DNA of 41,373 bases, taken from positions 1-41,373 of IMG/VR virus record IMGVR_UViG_3300035034_000366. One strand, 5' to 3'. The notes under the pieces are model-generated. The model ran no database searches. It had not been told where the DNA came from and saw only the letters and a list, made by a program, of their open reading frames with translations. A program made the translations under genes and the position numbers. The stretch's first letter is position 1; each line of letters begins with the position of its first letter. This DNA is from a virus. Shown piece after piece: positions 1 through 41,373 of this stretch.

Positions 1-76
1 CATGAAACACAGCCCCAATGAAATCATGCAGATGGAGCCGATGCCGATGCGGCTTCGCGCCACGCCGAAAAGCTAG

Positions 77-790
77 ATCACCCTAGGAGATCTGTTTGAC
101 ATCAAGCGCGGCCTTGCCACCGGTGACAACAGCTTCTTCATCATGGACCGTGGTCAGATCGAAGAGCGCGGCTTTCCGATGGAATGCTTCCAGCCTGTCC
201 TGCCCGGGTCTCGCTTCATTCCTCAAGACGAAATCATGGCAGACGCGGGCGGCTTGCCACTCTTGTCCAAGCAGTTGTTCCTACTCGACACACGGCTCCC
301 CGAAGATGAAATTGCAGTGCGCCACCCGGCGCTTCACGCGTATCTCGCGTCCGGAAAGACGGGTGAGACGCCCGTTGCGAGCCGCTATTTGTGCAAAAGG
401 CGTAAGCCTTGGTACTCGCAGGAAAACAGGCCCGCGGCTCCCATAATTTGCACCTACATGGGGCGTAACAGGACAGGCTGGAAGCCATTCCGGTTCATTT
501 TCAATCACTCAAATGCGACAGCGTGCAACACATTCTTGTTGCTGTACCCCAAACCGATTCTGACGCGCACAGCGCAGAAGAACCCCTTTGCCATTCGGCA
601 AGCATGGGAATTCTTGAACGAAATTGATGCCGCCGAACTACTCGGTCATGGCCGCGTTTACGGTGGAGGACTGCACAAACTGGAACCGAAAGAGCTTCGA
701 GGTTTTCCGGCGGAAGTCTTAGCGCGGCGGCTAGGCTTGGATCTTCCATATTCGGTCCTGCCAGACTTGTTTGGCCATCGAATAACGTAG
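77..790 (+). pseudogene. C-terminal piece of an N6-adenine DNA methyltransferase (target-recognition part)
   Basis: The frame reads ITLGDLFDIKRGLATGDNSF at its start and continues for about 238 codons to a stop at 788-790. This opening followed by a long specificity region is typical of the TaqI-like C-terminal domain of Eco57I/type IIG-style methyltransferases. The catalytic NPPY domain that should precede it is absent. A TAG at 74-76 lies in the same frame directly before ITLG, and the 24 codons upstream (from 2) do not resemble the family. The first usable start is the ATG at 143. Its neighbours are fragments of unrelated genes, so this is a truncated remnant or part of a chimeric contig end rather than a working gene. 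The family call is from recalled motif resemblance. Confidence 0.6.
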
Positions 791-881
791 CGGAAAATGC
801 AAATCCATTCAAACTACCATTCCCGACCTTTCCCAACGGCTCTGATACCCCGGAGGCGCTGTAAATGAGACAATCCGCTCC

Positions 882-1036
882 ATGCGGATGCTCCTCAATC
901 GCCTTTTCGGCCTCACGCGCACGCGCGGCTTTGACGCTGCGGGTGGTGGTCGGCGTTGGGAGGGCGCGCGGACGGTTGATGGGCTGAACACATCGATCCT
1001 TGCAGGAGCGACCACGGCAGCGCGGCGGGCCGAGTT
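882..1036 (+). pseudogene. N-terminal fragment of a lambda-family phage portal protein
   Basis: Translation from the ATG at 882 gives a basic N-terminus (MRMLLNRLFGL), then an arginine/glycine-rich stretch and LNTSILAGATTAARRAEF. This is the classic start of lambda gpB-type portals, where AEF is followed by an aromatic residue and a conserved NNPW-like motif. Here the match stops abruptly after AEF near 1036. The frame then runs on as unrelated residues to 1097. A GGAGG-like site sits at 855-860. The phage in this window has its own, different portal (DUF4055 type, 32776-34218), so this piece comes from another phage or prophage. The 790-880 stretch before it holds nothing I can identify. Confidence 0.6.
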
Positions 1037-1450
1037 CCTGCCGTGGTCGCGCAGAACTGGATCACCCAAGGCAACGCCCTGCGGCTGGATTGGCTGAGCA
1101 TTTGCCCACCCACTGGCACGGGCGTGAAGCTGCGTGGTGATGATTTATTCAACACACCACTCGACCAAGCGCAGATTGATTTCGAGAATGAAGGCGGAGA
1201 GACCTATATTTGCGGGAATCCGCCTTTCAAGGGAACCCGCAAGCAGGATACCCAAGAGAAGGACGACTTGGAGCGGGTGTTTGCCGGAATTACAAGCAAG
1301 TGGAAGAACGTCGACTACGTTGGCGCTTGGCGGATGAAGGCGGCTTTATACAACGATGCCTGCTACGCCCCCTTTTCCTTCGTGGCGACGAATAGCCTCT
1401 GCCAAGGGCAGCAAGTTCCGATCACTTGGGCGCTTATACTCGCGGGGAAA
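1037..1450 (+). pseudogene. Internal fragment of an MmeI/YeeA-like class I SAM-dependent DNA methyltransferase
   Basis: The open frame carries LRLDWLSICPP, then YICGNPPFKGT (the NPPF catalytic motif IV of N6-adenine methyltransferases), then NVDYVGAWRMKA and FVATNSLCQGQQVPI. This order is characteristic of large MmeI-like type II restriction-modification fusions (COG1002). The intact proteins are several times longer. Here the N-terminal SAM-binding part and everything after the motif-IV region are missing. The match ends at about 1440-1450, immediately before the stop codon of the leftward phage gene. A GTG at 1043 could open the frame but has no proper ribosome-binding site. Best read as a truncated piece at a chimeric join. 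Confidence 0.75.
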
Positions 1451-1452
1451 AT

Positions 1453-3822
1453 TTATTCGTAAAGATCGGCGGGAAGTTTGTCAGGTTGCGCGAGAATGAA
1501 CGCACGACCGCCGAACTTGTAATCGCGCAGCAACGCACCGCTCCCGATCTCTTGCAAGTCGCCTGTGTCGATCAATGATTGCACCGCTCGCTTTAGCGCG
1601 TCGGTTGCACCGCGTTTGTCCGCTGTGAATAGCGACATGGACGCGGTCTTTCGCTGTATGTACGCGTAAGGGATAACTTTGTCGTGGTGCATCTTCGGAT
1701 TGGTCTTGTAACCTTTGACGGCATGAATGGGGCGCGTCGTGTAGTCTACCGCGTAGCGCAGAACAGTCCGTTGCTGTTTGTTTTCTTCTGCATTCTTGCC
1801 GATCTCGCCGCGCTGTAGTCGTCCAGTGATGGTCAGAATGTCGGCCAAGACCACATTATAGGCCCATTGCGCGCACTCTAGGTCGATCTCAGGGAAGTAG
1901 GGGTTTTTGCCCACAGCCACCTGTCCGGCCAGCTTTAGGGTCTTGACATGGGCGCGGTTCCAAAGGTCGCGAGTTGCTTCGTCTTCAATACTGTTGATAA
2001 GGTTTGTGGTAAGCTGTTCGACCTTGCGGAGAAAGTCTTTAGCTTCGTCTGTGTAGCCGATGTCGATTGTTTCGCCCTTGGCTTGCATATTTAAACTGTT
2101 GCTGGCGAGGTCAGCTAGGCGGGTTATCAATCCGACGTCTGGTTCGACGTTTAGGTGGTTTTCGTTCAAATCAGGGCGCGGGCCGGTGTACTCGATAAAA
2201 ATGAAGCGCGGTAACAGCCCGTCAAGGATTAGTTTGTCGTCGATAGCGCTGTAGAACGTGCTAGGCGTACTTTCTCCGAGAATTGTCACGGCGGGGCTAT
2301 GAACTAGCGCCGTGTTGTTCTCTTTCTGCGCGTAGTTAGTGCCGGACAGATTATCGTGCTTGCCTGACTTGTTGTACAGGTCGAGTAGTACCTTTTTCAG
2401 CATGATCTCGCTGCTACTGGCGCGGGGATTGGCGAGCTGTTGCATCTTCAGACCGAACTCGCCGACCACCGAGACAAAACAACGATGGTTCGGATCCGCG
2501 AGGGTCCTCAGCAATGCCTGTCCAGACGCGAACTCGGACGGACCGACAAAGCAGCTCGCAGCCGGTACGCTGGCACTGTTCGGCATCGCCACAGCCAAGG
2601 TATTGATTAGCTTGGAGATTCCCCGGTTGATCGCTTCTTTCCCGGTGCCGGTCGGAGCCAGCAGCAGAATATACAGATTCAGGCCGGTGCCGCTCACATT
2701 GTAGGGACGGCCACAGATACCGGCCATGAGGCCCATGGCGGCGGCAATGGCGATCTGCTTTACCGGGCGCGGTGACGAGTGAAAAATGTACCGGGTCAGG
2801 TCGCCCATAAGCCCCGGTGCCGGGTCGTAATCGGGGTTCAGCTTCCAGAGTGCTTCCAGTTCAGTCATGGCCTTCGCTTGGCGTTCTTCAGGCGACCCGC
2901 CGCCGCTTATGCCCTTGGGCGCGGGCAGCGACCCGGACGCCTCAGCGTCGGCGATCGCATCCTGTAAGCCCATGATGTCGACAGGCGGTAGCTGCCGGTC
3001 GAAGCTGCGGTGTATGAGCCGCGTCACATAGTCAGGCCGGTGCGCCTTCGGACGCTGGCCGAGTGGCGAGGCGTGGAAGATGCGCGTTATTTGATTGATA
3101 TTCTGTGTATAGAACGCTACTATGTCAATAAATGCGAGGTCCGCTTCCGACTGTGAGGCGTACAGCCCTTGCCAATTCCCGTTTAATAGCTCTTGAAACT
3201 TCGGCCCGTTGGTCGCGGCCAAGGCCCGGTTGATAACCGTCTGGTCGTCTTCGGTCTGCGGCTGGCTGGCGGTCGTGTAATCGGTGCCCCCACCTGCGCT
3301 TATATTCATCATAGACCACAGTTTATTTGCTAGGTCTTGGCGCTCTCCGATCTCGGTCGTGTGTCCGAATACGCAACCAGTCATGGTCATGTAGCGTTCG
3401 GAGTCATAGATTTCGATGTCGCCGCGCTTCTGCCCCTGCGGGATTTGCGCCTTAATGATGACGTGCAGGCCGTTACCGGATGGGCTTTTCTCGCTGTAGC
3501 TGCCGAACTTCGTGTAGATGTCAAGCTGACGTTCAGCGGCTCTAGGGTCGCTAGTCTGGTCTAGGTCGACAAAGGTGTACGGGTCGCGCTTAGTCAGCAC
3601 AAAACCGATACCGGAATAGCCGGAGCCTTCCATCGTTGCTGCCCACACTGCGTTGTCGAAGGTGGTCCAATGGTCCTGATTGGTGACGGACGCCGGGTAG
3701 CCAGTCATCGGATTGTACGGCACCTTTGTCGGCTTCTTGCCGCCCCGGTCTTCGTAGCGCCAGCAAATCCACTGCCGGTACGCCCGCATTTCTGCCGGGA
3801 TATTGTTGTAGTTTACTTCCAC
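1453..3822 (-). CDS. NrS-1-like primase-polymerase fused to a DUF3987-like helicase/ATPase
   Basis: A 789-residue replication protein. Residues 1-160 form an archaeo-eukaryotic primase-type (PrimPol) domain: the acidic pair D86-x-D88 in FVDLDQ, the SxGxGxH motif SEKSPSGNGLHV with H120, and a later IEIYDSERYMTMTG. The opening (QWICWRYEDRGGK, KVPYNP, HWTTFDNA) follows the pattern of the NrS-1 phage polymerase. Residues 210-280 look like a PriCT-style linker (FHASPLGQRPKAHRPDYV). Residues 320-789 carry a P-loop (APTGTGKE, 389-396) in a DUF3987-like ATPase. It probably primes DNA synthesis, and may also extend and unwind. The start is the GTG at 3822, preceded by GGAAGG and overlapping the stop of the upstream small gene by 10 bases. 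Family assignment is firm; helicase activity is inferred. Confidence 0.85.
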   Translation of the reverse strand: MEVNYNNIPAEMRAYRQWICWRYEDRGGKKPTKVPYNPMTGYPASVTNQDHWTTFDNAVWAATMEGSGYSGIGFVLTKRDPYTFVDLDQTSDPRAAERQLDIYTKFGSYSEKSPSGNGLHVIIKAQIPQGQKRGDIEIYDSERYMTMTGCVFGHTTEIGERQDLANKLWSMMNISAGGGTDYTTASQPQTEDDQTVINRALAATNGPKFQELLNGNWQGLYASQSEADLAFIDIVAFYTQNINQITRIFHASPLGQRPKAHRPDYVTRLIHRSFDRQLPPVDIMGLQDAIADAEASGSLPAPKGISGGGSPEERQAKAMTELEALWKLNPDYDPAPGLMGDLTRYIFHSSPRPVKQIAIAAAMGLMAGICGRPYNVSGTGLNLYILLLAPTGTGKEAINRGISKLINTLAVAMPNSASVPAASCFVGPSEFASGQALLRTLADPNHRCFVSVVGEFGLKMQQLANPRASSSEIMLKKVLLDLYNKSGKHDNLSGTNYAQKENNTALVHSPAVTILGESTPSTFYSAIDDKLILDGLLPRFIFIEYTGPRPDLNENHLNVEPDVGLITRLADLASNSLNMQAKGETIDIGYTDEAKDFLRKVEQLTTNLINSIEDEATRDLWNRAHVKTLKLAGQVAVGKNPYFPEIDLECAQWAYNVVLADILTITGRLQRGEIGKNAEENKQQRTVLRYAVDYTTRPIHAVKGYKTNPKMHHDKVIPYAYIQRKTASMSLFTADKRGATDALKRAVQSLIDTGDLQEIGSGALLRDYKFGGRAFILAQPDKLPADLYE

Positions 3823-4007
3823 GTCACGCCTTCCGAGTCAGCTAGTTTACGAAGTGCCAGGCGTACGACCTTGGCCCATGACATGCGCTCACCCAAGCGA
3901 GATTCGAGTGAATGTTTGAGCGCTATCAAGCAGCGGTTGTCTTCGTGTGTTAGCGTGACCGGAAGGCGGCTATGTATGGTGTTTTTCGACTCTTTGGCGG
4001 TTGCCAT
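3813..4007 (-). CDS. Small ribbon-helix-helix-like protein, possible regulator
   Basis: A 64-residue basic protein. A short beta-like stretch (HSRLPVTLTHEDNRCL) is followed by two predicted helices (ALKHSLESRLG, SWAKVVRLALRKLA), the layout of MetJ/Arc-type ribbon-helix-helix DNA-binding proteins. The ATG at 4007 has AGGGAAG a few bases upstream. Its stop overlaps the start of the primase-polymerase, so the two are translationally coupled. It lies beside a divergent control region (4008-4176) containing 10-bp direct repeats two helical turns apart, which would suit an autoregulating dimer or tetramer. The regulator role is inferred from fold and position only; it could equally be a primase accessory protein. 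Confidence 0.6.
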   Translation of the reverse strand: MATAKESKNTIHSRLPVTLTHEDNRCLIALKHSLESRLGERMSWAKVVRLALRKLADSEGVTWK

Positions 4008-4092
4008 GGCACGCTTCCCTACGTGTTATATTGTACGCGTATTTCGCGTCCCCTGTGTGGGCATAAATGGCACATAAGAATTTTATAGTCAA

Positions 4093-4123
4093 TGTATAAA
4101 AATACTGTTGACCTGTATAAAAA
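4093..4123. repeat. Direct repeats TGTATAAAAA, 21 bp apart
   Basis: TGTATAAAAA occurs at 4093-4102 and again at 4114-4123. The centre-to-centre distance is 21 bp, two turns of B-DNA, so both copies present the same helix face. The second copy fills the spacer of the candidate rightward promoter. This suits an operator for a dimeric regulator, perhaps the adjacent 64-residue protein. Confidence 0.5.
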
Positions 4124-4135
4124 AGGCGTTATGGT
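4108..4135 (+). promoter_or_regulatory. Candidate sigma70 promoter for the rightward DNA-metabolism genes
   Basis: TTGACC at 4108-4113 (5 of 6 to the -35 consensus) and TATGGT at 4130-4135 (4 of 6 to the -10) are separated by 16 bp. Transcription would begin near 4142, about 35 bases before the first gene at 4177, which has AGGGAG in front of its ATG. The intergenic stretch 4008-4176 holds no other open frame. A -10-like TACAAT on the other strand (4030-4035) lacks a good -35. Confidence 0.45.
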
Positions 4136-4176
4136 CGCAGAAATAGACGGACAAAGCGCCACAGGGAGATAAACAG

Positions 4177-4620
4177 ATGAACGACACGGTACAACCAACC
4201 GAAGAAGAACGCGACAAAGCTATCATGCTGTGGAACGCAGTAAAGACGCAGCTAACCACACTAAAAGAGCGCGAAGCGCTTTTACGCAAACAAGTTGTGA
4301 GTATGTGCTTCCAGTCGGCCAAGACAGGCACCAATCGTGTACCGTTGGGGCAGGGCTACGCGCTCAAAGCTGTTATTAAATACAATTATAAAGTGACTAA
4401 AAACGAGGCTGTTACGCCTCCCGACTACTCACATATTCCCGACGTATTGGCTAAACTGCCTGAACACTGCCGCGCAGAGATCATCCGGTGGTCGCCGTCG
4501 CTTAACGAGGCGCTGTATAAGAAGATGACCGCTGACGAGCAAAAGATCGTCAACGAGGTGCTTCTTATCACTGACGGTTCCAGCACGCTGGACCTCGAAC
4601 CGCCGAAACAAAAAGCATAA
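4177..4620 (+). CDS. Conserved phage hypothetical protein (possibly DUF7173-like)
   Basis: A 147-residue acidic, helical protein. The N-terminal third is a likely coiled coil (AIMLWNAVKTQLTTLKEREA, LLRKQVV). A small beta section follows with GTNRVPLGQGYALKAVIKYNY, then a helical C-terminus. The pattern of a helix followed by GT(N)xxxLGxGYxLK recurs in small replication-region proteins of many lytic phages. I recall these as a DUF family but cannot verify it. It is the first gene of the rightward operon, with AGGGAG before its ATG and a promoter about 40 bases upstream, so it is probably made early. Function is unknown. Confidence 0.6.
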   Translation: MNDTVQPTEEERDKAIMLWNAVKTQLTTLKEREALLRKQVVSMCFQSAKTGTNRVPLGQGYALKAVIKYNYKVTKNEAVTPPDYSHIPDVLAKLPEHCRAEIIRWSPSLNEALYKKMTADEQKIVNEVLLITDGSSTLDLEPPKQKA

Positions 4621-4626
4621 GAATAT

Positions 4627-4704
4627 CGCGGGGCTTAAAGGAAGAACACGCCAAACCTCAAATCCTTGGCGTGCCATGCTGGTTCGATTCCGGCCCCCGC
4701 GACC
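4627..4704 (+). ncRNA. tRNA-like element (D-arm-less or degenerate tRNA)
   Basis: The ends pair perfectly: CGCGGGG (4627-4633) with CCCCGCG (4695-4701). A T-arm lies immediately inside: GCTGG-TTCGATT-CCGGC (4678-4694), a 5-bp stem with a canonical TTCGATT loop. The unpaired A at 4702 followed by CC fits a discriminator base plus the first two Cs of an unfinished CCA end. The middle holds an 8-bp hairpin CACGCCAA/TTGGCGTG (4647-4673) with an 11-base loop containing CTCAAAT, which reads like an anticodon loop for Leu (CAA). No D-stem can be formed from 4636-4646, and the central stem-loop is not the usual 5+7. It could be a decayed phage tRNA-Leu, an unusual tRNA, or a tRNA mimic in the mRNA. 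Confidence 0.5.
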
Positions 4705-4730
4705 GCCTAACCAACACAGGAGAGCGAACC

Positions 4731-4901
4731 ATGAACGGTAAGAAAGCAAAACGCTTACGGCGTGCTGCGGAGCAGGATACGATTGGCGCACCGTCAGTCC
4801 GCTACTTGCAGAACAAAAAGTCCAGTCAGACTATCCTGCACCCGGACTGCACCCGTCGCGTCTACAAAGACTACAAACAGGGGAAACGCCATGTCTCTTA
4901 A
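4731..4901 (+). CDS. Small basic conserved phage protein
   Basis: A 56-residue very basic protein (MNGKKAKRLRRAAEQ at the start, RRVYKDYKQGKRHVS at the end). Proteins with a GKxAKRLRRAA opening and an HPDCTRRVYKxxK-like end are common in lytic phage early regions, with no assigned role. The ATG at 4731 is preceded by CAGGAG with good spacing. The frame stays open upstream to 4671, but that would run through the tRNA-like element and lacks a binding site. The stop overlaps the next gene by 11 bases. A nucleic-acid-binding role would suit the charge but is only inference. Confidence 0.6.
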   Translation: MNGKKAKRLRRAAEQDTIGAPSVRYLQNKKSSQTILHPDCTRRVYKDYKQGKRHVS

Positions 4902-5112
4902 CAGGCTAAAGATTATAGGTGACGAGATCCACTACAATGGGGAAGCCGTCGCCACCGTCACCGCAAAGACTAGCTCTAACCGCGACAACTTCGAGAACGC
5001 CCTGATTGCGGTTCACGAACAGGGCTGTGATTCTACTTACAAAGAAGGCTACGCGGCCGGTAAATCTGACGGCTATTCGTCAGGCTACGACGACGGTAAG
5101 GACTCAGCATAG
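4891..5112 (+). CDS. Small hypothetical phage protein with a YxxGYxxG tail
   Basis: A 73-residue acidic protein starting at the ATG at 4891, with AGGGGAAA just upstream inside the previous gene. The N-terminal half looks like a short beta sheet (LKIIGDEIHYNGEAVATVTA). The C-terminal part is a helix followed by the periodic stretch YKEGYAAGKSDGYSSGYDDG, whose regular Tyr/Gly spacing suggests a small helical hairpin or a partner-binding tail. Such YxxGxxxGxxxGYxxG tails are frequent in small phage proteins. Function is unknown. It ends 1 base before the next gene. Confidence 0.6.
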   Translation: MSLNRLKIIGDEIHYNGEAVATVTAKTSSNRDNFENALIAVHEQGCDSTYKEGYAAGKSDGYSSGYDDGKDSA

Positions 5113-5113
5113 T

Positions 5114-5788
5114 ATGGCCCTCACCTTCGCCCCCGCCAAGTCGTTCTCGCAGCAGTTCGGCGTCAAAGCCATGATCTTCGGGCCTCCGGGGACCGGCAAA
5201 ACACCGATCTGCAACACAGCTCCGCGCCCTATTCTTTGCGCGTCGGAACCCGGCCTACTGTCTATGCGCGGCAGCGACGTAATGACTTGCGAAGCCTACA
5301 CTGCGGCGGACATCGCCGAGTTCTATCGCTGGCTTGCGTCCTCGCAGGAAGCCAAGCAGTTTGATACGGTCTGCGTCGATAGCATATCGCAGCAAGCCGA
5401 GATCATTCTACAGGACGAAATGCCCCGCCACAAAGACCCGCGCAAAGCCTACGGCGAGCTGTCTAAAACCATGATGAAGTACTTGGGCGACCTGTACTAC
5501 ACGCGCAACAAGCACACGTATTTAATCTGCAAACAGACCAGCAGACAAGAAAACGGTATCGATAAGCGGATGCCCTATTTTCCGGGTCAAGACCTAACTG
5601 TTAAGGTGCCTCACCTTTTCGACGAAATACTGCACCTCGACACGCACAACGTACCGCAGGTCGGGGCAGTAAAAGCATTCCGCTGCCACGGTGACTACGC
5701 CACCTTGGCGCGGGATAGAAGTGGTCGGTTAGCTGAATTTGAGCAGCCCGACCTAACCGTATTGTTTAACAAAATCACCCAAGGATAG
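5114..5788 (+). CDS. Sak4-like RecA-fold ATPase (AAA_24 family), recombination
   Basis: A 224-residue P-loop ATPase. The Walker A motif GPPGTGKT is at residues 23-30 and the Walker B TVCVD at 85-89. The overall pattern is that of phage AAA_24/Sak4 proteins, which share the RecA core and anneal or pair single strands together with an SSB. It is immediately followed by a DUF669 gene, the usual Sak4 partner, supporting a joint role in recombination-dependent replication. The start chosen is the ATG at 5114, two bases after the preceding stop, where the family-like sequence begins. The frame is open from 5006, but that part overlaps the preceding gene and is not family-like. Confidence 0.8.
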   Translation: MALTFAPAKSFSQQFGVKAMIFGPPGTGKTPICNTAPRPILCASEPGLLSMRGSDVMTCEAYTAADIAEFYRWLASSQEAKQFDTVCVDSISQQAEIILQDEMPRHKDPRKAYGELSKTMMKYLGDLYYTRNKHTYLICKQTSRQENGIDKRMPYFPGQDLTVKVPHLFDEILHLDTHNVPQVGAVKAFRCHGDYATLARDRSGRLAEFEQPDLTVLFNKITQG

Positions 5789-5795
5789 CAGCATC

Positions 5796-6554
5796 ATGTC
5801 ACAAACAATGGACTATACTTTTGACGCCAACCAACACGAACCGGACGTAGGTTTCGACCCCGTCCCGGCTGGCGAATACCCCGTCGCAATCGACACCACC
5901 GAAGTCAAGGAACTCCGCGACGGCAAAGGCCACGCATTCGCTGTAGGCTTACTCATCACCAGCGGAGAGTTTCAAGGACGCCGCATCTTCATCCAGTACA
6001 ACCTGTGGCATAATGACTCGCCCGAAGCCGTTCGTATTTCTCACGCTCAGCTCTCCGCGCTCTGTCATGTCATCGGCATCTTCCAAATCGACTTCCGCTC
6101 TGGCGGGCAGAACATCAAAGGTGCGCAGCTTCGCGTCACCGTGAGCAACGACGGCACGCGTAACAACGTGAAGTCCGTCAGCGATGTGAACGGCAATAAG
6201 CCGAGCCGTTCCGGTTCTGGTGCTGCTCCGGCCACCACGGCCCCTGTCGCTACCGCTACCCCACAGGGCGGCGGTTGGGGTCAGGCTCCGGCGCAGCAAC
6301 CAGCCCCGGCGCAGCAGTACCAGCAAGCACCCGCTGCGCCGCAACAGCCTGTCCAGCCGCAACAACCACAGCAGCCCGCTCCGCAGCAGGGTTTCGCTGG
6401 TGGTCAGGCGACTGCCCCGGCTCAGCAGCAACAGGCACCGCAGCAGGCACCTTGGGGCCAGCAGCAACCGGCAGCTCAGCCAGCTCAGCCAGCTCAGCAG
6501 GCGCAGGCTCCGGCCCCCGGCGCTACCCCACCTTGGGGCGGTCAGCAGGGCTAA
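5796..6554 (+). CDS. DUF669 protein, putative single-strand DNA-binding partner, with Pro/Gln/Ala tail
   Basis: A 252-residue protein. Residues 1-140 match the DUF669 pattern: FDPVPAGEYPVAI at the front, RRIFIQYNLWHND in the middle and NVKSVSDV at the end. This is a compact beta domain found beside Sak4 or Erf in many phages and thought to act like SSB. Residues 145-252 are low complexity, mainly Ala, Pro, Gln and Gly, ending in PPWGGQQG. SSB proteins often carry such a flexible tail, though the acidic tip of bacterial SSB is missing. Translation probably starts at the ATG at 5796, with AAGGA upstream. The several long frames over the tail region in other frames reflect its biased codon use. 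Confidence 0.75.
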   Translation: MSQTMDYTFDANQHEPDVGFDPVPAGEYPVAIDTTEVKELRDGKGHAFAVGLLITSGEFQGRRIFIQYNLWHNDSPEAVRISHAQLSALCHVIGIFQIDFRSGGQNIKGAQLRVTVSNDGTRNNVKSVSDVNGNKPSRSGSGAAPATTAPVATATPQGGGWGQAPAQQPAPAQQYQQAPAAPQQPVQPQQPQQPAPQQGFAGGQATAPAQQQQAPQQAPWGQQQPAAQPAQPAQQAQAPAPGATPPWGGQQG

Positions 6555-6560
6555 GGCAGC

Positions 6561-6580
6561 GGGAGGGCTTCGGCCCTCCC
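6561..6580 (+). terminator. Strong UUCG hairpin after the DUF669 gene
   Basis: GGGAGGGC-TTCG-GCCCTCCC forms an uninterrupted 8-bp GC-rich stem closed by a UUCG tetraloop, starting 7 bases after the DUF669 stop and ending 12 bases before the next ATG (6593). There is no T run, so it is not a standard intrinsic terminator. It could slow polymerase, protect the upstream mRNA end, or reduce access to the next start, which lacks a clear ribosome-binding site. Confidence 0.4.
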
Positions 6581-6592
6581 CTACCGCCGCTT

Positions 6593-7750
6593 ATGTGGGG
6601 TACACCGGAGGAACGAGAACGGAAGCGACGCATCGACATAGCAGCATGGGCCTACGCCTATGAGATCGACAACGACCCGCTAGTCGACGACGCCACGTTT
6701 GACCGCGAATGTGAGTTGGTGAATTTATCAATACGCACAGGGAACAAGAAACTCGACGACTACTTCTGTAAACACTTTCAACCGCACACCGGCCAGTGGA
6801 TACATAAACACCCGAACAAATCGGGAATAGCGCATATCGTCGAGCTAAAAAGAAAAGGGAAGCGTATGTCTGAAGACGCGCTATTCGGTCCCGGCGAGCA
6901 GAAGTTGCTGGCTGCGAAAATTAAAGACGATATAGATGCCTACACTGCGGCGATCTATGACGACGGACATCGTAAACATCTAGGCGGTTCCATGATCGGC
7001 GACGAGTGCTCGCGCAAGCTGTGGTATAGCTTCCGCTGGTGCCTGACGCCTGACTTCGTGAACACCAAAGGCGAGGACCACAAAGGCCGCTTGATGCGCC
7101 TGTTCAATCGTGGGCACAAGGAAGAAGACCGCTTTGTCGAATGGCTCCGGGGCATGGGATTTGAGGTCGAAGAAGTAGACCCGGAAACCGGCAAACAGTT
7201 CCGCATATCGGACGTCAACGGACACTTCGGCGGCTCACTCGACGGACGCGTGAAACTACCGGCGCAGTACGGCAATCTACCGATGATGCTCTTAGAGTTC
7301 AAGACGAGCAGCGACAGGTATTTCACCAAACTAGTACAGAACGGCGTGAAGGTCGAGAAGCCTGTCCACTTCGTGCAGATGTCAACCTATGGCGAGAAGT
7401 ATACGCTGAAATACGCACTCTACATGGCGGTGAACAAAAATACCGACGAGATATACGTCGAAGTGGTCGAACTCGACTGGGAGGTCGGCAGGCGCTCAAT
7501 CATCAAGGCAGGCCAGATCATTGGAGCCCAGACACCGCCTCCGAAACTGTCCGAGAACAGCGCCTACTTTAGCTGCAAATTCTGCGACTTCGCGTCGATC
7601 TGCCATGGTCAGGCGAGCTACGAAAAGAGCTGCCGAAGCTGCAAGTTCGCCTCGGCTGTCGAGGACAAACAGTGGCGTTGTGAGCACTTCGGCGTCATCC
7701 CCGACGAGTTCATCGCGAAGGGTTGCGACTCGTGGCAGGAGGCCCGATAA
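6593..7750 (+). CDS. LigA-related domain fused to a Cas4-like PD-(D/E)XK nuclease
   Basis: A 385-residue protein. Residues 1-88 resemble the small phage DNA ligase LigA-related proteins, which copy the N-terminal adenylation subdomain of NAD-dependent ligase (AAWAYAYE, DPLVDDATFD, TGQWIHKHP). Residues 92-385 are a Cas4/RecB-like nuclease: D217 in GGSLDGR, E235-x-K237 in LLEFKT, and a C-terminal cysteine cluster (CKFC, SICHG, CRSC, then two more Cys) able to hold an Fe-S cluster or zinc. In related phages these are usually separate genes. Here no stop separates them, but an internal ATG at 6866 has GGGAA at proper spacing, so the nuclease could also be made alone. Likely role: end processing during replication or recombination. 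Confidence 0.7.
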   Translation: MWGTPEERERKRRIDIAAWAYAYEIDNDPLVDDATFDRECELVNLSIRTGNKKLDDYFCKHFQPHTGQWIHKHPNKSGIAHIVELKRKGKRMSEDALFGPGEQKLLAAKIKDDIDAYTAAIYDDGHRKHLGGSMIGDECSRKLWYSFRWCLTPDFVNTKGEDHKGRLMRLFNRGHKEEDRFVEWLRGMGFEVEEVDPETGKQFRISDVNGHFGGSLDGRVKLPAQYGNLPMMLLEFKTSSDRYFTKLVQNGVKVEKPVHFVQMSTYGEKYTLKYALYMAVNKNTDEIYVEVVELDWEVGRRSIIKAGQIIGAQTPPPKLSENSAYFSCKFCDFASICHGQASYEKSCRSCKFASAVEDKQWRCEHFGVIPDEFIAKGCDSWQEAR

Positions 7751-7977
7751 TGGTGCAGGCTGTTGAAATAGGCAGGTTTATTAGTAAAGTGGATGCCGAT
7801 GCTCTGCGCGACTACGCGGACATGATCGAGCGAGGCGAGATAACGCACTACGCGTTCACCGCTGAGCACAAAAACACCGCTTTCCTGTACTCTCACGCCT
7901 CTCCGAAACGGACCACACTGATCGGCCTGCTTTCGCACCACATACACGAACTAAACGCAGCATGGCAGGGTGAGTAA
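7750..7977 (+). CDS. Small hypothetical phage protein
   Basis: A 75-residue protein beginning at the ATG at 7750, which shares one base with the upstream TAA (TAATG) and has AGGAGG about 8 bases in front. That decides the start over the longer frame from 7723. It contains a predicted helix (DADALRDYADMIERGEI), a short sheet (HYAFTAEHKNTAFLY) and a final helix (LIGLLSHHIHELNAAW). I recognise no family. It is tightly coupled between the nuclease fusion and the SF2 helicase, separated from the latter by no bases, which suggests a DNA-metabolism accessory. Function is unknown. Confidence 0.6.
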   Translation: MVQAVEIGRFISKVDADALRDYADMIERGEITHYAFTAEHKNTAFLYSHASPKRTTLIGLLSHHIHELNAAWQGE

Positions 7978-9573
7978 ATGCAGCTCCGCGACTATCAGCA
8001 AGAGGCCGTAGACGCCACAATCAACTACTTCTACGAGAAGCAGGGCAACCCGGTCATCGCTATGCCCACAGGCACCGGCAAGTCGCTGGTTATCGCCGGG
8101 TTGATCGAGCGTATCATGCAGACATGGCCGGGGCAGCGCTTCCTCGCTCTGACGCACGTCAAAGAGTTGATCGAACAGAACGCCGCCAAGCTGCAACATT
8201 TCTGGCCGAGCGCCCCGATGGGGGTCTACTCGGCTGGCCTGAACCAGCGCGATACTGTCATGCCGATCATCTTCGGCGGATCCGGTAGCGTCGTGAACTG
8301 TGTCGAGGCGTTCGGTCGCCGCGACCTGCTGCTTATCGACGAGTGTCATTTGCTGTCGCCGAACACGAGCACGACCTACCAAAAGATCATCGCGCAGTTG
8401 CAGACGGTGAACCCGGCCTTAAAGGTGATCGGGCTGTCAGCGACCCCTTACCGGCTCGGTCAGGGCATGATTACTGACGACGGACTGTTCACCGACATCT
8501 GCTGCGACATGACCGGCGTCGACTCGTTCAACCGGTTCCTCGCTCAGGGCTACTTGGCTCCGCTGGTTCCCCGGCGCACACGAATCGAGCGGCAAAGCGA
8601 TACATCACGCATGGGCCGCGCAGGGGACTTCTCAGGGGCATCGCTGGCCGCTGACGCAGCAGACAAGCAGATCACCTATCAAGCGCTCGTAGAAGCTTGT
8701 GAGGCCGGACAGGACCGCAACTCGTGGTTGGTCTTCGCCTCGACAGTCGAGGATGCGGATTTTATCGCCGAGACGCTGAACAGCTTCGGTATCAACTCGG
8801 CGGCGGTGCACTCTAAAATGCCGCGCAAGGAATGCGACGCCCACATCAAGGCGTTCAAGACCGGCGCTCTGCGTTGCCTCGTTAATATGGGCATCCTGAC
8901 AACCGGATTCGACCATCCGCCGCTCGACTTAATCATCATGCTCCGACGCACAATGTCGCCCGGTCTGTGGGTACAAATGCTCGGTCGCGGCACCCGCCCG
9001 TCACCTGAGACGCACAAAGAAAACTGCCTCGTTCTGGACTTCGCCGGAAACACCCGCCGACTGGGCCCGATCAACGACCCGGTCATTCCACGCAAGAAGG
9101 GCGCAGGGGGCGCAGGGGGCGGAGACGCACCGGTACGCATCTGCGAGGAGTGCGGCACCTACAACCATACCAGCGCCCGCGAGTGCACCTTCTGCGGCGC
9201 TGAGTTCGAGTTCCAGTCGAAATTGGTGACGACCGCAGGGACGGACGAGTTGATTCGCAGCGACATACCGATAGTCGACCACTTCGACGTGCAACAGGTC
9301 ATGTACTTTCTGCACGAGAAGAAAGGGTCCGCGCCGAGCATCCGGGTCACGTATAACTGCGTCGGGCATCGCTTCGACGAGTGGGTCTGTTTGGAGCAGC
9401 CGGGCTTTCCGGGCAAGAAGTCGCGGGACTGGTGGCGGCAGCGCTGCCCCGGCGACTACGTGCCAGAAACCACGTCCGAGGCACTACAGATCATCCAGCA
9501 GCTACGCGTACCGAATCGCATAAAAGTATGGGTCAACAAGAAATACCCGGAGGTGTTGGGATATGAGTACTAA
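7978..9573 (+). CDS. SF2 DEAD/DEAH-family helicase with zinc ribbon
   Basis: A 531-residue helicase. It has the Q-motif-like start LRDYQQEAVDA, motif I MPTGTGKS (residues 29-36), motif II DECH (121-124), motif III LSATP, and motif VI QMLGRGTRPS in the second RecA-like domain. Four cysteines (C389, C392, C403, C406; CEECGTYN, CTFCGAEF) form a zinc ribbon after a glycine-rich linker. Residues 430-531 form an extra C-terminal domain seen in phage helicases of this type. It probably unwinds or branch-migrates DNA during replication or recombination. A start at 7978 abuts the previous stop. The last 11 bases overlap the next gene, which uses the GGAGGT inside this reading frame. Confidence 0.85.
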   Translation: MQLRDYQQEAVDATINYFYEKQGNPVIAMPTGTGKSLVIAGLIERIMQTWPGQRFLALTHVKELIEQNAAKLQHFWPSAPMGVYSAGLNQRDTVMPIIFGGSGSVVNCVEAFGRRDLLLIDECHLLSPNTSTTYQKIIAQLQTVNPALKVIGLSATPYRLGQGMITDDGLFTDICCDMTGVDSFNRFLAQGYLAPLVPRRTRIERQSDTSRMGRAGDFSGASLAADAADKQITYQALVEACEAGQDRNSWLVFASTVEDADFIAETLNSFGINSAAVHSKMPRKECDAHIKAFKTGALRCLVNMGILTTGFDHPPLDLIIMLRRTMSPGLWVQMLGRGTRPSPETHKENCLVLDFAGNTRRLGPINDPVIPRKKGAGGAGGGDAPVRICEECGTYNHTSARECTFCGAEFEFQSKLVTTAGTDELIRSDIPIVDHFDVQQVMYFLHEKKGSAPSIRVTYNCVGHRFDEWVCLEQPGFPGKKSRDWWRQRCPGDYVPETTSEALQIIQQLRVPNRIKVWVNKKYPEVLGYEY

Positions 9574-9817
9574 GTTTCGCGATGGACTCCGAGAAGCGCC
9601 GAACGAGCTATTCAACACTGCTGTAGACGAGTTCCGGTCTAGCGTTATCGGCGCGTTCCGGGTCGCTATCGAGAACGGCGCGCAGAGGTCTTGCATAAAC
9701 TGTGCCAATTTCGACGAACCGACCGAACAGTGTAGGAAATATAAACAACGACCGCCTGCCCGCGTGATTGCGTTAGGCTGTCCAGAATACGAGGACGAAG
9801 ATGTCATCCCCTTCTGA
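9563..9817 (+). CDS. Small four-cysteine protein, probably zinc-binding
   Basis: An 84-residue protein with an N-terminal helical half and a C-terminal half holding C44-x2-C47, C57 and C73 (SCINCANF, EQCRKY, ALGCPEY). Four cysteines in this spacing suggest one structural zinc. Phage proteins with a CxxCxxF opening and a GCPEYE-like end are common and uncharacterised. The ATG at 9563 follows GGAGGT at good spacing within the helicase coding end. It overlaps the next gene by 17 bases. Its place between a helicase and RNase H points to nucleic-acid work, but no function can be assigned. Confidence 0.65.
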   Translation: MSTKFRDGLREAPNELFNTAVDEFRSSVIGAFRVAIENGAQRSCINCANFDEPTEQCRKYKQRPPARVIALGCPEYEDEDVIPF

Positions 9818-10262
9818 TAAGCTGTTCTGCACCGTCCTGACCGACGCGAGCTGGTGCCCACACGAGAAGGTGGCCGGTTGGGCTTGCTGGATTGTCTGCA
9901 ACGACGAGCGCTACAAGCGGTTCGACGCGTTCTTTGAGAAGGTCGACACACCGGTCGAAGCAGAGATAAAGGCCATACTTAACGGACTGTTCATCGCACG
10001 CCGCGTGTTTAACGCCGACCGCTACCACGTAGTATCGGACTGCACGCAAGCAATGGCAGCACTTAAAGGCGAGTGGCCGACGGACAAATGGAAGTTAAAA
10101 CTACTGGACATCATCGGTAGCGCTAGCGTATCGTACAAACACGTTAAAGCGCACACCAAGGCAACAGATAAACGTAGTTGGGTAAACAACTGGTGCGACT
10201 TTAACGCGAAAATAGCAATGCGTAGTATGCGGACCATACCAAGAGGGAAACAAGGTGGCTAA
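9801..10262 (+). CDS. RNase H-fold nuclease
   Basis: A 153-residue protein with the RNase HI residue pattern: D15 in VLTDAS on the first strand, E55 in VEAEIKA on the first helix, D80 in VVSDC at the end of the fourth strand, and VKAHT before the C-terminal metal-binding region. Length matches RNase HI. It would remove RNA primers, such as those laid by the phage primase-polymerase, or R-loops. GAGGA lies just upstream of the ATG at 9801. It overlaps both neighbours by a few bases, so it is part of the coupled operon. Confidence 0.8.
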   Translation: MSSPSDKLFCTVLTDASWCPHEKVAGWACWIVCNDERYKRFDAFFEKVDTPVEAEIKAILNGLFIARRVFNADRYHVVSDCTQAMAALKGEWPTDKWKLKLLDIIGSASVSYKHVKAHTKATDKRSWVNNWCDFNAKIAMRSMRTIPRGKQGG

Positions 10263-11232
10263 AAAGAAAGAGATTCCGAGCCTGCTGAAAGCGCTTGACT
10301 TTGTCGCTTTGGCTCAGCGTGACAAGGGCGCTCCGCATCAGACGCACGTTTCGCTCGAAAACGGCATGGCTATCGCCTTCGACGGCGTACTCGCAGCGGG
10401 CCATAAGATCGACGAGGCGCTAGTCGCCAGCCCGCATACCATGACGCTCGTCTCGGCCCTGCGGAAGTGCTCAGGCACTCTAGCGGTGACTCAGCTCGAC
10501 AGTGGACGGCTGAGCATCAAATCCGGCAAGTTCCGGGCGCTGGTGCCCTGTGTGCCGGACGCCATAATCCAGCGGGTCGGACCTGACCAATTCGCCGGAG
10601 CCATGGACGAGCGCGTCAGGAACGGCCTAGACCTGCTGTCGCCGATCATTGTCGCGAACAGCCGGCGTGTCGTGACGGCCTCGGCCCTGCTGCGCGCCGG
10701 GACCGTAGTGGCAACAAACGGGCAGATGCTCTTGGAGTACTGGCATGGTCTTGATTTACCGCCGGGCCTCGTTATCCCCAAGGTATTTATTAACGCGTTA
10801 ACTAGAGTTAAGAAACCGTTAACAGGCTTCGGCTTCTCAGATTCCAGCTTTACCGTGTTCTTCGACGACGAGAGCTGGCTTCGCACCCAACTGTACGTCG
10901 AGAAGTACGCCGATACTGATATGATCTTACAGCACGACCGCACCAAGGCATTGCCGCTGCCGGAGGGTTTCTTTGAGGCGCTGAACACAGTGCTACCGTT
11001 CATTGACGACCATCGGGTCCGGCTCAGAAAAGGTTGCCTACAGTCCCATGACAGCCCGGACGTCGGGGCGCGCTACGAGGTCGAGGGGCTGGACGCAGAA
11101 GTCACGGTGAACGCCAAAAACCTTAAGATGCTCGAAGGTCTGATCGACCGGATAGACCTTGTAGGTAAGAACAAAATTACTTTCTTCTACGGCAAGAATC
11201 TTCGCGGCTGTATGTCGCAGATAAGGGCGTGA
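10255..11232 (+). CDS. DNA polymerase III beta-clamp-like processivity factor
   Basis: A 325-residue protein laid out as repeated clamp-type domains. The first has LLKALDFVALAQ, HVSLENGMAIAFDGVLAAG and RKCSGTLAV. The second has GTVVATNGQMLLEYWHGLDL followed by VIPKVFINALTRV, close to the ATDGHRL...P...L pattern in DnaN domain 2. TQLYVEKYADTD mimics the LIxGxYPDY stretch. It would encircle DNA and tether the phage family A polymerase encoded 245 bases downstream. Sequence similarity to DnaN is modest, so a divergent clamp is the best call. Translation starts at GTG 10255, preceded by AGAGGGAAA and overlapping RNase H by 8 bases. Confidence 0.65.
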   Translation: MAKKKEIPSLLKALDFVALAQRDKGAPHQTHVSLENGMAIAFDGVLAAGHKIDEALVASPHTMTLVSALRKCSGTLAVTQLDSGRLSIKSGKFRALVPCVPDAIIQRVGPDQFAGAMDERVRNGLDLLSPIIVANSRRVVTASALLRAGTVVATNGQMLLEYWHGLDLPPGLVIPKVFINALTRVKKPLTGFGFSDSSFTVFFDDESWLRTQLYVEKYADTDMILQHDRTKALPLPEGFFEALNTVLPFIDDHRVRLRKGCLQSHDSPDVGARYEVEGLDAEVTVNAKNLKMLEGLIDRIDLVGKNKITFFYGKNLRGCMSQIRA

Positions 11233-11233
11233 C

Positions 11234-11344
11234 ATGGAAGACCCGAACGACGACTACCGCCACCCACCTACGACTATAGTTTTCGCTGTAGGGTCGGTAA
11301 TTTTATTCATATTGACCATAATACACATCATCTTAGGAGCATAA
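11234..11344 (+). CDS. 36-residue single-pass membrane protein
   Basis: ATG at 11234, two bases after the clamp gene stop, opens 36 codons to the TAA at 11342-11344. AAGGGCG lies 7-8 bases upstream. The protein has an acidic, proline-containing head (MEDPNDDYRHPPTT) and one hydrophobic segment (IVFAVGSVILFILTIIHIIL). Head outside or inside cannot be told. Tiny single-pass proteins are common in phage early operons, often acting on the host membrane, but nothing specific can be said. Support is the start context, coupling and clean membrane segment. Confidence 0.55.
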   Translation: MEDPNDDYRHPPTTIVFAVGSVILFILTIIHIILGA

Positions 11345-11347
11345 ACT

Positions 11348-11470
11348 GTGGGACACCTTCTGACTAAATGGAAAAAACTAAATGAGCTGCGGTTTACCGT
11401 AACCGACTATTTTAGACCACACGGGAATACCAGCGTGACAGCCCTAGCCCATCCGAAAACCGAGGACTAA
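11348..11470 (+). CDS. 40-residue basic hypothetical protein
   Basis: A GTG at 11348 preceded by TAGGAG at 8 bases opens 40 codons to the TAA at 11468-11470. The product is basic (MGHLLTKWKKLNELRFTVTD, later ALAHPKTED). It fills the gap between the membrane micro-protein and DNA polymerase exactly, with 3 and 6 bases on either side. I recognise no family. The tight packing and good ribosome-binding site are the evidence that it is real. Confidence 0.45.
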   Translation: MGHLLTKWKKLNELRFTVTDYFRPHGNTSVTALAHPKTED

Positions 11471-11476
11471 AAGACC

Positions 11477-13462
11477 GTGTTCCTATTCGACGAAGAAGAC
11501 CTCGGCACGCTAAAGAAGCGGGCGACGCTGAAGAAACCCCCGCCTGTTCCAGAAACAGGCTGGACACCGCCTGCGTCTTTCCCTAATCTGAGCGACGCTG
11601 TTGTGCTCGGTATTGATACCGAGACGAAAGAGCTTGACTTTGACCACGGCCCCGGATGGGGTCGCGGTCAAGGACACATCATCGGTTTCTCAGTATCCGC
11701 CGTCGACCGGCTCGGCAACCGGGGCAAATGGTATTTCCCTGTTCGTCACGAGTTCGAGCCGGAACACAACCTAGACCCGGAAACCTGCTTCCGCTGGCTA
11801 AAGACCGTCCTAGAGACGCCGCATATCCCCAAAGTTGGAGCCAACCTGTTGTACGACGTCGGCTGGTTGACAGAAGAAAACATCTTCGTACAGGGGGAGA
11901 TGCACGACGTCCAATTCGCCGAGGCGCTCCTGCACGAGGAAGGGTTTGTCGGCCTAGACTATCTCGGTCAGAAGTATTGCGGCACCGGCAAGGAAACCAA
12001 CCTGCTTTACGAATGGCTAGGCGAGGCGTACGACGCCAAGAACGAAGCTGCTATCAAGTCGAATTTCTACCGGGCACCGCCCCGGCTTGTTGGTGCCTAC
12101 GGTGAGGAAGACGCCGACCTTCCGTTGCGCGTTCTGGATAAGCAGTGGCCGCTCCTGTTGGAACAAGGCTTGATGGAAGTCTACCGCATGGAATGCGATC
12201 TCATACCGCTATTGACGCGTATGCGGATGACCGGCGTGAACATCGACATGCCTGCTGCTGAGCGCCTATACGGCGAGCTTGCCTTCGACCTGTCGCAGCT
12301 CAATGGCAAGCTGTACGACATGACCGGCGTGCATTGCAACGTGAACAGCGGCGACGACCTCGCCAAAGTGTTCGACAAATTCAACCTGAAATATCCGAAG
12401 ACAGCAGCGGGCAACCCTAGCTTCCAGAAAGACTTCCTGAAGGGCGTCGAGCATCCTGTCGCGGACCTCATACGCGATATTCGCGAGCACGAGAAGATGC
12501 GCGGCACGTTCATTCGGTCATACCTGCTAGAGAGCAATGTGAAAGGGCGCATTCACTGCCAATTCCACCCCCTGCGTGGGGATGCTGGCGGCACCCGGTC
12601 GGGGCGCTTCAGCTCTGACAAACCGAACCTACAGAATATCCCGGCCCGGTCGGCCCTTGGCAAGCGTGTCCGTAACCTGTTTATCCCTGACGACGGCGAC
12701 ATCGCATGGGAGAAAGACGACTACTCGCAGATCGAGTACAGGATGCTGGCGCACCGAGCAATCGGCCCCGGCAGTGACGAGGTCCGGGCACAGTACAACG
12801 ATGACCCGAAGACCGACTACCACGAGCTGACACAAAAGCTCGTCTTGATGATCGCTAAAATGATGATCGACCGCAAGCCGATCAAGAACATTAACTTCGG
12901 CCTGCTGTACGGCATGGGCGAGCGTAAGCTAGCCCGTCAGATCGGCGTCGTTATGAGCAAGGCCAAGGAAATCTTTAAGGCGTACCATGCGGGCAACCCG
13001 TACGTGAAAGCCACCATGGACGACTCGTCAACCATGGCGCAGAACAACGGCTATGTGACCACCATTCTCGGTCGCCGCAGCCGGTTCAATATGTGGGAGC
13101 CTCGGAACATCAACTATAACGACCGGGCTGGCGCTCTGCCCTACCATGCGGCAATCAGAGAGTTCGGCGTCGACATTATCCGGGCTAATACCCACAAGGC
13201 GATCAATCGCGAGCTTCAGGGCAGCGCCGCCGATATGATTAAAAAAGGTATGTTGCAGTGCTACAAGGACGGCGTGTTCGATGTCACCGGCGTACCGAAG
13301 CTACAGGTGCATGACGAGCTGGACTTCAGTGTCAAACCCGATAGCCCGCAACAGCAAGAAGCGTACCGGTATATGCGGCATATTATGGAAACTTGCATCC
13401 CGTTACGCGTGCCGGTCATCGTTGACTTCGACCGCGCTGACAACTGGGGTCTATGTGGCTAG
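11477..13462 (+). CDS. Family A DNA polymerase with 3'-5' exonuclease domain
   Basis: A 661-residue replicative polymerase. The N-terminal exonuclease domain shows Exo I (GIDTET, D47 and E49), Exo II (GANLLYDVGWL) and an Exo III-like YGEEDADLPL. The polymerase domain has TRSGRFSSDKPNLQNIP, motif A DYSQIE (415-420), motif B RKPIKNINFGLLYGMG (about 465-480) and motif C VHDE (611-614). All catalytic residues are present; there is no 5'-3' nuclease domain, as usual in phage enzymes. It should be the main replicative enzyme, acting with the clamp-like protein upstream. The start is GTG 11477. The last 12 bases overlap the end of the convergent membrane-protein gene. Confidence 0.95.
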   Translation: MFLFDEEDLGTLKKRATLKKPPPVPETGWTPPASFPNLSDAVVLGIDTETKELDFDHGPGWGRGQGHIIGFSVSAVDRLGNRGKWYFPVRHEFEPEHNLDPETCFRWLKTVLETPHIPKVGANLLYDVGWLTEENIFVQGEMHDVQFAEALLHEEGFVGLDYLGQKYCGTGKETNLLYEWLGEAYDAKNEAAIKSNFYRAPPRLVGAYGEEDADLPLRVLDKQWPLLLEQGLMEVYRMECDLIPLLTRMRMTGVNIDMPAAERLYGELAFDLSQLNGKLYDMTGVHCNVNSGDDLAKVFDKFNLKYPKTAAGNPSFQKDFLKGVEHPVADLIRDIREHEKMRGTFIRSYLLESNVKGRIHCQFHPLRGDAGGTRSGRFSSDKPNLQNIPARSALGKRVRNLFIPDDGDIAWEKDDYSQIEYRMLAHRAIGPGSDEVRAQYNDDPKTDYHELTQKLVLMIAKMMIDRKPIKNINFGLLYGMGERKLARQIGVVMSKAKEIFKAYHAGNPYVKATMDDSSTMAQNNGYVTTILGRRSRFNMWEPRNINYNDRAGALPYHAAIREFGVDIIRANTHKAINRELQGSAADMIKKGMLQCYKDGVFDVTGVPKLQVHDELDFSVKPDSPQQQEAYRYMRHIMETCIPLRVPVIVDFDRADNWGLCG

Positions 13463-14083
13463 GGCAACGAGCCACTTGAACAGGCGAACCAGATCATCCA
13501 CCAACAGAAGCGTCGCTAACTGGGTAAAGAAGGCCGCAGGGAGGATAATGGCGATGCCTGTGGCGATCTCGACCTTCTCCCGCGCTTCGGCTCCTAGCAC
13601 GTTAAAATCCTTGCTTGTGTCCCATTCGATTTCGCCTTTGAGGTTGGTCGCGGCCACCTTCTTAGTCGCGTACGGGCTGACCAACACTGTAGGCAGGCAA
13701 AGCAGCGGCGTTAAAACGAGGGGATGGAAGCCGAACTCGTACCAAAAAGCGGCAATACTGAACAATACCATCGGCACCAGCTCCGGCAGATAGCCGAGGG
13801 CACATGCCCGCAGACCTTCTTTCGTTAGCGGGCCGGTTATCATGTCCAATTCATTCCGGGCTTCGTCCCCGGAGCGCAGAAGATAGAATACGAGGGTCAG
13901 TGTCAAAGGCGAGGCGATGGTCTGGTCGATCTGACCAGCGAGGAAGTACACCAGTGCCGCCTGCAACCCCATCATGATTCCATTGCGGACCCATCGGGAG
14001 GTGTGCCCCCGGCCTGTCGCCCAACTGTTGAATGCGGCCAGCAGGCCAGCTACGAGTGCGATAATAAAAAGCGATAGGGTCAT
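13451..14083 (-). CDS. Polytopic membrane protein of unknown function
   Basis: A 210-residue protein with about five hydrophobic segments, the first right at the N-terminus (MTLSLFIIALVAGLLAAF), others near residues 35-53, 95-115, 118-137 and 170-190. A soluble loop around 140-170 contains GEIEWDTSKDF. The start at 14083 is preferred to 14119 because AAGGA lies 7 bases before it and it avoids overlap with the upstream gene. It is the last gene of the leftward virion operon, right after tail-fibre genes, and its end overlaps the polymerase gene tail-to-tail. It could modify the host envelope or exclude superinfection; this is speculative. Confidence 0.6.
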   Translation of the reverse strand: MTLSLFIIALVAGLLAAFNSWATGRGHTSRWVRNGIMMGLQAALVYFLAGQIDQTIASPLTLTLVFYLLRSGDEARNELDMITGPLTKEGLRACALGYLPELVPMVLFSIAAFWYEFGFHPLVLTPLLCLPTVLVSPYATKKVAATNLKGEIEWDTSKDFNVLGAEAREKVEIATGIAIILPAAFFTQLATLLLVDDLVRLFKWLVALAT

Positions 14084-14097
14084 GGCCGGTTCCTTGG

Positions 14098-14484
14098 TTA
14101 TGGAGTCGCGTAAGGCCACTCGGTTGTTATGTCGTATGCTTCAATAGCTTCTACCGTTTCAAGGGCTTCGATCTCGATTTTATGATACCGTTCAATGCTC
14201 CGGCAGCGTTGTGTATGGTTGAAGATTTCATCGTCGATTTCGACTAGCCTATCGTGGTTCGCATCTAGGTAGTCACCGTTACGACCCTTCCAGCCGATCA
14301 CCTTACCCGCATGGCGGGGACGTTTCGTAGCGGCAATGGCGGTGCCAAGCGCGGCGGCTGACATAGGGTCAGAGTCGAACACGATACCGTCTACCGTCAC
14401 GCCAGCTTCGATCACCGAGTCGCGGTACTGTTTCAGCCGGGACAGGCGGTTGCGTCGGGCGTGTTCTAGGGGCGCGGCGGTCAT
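14098..14484 (-). CDS. DUF4376-like tail-fibre-associated protein
   Basis: A 128-residue protein with the DUF4376 layout: a helical start with many basic residues (RRNRLSRLKQYRD), the GVTVDGIVFDSDPMSAAAL segment, the WKGRNGDYLDANHDRL tract, and a C-terminal helix in which a Cys-containing HTQRCRSIERYHKIEIEAL precedes a WP near the end. DUF4376 domains usually lie next to tail fibres in phages, perhaps as small fibre chaperones or caps. It overlaps the upstream fibre gene by 4 bases (ATGA type), supporting a joint role in host recognition. Confidence 0.7.
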   Translation of the reverse strand: MTAAPLEHARRNRLSRLKQYRDSVIEAGVTVDGIVFDSDPMSAAALGTAIAATKRPRHAGKVIGWKGRNGDYLDANHDRLVEIDDEIFNHTQRCRSIERYHKIEIEALETVEAIEAYDITTEWPYATP

Positions 14485-15728
14485 ACGGAAAGCAGCAGTG
14501 CTGCCAGTCTGCCGGTTTCGCTCGCGATGTTGTAATTGCTACCTACAATTAATACGCTACGGAGCGACTTAGTGTAAAGTGCGGCTTTTATTTGAAAAGA
14601 ATCAGCGCCGGGGGCGAGTGCGGGAAAATCGCCCGCCTCTAGTCCGTAAGGTAAACCATTAGCAGCCACCCCCAGCTTAACAACGGTTCCGGCGACTTGC
14701 GCGAAAACGGACCCCTGATCGCCGGTTCGGTACGCGGCTGTTAGAGATATTGCGCTGCCGGGGTTGCCGAGCCTCGATCTGCGCTCACGAAAACCGGAAA
14801 CAGCCACAGCTTCGGTACTGACTGTCAGTGTTGTACCATCAAAATCATATTTATGAAACGTATTCGACGAATCGTTGGCCCCGCCAGAAGACGCTACGTA
14901 AAACAACCCGTCAGCGCCGTCGTAACCTACACTATAGTTTGTGTTTTGCGTGGGTAGGAGCCTAACGCTTAAGTGCGTTATACTAACGGTGTCCGTAGCC
15001 AAATCAAACTCAATTTTAGCCGCAACTTGGCCTCGATCTGCGGTGGTGGACGTTTTATTGTGAATTACGCAGAGCAGTGTATCGCTGCCGGAAACCTTGT
15101 GTAGTAGCGGCGACGAGCTCGCGGCTTGAAAGCCAACGTAGCTTGTTATGTTGTATGTGCTTGACGTCGCACGGATAACCATGCTGCTCCCTGACAACTC
15201 AATAATGTACGCAGTACACGCGCCTGAGCTGTTATGGTTGAAAAGAACATAAACCCCTGACGACACTTTATACATTACGCTACCGTTGCGCACCGCGCCA
15301 GTGCCGGTAAAGCCCATGGAAGCGTTCACGTACTCCGTGGCCACGCCAGTGGTGTCGTCGATGATGACTATTGCCAACTCGTCGTTGTACCCAACCACAA
15401 ATTCGTTAGTCGTACCTACTATACGGCTTCTGTGCGACGTACTGCTGGTATTCAGGAAGCCTCCTAAATCTAAGTTGTGTGCCGCCAATACAGGCGTAGC
15501 CCCACTCCATTTAATGGTTAGGTACCCAATAGGGTCGGCGGCATAACTACTTACGAAGGAAAACCACAAATCATCGGCTAGCGCAAAACTGTCGTAAAAG
15601 TTGTAAGGACAGTCAGCCGAGCCGTCGGGTATAAGCTCAAACAGTGTGTCAGTAACCGGGCCTGCCGCCCACGCTTCAACAGGAAACGATACGCCCCCTG
15701 CCGGTGTCAGATCAAATAGCATACCCAT
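14481..15728 (-). CDS. Probable receptor-binding/tail-fibre protein, beta-rich
   Basis: A 415-residue, Ser/Thr/Gly/Ala-rich, almost entirely beta-strand protein with recurring short blades (for example GYLTIKWSGATPVLAAHNLDL, NEFVVGYNDELAIVIIDDTT, NTFHKYDFDGTTLTV). The repeat of hydrophobic strand, turn, strand suggests a beta-propeller or fibre-tip fold. Its position, after a trimeric-fibre-like gene and before a DUF4376 protein at the end of the tail module, argues for host recognition. No conserved family is recognised. Base composition here is noticeably less GC-rich than in the head genes, typical of rapidly exchanged fibre genes. The start overlaps the previous stop as TAATG. Confidence 0.6.
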   Translation of the reverse strand: MGMLFDLTPAGGVSFPVEAWAAGPVTDTLFELIPDGSADCPYNFYDSFALADDLWFSFVSSYAADPIGYLTIKWSGATPVLAAHNLDLGGFLNTSSTSHRSRIVGTTNEFVVGYNDELAIVIIDDTTGVATEYVNASMGFTGTGAVRNGSVMYKVSSGVYVLFNHNSSGACTAYIIELSGSSMVIRATSSTYNITSYVGFQAASSSPLLHKVSGSDTLLCVIHNKTSTTADRGQVAAKIEFDLATDTVSITHLSVRLLPTQNTNYSVGYDGADGLFYVASSGGANDSSNTFHKYDFDGTTLTVSTEAVAVSGFRERRSRLGNPGSAISLTAAYRTGDQGSVFAQVAGTVVKLGVAANGLPYGLEAGDFPALAPGADSFQIKAALYTKSLRSVLIVGSNYNIASETGRLAALLLSV

Positions 15729-16939
15729 TAGATGTTATATCCCATATGTGCGTCGAGCCAGATTTCTAGGTTCTCTGCGGCGCTACCGTTGGCGCGTGTT
15801 AGCGTTAATTTGTCGCCGCGAGCGAAGTCAATATAGGCGTTGCCGCCGTCCAGCACTTCGGTTTCAGTCGGTGTCGTTGTGGCCGCTACCGTCGTCAGCC
15901 CGCCGATAGCGACGCCGTTCTTCAACAGAGTTACGTCGATAGTTCCCGCACCTAGTAGCGCGTCGATAGCGTACAGTCGGGTCGCTTCGCGGAAGGTGAC
16001 GACATGCACATCGGCCTCGTTCGGGACGGTGCCCCGGACCACGATAGAATCACTGTAGGCACGCAGCCCGACTTTCTTTTGATCGAAGATGACCGGCGTG
16101 TTGCCGAGCACCGCAAATCCCCATTTTCCCGCGCCTATGCGGTACATACCGGAGTTGCTTTCGCTAAGGAACTGCGCGGCGCAACTGGTTGCGTTGTTGT
16201 TTTCCAGATAGAGCTTAGTGAACAGCCCCGGCGCACGCCCGCCTGAGCCGATGGTCGTATTGCCGATGATTCCGCCAGTGATTGTCACATTGTCTGCGGC
16301 CTGCGTTGCCATTGAGCCAAGCTCGTCAATGGTCATGGTCGTCTTGACCCACTCAGCTTCGGTAGGCGCGGCGTTTAGGCAACGGAAGACCTCGCTAGTA
16401 GCGGTGTTTATCCAGATCGAGTTGACAGCAAATTCTGTACCGATACCTGCCGTATCTACCGAGTCGTTGTCGGGCGTCGGGTCAGTTGTGGCATCGTTTT
16501 TCTTCGGTGCGAGCGAGTCGGCTATCGTGTTGATGTCTGTGATATTATCCGCGACAATCGTGATGTTCGTGTTGTTCGCGCCAACCAGGGTTACGGTGGC
16601 CGAGATACCGGCAACGGTTACGATGTCGTCGGATATATCAGCTACAGTCGTGACTTCTGCCGTGTTGACGGCTGCGAGACTGGCAGCAGCGTCGTCTGCG
16701 CTCGTCTGTGCGTTGGTGGCCGAGGTGGCAGCAGCCGTCGCCATGTCCGCGACAGCGGGCGCGACGGTCGATATATCGTTGGTGGTGCGCTTCCAGTTAC
16801 CTTCAAATCCGGTATCCGGGTTGGCGCGGTAGCCGATACCGCCGAGGCCGTACGGATTGGTCGACGCGTCGTAGTTGTCGCCGTTATACTCAGCAAGCCG
16901 TGTGAGGGCTGTCAGTACGTCCGAAGTGTATGTGACCAT
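15728..16939 (-). CDS. Tail fibre protein with coiled-coil shaft
   Basis: A 403-residue fibre. Residues 1-50 look like a tail-attachment domain. Residues 60-150 form an alanine-rich then V/I-T/N-rich heptad region (AATSATNAQTSADDAAASLA, VVADI-like repeats), the trimeric shaft seen in many phage fibres. The middle contains FAVNSIWINTATSEVFRCLN, a common fibre motif for a small beta domain. The C-terminal 180 residues are beta-rich, ending in LEIWLDAHMGYNI. It would trimerise and either bind receptor itself or carry the next gene's product. Start and stop overlap both neighbours in TAATG fashion. Confidence 0.7.
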   Translation of the reverse strand: MVTYTSDVLTALTRLAEYNGDNYDASTNPYGLGGIGYRANPDTGFEGNWKRTTNDISTVAPAVADMATAAATSATNAQTSADDAAASLAAVNTAEVTTVADISDDIVTVAGISATVTLVGANNTNITIVADNITDINTIADSLAPKKNDATTDPTPDNDSVDTAGIGTEFAVNSIWINTATSEVFRCLNAAPTEAEWVKTTMTIDELGSMATQAADNVTITGGIIGNTTIGSGGRAPGLFTKLYLENNNATSCAAQFLSESNSGMYRIGAGKWGFAVLGNTPVIFDQKKVGLRAYSDSIVVRGTVPNEADVHVVTFREATRLYAIDALLGAGTIDVTLLKNGVAIGGLTTVAATTTPTETEVLDGGNAYIDFARGDKLTLTRANGSAAENLEIWLDAHMGYNI

Positions 16940-17811
16940 TAGAGTAACCGCTTAAAGTTGAAAGGCACCGTATCACGCCGCCAATGTGCGTAGGTATTTA
17001 ACGATATATCTGCATTTTTAGCAAGGAAAGAGTGCCGCAGTGCGTTAAGCTTATCGGTTGGGTCCGGGGACCACCAGAACGGCGTATGTTTGTCCGTACG
17101 TCGCGTGAACTCGTAGAAGATTCCGAGAGCATCTTCGCGGGATATGGGACCGGAGTTGCCTACAAACCGGTCATCCGGCACGTTGGCCTGCGCGTATTCA
17201 GTACCGCCGCCTGCCTGCACCACTTTTGTCCGCGACGCAGTACCGTATTGTGCGCCGTACTGGAAGTTCAGCGGCAGGTAGACGCCTTGGGCGATCTCGC
17301 AAATACCGCATTGAACATAACCATCCGGGTTGAACTCGTCGTCAATCTCGACCTCAATCGCAATACCGACCGGGTCGTTATCCAGATAGAAGCCTTTCTC
17401 GATGTGTCGATTCTCGGTGTCAAGCTCTGTCGCGATGCGGTCCCACGCGTTGCCTGAGTCCCACGAGGCAGACGGGTTGTTCAGATCGTAAACCGCGTCC
17501 CACCACGCCAGCCAGCCGGTAGTGTGACCCAGGTCGGTTCGAGCGCTATCGCGGTATATATTAATCTTCACACGAGCATTCGGCTTCGAGAAATTGGCGT
17601 TCGCCAGCCCGACCACACTGATAGGCCGCTGCGCGTCAAGCGTCGCATAAAACTTGGTGTTGACGGGTGTCAGATCGGCACTACGCCATACCCGCGACAA
17701 GTCGTTATCCTTCAGATTGGTAGGCGAGTAACCGGCGGCGCTCGCGCCGTCAGCCGCGAAGGTCGCACGACTGCGCCAACTCTTATCACCTATGAAACCT
17801 TTGTCTTCCAT
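16939..17811 (-). CDS. Tail-tip/baseplate structural protein
   Basis: A 290-residue beta-rich protein with a jelly-roll-like pattern (RPISVVGLANANFSKPNARV, GIAIEVEIDDEFNPDGYVQC, CGICEIAQGVYLPLNFQYG) and a C-terminal domain ending RRDTVPFNFKRLL. The order tape measure, 532-residue tail protein, this protein, fibres places it in the tail tip. It may correspond to an intermediate minor tail protein of siphophages, but no family is recognised. One base overlaps each neighbour, so it is translationally coupled. Confidence 0.55.
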   Translation of the reverse strand: MEDKGFIGDKSWRSRATFAADGASAAGYSPTNLKDNDLSRVWRSADLTPVNTKFYATLDAQRPISVVGLANANFSKPNARVKINIYRDSARTDLGHTTGWLAWWDAVYDLNNPSASWDSGNAWDRIATELDTENRHIEKGFYLDNDPVGIAIEVEIDDEFNPDGYVQCGICEIAQGVYLPLNFQYGAQYGTASRTKVVQAGGGTEYAQANVPDDRFVGNSGPISREDALGIFYEFTRRTDKHTPFWWSPDPTDKLNALRHSFLAKNADISLNTYAHWRRDTVPFNFKRLL

Positions 17812-19409
17812 TAACCAACCCCTAAGACTTGCAACGCGATACTGCCTGCTCTAACATCGCTTTTAGTGTACGTGACAAAACATTGATAGCCGGTCGTCAT
17901 GTTAAAGCGCCGATGATATACGTCAACTAGGACGCCGGGGCGAAACTTACTGACAGTAGCGGGCGTTGCTTGAATGTCAATGTCGTATCGCCGGACCTTT
18001 CGATTTACGATGCTCGCAAGAGCGCCCCGGATAGCTTCGGCATCGACTCGTGAATGAACCAGCGTGTCGAATGTGATTTCGTCGGCGTTCGCGTATTGCA
18101 GTGCAATACCGGCATCCGTCACGGCGTCGGTGACACGCCACTCGGTAGAATACTTCTTCTTTTCTTCGTCGGTCAGTCCGGTCGCAAGTGCGCTGACGTC
18201 TTGATAGCCCCAACGCCGTCCGAAGCGCACGCGCACTGTCTTCGTCGGTACGCCTTTACCGTCCGTAATCGGTACAGGGCGCATTGAGACGATGTTCACG
18301 TCGTTGTCCCCGGCATAGATGCCTACACTGAACTCCTTCAGGCTCGCGACCGCTGACCCGACAGCTGTAGGCACAAAGCCAAACCGGTACACGCCGAGCT
18401 GGTCAGGCACGCACCACGCGAGAACCGACCGCAGGAACGCATTGCACACGTCGCGGGCTGTCTCGTCCTGTGTCGTATAACCGACCACAAAAGGGCGTTC
18501 GGCGTCGAGCGCTTCCAGCTCTGTTATGTTGATTGTGGACACCGTTTCGCCGATGTCTTCCAGTATGGTACGTACAATAGCCCCGGCATAGTTTGCGGCA
18601 TCTGTGGCACCAATCGTAACGTCGAGCCGGACGGCCCCGTCAATCGAATTGGAGCCGCCAAACTTGATAAGGCTCTCGGCCAGACAGGTCGCGTAGACGC
18701 CGCTGGTCAGGCTGGCAGCTACCAAGCTGGCTGCGTCTGCGTAATCAGGCGTAGTATGCGGCACCCATGTTGCAGCGCCCCGGACCCGGACAGCTCGAAG
18801 CGCGTGAGTCGCCACCCGCGAACCGGTCCTATCGAAGTTCCAGCCGTAAATGCGCTGTGAGCCGTTTAGGAGCGTCGGGACGAGATCATCCATCACGCCC
18901 CATGTCCGTTGCTTGCGCTGGCCTCCTATGTCGTCCTGTGTGCCTTCCAGCCCGGTCGCACCGTCGTTGGTCCCGGCATAGAGTCCGTCGCTGACGGGAA
19001 GGTCCAGATTCTTTGTCTTATCCTGCCAGCCGATTTCGCCCGTCTCGACGCCTATCAGCGCGTTGCTGGCGATGCCTGTGGCGATCACCTCGAAGTCTTC
19101 GTAAGCATCATTCTCGTCGCCGAGAAGCAGCTTGGCGGGCTGACCGAAACCAGCCTCGTCGAGCCAGTCCCACGCCCCGTCAATCGCGGCAAAAGATACA
19201 ATGCCGGGGTCAATCCGGCCTAGACCGAAAGCTAGGCGTTCTGGATAGATGCTGCGTGTGAAGACAGCCCCGATCTCGTTGTCCATGACGACCGGCGCAT
19301 AGTACCCCGGCGCACTTGGATGATTGTAGCCCGGACCATAAGACATACGCACCGGCTCAGATGTCGCAGCGTCCGTCTTGGCGGTTGTTTCGTACAAGTA
19401 AACGTCCAT
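17811..19409 (-). CDS. Tail-tip hub/minor tail protein
   Basis: A 532-residue protein downstream of the tape measure. The N-terminus (MDVYLYETTAK) is followed by beta domains: FGLGRIDPGIVSFAAIDG, AKLLLGDENDAYEDFEVIATG, and a repeated ring-type architecture through the middle, with VTYTKSDVRAGSIALQVLGVG at the end. Position and size suit a distal-tail or hub component that opens at the membrane. The start is taken as the ATG at 19409, which shares its A with the tape-measure TAA. The longer frame (GTG at 19418) would overlap needlessly. No catalytic motif is visible. Confidence 0.6.
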   Translation of the reverse strand: MDVYLYETTAKTDAATSEPVRMSYGPGYNHPSAPGYYAPVVMDNEIGAVFTRSIYPERLAFGLGRIDPGIVSFAAIDGAWDWLDEAGFGQPAKLLLGDENDAYEDFEVIATGIASNALIGVETGEIGWQDKTKNLDLPVSDGLYAGTNDGATGLEGTQDDIGGQRKQRTWGVMDDLVPTLLNGSQRIYGWNFDRTGSRVATHALRAVRVRGAATWVPHTTPDYADAASLVAASLTSGVYATCLAESLIKFGGSNSIDGAVRLDVTIGATDAANYAGAIVRTILEDIGETVSTINITELEALDAERPFVVGYTTQDETARDVCNAFLRSVLAWCVPDQLGVYRFGFVPTAVGSAVASLKEFSVGIYAGDNDVNIVSMRPVPITDGKGVPTKTVRVRFGRRWGYQDVSALATGLTDEEKKKYSTEWRVTDAVTDAGIALQYANADEITFDTLVHSRVDAEAIRGALASIVNRKVRRYDIDIQATPATVSKFRPGVLVDVYHRRFNMTTGYQCFVTYTKSDVRAGSIALQVLGVG

Positions 19410-22400
19410 TAGCCCCACCGCTCTAGCGCCATGTCGCGAGACACCGCCTCGCTGGCATTAACCGCCCGTTGTTGCAGTGCGATAAGCTGGTCGCCCATCG
19501 CTGCCGTGACGCGAGTCAGGCCGACGATTTTGTCGCTAATATCATCCAACTTCTCGTTCGAGATTTGCGACGGGAGCTGGCCGGTCTGGTTCATGTAGTT
19601 TAGGTTCGCGTCGCCGATGCTGCGAGCACTGGACGGCTGGAAGACGAACTCTTTGTCGGACAGGAAGGCGAGGTTGTTGTCGTTACCCGGACGACCGCGC
19701 ACCCAACCACCACCCGCGTAGCCAGCCAGACCAGCCGAGCGCAGAATGTCCATGAGCTGCGATGATGCCGCGCCGTTGTCTGCGAGGAACTTGGATGCCC
19801 GTTCGTCGCCGAAGGTGCCAGTGAAACCGACCGAGCGAATCAAAGCCATAGCCTCGGTATCCGTCATGGCACCGGCAGAGATTGCGCGGCGCATGATGTT
19901 GTTCGGATTGGACGCGCTGAAGCTGCCCGGACTGAAACTACCAGTCACGTAGTCGGCCTTGGTCTCAGCCAGACCATTTTCGAGCATCTTCTGTAGCAGC
20001 TCGACCTGCGTAGCGGCAGACTCGGCGATCTCCATTTGCAGTTCCATCTGGCGCTGCGCGACGGTTCGCGTCTCGGTCGCCAAGTCAAGCGCTATTTTCT
20101 GGTCCTGAGCATAGCGCAGACCACCGGCAGTCACTTCCTCGGAAAGCTTCAGGAACTCCGGCAACACCTGCGCCAGTTCGCGCTGAGCTTCGCTGTCGCC
20201 GAGCTTAGCCTTCAGGCCGAGATTGGTGACATAGTCGCGCAGATTGTTCAGGTTATCGACCGGCGCGTCCTGCGTGAACTTGCCGTACTTCATCTCGTAA
20301 ATGAGCGTGTCAAATGTGCCTACAATAGATTCGTACTGACGAGCCAGTTGGGTCGCTGTCTTCAGGCGGTCATTCTCGGCCTTCAAGGCTTCCTGCTGCG
20401 CGATGTTGTTCTCAGCCAGTAGCATTTGCAGCTCGGTCTGGTAGCGCAGTTCTACGAGCTTCGTATCACCGCCTACGATAGCCGCGTCTTTGAGCGCCTG
20501 TTCACGCCACTGGTCGAGCGCGGCATAGGCTTCAAAGCCCGGAGCCATTTTGCTAAAGATGCCGGTACGCATGGAGGCGTCGAAACCTTTACGCAGGTCG
20601 TCGAACGCCTTCTCGCGCATTTCGGCAAGCTTCTGTTCACTCAGACCAAGGCGCTTGACAATCGGGATAGCATCATCGAACGACTCAGTCAGCGCGTTGA
20701 ACGCTTTCTCGATCTCGCTGACAACCTCGACCTTCTTGCCCATGTTCTCAAATGCGTAGGCAAAGCTCAAATCGCTGAGCGCCTTTTCGAGCGCGTCTTC
20801 GCCCGCGCCCCAGTCGATATTGGACATGGCGGTCTTCATGGACTCACTCAGGTTTTCACCGGCCATGGCAGCGAAGTCGTCGGTGATCGCTTTGACGACT
20901 TCGTTGGCCGACGAGAAGGTCTTACGCTTCAGCTCGCCGCTCTCGTCGAAGTCGAACGCGCCGTCCTTGCTCATAGCGTAGCCGAGGCCGTCGCGCTTGC
21001 CGACTGCGATGTTTAGTTCTTCGCCTTTAGCGCCAAGCATGTTCGCGATACCTGACGTGATGGTCGTCAGCGACGTCACAGCGTCGTAGTTCTCTTGGCT
21101 GAACTTCTTACCCTTCAGGCCGTCGCGATACATGATCTCGCCCGATGCGATGTCGACGGTGCCGGTCTGTAGTTTGCTTGACGGCTTCTTGTTGAACAGC
21201 GAGCCGAGGCCGCCACCGAGGAAGGAGCCGAGCAGTGCCAGCGCGGCAGTAATCGGGTTAGTCATGGCGAGGCCAAGACCGGCACCCGCGAGAAGACCGC
21301 CGCCGACACCCCCGGCCATAGAGCCGAATGTCGTACCCATGCCCTGACCGAAGACCTGACCCGCGCCCCAACTACCGAGCGCACCAGCCGCCATATTGAG
21401 CGGATTGATCGCGCCGGACAGGCCGTTATTGACGCCAGTTCCGAGCGGAGCCGGACCCATCTGCGGCAGTACCGGACCATAAGCGCCGACGCCGGTCGGC
21501 AGCAGCGGACCTTGGATTGGAGCTACGGAACCGATACCCATTGACATACCGATGTCGTCGATAAAGCTGCCGACCCCGGACGCTGCGCTGAACAGAGGCT
21601 TGGTCGCGCCGGACAGCAGGCTTTTCACGCTGCCGATGTTGGACAGGCTGTCGAGGCTGAAGCCGCCCGACCCACCGCCACCGAGCTGTCCGGTCACGGC
21701 CTGAATAGCTTGGTCGCCGACACCCGTCGTCCGACCTACCGACTGCACAATCGGAATAATGATCGGGTTCGCCAAAGCGAGTACAGCCATGCGGGCCAGC
21801 ATGTCCTTAAACAGATCTTTGACTGACCCGATAACGTCGGACAGCCCGCCCTTGCCGTCTAGGATATTGCGGAAGGCCGTGTAGAACGAGTCGGTGATAC
21901 CTTCTGCCGTTTCCTCAAAGATCTCGGCCATAGGGTTGACGCCTTCGCGCAACTGCTCGATCTTCTTGTTCAAGACTACGAGGTCAGCGCTCGTCTTCGC
22001 GTACGGGCGATACTTCTCTAGCTCGGCAATCTCGCGATTGACCTTCTGTATTGGAAGTAGTGTGTCTTCGCTCAGCTCTTTGAACTTCTCGGCAGCGACG
22101 GCCTGTAGTTCAAGCTGCTTGACATTTTCGATCTGCTGGCGTTGCGCTTTGTTCAGCTTACCGTATTCGGCTTCCAGCTCTTTGACACGCGTGGTCACGG
22201 CGAAGGTGGCGCGCTCTAGCTCATTCATACCTACAGAAGCCTTGCGGGCCGCTGCGTCGCGTTCCATCCCGTTAAGAATGTCCTGTAGCTTCTTGGCGCG
22301 AGCAAGCTGCTCTTTAGTTGGCGGTAGGGCTTTGACGTTCTTCAGTACAGCGTTGGCGAACTTCTCGATGTAGTCCGTCGAGTACGTCTCTTGCATCGTA

Positions 22401-23659
22401 GTTTTGAGCGCGGCCAGTAGCTCGCCCGACTCGGTCAGGTCTTGCTTGTACGTGCTGAGGTCGATCAACTTGATCGGCTCTTGTCCGGCCAGACTCCGCA
22501 GCTCGTTCACTGTCGAGAGCAGCCCGTTAATGGAGTCCTCGCCGAACTGTATGATGTCGTTATACAACATCTTAAATATGTTTGACAGATGCGTACCGAC
22601 CTCTTTAGCGATCTCGACGATAGCTTTGGCCACGAATACTTGGGTCGCGATAAAGAAGTTCAGCATCCCTTTGAACGTCTTGTATAGATGCGCCCCTACA
22701 GCCGATATGTCGTCCTGCGTTATACCGATTGCCTCGCCTATGCCCGACAGCGCGTTGCCGAGTTCCTGCTTAACAGTCCGCCACGTGGCCGACGCAATCT
22801 GTCCGAAGGTGTAAGTCGTCTTACCCGCACTATTGATCTCGTGCTGTAATAGGGCGACACCCCCGGCCAGCGCGGCCATAGAGGCCAGCAACGGCGCGAA
22901 TGGTTTGGCGAAGACAACAAGCGCTTTCGCGGTCCCCTTCAGCATCCCCATAACGCCTGTTCCGGGTCCGAACACGGTCGCAATCTGCGACCCCTGCTGC
23001 AAGAAGACCGTCATCGGCTTCTGCCCGGAGGCGAGAGACACACCAATATCGTTGATCTGGTAAATAAGGTTCTGCGTGGCCTGAGTCTGCTGACGCGCCG
23101 ACCGGGACGCGGCCTGCCCTAAATTATTGGCCCTATTTTGACGGTTGTTGACGGTATTCTGTGCCGCCGCCTGCTTGGCCTGAGCCGAGGCGAGGCGAGT
23201 CGCAGCTAATTCTTGGTCGATAGCCGCCTTTTTGACGCGCTGAGCGGCCTGTTCTTGACCCGCGCTGGTCCGAGCTGCCTGAGCGGCAAGTCGCTCCTGT
23301 GCGAGCGCCGCTTTGGCGCTGGACGCGGCATGGGCGTCGAGGGCTTTCTTTGTCCGGGCAGTCTCGGTCGCCTGCCGCTGCTGATTGAGCGCGACCTTGG
23401 CAGCAGACTCGGCCTGCTTCATGTTAGCAAGCTGCGACCGGGCCGTCGCATTGGTCGCCTGCGTTTGGGCGCGGACAAGACGCGACTGTGCCGCAGTCAG
23501 TTTATCGACCGCAGCAGTGTTGACAGTGCTCAGCGACTTACGCAGGGCTTCTACGTTCGTGTGGGCAGTCCGGGCAGACTTGGCGATGTCGTTTAAGCGC
23601 CGCGAGACGTTCGGCGAGACTTTATCGTTAATCTCAATATCAATGCGTTCTTCGGTCAC
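19409..23659 (-). CDS. Tape measure protein
   Basis: At 1,416 residues the largest protein in the window. The first 230 residues are Ala/Gln/Lys-rich coiled coil with repeated AQ/RA blocks. Residues near 235-300 are hydrophobic (FAKPFAPLLASMAALAGGVA). A long helical middle follows, then a glycine-rich membrane-active stretch around 690-830 (GAGLGLAMTNPITAALALLG), then more coiled coil. This is the standard organisation of siphovirus tape measures, which set tail length and help DNA cross the membrane. Using about 1.5 angstrom per residue, a tail near 200 nm would be expected (inference). It starts at GTG 23659, overlapping the previous stop as GTGA. Confidence 0.95.
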   Translation of the reverse strand: MTEERIDIEINDKVSPNVSRRLNDIAKSARTAHTNVEALRKSLSTVNTAAVDKLTAAQSRLVRAQTQATNATARSQLANMKQAESAAKVALNQQRQATETARTKKALDAHAASSAKAALAQERLAAQAARTSAGQEQAAQRVKKAAIDQELAATRLASAQAKQAAAQNTVNNRQNRANNLGQAASRSARQQTQATQNLIYQINDIGVSLASGQKPMTVFLQQGSQIATVFGPGTGVMGMLKGTAKALVVFAKPFAPLLASMAALAGGVALLQHEINSAGKTTYTFGQIASATWRTVKQELGNALSGIGEAIGITQDDISAVGAHLYKTFKGMLNFFIATQVFVAKAIVEIAKEVGTHLSNIFKMLYNDIIQFGEDSINGLLSTVNELRSLAGQEPIKLIDLSTYKQDLTESGELLAALKTTMQETYSTDYIEKFANAVLKNVKALPPTKEQLARAKKLQDILNGMERDAAARKASVGMNELERATFAVTTRVKELEAEYGKLNKAQRQQIENVKQLELQAVAAEKFKELSEDTLLPIQKVNREIAELEKYRPYAKTSADLVVLNKKIEQLREGVNPMAEIFEETAEGITDSFYTAFRNILDGKGGLSDVIGSVKDLFKDMLARMAVLALANPIIIPIVQSVGRTTGVGDQAIQAVTGQLGGGGSGGFSLDSLSNIGSVKSLLSGATKPLFSAASGVGSFIDDIGMSMGIGSVAPIQGPLLPTGVGAYGPVLPQMGPAPLGTGVNNGLSGAINPLNMAAGALGSWGAGQVFGQGMGTTFGSMAGGVGGGLLAGAGLGLAMTNPITAALALLGSFLGGGLGSLFNKKPSSKLQTGTVDIASGEIMYRDGLKGKKFSQENYDAVTSLTTITSGIANMLGAKGEELNIAVGKRDGLGYAMSKDGAFDFDESGELKRKTFSSANEVVKAITDDFAAMAGENLSESMKTAMSNIDWGAGEDALEKALSDLSFAYAFENMGKKVEVVSEIEKAFNALTESFDDAIPIVKRLGLSEQKLAEMREKAFDDLRKGFDASMRTGIFSKMAPGFEAYAALDQWREQALKDAAIVGGDTKLVELRYQTELQMLLAENNIAQQEALKAENDRLKTATQLARQYESIVGTFDTLIYEMKYGKFTQDAPVDNLNNLRDYVTNLGLKAKLGDSEAQRELAQVLPEFLKLSEEVTAGGLRYAQDQKIALDLATETRTVAQRQMELQMEIAESAATQVELLQKMLENGLAETKADYVTGSFSPGSFSASNPNNIMRRAISAGAMTDTEAMALIRSVGFTGTFGDERASKFLADNGAASSQLMDILRSAGLAGYAGGGWVRGRPGNDNNLAFLSDKEFVFQPSSARSIGDANLNYMNQTGQLPSQISNEKLDDISDKIVGLTRVTAAMGDQLIALQQRAVNASEAVSRDMALERWG

Positions 23660-24084
23660 TTCCCTCGCGCCTTTCTGGCTTTAATTCTGCCTACAAGTAC
23701 GGCCTGCTCGACGAAGCCTGCCGGAGCTTGGCGTGACGAGCCTCTATTCAGCTCAGTAATATACGGTGCATTGTTGGATATGTAAATCGGTTCGCCGGGG
23801 CTTTTGCCTTTTAGCGCAGACATGCCTGCGGCCATGGCGTCAGACAGGCTTGCGCCACGCGTCGAGCCTTTAGCGCCGGGGTTGTAGGCCGGACGGAACA
23901 GACGGGTAGGCTTACCTATGCTCACCTGCCAGTTGGACATGGCGGTCGAGACGTCAACGGGGGTACTGATTAAGATCTGTTGGAGCACAGCCTTAGCCGT
24001 ATCGACGGCGATTTCGCTGCTGCGCTTCGCCTGCCGCTCAGCCACGCCTTCTAGGCGGTGTGCGAGGTCTAGCAGCGTCCCCAT
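23656..24084 (-). CDS. HK97 gp10-like tail completion/head-tail protein
   Basis: A 142-residue protein with the HK97 gp10 pattern: TPVDVSTAMSNWQVSIG (family TPVDTGxLxxSW), EPIYISNNAPYITELNRGSS (NxAPYAxxxExG) and QAPAGFVEQAV. Such proteins sit at the head-tail interface. Its place here is unusual: between the tail assembly chaperone pair and the tape measure, instead of with the connectors near 26-28 kb. The start at 24084 lies 47 bases inside the chaperone extension frame, with GGGAACAGGCA just upstream. Confidence 0.7.
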   Translation of the reverse strand: MGTLLDLAHRLEGVAERQAKRSSEIAVDTAKAVLQQILISTPVDVSTAMSNWQVSIGKPTRLFRPAYNPGAKGSTRGASLSDAMAAGMSALKGKSPGEPIYISNNAPYITELNRGSSRQAPAGFVEQAVLVGRIKARKARGK

Positions 24085-24400
24085 TGCCTGTTCCCTGTTG
24101 CTGTTTTTGTCTGCCCTGCATATGCTTCATAAACGCATTATCAAGCGCTCTTATATGGTATAGCAAATCTTCATAAAGTTCGCCAGTCATATCATGCGCT
24201 ACCGCGTATGTATGAATTGCGCTCCATGGGATAGGGGAGCAGCCTTGGAAGGCGGGCAGACGCTCACTGTCTAGGTCGTAAAACGCGGCGATGAACAACT
24301 CCCCTCCGGCAAACAGCCTAGGCTTGTTCGCAATCCGGTCTGGAATTGGTTCACCGCTACGTTTGATCTGGCGCAGAATGTTCTTCTCTATCGCGCCCAT
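24038..24400 (-). CDS. Tail assembly chaperone, frameshift-extension part (GT-type)
   Basis: A 120-residue frame with IPWSAIHTYAVAHDM, ELYEDLLYHIRALDNAFMKH, the pattern of the second half of siphophage tail assembly chaperones (IPWxxIxxYA...D..YL). It lies in the -1 frame relative to the upstream 143-residue chaperone. A slippery A AAA AAC heptamer sits right at that gene's stop, and the -1 frame is open from the heptamer through this region, adding LAEVLLYQLE before the ATG at 24400. So it is most likely made as the tail of a fusion, like lambda gpGT. The C-terminus is Gln/Arg/Pro-rich. Independent initiation at 24400 lacks a good binding site. Confidence 0.75.
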   Translation of the reverse strand: MGAIEKNILRQIKRSGEPIPDRIANKPRLFAGGELFIAAFYDLDSERLPAFQGCSPIPWSAIHTYAVAHDMTGELYEDLLYHIRALDNAFMKHMQGRQKQQQGTGNGDAARPRTPPRRRG

Positions 24401-24426
24401 TTCGAGTTGATAGAGAAGAACTTCGG

Positions 24427-24858
24427 CTAGTTTTTTGCTTCAGCCTTGGTGTTTTTGATGCGGTAGTTCGTGGCTACAGCAGCGTCTTCGCGCAGCTTAG
24501 CGTAGAAGTCCGACCACTCAGGCGAACCGATAACCTCTTTGACGGCCTTCGGTGAATACTTCAGGTTCTTGCCGTCGTCTTCGGGCTGGAAGTTCTCCCA
24601 GTCGACGAGAACAGCATTGGCGAACACTTCAAGCAGCATCGCCTCGGCGACATCGTCCTCGACCGCGCCGAGGTCTTCGCTTTCGACGTTATACTTCTTC
24701 AGCGCAGCGCGAAACTGCTTCTGATACTCTTTGTTCACGGTAGCGGCGCGAGCCAGTTTGAACCGTGGAACGGTGCCGTCAGTGTTTTTCTCGAACTCGT
24801 GCCAAACACCGTCTTTGACGGCACTCATATCGTTTTTGTAGCGTCCCTTAAGCGACAT
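24427..24858 (-). CDS. Tail assembly chaperone (G-type)
   Basis: A 143-residue helical, acidic protein (MSLKGRYKNDMSAVKDGVWH at the start, with FRAALKKYNVESEDLG and AMLLEVFANAVLVDWENF inside). The combination of a small N-terminal sheet, W/F-rich helices and a gene position between tail tube and tape measure is that of siphophage tail assembly chaperones, which coat the tape measure before tail-tube polymerisation. The last codons carry the slippery heptamer that makes a minority of longer G-T fusion. The start ATG at 24858 has GGGGAAG... no: GGAGACTTCCCC lies upstream, giving GGAG at about 9 bases. Confidence 0.8.
   Translation of the reverse strand: MSLKGRYKNDMSAVKDGVWHEFEKNTDGTVPRFKLARAATVNKEYQKQFRAALKKYNVESEDLGAVEDDVAEAMLLEVFANAVLVDWENFQPEDDGKNLKYSPKAVKEVIGSPEWSDFYAKLREDAAVATNYRIKNTKAEAKN
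24430..24436 (-). promoter_or_regulatory. Programmed -1 ribosomal frameshift site, A AAA AAC
   Basis: On the minus strand the chaperone gene ends GCA AAA AAC TAG. The heptamer A AAA AAC is in the correct X XXY YYZ phase, one of the most efficient -1 slippery sequences. After a -1 slip the next codons are CTA GCC GAA GTT and the frame continues without stop into the downstream chaperone part. This matches the lambda G/GT arrangement. Confidence 0.8.
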
Positions 24859-24901
24859 GGGGAAGTCTCCTAGTTAGTTGTGGGTTGGGGGGTTGTTAAT
24901 C

Positions 24902-26422
24902 TTATGCCATGGCGATCGTAGGCAGGTACGGGAACACCTCGATACCGAGAGTGTAACCTTCCGGGCCTTCGGACGCCTCTTGCGACAGCGGAACCGTGAT
25001 GGGCTGGTCCTTCGTCACATTAACGCGGCCACCGCCTAGTGTCACGAGCGGCATGTCGTAGACGATACCGGCGTTATCTTTGGCGATAATCACGTCGATA
25101 GTCACGTCGGCGCTGTCACGAACAGCCTCAACAGCGGCTACGGTTGTGAAGAACGCAGTCACGTTACCGCTGACCATGAAGTCGCCGACCGTAACACCGA
25201 TGCCGGACAATCCGTTGCCTACAGCTTTTACCACTGACGCGCCGTTGTTGATCGACAAGCTACCTTCCTGCACATAACCGAACAGCGGGGTCGGCTCTAG
25301 CGTGTCAGGATCAACAATGTTCATCTTCAGGCGGTAGACGTCTGTCGACGTGTTGATCGCTTCTTCCTTGGGCGCAGCTACGCGTGTGCCGCTTTTGATG
25401 CCCGTAGTGCCGTTGCGGAACGTGTGGTCCATGGCAATAAAGCCGAGGTCTGCTGTGATCTTATCTTCGGTCGGGATGCTGATTGACAGCGAGTTCGCGA
25501 TAACACCTTCAAGGTACTCAGACTGCACACCGTTGTCGTCGTTGCCGATCTGGCGTTCGATCTGGTAGGTCCGGGTCTTGATGTTCGCGGGGAGGTCTTC
25601 GTTACGAAGGAACTTGCCGAAGAAGATACGGATTGTTTTGGAGCCGCCAGCATCGGTAACGAAGGTGGAAGTCACCTTGTCGAAAGTGATAGCGGAGGCG
25701 GTTACGGTCTTAACGCGGGCGTAGCCCTGTACACCGAACCGCTCGGTAGCCTCGTCGCCACCGATGAACACCCACTCACCGACCTGCAAGCCAAGCTCGG
25801 TCAGGTCTTTGGCAGTAGCGCCGAGAGTGGCGGTGCCAGCAGCAACCGTTAAGGTCGCATCGTCAGAGCCGAACTCGTGGCCGACAACTTCGATACGAGC
25901 GTCAGCGCCGGGAGTTTCGGCGGTCAGCGCCTCGACAGTCGTGACGTCAGTTGCGGTCGCGGATGCTACGACTTTGACGCCGTTGTTGGCGCTGGTCGAG
26001 AAGCCGGAAGCGCGAATCAAGTCGCCAGCCGCAAACACGCCTAGACCGCTCGCGGCTTGGTAGGCGTCGGTTGCGCTGTCAACAGCGGTCAGAGTAACAG
26101 CCGTACCGTTTAGCGGTTTAGTGTCGGCCTTCTCGTGAGCGTCGGCGAATACGAAGCCCTGTAACATGCGAGTCATGTTGCTTTTGGTGACGTCAGTGTT
26201 CAATCCACCTGTAGCGTCAAAGCCTGTGGGCGAACCCTTCTGCCGCTGGCGAGAAGCGTTGATCGGTGCGCGAGCTGTGGTTGTCACCTCACCGCCGAAA
26301 TCGGGGTAAGAGTTAGGCTCCATGCCGTACCATACGGGCGAACCGGGCAGAACGGTCGGCGAATCTGGTTGTTCTTCTGCGTATGCCGCTGCGGTTACGT
26401 TACTGTCCAGTTTATTGACCAT
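24902..26422 (-). CDS. Major tail (tube) protein
   Basis: A 506-residue, Thr/Val/Ala/Gly-rich beta protein. The N-terminal region (SNVTAAAYAEEQ, TTTARAPINASRQRQKG, DVTKSNMTRMLQGFVFADAH) and the central RTYQIERQIGNDDNGVQSEYLEG tract match phage tail-tube proteins. Further repeated beta blocks and VTKDQPITVPLSQEASEGPEG follow near the end. It is longer than the typical 200-300, consistent with one or more added surface domains. It would polymerise around the tape measure. The ATG at 26422 has GGGAGA 6-8 bases upstream. Confidence 0.8.
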   Translation of the reverse strand: MVNKLDSNVTAAAYAEEQPDSPTVLPGSPVWYGMEPNSYPDFGGEVTTTARAPINASRQRQKGSPTGFDATGGLNTDVTKSNMTRMLQGFVFADAHEKADTKPLNGTAVTLTAVDSATDAYQAASGLGVFAAGDLIRASGFSTSANNGVKVVASATATDVTTVEALTAETPGADARIEVVGHEFGSDDATLTVAAGTATLGATAKDLTELGLQVGEWVFIGGDEATERFGVQGYARVKTVTASAITFDKVTSTFVTDAGGSKTIRIFFGKFLRNEDLPANIKTRTYQIERQIGNDDNGVQSEYLEGVIANSLSISIPTEDKITADLGFIAMDHTFRNGTTGIKSGTRVAAPKEEAINTSTDVYRLKMNIVDPDTLEPTPLFGYVQEGSLSINNGASVVKAVGNGLSGIGVTVGDFMVSGNVTAFFTTVAAVEAVRDSADVTIDVIIAKDNAGIVYDMPLVTLGGGRVNVTKDQPITVPLSQEASEGPEGYTLGIEVFPYLPTIAMA

Positions 26423-26439
26423 TGGTTGATCTCCCCATT

Positions 26440-26886
26440 TTAGCCTATGTCATCATACTCATAATCCGCCACAACATTCAAGCGATAAGCGTCGTCTTCA
26501 GGCGGAAGTTCGTTTATTCTCGCGTTGCGGAACCAAACACCGTTGGCTGTTTGCTTCCCGCGAAACGCGTTACGGGCCACTATAGCGAGTTTTCGCCCCT
26601 TGTCCATCGCCTGTGCGTCAGCCGTTGGACAAAATATCTGAACAAAGACTAGCCCGCCTGTGCGGTAGCGTTTCGTGCCGTTGTCGTTGCTGAGCGTTGT
26701 CTGTTCTTCGTAGACCGTCTGGATGGATACCCGGCACCAAAATACGTTCTGCGGCGGCTTGTCTGCTTCGACACCTTGCCAGCGAATTTCGGGGACACTG
26801 CCCACAATAGAGGCTGCTTCGGCCTGCCACGCCTCGTAGAACGCGCCGTTGATCGCGTCGACGGCTTCTGTGTAAGTAGCCGTCAT
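26440..26886 (-). CDS. Tail terminator-like protein (DUF4128/gpU type)
   Basis: A 148-residue protein. It has an N-terminal helix (YTEAVDAINGAFYEAWQAEA), a strand with EIRWQGVEADKPPQNVFWCRVSI and a YRTGGLVFVQIFCPTADAQ segment, then a helix and final strands. This order is that of DUF4128 and lambda gpU-like tail terminators, which stop tube growth and join the tail to the head. It sits between the connector genes and the tail tube, as expected. It overlaps the upstream gene by 4 bases (ATGA). Confidence 0.7.
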   Translation of the reverse strand: MTATYTEAVDAINGAFYEAWQAEAASIVGSVPEIRWQGVEADKPPQNVFWCRVSIQTVYEEQTTLSNDNGTKRYRTGGLVFVQIFCPTADAQAMDKGRKLAIVARNAFRGKQTANGVWFRNARINELPPEDDAYRLNVVADYEYDDIG

Positions 26887-27263
26887 ACGTCAAACCATAT
26901 CGTATATAGTATCGCATCGCCGTTCGGGGCGAGCTTGTCGATCTTCTGCACGCTCAGCGTCTCGCCGTCGCGTATGACGACGTCCTTAATAGCCGGGTCG
27001 AAGTCCACCGCACCCATTAGGCCGGTCAGGCTCCCGGTTGGAACCTCCGTACCGGTCAAGAGCCGGATAAACTCTCGATTGGTCTGGCTATCGGGGAGGA
27101 ACACCATACTGACTGAATTGAACACATCGGCGGCGACGCCGGGTAGCCACGGCTTGCTGCTGTCGGCTGGCGCACCGTCGACAATCTGCTGCCATGTAGC
27201 GGACTGGCCCTGCTTGGCGATCAAGCGCTTGGCGGAAGTGATCTGGCGGTCGTAGACACCCAT
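26883..27263 (-). CDS. Head-tail joining (head closure) protein candidate
   Basis: A 126-residue protein: a short helix (YDRQITSAKRLIAKQGQSAT) then a beta barrel (ADVFNSVSMVFLPDS, TGLMGAVDFDPAIKDVVIRD, GETLSVQKIDKLAPNGDAIL). A basic helix followed by a compact barrel, between a DnaT-like connector and a tail terminator, suits a head-closure or stopper protein. No motif clinches it. ATG at 27263, one base after the upstream stop. Confidence 0.6.
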   Translation of the reverse strand: MGVYDRQITSAKRLIAKQGQSATWQQIVDGAPADSSKPWLPGVAADVFNSVSMVFLPDSQTNREFIRLLTGTEVPTGSLTGLMGAVDFDPAIKDVVIRDGETLSVQKIDKLAPNGDAILYTIWFDV

Positions 27264-27264
27264 G

Positions 27265-27765
27265 TTACGCCCTCACGACTATAACGCCGAAACCGCCTTT
27301 GAGTAGCGGAGCAAGAAGCGCGTCTACTTTCCGCAACACAGGCCGACCACTCGTGGCGATCTTTTCGGAATAGGTTGTTTCGATGGGGCCGACCTTTTCT
27401 CGCACAACGAAGGCGTCGGAGCTGCGTACAGGAAGCGGGTCGTAGCCGTCTTCTATCGCCATAGCCAGCTCAATCTGAGCGTGCTTCAGCTCTTTCGGTA
27501 CACTGTCTGAGTCGATCATAAAGCCGTCGATATACGCCTTAGAGCGCGGCCACTGAAGGCTTTGAGCGCTGTCTGTCTTATAGGAGTGATACCGTCCGCG
27601 AAGCGACTCTAGGTAGTCCATGGCGCGCAGTAGCTCTTGTTCGAGCACATCGTCATAAGCTGACAACTGGACACCGCGAGACTCAGCGTAGGCACGCGCC
27701 TCGACTAATGTGGCGTACGAATTAGCATCCGCGACAATACTGCCGTCTTCTACTGTCAGCGTCAT
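27265..27765 (-). CDS. Head-tail connector with DnaT-like domain
   Basis: A 166-residue protein opening with SIVADANSYATLVEARAYAESRG, then LLRAMDYLESLRGRYHSYKT, LQWPRSKAYIDG and VPKELKHAQIELAMAI. This series (DANSY..., A..YLE, Q.L.WPR, P..vk.A..elA) is the signature of the DnaT-like (DnaT_2) head-tail adaptors in many tailed phages, despite the replication-derived domain name. It would sit under the portal ring. It overlaps the previous gene's end by 4 bases. Confidence 0.8.
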   Translation of the reverse strand: MTLTVEDGSIVADANSYATLVEARAYAESRGVQLSAYDDVLEQELLRAMDYLESLRGRYHSYKTDSAQSLQWPRSKAYIDGFMIDSDSVPKELKHAQIELAMAIEDGYDPLPVRSSDAFVVREKVGPIETTYSEKIATSGRPVLRKVDALLAPLLKGGFGVIVVRA

Positions 27766-28082
27766 GCTGAGTACCCCTGTTGTTTGATTAGTACGTCGAA
27801 ACGCGTCTCGACGTTGTAACCGAGAACGTCGTTAGTTATCTCAGCTATCCCGATATACGAGCCGGGAGTCAGGGCTGCGGACTCAGCAGGCGTCAGTACG
27901 GCCTGAAACTTGCTCGACACCGCTGTCATCGCCTTCGAGAGCAGGGCGTCGTCTCCGAGCGTCTTGACGATTGCGAACGTACCGGCGTAGTTTGCCAGAT
28001 CGGTTACGACGACGCCTGCGTTGGTGACGCTGACTGATACGACGTCGCTCGAATCTCCCTGATACAACTCTAGCGTGGACAT
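27762..28082 (-). CDS. Small beta-rich virion protein, unknown
   Basis: A 106-residue protein with an immunoglobulin-like or BppU-like beta pattern (SVSVTNAGVVVTDL, GTFAIVKTLGDDALLSKAM, LTPGSYIGIAEITNDVLGYN). It may be a small connector or decoration protein. The ATG at 28082 shares bases with the TGA of the upstream frame (TGATG), which is the C-terminal part of the LamG-like protein before its frame was broken by a 17-bp duplication; this supports the start over GTG 28085. Function is unknown. Confidence 0.55.
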   Translation of the reverse strand: MSTLELYQGDSSDVVSVSVTNAGVVVTDLANYAGTFAIVKTLGDDALLSKAMTAVSSKFQAVLTPAESAALTPGSYIGIAEITNDVLGYNVETRFDVLIKQQGYSA

Positions 28083-28186
28083 CACCCTAACCCGTTTTTA
28101 ATAAAAGTTACGCCTAAGCTATTGTCTACGACTGATACGTTGATTGCGTTCTTGCTTGTGTCGACCGTCAATGCCTGCTTCGCCAT
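28082..28186 (-). pseudogene. Displaced C-terminal segment of the LamG-like protein
   Basis: Thirty-four codons from an ATG at 28186 (MAKQALTVDTSKNAINVSVV) to a TGA overlapping the next gene's ATG. There is no ribosome-binding site in front. If one copy of the 17-bp tandem repeat at 28209-28242 is removed, the upstream 298-residue frame runs straight into this segment, giving a continuous protein that ends in TGATG. It is therefore most likely the natural C-terminus of that protein, separated by the duplication, or translated by frameshift. Confidence 0.6.
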
Positions 28187-29064
28187 ACTAACCGCAAGCC
28201 CGCTTCGTAGCAAGCTGCTTTCGATAGCAAGCTGCTTTCGATAGCGAGGTCCAGTTCGGCCAGCGTTATGATGCCTGTGGATGCGTGGCCTGCCGTAGCC
28301 GATGCCCCACCTCCGCTTAGACCCGCAGCGGATAGCGCATAGCGTCCAACAGCGGAACTCAGGCTTGTGCCTGCACTGAGGCCCGCTCGGTTTATCGCGA
28401 CGGCAGGGTCAGCGGTCGCTATCGCCGTCCCTGCCGCGTTCCCGTTACCGGAAAACCTTGCAGCTCCCACTGCGCTCGCAAGGTCGATCGCAGCAGCGGA
28501 ACCCATCGCTGCTGCTTCTGCGGCCCCCACCGCAGAAAGCGTTGACGAACCCACTGCCGTACCGACAATATTCACCGGCGTCGATTCGTCCCATTTAAGT
28601 CCGAGATATGTGTTTCGGTCTGCTATTTCGTCTTCAGTCAACTCGCGGTTGTAGACGCGCATTTCGAGCACGTCGCCGGTCCACGAGTCTAGGTTGTTGT
28701 CCGGCCCTGCCTGTCCGATGAACGGGAAGTAGTCGCCCTGCCCCGTAATAGGCATAAAAAAGTCTTCGCCGACTTTAGGGTCGAAGACGAAGATTAGCGT
28801 ACAATTACTCGGTAGCGTCCCGGCTGTGAATACGCCGACCCGCATAGCGTCCGGCTGTGCTTGATTGAAGTCAAGCACCGTTTCGGGGAGGGTAACACTG
28901 TCGACAGTGGGCGCACTCGTTGTCGCTTCCGCAGTCGTAGCTAGACTGCCTTTGTCCGCCCATGCGGTAACGCCGCTGGCATCCTCGGTAAGCGTGGCCG
29001 GGTCGCGGGGACTGAACCAGACTAACGGGTTTAAGGCGGTGAGTGTACCATCGCCGGAGGCCAT
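28168..29064 (-). CDS. LamG/concanavalin-like virion protein with Ala/Gly/Ser repeats (C-terminus frameshifted)
   Basis: A 298-residue protein. Residues 1-165 have the layout of phage LamG-like jelly rolls: LNPLVWFSPRDPATLT at the start, VTAWADKGS, and a C-terminal GDVLEMRVYNRELTEDEIAD followed by NTYLGLKW. The middle is shorter than usual, so part of the fold may be missing. Residues 170-265 are a low-complexity Ala/Gly/Ser/Val tract with repeated GTAxG/SAVGAA elements. The last 20 residues (SKAACYEAGLRLVWRSRH) are out of character and arise after a 17-bp tandem duplication. It may decorate the capsid or neck and bind glycans. AAGGGGG precedes ATG 29064. Confidence 0.6.
   Translation of the reverse strand: MASGDGTLTALNPLVWFSPRDPATLTEDASGVTAWADKGSLATTAEATTSAPTVDSVTLPETVLDFNQAQPDAMRVGVFTAGTLPSNCTLIFVFDPKVGEDFFMPITGQGDYFPFIGQAGPDNNLDSWTGDVLEMRVYNRELTEDEIADRNTYLGLKWDESTPVNIVGTAVGSSTLSAVGAAEAAAMGSAAAIDLASAVGAARFSGNGNAAGTAIATADPAVAINRAGLSAGTSLSSAVGRYALSAAGLSGGGASATAGHASTGIITLAELDLAIESSLLSKAACYEAGLRLVWRSRH
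28209..28242. repeat. Perfect 17-bp tandem duplication that breaks a reading frame
   Basis: AGCAAGCTGCTTTCGAT occurs at 28209-28225 and again, with no gap, at 28226-28242. Seventeen is not a multiple of three. With one copy the 298-residue frame would extend to 28082 and overlap the next gene by TGATG, the usual junction style here. With two copies it ends early at 28168. Confidence 0.9.
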
Positions 29065-29075
29065 AAAGCGCCCCC

Positions 29076-29504
29076 TTAGTCTTCAGTAATGGCTGTCGAA
29101 GTAGTCAGAATCGGAGTTACGCCGCTGCTAACTGCAATCGTCGGGGCGACACTGCCGCTATAGAGAATCTTACCGGTCCCGGTAGCCGCTGTTCCCACAC
29201 TGAAGTGTGTTATCGTTTCGCCGCCTGCTGTCGCCGCGCCAAACTCGATACGCTCGACGGGAGATACACTGTTATCGGTAACGGTCCAGCCTGCGTCCGA
29301 CCGAACTACGTCCACGCGAGCGTAGCCTGGGTAGGTCGCCTCGCTGGTAGTTTGGTCGCCCGCTTCTCCGGGGTCAGCCGTGTGCAGCGCGACGTACAGA
29401 TTGGTCAAAGCGCCGCTGGCTGCGTTATCAGCCAAACCAGCGATAGGCGTACCATTGAATATAAGCTTGAGAGGGTCGTTCTCGTACGTGTTACCTTTAG
29501 ACAT
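29076..29504 (-). CDS. Phage tail-fibre/decoration-type structural protein
   Basis: A 142-residue beta protein with LTNLYVALHTADPGEAGDQT, TYPGYARVDVVR and IEFGAATAGGETITHFSVGT. The LYVALHTADPGxxG...YxGYxRV pattern is widespread in small structural proteins annotated as tail fibre or capsid decoration. Here it lies next to the major capsid gene region, which argues for a capsid or neck location. ATG at 29504 with GAGGGA upstream. Confident as a virion protein, not confident on its site. Confidence 0.65.
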   Translation of the reverse strand: MSKGNTYENDPLKLIFNGTPIAGLADNAASGALTNLYVALHTADPGEAGDQTTSEATYPGYARVDVVRSDAGWTVTDNSVSPVERIEFGAATAGGETITHFSVGTAATGTGKILYSGSVAPTIAVSSGVTPILTTSTAITED

Positions 29505-29551
29505 GACTGTCCCTCGTGATAGGAGAACGACCTTCTACGCGTCGATCTCAA

Positions 29552-29953
29552 TTAGGCGGTAGGCGCGGTCCAGCCAGTTTTCTTAACTGCTTCGTCAGCG
29601 TCCTTCTTGGCCTTCTCAGCGGCTTCGGCTTTCGCCTTATCAGCGTCCTCGTCGGCTTTGGCCTGAGCCTTAGCAGCTTTCTTCGCGGCCTCGGCTGCTT
29701 TGTTCTGCGCGTCGATAGCAGCCTTTACGTCCTTCTCGAACTTCTCGAAGGCTTTCTCGGCAGAAGGCACGCCTTTGTAGTTCTTCGGCACTTCACCGAT
29801 CACGCCGTCGCACGCTTCAGGTTTCTCGTCACTGCCCACAAACCGGGCGTTGCGGAAAGCTACGCTGGTGCCGTACTTCAGCGCTTCGGCCCGCTGCTCT
29901 AGCGTCGGGTTGCTGCCGTTAATGAAGAACAGGATCCGCGGTGTTTTGTGCAT
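29552..29953 (-). CDS. Ala/Lys-rich coiled-coil protein next to the capsid gene
   Basis: A 133-residue protein. The first 60 residues form a small domain (RILFFINGSNPTLEQRAEAL, GTSVAFRNARFVG), followed by a highly charged helical run of alanine, lysine and glutamate with repeated KAxxKA and AEAAEKAKK elements, ending GWTAPTA. The N-terminal pattern recurs in hypothetical proteins directly downstream of phage capsid genes. The helix may be a trimeric spike or decoration. AAGGGAA precedes ATG 29953, just after the hairpin behind the capsid gene. Confidence 0.6.
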   Translation of the reverse strand: MHKTPRILFFINGSNPTLEQRAEALKYGTSVAFRNARFVGSDEKPEACDGVIGEVPKNYKGVPSAEKAFEKFEKDVKAAIDAQNKAAEAAKKAAKAQAKADEDADKAKAEAAEKAKKDADEAVKKTGWTAPTA

Positions 29954-29969
29954 GGGGGTTCCCTTTCAT

Positions 29970-29999
29970 TATAAGGGGCCGCCGGTGCGACCCCTTATA
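29970..29999 (-). terminator. Hairpin after the major capsid gene
   Basis: TATAAGGGG (29970-29978) pairs with CCCCTTATA (29991-29999), and CGC/GCG can pair inside around a CGGT loop. It starts 13 bases beyond the capsid stop. No T run follows on the minus strand, so it is more likely an mRNA-stabilising or weak, read-through terminator giving extra capsid mRNA. Confidence 0.5.
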
Positions 30000-30012
30000 T
30001 ACGATTAACTAG

Positions 30013-30984
30013 TTAGGCTGCGACAACCTTCAGCAGTACGCCGGGGCCGTCTTTGTCGCTGGTGATATACTTGTCCCAGTTGGTCGAAGTAGCCAAAGCA
30101 GCGTCGTTCGGAGACTTACCGCCGTTGGTCTTGTCCCAAGCGTAACCTTTAACGCCGAGGTTGTAGGACCACTCAGCCTGATAGGTGCGAGCGATGTTTT
30201 CGTCACCGTTCGACGTCTCGTAGTTATCGTCGAAGTCGTTGTTCTGTTCAACGATAACGCCGGAGTTGGTCAGACCGATCGAGTAGTAACCGTCCGGTGT
30301 CGCTGCGGTGTCGATCAGCGACGGGCTGTCAGTGATAATCAGCGGACGTCCGAGGTGATCGGTGTTAACCACAACAGACTCGAACTTGAACAACTGATTC
30401 TGGTTCGCGAGGTTCTCGCCGATCAAATCGTGGTAGATGGTCGAGTGCTGCAACCAAGCCTGAATTGCCTGTGAGCGGTCGCCCATCAAAGCAGCGGCTT
30501 TGTTCATGTTGACGTAGCTGTTGGTGCCCGAAGTAGCGGTCAAGTCGAGCGTCATAGCTGCGTTCTGCGACATGGCAGCAACAGCGCCCATAATCGCGGT
30601 ATTCAGCATGTCAGCCAGCATATCACCTGCGAGCTGAGAGCCAATAACGGTTCCGGCTTCTTCAGGGCTTTTCTGAATCCACGTGAACTGCGACGGGTTG
30701 ACCTCGACAGGCGGAGTACCGCTTGCCACTTTGACCATCGTGTCGATGATGTGCGCGAGGTTCTTGGCAGTAACAGCGCCAGAACCGTAGGCATTACGCC
30801 GACGAACCAGACCGTCAATTTTCTGCCACTTAGCTACATCGCTGAAGTCGCCTCGCATATCACCAGCGCGTAGAATAACTGTGCCCTGTGATGCAGCGTT
30901 GAATTTTTCGATTTCCTGCGCGACCAGTTCGGTCATGCTGGAATACACGTACTCTTGGAATACGGTTAGATCGGATAGTGCCAT
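30013..30984 (-). CDS. Major capsid protein
   Basis: A 323-residue protein following a scaffold-like gene by 6 bases. It starts MALSDLTVFQEYVYSSMTEL, with FNAASQGTVILRAGDMRGDF and KWQKIDGLVRRRNAYGSGAV, the pattern of a widespread family of tailed-phage capsid proteins with the HK97 fold. Later segments include IYHDLIGENLANQNQLFKFE and LGRPLIITDSPSLIDT, typical of the A-domain. There is no obvious protease site or delta domain, as a separate scaffold is encoded. GAGGGG sits before ATG 30984. Confidence 0.85.
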   Translation of the reverse strand: MALSDLTVFQEYVYSSMTELVAQEIEKFNAASQGTVILRAGDMRGDFSDVAKWQKIDGLVRRRNAYGSGAVTAKNLAHIIDTMVKVASGTPPVEVNPSQFTWIQKSPEEAGTVIGSQLAGDMLADMLNTAIMGAVAAMSQNAAMTLDLTATSGTNSYVNMNKAAALMGDRSQAIQAWLQHSTIYHDLIGENLANQNQLFKFESVVVNTDHLGRPLIITDSPSLIDTAATPDGYYSIGLTNSGVIVEQNNDFDDNYETSNGDENIARTYQAEWSYNLGVKGYAWDKTNGGKSPNDAALATSTNWDKYITSDKDGPGVLLKVVAA

Positions 30985-30990
30985 TAGAGT

Positions 30991-31713
30991 TTACCCCTCG
31001 GTTGTGTTAGATGCTTTCTTTGCCTGAAGATGGCTAACGCGGTCTTTAATGCTCATTTGAGCAAAAGACTTTTGTTGACCATCAGCATCTAGGGGGGCAC
31101 CGCCCTGTCCTGTTTGCGGATTGTCCTTGGAGGCACCGCCTCCGCTGGCTTTGTTGTCTGCCTTAAGTATAGTTGCAAAATCCTTGTTTGCAACAAATTC
31201 TTTCGACAAGTCGTCAACAGTTAGCGCAGACGGTTTCCCGGTAGCGTCAGTCACCTTCAGGGCAGGCGCATCACCGTCGAAGTCAACCGTCAAGCGGCTC
31301 TTGATGTGTGGAAGCAGTAGGGCGGGAGCGGTAGACAGTTTAGCCGCCAGCTTGTTCGCCTCACTGTCGATTAATGTATTGCGGATGAACTCGTCTTTGT
31401 TTTTAACGGTGCCGAGTAGGTCGCTTTCGCGTTTGTTGTACTTCTCGGCCCATGACCGTTCCAGCGCGTCAACGTCACCCTTCTTGCGTGCGTCGTCGCC
31501 GTCCATTGCGTCTAGCTTGGCCTGCAACCCGTCAGCCCGCTTCTTCTCATCCTTGCGTGCTTGCGCCTCGCGGTCTTTAGCGCGTCGCAGTTCTGCCGGG
31601 TCGTCAAGACCCTCTACTTGGAGATAGAACGCACCGTCGCGTTCTTTGTATAAGCCCTTGTTCTCGTCGGAGAGGGCGTCGTACGCGGTTTTATCGAGTT
31701 TGTATTTGAACAC
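30991..31713 (-). CDS. Scaffolding protein
   Basis: A 240-residue, highly charged helical protein. The N-terminal domain (KLDKTAYDALSDENKGLYKE) is shared by many phage scaffold proteins. The centre is coiled coil (ELRRAKDREAQARKDEKKRA, KRADGLQAKLDAMDGDDARK), and a glycine-rich linker (ASGGGASKDNPQTGQGG) leads to a basic C-terminal helix (QMSIKDRVSHLQAKKASN) of the kind that binds capsid protein. Position directly before the capsid gene confirms the role. Start TTG/ATG context is ordinary. Confidence 0.85.
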   Translation of the reverse strand: MFKYKLDKTAYDALSDENKGLYKERDGAFYLQVEGLDDPAELRRAKDREAQARKDEKKRADGLQAKLDAMDGDDARKKGDVDALERSWAEKYNKRESDLLGTVKNKDEFIRNTLIDSEANKLAAKLSTAPALLLPHIKSRLTVDFDGDAPALKVTDATGKPSALTVDDLSKEFVANKDFATILKADNKASGGGASKDNPQTGQGGAPLDADGQQKSFAQMSIKDRVSHLQAKKASNTTEG

Positions 31714-31766
31714 TTTGTTCTACCTTTGCCTGTGAATCACCGATTCTGCTTTCGTAAGGCACCGCC

Positions 31767-32792
31767 TCACGGAGCAAGTATGAGCCGAAGCTTATCTTTG
31801 AACTTCGCTAGAGTCAACGGCGAAACATCATTGAATTTTGATATATCGCTACTCTTGATGTTACCGGCACGCAAGCCAGACGCACGACGCGAACCGAGTA
31901 TGTCATTCTGCACATCACGCGGCTGCTTCTTCAACCACGCGTAGTAGCTGTCCGGTATGTCCTCGTCGTCACGAATGAAGGGAACGGTCTTACTGCGGCA
32001 ATTCGGATGGGCGGGCGGCAACGGACCCTTACCGTAGGCATACACCCTTTCATGGCGGGACCGGCATATATCTGACGTACGGCTGTCGAGTATCGCCACC
32101 CAACGATATTCGGCAAAATACTGCGAGGCCACTCGCGCTTGTACGATACCTGCTGCGTGTTGCAGAATAGTACCAACTAGTCCGCGTGCCCGATAGCCGA
32201 ACTTGTTCACGACACCGTCTCTGTGGTTCAGGCGGCTTGTGCCTACGATTGAGCGCAGGGCGTCCCCGGTTCGGAGCTTGTTAGCATGGGCGCGGCGTAC
32301 TGCGTTCTCTAGGTCGTCGCCCGCCGAGACAGCGAACAACGTGATGTACGCGTCCGGAGTTATACCGTTGGCGGGCATCGGCGATGACATGACACTGCGC
32401 CACAGCGCGGACAGCTTACGCGCACCGAGTAACGCCGCGAGAGCCGCAAGGGCCGTCTTGTCTTCTTCCTGCGTCTGCCGCATGATCTCGACATTCATCG
32501 CGGTATCGGCTTCGGTGAACCGGCGCAGGCTGTCCAGCACCTTTTGCGTGTAGACGGTGAAGTGTTTTTGCTGCGTTCGGCGCAGCCGACGAATGAGCTG
32601 GTTTAGCTGACGCCGAGTAAGCTGGCTCAGCTCGTCGTATTCGACATCAAGGAACACTGACCGCAGGTCACGGCGAAGATCAGTCATGACCGCGTCGAAC
32701 TTGCGCCCCTCGTGGTCCTTCAGCCCTTCCAGATATATCTGGTGCCGCGTCAGGACGTCAAGCAGCCGGGGGGCGTCAGTCTTCGTCACCAC
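31767..32792 (-). CDS. Mu gpF / SPP1 gp7-like head morphogenesis protein
   Basis: A 341-residue protein: a long helical N-terminal half, then the MuF-type minor head domain with WVAILDSRTSDICRSRHERV, YGKGPLPPAHPNCRSKTVPF. Cys and His residues in DSRTxDxCxxxH and PPAHPNCR are the family's conserved, probably metal-binding positions. Such proteins bind the portal and are packaged in small numbers; some are ejected with DNA. GTG start at 32792 lies inside the portal gene (17-base overlap). Confidence 0.85.
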   Translation of the reverse strand: MVTKTDAPRLLDVLTRHQIYLEGLKDHEGRKFDAVMTDLRRDLRSVFLDVEYDELSQLTRRQLNQLIRRLRRTQQKHFTVYTQKVLDSLRRFTEADTAMNVEIMRQTQEEDKTALAALAALLGARKLSALWRSVMSSPMPANGITPDAYITLFAVSAGDDLENAVRRAHANKLRTGDALRSIVGTSRLNHRDGVVNKFGYRARGLVGTILQHAAGIVQARVASQYFAEYRWVAILDSRTSDICRSRHERVYAYGKGPLPPAHPNCRSKTVPFIRDDEDIPDSYYAWLKKQPRDVQNDILGSRRASGLRAGNIKSSDISKFNDVSPLTLAKFKDKLRLILAP

Positions 32793-34218
32793 TGCCGGTC
32801 GCCTCGCGATCTGCGGTCGGCAGGCTCGCTAATTCTTGGTCGATCTTCTCGCGCGCCTCGTCGTCCGGCATGGTAGCGATACCGCTCTTACGCAGACTGG
32901 TCCGCACTTCCTCCCACGACAGCGCGCCAGTCTGCCATTCTTCGATAAGCTGGCGACGGTCTTCGGAGGACATCTTCGCGATGTCGAAGTCAGTATTCAG
33001 CTCGAAGCTGCTTTTAGCCTCGCTGACGCCCATAAAGCGTGCCGCCCAATCTAACCCCCAAGTGAGGGCCGCAGAGACGTTCTTAGCTGCCGAGGCGAGC
33101 ACCGAGGACTGTGTCGTGTGGTCGATGTTAGCCTCGCTGGCTGTGCGCGTCACATTACGCTGCTCGACCAGCTTTGCGCCCAAGGCGACCATTTGCTTCT
33201 CTTTATGCTGCATGGCCTCGAACGGCATAGAGTTCGGCTCGGCCTGAAGGAGCTGTGCATCGGAGCCTTCCGGCAGACAGATAGCCGTTCGAGCGCCGAG
33301 GGTCACAACACCCTTCAGCACATTGTCAACCCAGTCCTCAGTGAGTCCTGTGAACACCGGAGTCGGCTGGCCGACAAGGAAGCAGCTTTCTTCGTAGTCA
33401 GCGGAGTTCCGGTAGTGTGCGATGTTTAGCGACGCGATGTCATACATCGGCGGCTCGTCGACGCGATGGTCGTTGTTGGTGGCACCGATGAACGTGAACG
33501 GAATCTCTGTAAGGGGCTGGCCGCTCGCGTCTCGCGGTATGTGTGTCGTAACGGCTGCGGCATTGAAAGCGTCACCGCGCCATATTTCTACCTGATACAC
33601 CCCGTCACCGTTTAAGCGTAGAACGCGCCACTGGTCGCGTTCTTTGGCCTCGAACCCATCGTCCGCGACAACGTATGTTTCCTTCAGCACCACGAGCGAG
33701 AGCAGCTGTCGTCCGCCGCGCTTAACGGTTCGCCAGTTGATGACCTCCCACGGCTCGTACAGGGTCAGGGTCGGGCGTATCTCACCGGACTGCTGCTGCG
33801 CGATGGTAAGCTCGCCTTCGACGTCCGGGTAGTCAACCAGCAGCCCCAACCGACCGTAGCCGAGTGCGCTGTTCACAGCCGCCTTCGCCTGCTGGACCAG
33901 ACCAACACCGCTGCCGTCTGCGTCCTTAAGCAGTATGTTAAGTTGATCGGGTATCTCGACCACCGGCTGACGGACAAAGATTTGCCCACACAAGCCGTCA
34001 AGGGTCCGCTTCGTCACACCGTAGAAAGTGGCGCGGTCGATATACGACTGGTAGCGTGCTGACAGCGTGGTAGCGTCCTCGCCGGTCGTCGGCTTCGGTA
34101 GATACGTTGCTGTTTTCTTCTTGACACGAAGTTCGCCGCCAAGGCAGTCGCGAATAATATCGTAGCGCTGCTTAGCTTCTCTCAGCTCAGGCCGCATATA
34201 ATTGACGTGACTCGCCAT
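32776..34218 (-). CDS. Portal protein (DUF4055 family)
   Basis: A 480-residue protein with the DUF4055 pattern: MRPELREAKQRYDIIRDCLG at the start, KRTLDGLCGQIFVRQP, a long beta wing (RPTLTLYEPWEVINWRTVKR), FTFIGATNNDHRVDEPPMYD, and SADYEESCFLVGQPTPVFTG. DUF4055 proteins occupy the portal position in many podo- and siphophages. It sits between the large terminase and the MuF-like gene, exactly where the portal belongs. The last 40 residues are acidic (DREATGSGDED), typical of portal clip or tail ends. Confidence 0.85.
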   Translation of the reverse strand: MASHVNYMRPELREAKQRYDIIRDCLGGELRVKKKTATYLPKPTTGEDATTLSARYQSYIDRATFYGVTKRTLDGLCGQIFVRQPVVEIPDQLNILLKDADGSGVGLVQQAKAAVNSALGYGRLGLLVDYPDVEGELTIAQQQSGEIRPTLTLYEPWEVINWRTVKRGGRQLLSLVVLKETYVVADDGFEAKERDQWRVLRLNGDGVYQVEIWRGDAFNAAAVTTHIPRDASGQPLTEIPFTFIGATNNDHRVDEPPMYDIASLNIAHYRNSADYEESCFLVGQPTPVFTGLTEDWVDNVLKGVVTLGARTAICLPEGSDAQLLQAEPNSMPFEAMQHKEKQMVALGAKLVEQRNVTRTASEANIDHTTQSSVLASAAKNVSAALTWGLDWAARFMGVSEAKSSFELNTDFDIAKMSSEDRRQLIEEWQTGALSWEEVRTSLRKSGIATMPDDEAREKIDQELASLPTADREATGSGDED

Positions 34219-34224
34219 TCTAAC

Positions 34225-35823
34225 CTACCTTGCGTGGTTGACTTTAATCTTCTTGGCGATGCGGTTGCTGCCGCGTAACACGCGATAGCGCACCATATCA
34301 TAAGGATGATCTTCTGCGTCCGTATCGACATCGTCTATCTTCACATCGTCACGCGGTAGCGTCGGAAGTGTGTTGATGGATGCGACGCAGGTACGCATAA
34401 AATACAGCCCCGGCCCTTCGCCGCGAATACTAGCTTCTAACCGTTCGCGAATCAACTCTAATCCGTTGATGCGAGAGCCGGGGGACTTGTCGCTGTCTGT
34501 CCAGCGAATGCCCTTCTTTGCCATCTTCTGTTCGATGGTGTCGACGTCGGACTCGCGCACGTCGCGAATCTGGTTATCAGCAGGACCGGCCCACGGCTTC
34601 TTGTCTATCCACTTCTCGCGGATAAGCATATTCTCCATTTCGACGATGCCGCTGGCTATGTCACCTGCGGACAGCTTCAGTCCCTCGTTCGTCCCGATTT
34701 CCTTCGCGCCGTACCACTCGTAAATTTGCAGGAGGGTTCCGGGCGGAGGGCAGAACTTGCGTATTGAGCCGTCGCGTTCAATGATCTCGGCTTCCTCGCC
34801 ATTTGCCTCGGCCCACCACCCAACGGAAAACGGGTGCGAAGACCCCCAGTCAAAGGCCCGATCGACGTGCCACGCGGCCGGAATCCGAAAACGGGGCAGT
34901 ACATGGACGTTGCGGTTCCAGACATCGTCCAGCGCACCGCCCGCAACAATATCCCAGTCACCGCGAAGCCAAGCGGCCCGTTTGTTCTCGTCCTTAATTC
35001 CTTCCAGTTCGGCGACGTATTCGGGCGACAAATAAATGTTCTCACGGTACGAACCAAAGATCGCAACTTGCTTTCTGACGACATCTTCTTCCTTCTGTGT
35101 ACGGGGGTTGAACACACGCGTCGTAGTACGCACGACCTCGCCGTAGGCAGCAGCGTCGATAAACCGACGCTTGACCCATCCATGGCCGGGGCCGAACGGG
35201 TTGGTGGTCGAGAATACCTCTAGTGGAATCTCAGGCAGCGGCTTGCCGTCGGGCGTGTCGTAGCGTATGAAGTTGCCGGACGCGTCGACAAGCTTGGGCG
35301 TGTCTTTCTTCGGCAGGAACGACGAGCGGTTCGTCGACATCATGTCATCGTACAACTTCGACGTCGGGTATTTCGTTAACTCGTTCCAACCGAGGAAAGG
35401 AAACTCCTGTCCATGATAGTTCCAGTAATCGCCGTCTTTCTTGGCGACGCGGAACATAAGCTCCTCGCCAGTCGGCCACACCCATTTGTAGTCTTTCGCG
35501 GCCTCTAGGAACTTGGCACCGTCGCCAAACCGGCTGAACCAGCGCTTCGATTTCGACACCAAGTCATCAAGGTTCTTGTACTCTCGGTCAAAGATCGCAC
35601 CACGCCAGTAGGAGCCGTAGCCGATGCCCACACGGCGGCGGAAGCGCATAAGTTGTGTGTCGGTCTTGCCGGGGCCGCGAGCGCCGGTATAGAGTGTATG
35701 ATGACAACGCGTGTCCAGCGCCAGCTCTTGCGAGCTGTTGGGTATCGGCTCCCATACGATGTCAGGGGGATGGCCGTTGTGACCGACACCGGCCATCCCG
35801 CTACTCTGTTGGTCTTGGGGCAT
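34225..35823 (-). CDS. terL: Terminase large subunit
   Basis: A 532-residue packaging motor. The Walker A GARGPGKT is at residues 47-54, a Walker B-like EFPFLGWNELT follows near 140, and the nuclease domain has FDWGSSHP and TDAEDHPYDMVRYRV near the C-terminus with conserved acidic residues. It belongs to the Terminase_6-like type. It would pump and cut concatemeric DNA with the small subunit. The start at 35823 has GGAAGAAG upstream. It overlaps the small-subunit gene by 23 bases. Confidence 0.95.
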   Translation of the reverse strand: MPQDQQSSGMAGVGHNGHPPDIVWEPIPNSSQELALDTRCHHTLYTGARGPGKTDTQLMRFRRRVGIGYGSYWRGAIFDREYKNLDDLVSKSKRWFSRFGDGAKFLEAAKDYKWVWPTGEELMFRVAKKDGDYWNYHGQEFPFLGWNELTKYPTSKLYDDMMSTNRSSFLPKKDTPKLVDASGNFIRYDTPDGKPLPEIPLEVFSTTNPFGPGHGWVKRRFIDAAAYGEVVRTTTRVFNPRTQKEEDVVRKQVAIFGSYRENIYLSPEYVAELEGIKDENKRAAWLRGDWDIVAGGALDDVWNRNVHVLPRFRIPAAWHVDRAFDWGSSHPFSVGWWAEANGEEAEIIERDGSIRKFCPPPGTLLQIYEWYGAKEIGTNEGLKLSAGDIASGIVEMENMLIREKWIDKKPWAGPADNQIRDVRESDVDTIEQKMAKKGIRWTDSDKSPGSRINGLELIRERLEASIRGEGPGLYFMRTCVASINTLPTLPRDDVKIDDVDTDAEDHPYDMVRYRVLRGSNRIAKKIKVNHAR

Positions 35824-36283
35824 ACGCTTCTTCCACCAACCGCGCCTGCTGCGACGCCGCTCGGTGCTCCCACTCGTCGTCGGAGCCTTGGCTGTTCACC
35901 ACCATGACTTTATTGCTGGTTAGATTATTGTTGATGATAGGACCGGCACCCTTCTCGATGTGCCCCTGAATATCGCCGAACAGTCTGTAGGCCCGTAGGC
36001 GCTCGTCAGCGTTATATTTCTCATTCTCGGCCATGGTCCACACGGCACGAGCCAGATCGCCCTTAGACGGCAGGAAACCCGTCTCCCCAAGCGTCGCCAT
36101 GGCCTCGGCCTGATACTTTTTAACTTCCGGGTCGTTGGGCCACCGGGACGTGACCATTAAGGCCATTCCGGCATTCTCAGGGAATACCTCAATCGCCGCT
36201 TTGAACGGGTCGTTGGGATTGCGAAGCAGCTCTAAGGCGAAGTGCTTCTTCCGGTCAAGGGTGGTTTCAATCTCGTTTGACAT
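35801..36283 (-). CDS. terS: Terminase small subunit
   Basis: A 160-residue protein directly upstream of and overlapping the large subunit. An N-terminal DNA-binding helical region (RKKHFALELLRNPNDPFKAA, VTSRWPNDPEVKKYQAEAMA) is followed by a helical oligomerisation core (DLARAVWTMAENEKYNADER) and a tail with PIINNNLTSNKVMVVNSQGS that may bind the large subunit. The WPNDPEV... block is shared with many small terminases. ATG at 36283. Confidence 0.8.
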   Translation of the reverse strand: MSNEIETTLDRKKHFALELLRNPNDPFKAAIEVFPENAGMALMVTSRWPNDPEVKKYQAEAMATLGETGFLPSKGDLARAVWTMAENEKYNADERLRAYRLFGDIQGHIEKGAGPIINNNLTSNKVMVVNSQGSDDEWEHRAASQQARLVEEAYAPRPTE

Positions 36284-36548
36284 TTAGATTTGTAATGGCC
36301 CTGATAAGATCGTCCATTCTCGTCTCTAGTTTATTCATGAAGCTTTCGATACGCACGATATGCTGGTCGAGGTCGTCACGACGGACGAACCTGTCTTGGA
36401 CACTGTTTATTCGCGTATGGAGACGGTCTGTCTCGTCCTTAATCATGCGTTGAACATACCTGTCGCGTGCGACCAACCCGCCTATAACCGAGACGAGTGT
36501 CAGCAACGCGACAAAACCCGCGATGATGATTTCTGCTTCTGTACTCAC
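36267..36548 (-). CDS. Single-pass coiled-coil membrane protein in the lysis/terminase junction
   Basis: A 93-residue protein with one N-terminal transmembrane helix (IIIAGFVALLTLVSVIGGLV) followed by a coiled coil (IKDETDRLHTRINSVQDRF, HIVRIESFMNKLETRMDDL). GTG at 36548 is preferred over the longer frame from 36581 because GGGGAGGAG lies 8 bases upstream. The layout resembles holin-associated or pore-type proteins and DUF2730-like phage proteins. It lies between the spanin genes and terminase small subunit, so a role in lysis is plausible but unproven. It overlaps the small-subunit gene by 17 bases. Confidence 0.55.
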   Translation of the reverse strand: MSTEAEIIIAGFVALLTLVSVIGGLVARDRYVQRMIKDETDRLHTRINSVQDRFVRRDDLDQHIVRIESFMNKLETRMDDLIRAITNLNVKRD

Positions 36549-36553
36549 TACTA

Positions 36554-36802
36554 CTACTCCTCCCCACACACCGCGCCCCACGCTGCGTTATGGCCTACTA
36601 TCTGACGCCGTGTTTCCGGCGTGTCGTGCTTAGCGTATGTTATTGGAGAGAATGCGGAGCACGCAACGCGTGACACCAACTCAGATACAGGTAATTTCTC
36701 AGTCCCGCCGATAGGGGTCATCATCGTCTGGCACGCCGCCAGCATCGTCAAACTTAGCAACAGCAGCAGCGCGTGCTTCCTTAGCTTCAGTAATGATCGC
36801 AT
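36554..36802 (-). CDS. Outer-membrane lipoprotein spanin (Rz1-like)
   Basis: An 82-residue lipoprotein precursor. A basic start (MRSLLKLRKH), a hydrophobic core (ALLLLLSLTMLAAC) and a lipobox L-A-A-C put the lipidated cysteine at C24. The mature part (SELVSRVACSAFSPITYAKH) belongs to a common phage lysis-region protein. The ATG at 36802 has GGGAG 7 bases upstream and lies inside the preceding short membrane-protein gene in another frame, the classic arrangement of overlapping Rz/Rz1 genes. Together they would fuse inner and outer membranes at the end of infection. Confidence 0.65.
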   Translation of the reverse strand: MRSLLKLRKHALLLLLSLTMLAACQTMMTPIGGTEKLPVSELVSRVACSAFSPITYAKHDTPETRRQIVGHNAAWGAVCGEE

Positions 36803-36929
36803 GACTCGCTCCCAAACTCTCTTTAACAAGCATTGCTCGACCTGCCTCGATAAGCTGACGCTCTTTGAGGTAGTCTGTAAGGTTGCCCGCTATCTTAAAC
36901 AGGCCGAGCAATAGATTAATCCAGATCAT
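36699..36929 (-). CDS. Inner-membrane spanin candidate (Rz-like)
   Basis: A 76-residue protein: an N-terminal hydrophobic helix (MIWINLLLGLFKIAGNLTDY), a helical periplasmic stretch (AMLVKESLGASHAIITEAKE) and an acidic, Pro/Asp-rich end (VPDDDDPYRRD). Short i-spanins of alphaproteobacterial phages look like this. It overlaps the lipoprotein gene by 104 bases in a different frame. The ATG at 36929 is chosen over the TTG just before it. The call rests mostly on architecture and the overlapping lipoprotein. Confidence 0.55.
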   Translation of the reverse strand: MIWINLLLGLFKIAGNLTDYLKERQLIEAGRAMLVKESLGASHAIITEAKEARAAAVAKFDDAGGVPDDDDPYRRD

Positions 36930-36934
36930 CAAAC

Positions 36935-37216
36935 TTACTTGATGTCAGGCACTTTGAGGCCGAGAACCGCGAACAACTTGTACGCCATACGTACAATCTT
37001 ATTGTCGGCGTCGGTGGGCGTCAGTTTGGCGATTCGGTCGAACAGCAGCACGAAAGCCACCACGATACCGGCGAGTGCGCCGTAGTTGCCTGTCAACCAA
37101 CCGATGATAGAAGGTTCGGCATCGACGTCGGCCACGACCTCTTGTGCAAACGCGATGATAGGAAAAAGCGCTACAGAAAAGACTGCGACGACAACAGCGA
37201 GAGGTGATTTAAACAT
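36935..37216 (-). CDS. Holin candidate
   Basis: A 93-residue protein with an N-terminal hydrophobic segment that looks like a signal or signal-arrest sequence (PLAVVVAVFSVALFPIIAFA) and a second transmembrane segment (YGALAGIVVAFVLLFDRIA), followed by a basic amphipathic tail (KIVRMAYKLFAVLGLKVPDI). It lies directly after the endolysin gene and before the spanins, the usual place of a holin. Two-segment topology fits class II holins. No family match can be proven by eye. Confidence 0.6.
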   Translation of the reverse strand: MFKSPLAVVVAVFSVALFPIIAFAQEVVADVDAEPSIIGWLTGNYGALAGIVVAFVLLFDRIAKLTPTDADNKIVRMAYKLFAVLGLKVPDIK

Positions 37217-37225
37217 GATGGTCCC

Positions 37226-37732
37226 CTATGACTCATTTTTTGATACTTCGCCGTTCGAGTCTACGACCGGCAATGCGCCAAAACCGACGACCGGGGGTAG
37301 CTCGTGCGACTTGGGCCAACGATACGACAAAACTCTGTTCGTCGCAAACGGTTTTATGTTCACTTCGTCACTTTGATTACCACCAAGTACCATAAGGTTT
37401 CCAGACTGATCTTTGCCTACAACGAATCCGACATGCCCGGACCAGCCGTCAGGCTTGCCTCGCCAGAACGTCACGACAGCGCCAACAGCAGGACCAGATA
37501 GGGGATGACCCCATTTCGTGTACGAGCGTGCCGCAGCGGATAGCGTAGACGGGATACCGGAGTCCTCTAGGATACCGCCGACGAATGCAGCGCACCACGC
37601 AGTTTCGTCGTCGCGTATGCTGGATTTGATGCGCTCCCACCAATGCAGAATCATAGGGTGGTGTTTCGCGCCAGCCGTTTCTTTAACAGCCAGTGCGGAG
37701 TGTGCGAGTTTCAACCAGTAGGGCTTTTCCAT
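37226..37732 (-). CDS. Endolysin, CHAP-type amidase/peptidase (TIGR02594-like)
   Basis: A 168-residue enzyme with catalytic C47 in WCAAFVGGI, H100 in WSGHVGFVVG and N119 in VLGGNQSDEV, in the order of the CHAP/TIGR02594 cysteine peptidases. It cuts peptidoglycan stem or cross-bridge peptides at lysis. No signal peptide is present, so export would depend on the holin. The start is taken as ATG 37732, where homology begins; the longer frame from 37867 would run through a terminator hairpin. No good Shine-Dalgarno is visible at 37732, which is odd. Confidence 0.85.
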   Translation of the reverse strand: MEKPYWLKLAHSALAVKETAGAKHHPMILHWWERIKSSIRDDETAWCAAFVGGILEDSGIPSTLSAAARSYTKWGHPLSGPAVGAVVTFWRGKPDGWSGHVGFVVGKDQSGNLMVLGGNQSDEVNIKPFATNRVLSYRWPKSHELPPVVGFGALPVVDSNGEVSKNES

Positions 37733-37751
37733 GCGCGGAGTGTAGCGCAGA

Positions 37752-37788
37752 CCAAAGAAAAAGGGAAGCCGGATTAGGGCTTCCCTTT
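37752..37788 (-). terminator. Intrinsic terminator
   Basis: On the minus strand AAAGGGAAGCC and GGCTTCCCTTT (37778-37788 and 37760-37770) form a perfect 11-bp stem with a 7-base loop, continued by a T-rich run TTCTTT (37759-37754). It ends the transcript of the gene at 37812-38483. Genes below it (endolysin onward) therefore need read-through or a promoter of their own, which I cannot identify with confidence. Confidence 0.8.
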
Positions 37789-37811
37789 GAGTTGCAGGAT
37801 ACGTCGCGAAG

Positions 37812-38483
<672 letters not shown>

Positions 38484-38521
38484 TGCGGGTTCCTTGGTTG
38501 GTTAAAGTAGTGGGGTTGGAC

Positions 38522-38542
38522 CCTGACGCTTATCGCGTCAGG
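38522..38542 (-). other. Hairpin between two leftward genes
   Basis: CCTGACGC (38522-38529) and GCGTCAGG (38535-38542) form a perfect 8-bp stem with a 5-base loop in the 68-base gap between the VRR-NUC gene and the next gene. No T run follows on the minus strand. It may stabilise mRNA or pause transcription. Confidence 0.5.
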
Positions 38543-38551
38543 TATTCGCTG

Positions 38552-39067
38552 TCAATGGCTGTCAAACCAGTCAACAGGGAATTGCGGGTGGTGGGCTGGA
38601 TGCCCGCCTTGTTGCAGATAGTAGCGAAGCTTGCCCGTAGCCTGTTGCCAGCTGTAGCACACGACGACTTGGTTGTGATACAACAACAACCACTCGAACC
38701 GCTCACGCTGGACAGGGCGTACGCCGCCGCCGGGCTTCTTCATTTCGATGTAGAGCGAGTGGTACTTCCCGCAGCCTACAGGCAGGTGCAGATCCGGGGT
38801 TCCGGCTTTGACGCCCTCGGCCTTCAGCTTCGCGGCCACCGCTTTATTACGCTCGCCACCGTTGGGGATAGCATATAGCGTTTCGAGCATGGGGAGCCGC
38901 AACTCGGTTCCGTATTCCTGCTCGGCGAACTCGCGGCCTCCCTTTTGGTAGCAGCGGTCGTCAAATGCGGCGTGGATGCCATGCTTCGCGGCCATACTAC
39001 ACCATGCGAGAAAAGCGCGTTGGTGGGCGTGCTCGGTGCCGCTCTTGGCTAGCTGCTCAGGTGTCAT
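38552..39067 (-). CDS. VRR-NUC domain nuclease (PD-(D/E)XK fold)
   Basis: A 171-residue protein. The core has YAIPNGGERNKAVAAKLKAE, GVKAGTPDLHLPV with P91-D92, SLYIEMKK with E108-x-K110, and a conserved Q after VRPVQRERF. This is the VRR-NUC pattern found in FAN1 and in many phage nucleases, which cut flaps or Holliday junctions. It could resolve replication intermediates before packaging. The ATG at 39067 with GGAG 8 bases upstream is preferred over the longer frame from 39187, whose N-terminal 40 residues are unlike the family. Confidence 0.85.
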   Translation of the reverse strand: MTPEQLAKSGTEHAHQRAFLAWCSMAAKHGIHAAFDDRCYQKGGREFAEQEYGTELRLPMLETLYAIPNGGERNKAVAAKLKAEGVKAGTPDLHLPVGCGKYHSLYIEMKKPGGGVRPVQRERFEWLLLYHNQVVVCYSWQQATGKLRYYLQQGGHPAHHPQFPVDWFDSH

Positions 39068-39096
39068 GTCGGTCACTCCATTCTGTCCACACGGTC

Positions 39097-39255
39097 TCAC
39101 AGATAGCGCAGATGAGGCAGTATCCAAAGAAGCCGCTGATTTGGAGCCACGCAGGCCACGCTGTGCAACATGAATCCGATGTCCCAAGTGACGAACGCGC
39201 CGAGCAGCCAGAAAAGGGCGAGCGCTGCAAGCGCTATTAGGAGAAAGCGGGTCAT
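39097..39255 (-). CDS. Small membrane protein, 52 residues
   Basis: An ATG at 39255 overlaps the TGA of the upstream gene (ATGA) and opens 52 codons with one clear transmembrane helix (MTRFLLIALAALALFWLLGA) and a C-terminal part LLWILPHLRYL. The downstream half in another frame reads WLQISGFFGYCLICAICETV, a better second membrane segment ending close to the VRR-NUC start. So a frame change within the gene is possible. Support is the coupled start and the membrane helix. Role unknown. Confidence 0.45.
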   Translation of the reverse strand: MTRFLLIALAALALFWLLGAFVTWDIGFMLHSVACVAPNQRLLWILPHLRYL

Positions 39256-39557
39256 TCGATCATCTTCCATTGGCGGTAGCCTTTAATCACGGTTTGACCG
39301 CCTTCGCTGCCGTTCTTCAGGATGCGCCGACCGGTCAGGCGGACAATCGACCGCCAGCGCCTGAATCCGATCACGCGAACCCGGACACCGTTGCTGTCTT
39401 CCAGAATAGTCCCGATCTCGTATTCGCACAGCTCCTTGGCGAGCCGTTCATTCAACTCGGCGACACGTTTACGACGGACGTCTAAACCGGCCTCCGCCTT
39501 ATCTAATTGCGCCCGGATAGCGACGACTTCCTGCTCGTTGATTTCACGTTTAGGCAT
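39252..39557 (-). CDS. Hypothetical protein: helical N-terminus plus small beta domain
   Basis: A 101-residue basic protein. The first 45 residues are a coiled coil (QEVVAIRAQLDKAEAGLDVR, RVAELNERLAKEL). The rest is a compact beta domain (YEIGTILEDSNGVRVRVIGF, WRSIVRLTGRRILKNGS) resembling an SH3-like barrel. No family is recognised. ATG 39557 follows GAGGAACC. It overlaps the small membrane-protein gene by 4 bases. Confidence 0.6.
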   Translation of the reverse strand: MPKREINEQEVVAIRAQLDKAEAGLDVRRKRVAELNERLAKELCEYEIGTILEDSNGVRVRVIGFRRWRSIVRLTGRRILKNGSEGGQTVIKGYRQWKMIE

Positions 39558-39568
39558 GGTGGGTTCCT

Positions 39569-39964
39569 CTAAAGCGACTCGAAGAAGTGGGTTACATCTT
39601 CAAAGGTTGTTTTAACATTTAAGGTTGCGCCGGTAAAGAGATGAAATACGCAACCGCTATCCGTTTCTTCTACGTGCGCGACAGCCGATACGTCGATCAA
39701 AGCGCGACGGGTTTTACCTACGGCCGTGCCGACATGGACCTCGACAGCCATCATTATTGCGGGCGGAACCCGGTCAGGTACAGGCTTCGCTCCGTCTTTT
39801 ACGATCTCTATGGCGGTTTCGAGCGCCGTTAGTTTGTTCGTTACATCATCCACTACGGATTGCCCGAAGGTCAGGACATCGAGCTTGCGCCCCAGCTGCT
39901 CTCGGGTTTCGCGTACTGACTCCGCTAGGCCGGTTAAGTGATGGAGTATTTCTTTGTGTTCCAT
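39569..39964 (-). CDS. Hypothetical early protein, first gene of the leftward small-gene operon
   Basis: A 131-residue protein: a helical N-terminal half (HKEILHHLTGLAESVRETRE, coiled coil to about residue 50) and a beta-rich C-terminal half (RALIDVSAVAHVEETDSG, FHLFTGATLNVKTTFEDVT). The start at 39964 is preferred over 40003 because a near-consensus promoter at 40009-40037 would start transcription at about 40000, leaving a normal leader only for the inner ATG. The binding site (GAAAGA) is weak. Function unknown. Confidence 0.6.
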   Translation of the reverse strand: MEHKEILHHLTGLAESVRETREQLGRKLDVLTFGQSVVDDVTNKLTALETAIEIVKDGAKPVPDRVPPAIMMAVEVHVGTAVGKTRRALIDVSAVAHVEETDSGCVFHLFTGATLNVKTTFEDVTHFFESL

Positions 39965-40008
39965 TGTTAGTCTTTCGTTTAGGGTTCGTGTTAGTGGGTA
40001 CATCGTAC

Positions 40009-40037
40009 GTTATACGACGGTGGGTTTAGCGTGTCAA
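40009..40037 (-). promoter_or_regulatory. Near-consensus sigma70 promoter, leftward
   Basis: On the minus strand TTGACA (40032-40037) and TATAAC (40009-40014) are separated by exactly 17 bp. This scores 6 of 6 and 5 of 6. Transcription would start about 40002 and serve the genes from 39964 to the terminator at 37752-37788. Confidence 0.75.
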
Positions 40038-40050
40038 TGCTTTATACGAC
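40010..40050. repeat. Direct repeats TTATACGAC flanking the leftward promoter
   Basis: TTATACGAC is at 40010-40018, covering the -10 of the leftward promoter, and again at 40042-40050, just upstream of its -35. The spacing is 32 bp, about three helical turns. This suits a regulator binding both sides of the polymerase site. Confidence 0.45.
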
Positions 40051-40102
40051 ATAGGCGTTAGATGTACGATGTCTTTTACCCTCCCCCATCTCTATTTTTG
40101 TC

Positions 40103-40147
40103 GGGGGGTTGCAAGATTCGTGCCATACAGCTAGGGGGTGGGGGGGT
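40103..40147 (+). other. G-tract cluster (possible G-quadruplex)
   Basis: A run of six G at 40103-40108, then GGGGGTGGGGGGG around 40134-40146. Five C at 40083-40087 can pair with the first G run. The strand could form a G-quadruplex with one long loop or a C/G hairpin. Such homopolymer runs are also where sequencing errors gather. Confidence 0.35.
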
Positions 40148-40173
40148 GTGTAAATAAATATACTTTGTGCTTG

Positions 40174-40189
40174 ACACTATATGTAGTGT
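40174..40189. promoter_or_regulatory. 16-bp palindrome overlapping a TTGACA box
   Basis: ACACTATATGTAGTGT is a perfect inverted repeat with 6-bp arms and a 4-bp centre. It overlaps the end of TTGACA at 40171-40176. No good -10 lies 16-18 bp downstream, so a promoter is uncertain, but the palindrome looks like a dimeric repressor site. Confidence 0.4.
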
Positions 40190-40346
40190 TGTGCGCGCTA
40201 GAAATACGGTAATCGTACTAACCTATTGATACTACGTAATACGTCATTTTCCATAATAAAGGTTATGCGATTATTGAGCCGTAGTTCAACACAGTTCATC
40301 ATTAAATATGCCTACACGACAGGTAGTGCTTGGCAGAAGGACGAAG

Positions 40347-40366
40347 AACCGCTAAGCGTAGCGGTT
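40347..40366 (+). terminator. Hairpin, possible intrinsic terminator, rightward
   Basis: AACCGCTA-AGCG-TAGCGGTT is a perfect 8-bp stem with a 4-base loop, followed by TATTAATT. No gene precedes it on this strand, so it would end an untranslated transcript from further left, if one exists. Confidence 0.45.
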
Positions 40367-40420
40367 TATTAATTCGGAATTAAAATACGATGATACCTTA
40401 ACTTACTATAATATATATAT

Positions 40421-40456
40421 ATATAATGAATATAATAAATATAATGAATATAATAA
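40421..40456. repeat. 18-bp AT-only tandem duplication with (TA)n run
   Basis: An 18-bp unit beginning ATATAATGAATATAATAA is present twice without gap (40421-40438 and 40439-40456). Immediately before lies an alternating TA run at about 40409-40424. The whole stretch 40405-40460 has one or two non-A/T bases per unit and would unwind easily. Confidence 0.8.
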
Positions 40457-40462
40457 ATAATT

Positions 40463-40549
40463 GTCGTACTCGACGAAGTTCAAATGAACTGTCACTTCGT
40501 ACAAATTAGTTCAAGTGACAATTCAAGCAATAGTTCACGCGAGTACGAC
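40463..40549. repeat. Large inverted repeat with internal hairpins
   Basis: GTCGTACTCG (40463-40472) is matched by CGAGTACGAC (40540-40549). Inside, ACGAAGT (40473-40479) pairs with ACTTCGT (40494-40500), and GTCACTT (40491-40497) could instead pair with AAGTGAC (40513-40519), so two internal hairpins compete. AGTTCA elements lie in the loops. Confidence 0.7.
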
Positions 40550-40577
40550 TCCTGAGATTGTGTCTATATTCCATTTT

Positions 40578-40595
40578 CATTAAACTCATTAAACT
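40578..40595. repeat. 9-bp tandem repeat CATTAAACT
   Basis: CATTAAACT occurs twice back to back at 40578-40586 and 40587-40595, between the large inverted repeat and the rightward promoter. It may be another protein-binding element of the control region. Confidence 0.6.
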
Positions 40596-40634
40596 TTCGC
40601 AGATGTCGTTGATATATATAAGGAAAAAGCCATT

Positions 40635-40685
40635 ATGAGACCATTATATTTACCCGTGATCGAATTAATAGACGGCCAAAGATAG
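40635..40685 (+). CDS. Possible 16-residue leader peptide
   Basis: ATG at 40635 opens 16 codons (MRPLYLPVIELIDGQR) to a TAG, with AAGGAAAA about 7 bases upstream. The binding site is good, but the frame is very short and lies before the mapped promoter, so it may be chance. If real it would be a leader or signalling peptide. Confidence 0.2.
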   Translation: MRPLYLPVIELIDGQR

Positions 40686-40772
40686 CGAGTCAAAGACAGC
40701 CTAACGCTAATGTCGTACTGATAGAGCTAACAACGTAATACGAATTAAACAACTAAGTACTACTGAACACTA

Positions 40773-40800
40773 TTGACACATAAGGAACTATACGTATAAT
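40773..40800 (+). promoter_or_regulatory. Consensus sigma70 promoter, rightward
   Basis: TTGACA at 40773-40778 and TATAAT at 40795-40800 are both perfect, separated by 16 bp. Transcription would start near 40807, 30 bases before the ATG at 40837, which has AAGGAA upstream. This is the strongest promoter in the window and marks the genes to its right as early. Confidence 0.85.
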
Positions 40801-40836
40801 GGAATCATACATAAGAACACAACGTAATAAGGAACT

Positions 40837-41034
40837 ATGAACATGCACACACCACAGCTTAACAACATGAACCGTAAGCCAGACAGCAATCTTAGCGTAT
40901 ATGTAGTAGTTGCGGCATTCACACTTGTAGGCATTATCGGTTTATGGCTCGGCGCTAGAGACTTTGACGAAGCACTAGCGAAGTGTGAAACTAAACACAG
41001 CAGGGAGGTGTGTCTGCATACGTTGCGACCGTGA
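40837..41034 (+). CDS. Small single-pass membrane protein, early
   Basis: A 65-residue protein: a polar N-terminus (MNMHTPQLNNMNRKPDSN), one hydrophobic helix (LSVYVVVAAFTLVGIIGLWL) and a charged tail with two cysteines (LAKCETKHSREVCLHTL). Likely N-in or N-out single-pass topology. AAGGAA lies just before the ATG and a perfect promoter just before that, so it should be strongly and early expressed. Such proteins often act on host membrane functions; no family is recognised. Confidence 0.65.
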   Translation: MNMHTPQLNNMNRKPDSNLSVYVVVAAFTLVGIIGLWLGARDFDEALAKCETKHSREVCLHTLRP

Positions 41035-41192
41035 AGAACATAAGAGACACGTTAAGCACAATAGAGAAAGATGAACTGCTCGAAGTAGTCACGCTATATG
41101 GCAGGTACTATCAAGAAACAACTAAGAACCAACAAACGCCATTGAACTTTGCGCAATGGTATACGGAAAGGAAGAAGAAAGATGGACAATAA
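41031..41192 (+). CDS. Small hypothetical early protein
   Basis: A 53-residue charged helical protein (KNIRDTLSTIEKDELLEVVT, ending TERKKKDGQ). GTG at 41031 is preferred because it overlaps the upstream TGA as GTGA, giving coupled translation. The longer frame from GTG 41010 would have AGGGAGG only one base away. No family recognised. Confidence 0.5.
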   Translation: MKNIRDTLSTIEKDELLEVVTLYGRYYQETTKNQQTPLNFAQWYTERKKKDGQ

Positions 41193-41373
41193 AGCCTACA
41201 AAGTGATTAGCGCGTTTGTCGACAACGGGGCGGAACGCGAAATAGCACGCAGTCTAGACACTGTTAACAATAGGTTATGCGACGGCATAACGCAAGGCAC
41301 CTTGCGAGACAGTAACGGCAACACAATAGGCAAGTATATAAGCTCTCTGCCGCGCCACTGCCGGTCGAGAACA
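41182..41373 (+). CDS. Hypothetical early protein, cut by the window end
   Basis: ATG at 41182 inside the end of the previous gene (11-base overlap), with GGAAGAAGAAAG upstream, opens 64 codons to the window edge without a stop. The visible part (MDNKAYKVISAFVDNGAERE, later GKYISSLPRHCRSRT) has a helix and a basic end. The true length is unknown. No family recognised. Confidence 0.5.
   Translation, partial: MDNKAYKVISAFVDNGAEREIARSLDTVNNRLCDGITQGTLRDSNGNTIGKYISSLPRHCRSRT

Follow-up and report, generated by a model that had tools for sequence, protein, structure and literature searches.

In plant mitochondria, t-elements are tRNA-like structures located beside the 3' ends of transcripts, and those ends are set by tRNA-processing enzymes. 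In the MALAT1/mascRNA-type tRNA-like 3' processing signals, too, the transcript end is set by tRNA-processing enzymes (PMC4919922). Bacterial RNase P binds and measures the stack of T-stem-loop and acceptor, and RNAs that display this stack can serve as its substrates (PMC4919913); phage RNAs and polycistronic mRNAs are among its known targets (PMC4919922), and M3 RNA, C4 antisense RNA and polycistronic mRNAs are phage or operon RNAs, none of them tRNAs, that it cuts (PMC11143913, PMC4919922). Another tRNA-like RNA outside translation is the pseudo-tRNA known as tRNA-Other of Bacillus cereus (PMC3399842).

The window analysed here is the whole of a 41,373-base virus contig from a lytic-type siphophage, and the element under study lies in its early operon. 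Like the t-elements and the MALAT1/mascRNA-type signals, it is a non-decoding, tRNA-like structure by the 3' end of a transcript; those signals are eukaryotic, whereas the window element belongs to a bacteriophage operon and its processing is only predicted. Cleavage has been shown for M3, C4 and the polycistronic substrates, whereas for the window element it is predicted, from a fuller likeness to tRNA in acceptor, T-stem and T-loop. tRNA-Other is chromosomal, expressed and poorly charged in vitro, and carries a Trp anticodon; the window element, in contrast, has no usable anticodon arm and is known from sequence alone. The tRNA-Leu(UAA) genes of two related loci (L103 and L116) occupy the same gene junction with the same 7+5 stack and a similar T-arm, but they have a full cloverleaf, an anticodon and an encoded CCA, and the window element does not. 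No described case of a comparable element in a phage operon was found in the open-access literature searched.

A sequence-only reading of this DNA had described a perfect 7-bp acceptor stem, a canonical T-arm, ACC after the acceptor, a tRNA-like length (76 nt to the discriminator) and a central hairpin of 8 bp with an 11-base loop carrying CTCAAAT, and each of these was found as described (Table 1). The seven acceptor pairs, all Watson-Crick, can be read directly from the sequence, the T-stem has five pairs, U4680-G4692 among them, and the minimum-energy fold consists of exactly the acceptor, central and T helices (-32.7 kcal/mol, z -2.67; 1 of 200 shuffled sequences folded as well). At the 3' end an RCC is retained as ACC, followed by G, and the CCA is thus incomplete; U4626 can pair with A4702 as a potential eighth acceptor pair. 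The further claim that a D-stem cannot form was slightly too strong: the best placement of a cloverleaf descriptor gave 1 of 3 D-stem pairs and 3 of 5 anticodon-stem pairs, but a 3-bp CUU/AAG hairpin (4634-4644), set directly on the acceptor and out of D-stem register, is isoenergetic with the open form.

Table 1. Features of the element and its neighbouring genes in the window.
Feature	Position	Strand	Evidence or remark
DUF7173 / phrog_2480 gene, 147 aa, unknown function	4177..4620	+	Pfam PF23791 E 6e-32; phrog_2480 E 1.9e-27
Gap GAATAT, DUF7173 stop to element	4621..4626	+	Sequence; inferred 5' cleavage 4626/4627, or 4625/4626 if U4626-A4702 pairs
Acceptor 5' strand CGCGGGG	4627..4633	+	Sequence, fold
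D-region CTTAAAGGAAGAA	4634..4646	+	No regular D-stem; GG retained; marginal 3-bp CUU/AAG alternative
Central hairpin CACGCCAA-ACCTCAAATCC-TTGGCGTG, in place of anticodon arm	4647..4673	+	Sequence, fold
Linker CCAT, variable-region position	4674..4677	+	Sequence
T-arm GCTGG-TTCGATT-CCGGC	4678..4694	+	Sequence, fold, Rfam scan
Acceptor 3' strand CCCCGCG	4695..4701	+	Sequence, fold
Discriminator A + CC, next base G	4702..4704	+	Sequence
Next gene, 56 aa, phrog_36059	4731..4901	+	Shine-Dalgarno-like AGGAGAG 4718-4724
Sak4-like ssDNA annealing protein, shared-synteny anchor	5114..5788	+	phrog_124 E 1.8e-43

Three parts of a functional tRNA are present: the 7-bp acceptor stem, the 5-bp T-stem and a TTCRA T-loop. 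Absent are a D-stem of 3-4 bp, a 5-bp anticodon stem with a 7-nt loop, an encoded CCA and a call by a tRNA model: ARAGORN, which had been proposed earlier as a check, called neither a tRNA nor a tmRNA on the element, and the Rfam tRNA model (RF00005) scored 17 bits, below its cut-off of 29. A continuous 12-bp acceptor/T stack with its T-loop, as in an RNase P substrate or a t-element, is present beside the end of a message. The suggestion that this is a tmRNA-type configuration is borne out in topology, since the element shares with the tRNA-like domain of tmRNA the 7-bp acceptor, the T-arm, a D-region with no stem and another helix where the anticodon arm would be. It is unlike tmRNA in that pair 3-70 is C-G and not G3-U70, and in its length of 76 nt; neither Rfam nor ARAGORN gave a tmRNA match in the window, and there is no tag reading frame because the 11-nt loop leaves no room for one. 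The element is a real structured RNA and is neither a decoding tRNA nor a tmRNA. Taken singly, its structure is only modestly surprising, because a strict descriptor (7 of 7 acceptor pairs, 5 of 5 T-stem pairs, TTC[AG]A, 60-110 nt) gave 0.033 matches per shuffled window (2 in 60); the case against chance is that relatives have such structures at the same gene junction.

That junction belongs to a gene order (primase on the minus strand, then DUF7173, Sak4, SSB, exonuclease, helicase and clamp) common to phages of Rhodobacter, Xanthomonas, Pseudomonas and Escherichia, Titanvirus, Septimatrevirus and Lokivirus included, to which the window shows about 50-59% identity in Sak4 and 25-38% in DUF7173. 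The window itself encodes a primase, a Sak4 annealing protein, an SSB, a Cas4-like exonuclease, a helicase, a clamp and a DNA polymerase, and further a portal, a major head protein and a terminase. The element is intergenic, because it starts after the DUF7173 stop and ends before the AGGAGAG of the 56-aa gene; the Sak4 gene lies downstream. No DUF7173 was confirmed in genome contigs, and hence there is no sign of a prophage home.

Related loci were obtained through alignment-based scans, and 177 DUF7173 3' ends, 117 of them distinct, were located in the fetched loci. The strict descriptor was run on 194 partly redundant loci (1.42 Mb in total) and gave 46 matches, all of which are ARAGORN tRNAs except those in the window, L070 (identical to L099), L085 (with its near-copy L086) and L170. 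Without duplicates, four strict matches lack an ARAGORN call, and three of the four start 6-8 nt past the DUF7173 stop (+6 in the window, +7 in L085, +8 in L070). Two unrelated lineages, the window on one side and L070/L085/L086 on the other, thus carry tRNA-like elements missed by ARAGORN among the 117 distinct ends. True tRNA-Leu(UAA) genes with a full cloverleaf follow DUF7173 at +6 in L103 and at +13 in L116; with these two and L037 included, a tRNA or tRNA-like structure occupies the slot in 6 of the 117. The elements of the window and of L070/L085/L086 retain the acceptor/T stack alone, exactly 7+5 bp and always just 3' of the DUF7173 gene. The tRNAs called by ARAGORN in the related loci end in NCCA, save those of L048 and L172; the L070 and L085 elements are without even the RCC, and in the window element a host enzyme may add the CCA.

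Three other observations were made in these loci. The remaining strict match (L170, 7921-8022), a different case that lies far from the DUF7173 gene, has a normal D-arm, T-arm, acceptor and CCA, with about 49 nt replacing the 17-nt anticodon arm and no ARAGORN call. In L037 (2984-3093) a long hairpin (outer strands CCTATTTCG/CGAAATAGG, z -4.4) surrounds a T-arm-like GTCGG-TTCGAAT-CCGGC after DUF7173 and is possibly a tRNA-like remnant; it was rejected as a clean additional case, because its minimum-energy fold, a long hairpin, has another centre and the acceptor forms only with a bulge. A tRNA-Leu(UAA) is also located just 3' of Sak4 in L008, L014, L015, L044 and L077; as it recurs after both Sak4 and DUF7173, the operon shows a preference for Leu(UAA) in different phages.

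Covariance in related phages had been named as a further check, and it was seen between L070 and L085/L086, to which the known stem compensation is confined: for the window copy no close relative was found by a distant blastn search of 4100-5300 against phages, by single-protein scans of IMG/VR with DUF7173 and Sak4, or by a DNA pattern for its acceptor and T-arm, which was absent from viral and genome contigs. L070, L085 and L086 are related phages, the DUF7173 proteins of L070 and L085 being 98-99% identical. The DNA of these two is 92.6% identical from DUF7173 up to the element and 80-88% identical downstream, with no possible alignment across the element's middle. Four pairs differ between them (acceptor 2 and 3, T-stem 2 and 3), all compensated; between L086 and L085 one T-stem base has changed and a G-U pair remains. 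On a 31-nt acceptor/T composite of the window, L085, L086 and L070, all 48 pair cells were standard and 7 of 12 pairs had double changes (equalled by 0 of 500 shuffles; slid controls were 42-58% paired), in rows that are not independent: L070, L085 and L086 are akin, the descriptor used to select the rows requires pairing, and the window was positioned on structural grounds. This count supports the minihelix as a probable recurring constraint, without proving common descent; the L070-L085 comparison, anchored by its aligned flanks, is the cleanest part of the covariation evidence.

Our best explanation, in which we place about even confidence, is a translation-dead RNA element, tRNA-derived or tRNA-mimicking, in the 3' spacer of DUF7173, serving mRNA processing or stability. 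The sequence-only reading had left three choices, a decaying tRNA-Leu(CAA), a true tRNA of odd shape, and an mRNA-processing mimic recognised by RNase P; the last is the best supported, because the 7+5 stack has been kept, the same slot is occupied and L070 compensates against L085/L086, while the cleavage itself we infer. The element would be transcribed within the early operon, and its transcript would fold into the 7+5 bp acceptor/T minihelix with its T-loop. Because that minihelix is the part RNase P measures, the predicted site of cleavage by this enzyme lies shortly past the DUF7173 stop, at about 4626/4627. The released DUF7173 mRNA would then end in a 3' tail of 6 nt, and the opposite end of the element may be cut by the host enzymes that process tRNA 3' ends. 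To judge by its letters, the element appears to have what RNase P requires of a substrate, the 3' RCC included, and the pairing of U4626 with A4702, by extending the stem, could shift or weaken cleavage. The likely effect would be to detach the DUF7173 message from the Sak4 portion of the operon or to make it the more stable of the two. As a matter of speculation, the 5' acceptor strand would lie beneath a terminating ribosome, and cleavage might depend on translation.

The element would thereby substitute for a GC-rich hairpin that many relatives carry. The short DUF7173-Sak4 spacers of relatives (19 distinct ones) fold with z averaging -2.2, and therefore the slot usually holds a hairpin; that tRNA-like elements stand where other relatives have one suggests that both may serve to form or protect mRNA 3' ends. 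A role as terminator was rejected, as no T-run follows the element. In a number of loci (L004, L005, L006, L008, L036, L071, L082, L121, L124, L136 and others) the GC-rich hairpin just past the DUF7173 stop has a near-invariant loop, TGCCCACA, on stems that vary but are still paired; RNAalifold returned no structure for these TGCCCACA hairpins, the alignment not holding the stems in register, and individual folds show them. The 7-mer GCCCACA occurs within 70 nt in 28 of the 117 ends and usually forms part of the loop of a GC-rich hairpin, the stem of which varies from phage to phage; it was rejected as a rare signal, being frequent in these genomes, inside genes too.

The main rival is a decaying phage tRNA gene, for instance for Leu, with no present function and caught before its stems broke. 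A history of this kind would suit the true tRNA-Leu(UAA) genes that L103 and L116 carry in this slot, the near equality of the window and L103 T-arms, the Leu-like CTCAAAT loop (CAA anticodon) with A73, and the weak alignment of the element's centre with phage Met/Leu tRNAs (z 2.7-2.9). Decay should have damaged the acceptor and T stems too, yet every pair stands; the 8-bp hairpin, which is no part of a tRNA, is perfect, and the similar elements of the second lineage retain their stems by compensation. Judged as a pseudo-tRNA, the element has lost the decoding parts, and the homology of its centre to tRNA is weak (z < 3). A tRNA-Leu(CAA) may have been the origin, but mere decay leaves the intact acceptor, T and 8-bp central stems and the recurrence unexplained, and we consider it unlikely.

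Less probable again is a non-coding RNA that acts in trans as a decoy or effector, for example by tying up host proteins that bind tRNA or defences aimed at tRNA. The site does behave like a cassette, in that the centres of L070 and L085/L086 differ and an extra RNA of about 130 nt in L085 is absent in L086, and phage tRNAs are reported to counter tRNA-targeting defences (PMC10264068, PMC11555353). Those counter-defences rely on true tRNAs, however, and the anticodon arm is precisely what the window element has lost; we regard this candidate as quite improbable.

A functional if unusual tRNA without a D-arm, with Leu(CAA) in a 7-nt loop on a frayed stem, could account for U33, CAA, A37 and A73 in tRNA-like places and for the 76 nt to the discriminator. 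Its anticodon stem, however, would have 3 of 5 pairs, with A-C and C-C mismatches beside the loop, and would compete with the perfect 8-bp hairpin; there is no D-stem and no encoded CCA, which nearly all tRNAs of the related loci have, the Rfam tRNA score is low (above), and the length is that of class I, whereas bacterial Leu tRNAs are class II. The true tRNA of odd shape is accordingly disfavoured, and we hold it to be very improbable. Temperate phages carry tRNA 3' halves that serve as attP, but a remnant of an attachment site from a host tRNA 3' end is scarcely credible here and was rejected, since the 5' acceptor strand is present along with the 3' strand and pairs with it perfectly, no integrase was found among the window proteins scanned (a subset of open frames), and the exact acceptor/T combination occurs in no contig of the genome collection.

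If the preferred reading, a processing element cut by RNase P, is extended to the relatives, Septimatrevirus-related lytic siphophages may share an exchangeable structured-RNA site behind DUF7173, holding a hairpin, a tRNA, a tRNA-like element or a larger multibranch RNA, at which decoding-free minihelices punctuate the replication operon through cleavage by host RNase P. We offer this as a tentative possibility. If true, it would be the phage counterpart of mitochondrial tRNA punctuation and of t-elements; the principle itself has precedents in mitochondria and in the tRNA-like ends of lncRNAs. The purpose of single tRNA genes in small lytic phages is debated, codon supply being set against resistance to tRNA-cutting defences; the occurrence of true tRNAs, decoding-free elements and plain hairpins at one position suggests that some phage tRNAs could serve RNA processing and not translation. 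Such elements may be under-annotated, because ARAGORN misses them.

Two minor observations concern the site and the contig. In L085 a second multibranch RNA (2630-2757; outer stem AGCGGGTT/AACCCGCT, -40 kcal/mol, z -2.4) follows directly after the tRNA-like element, and its absence from the near relative L086 is an apparent gain or loss at the site. In the window, near the contig end, an open frame at 1043-1462 (+) matches only the inner positions 108-218 of the 259 of the Pfam MmeI DNA-methyltransferase model, and the gene appears to be split or truncated.
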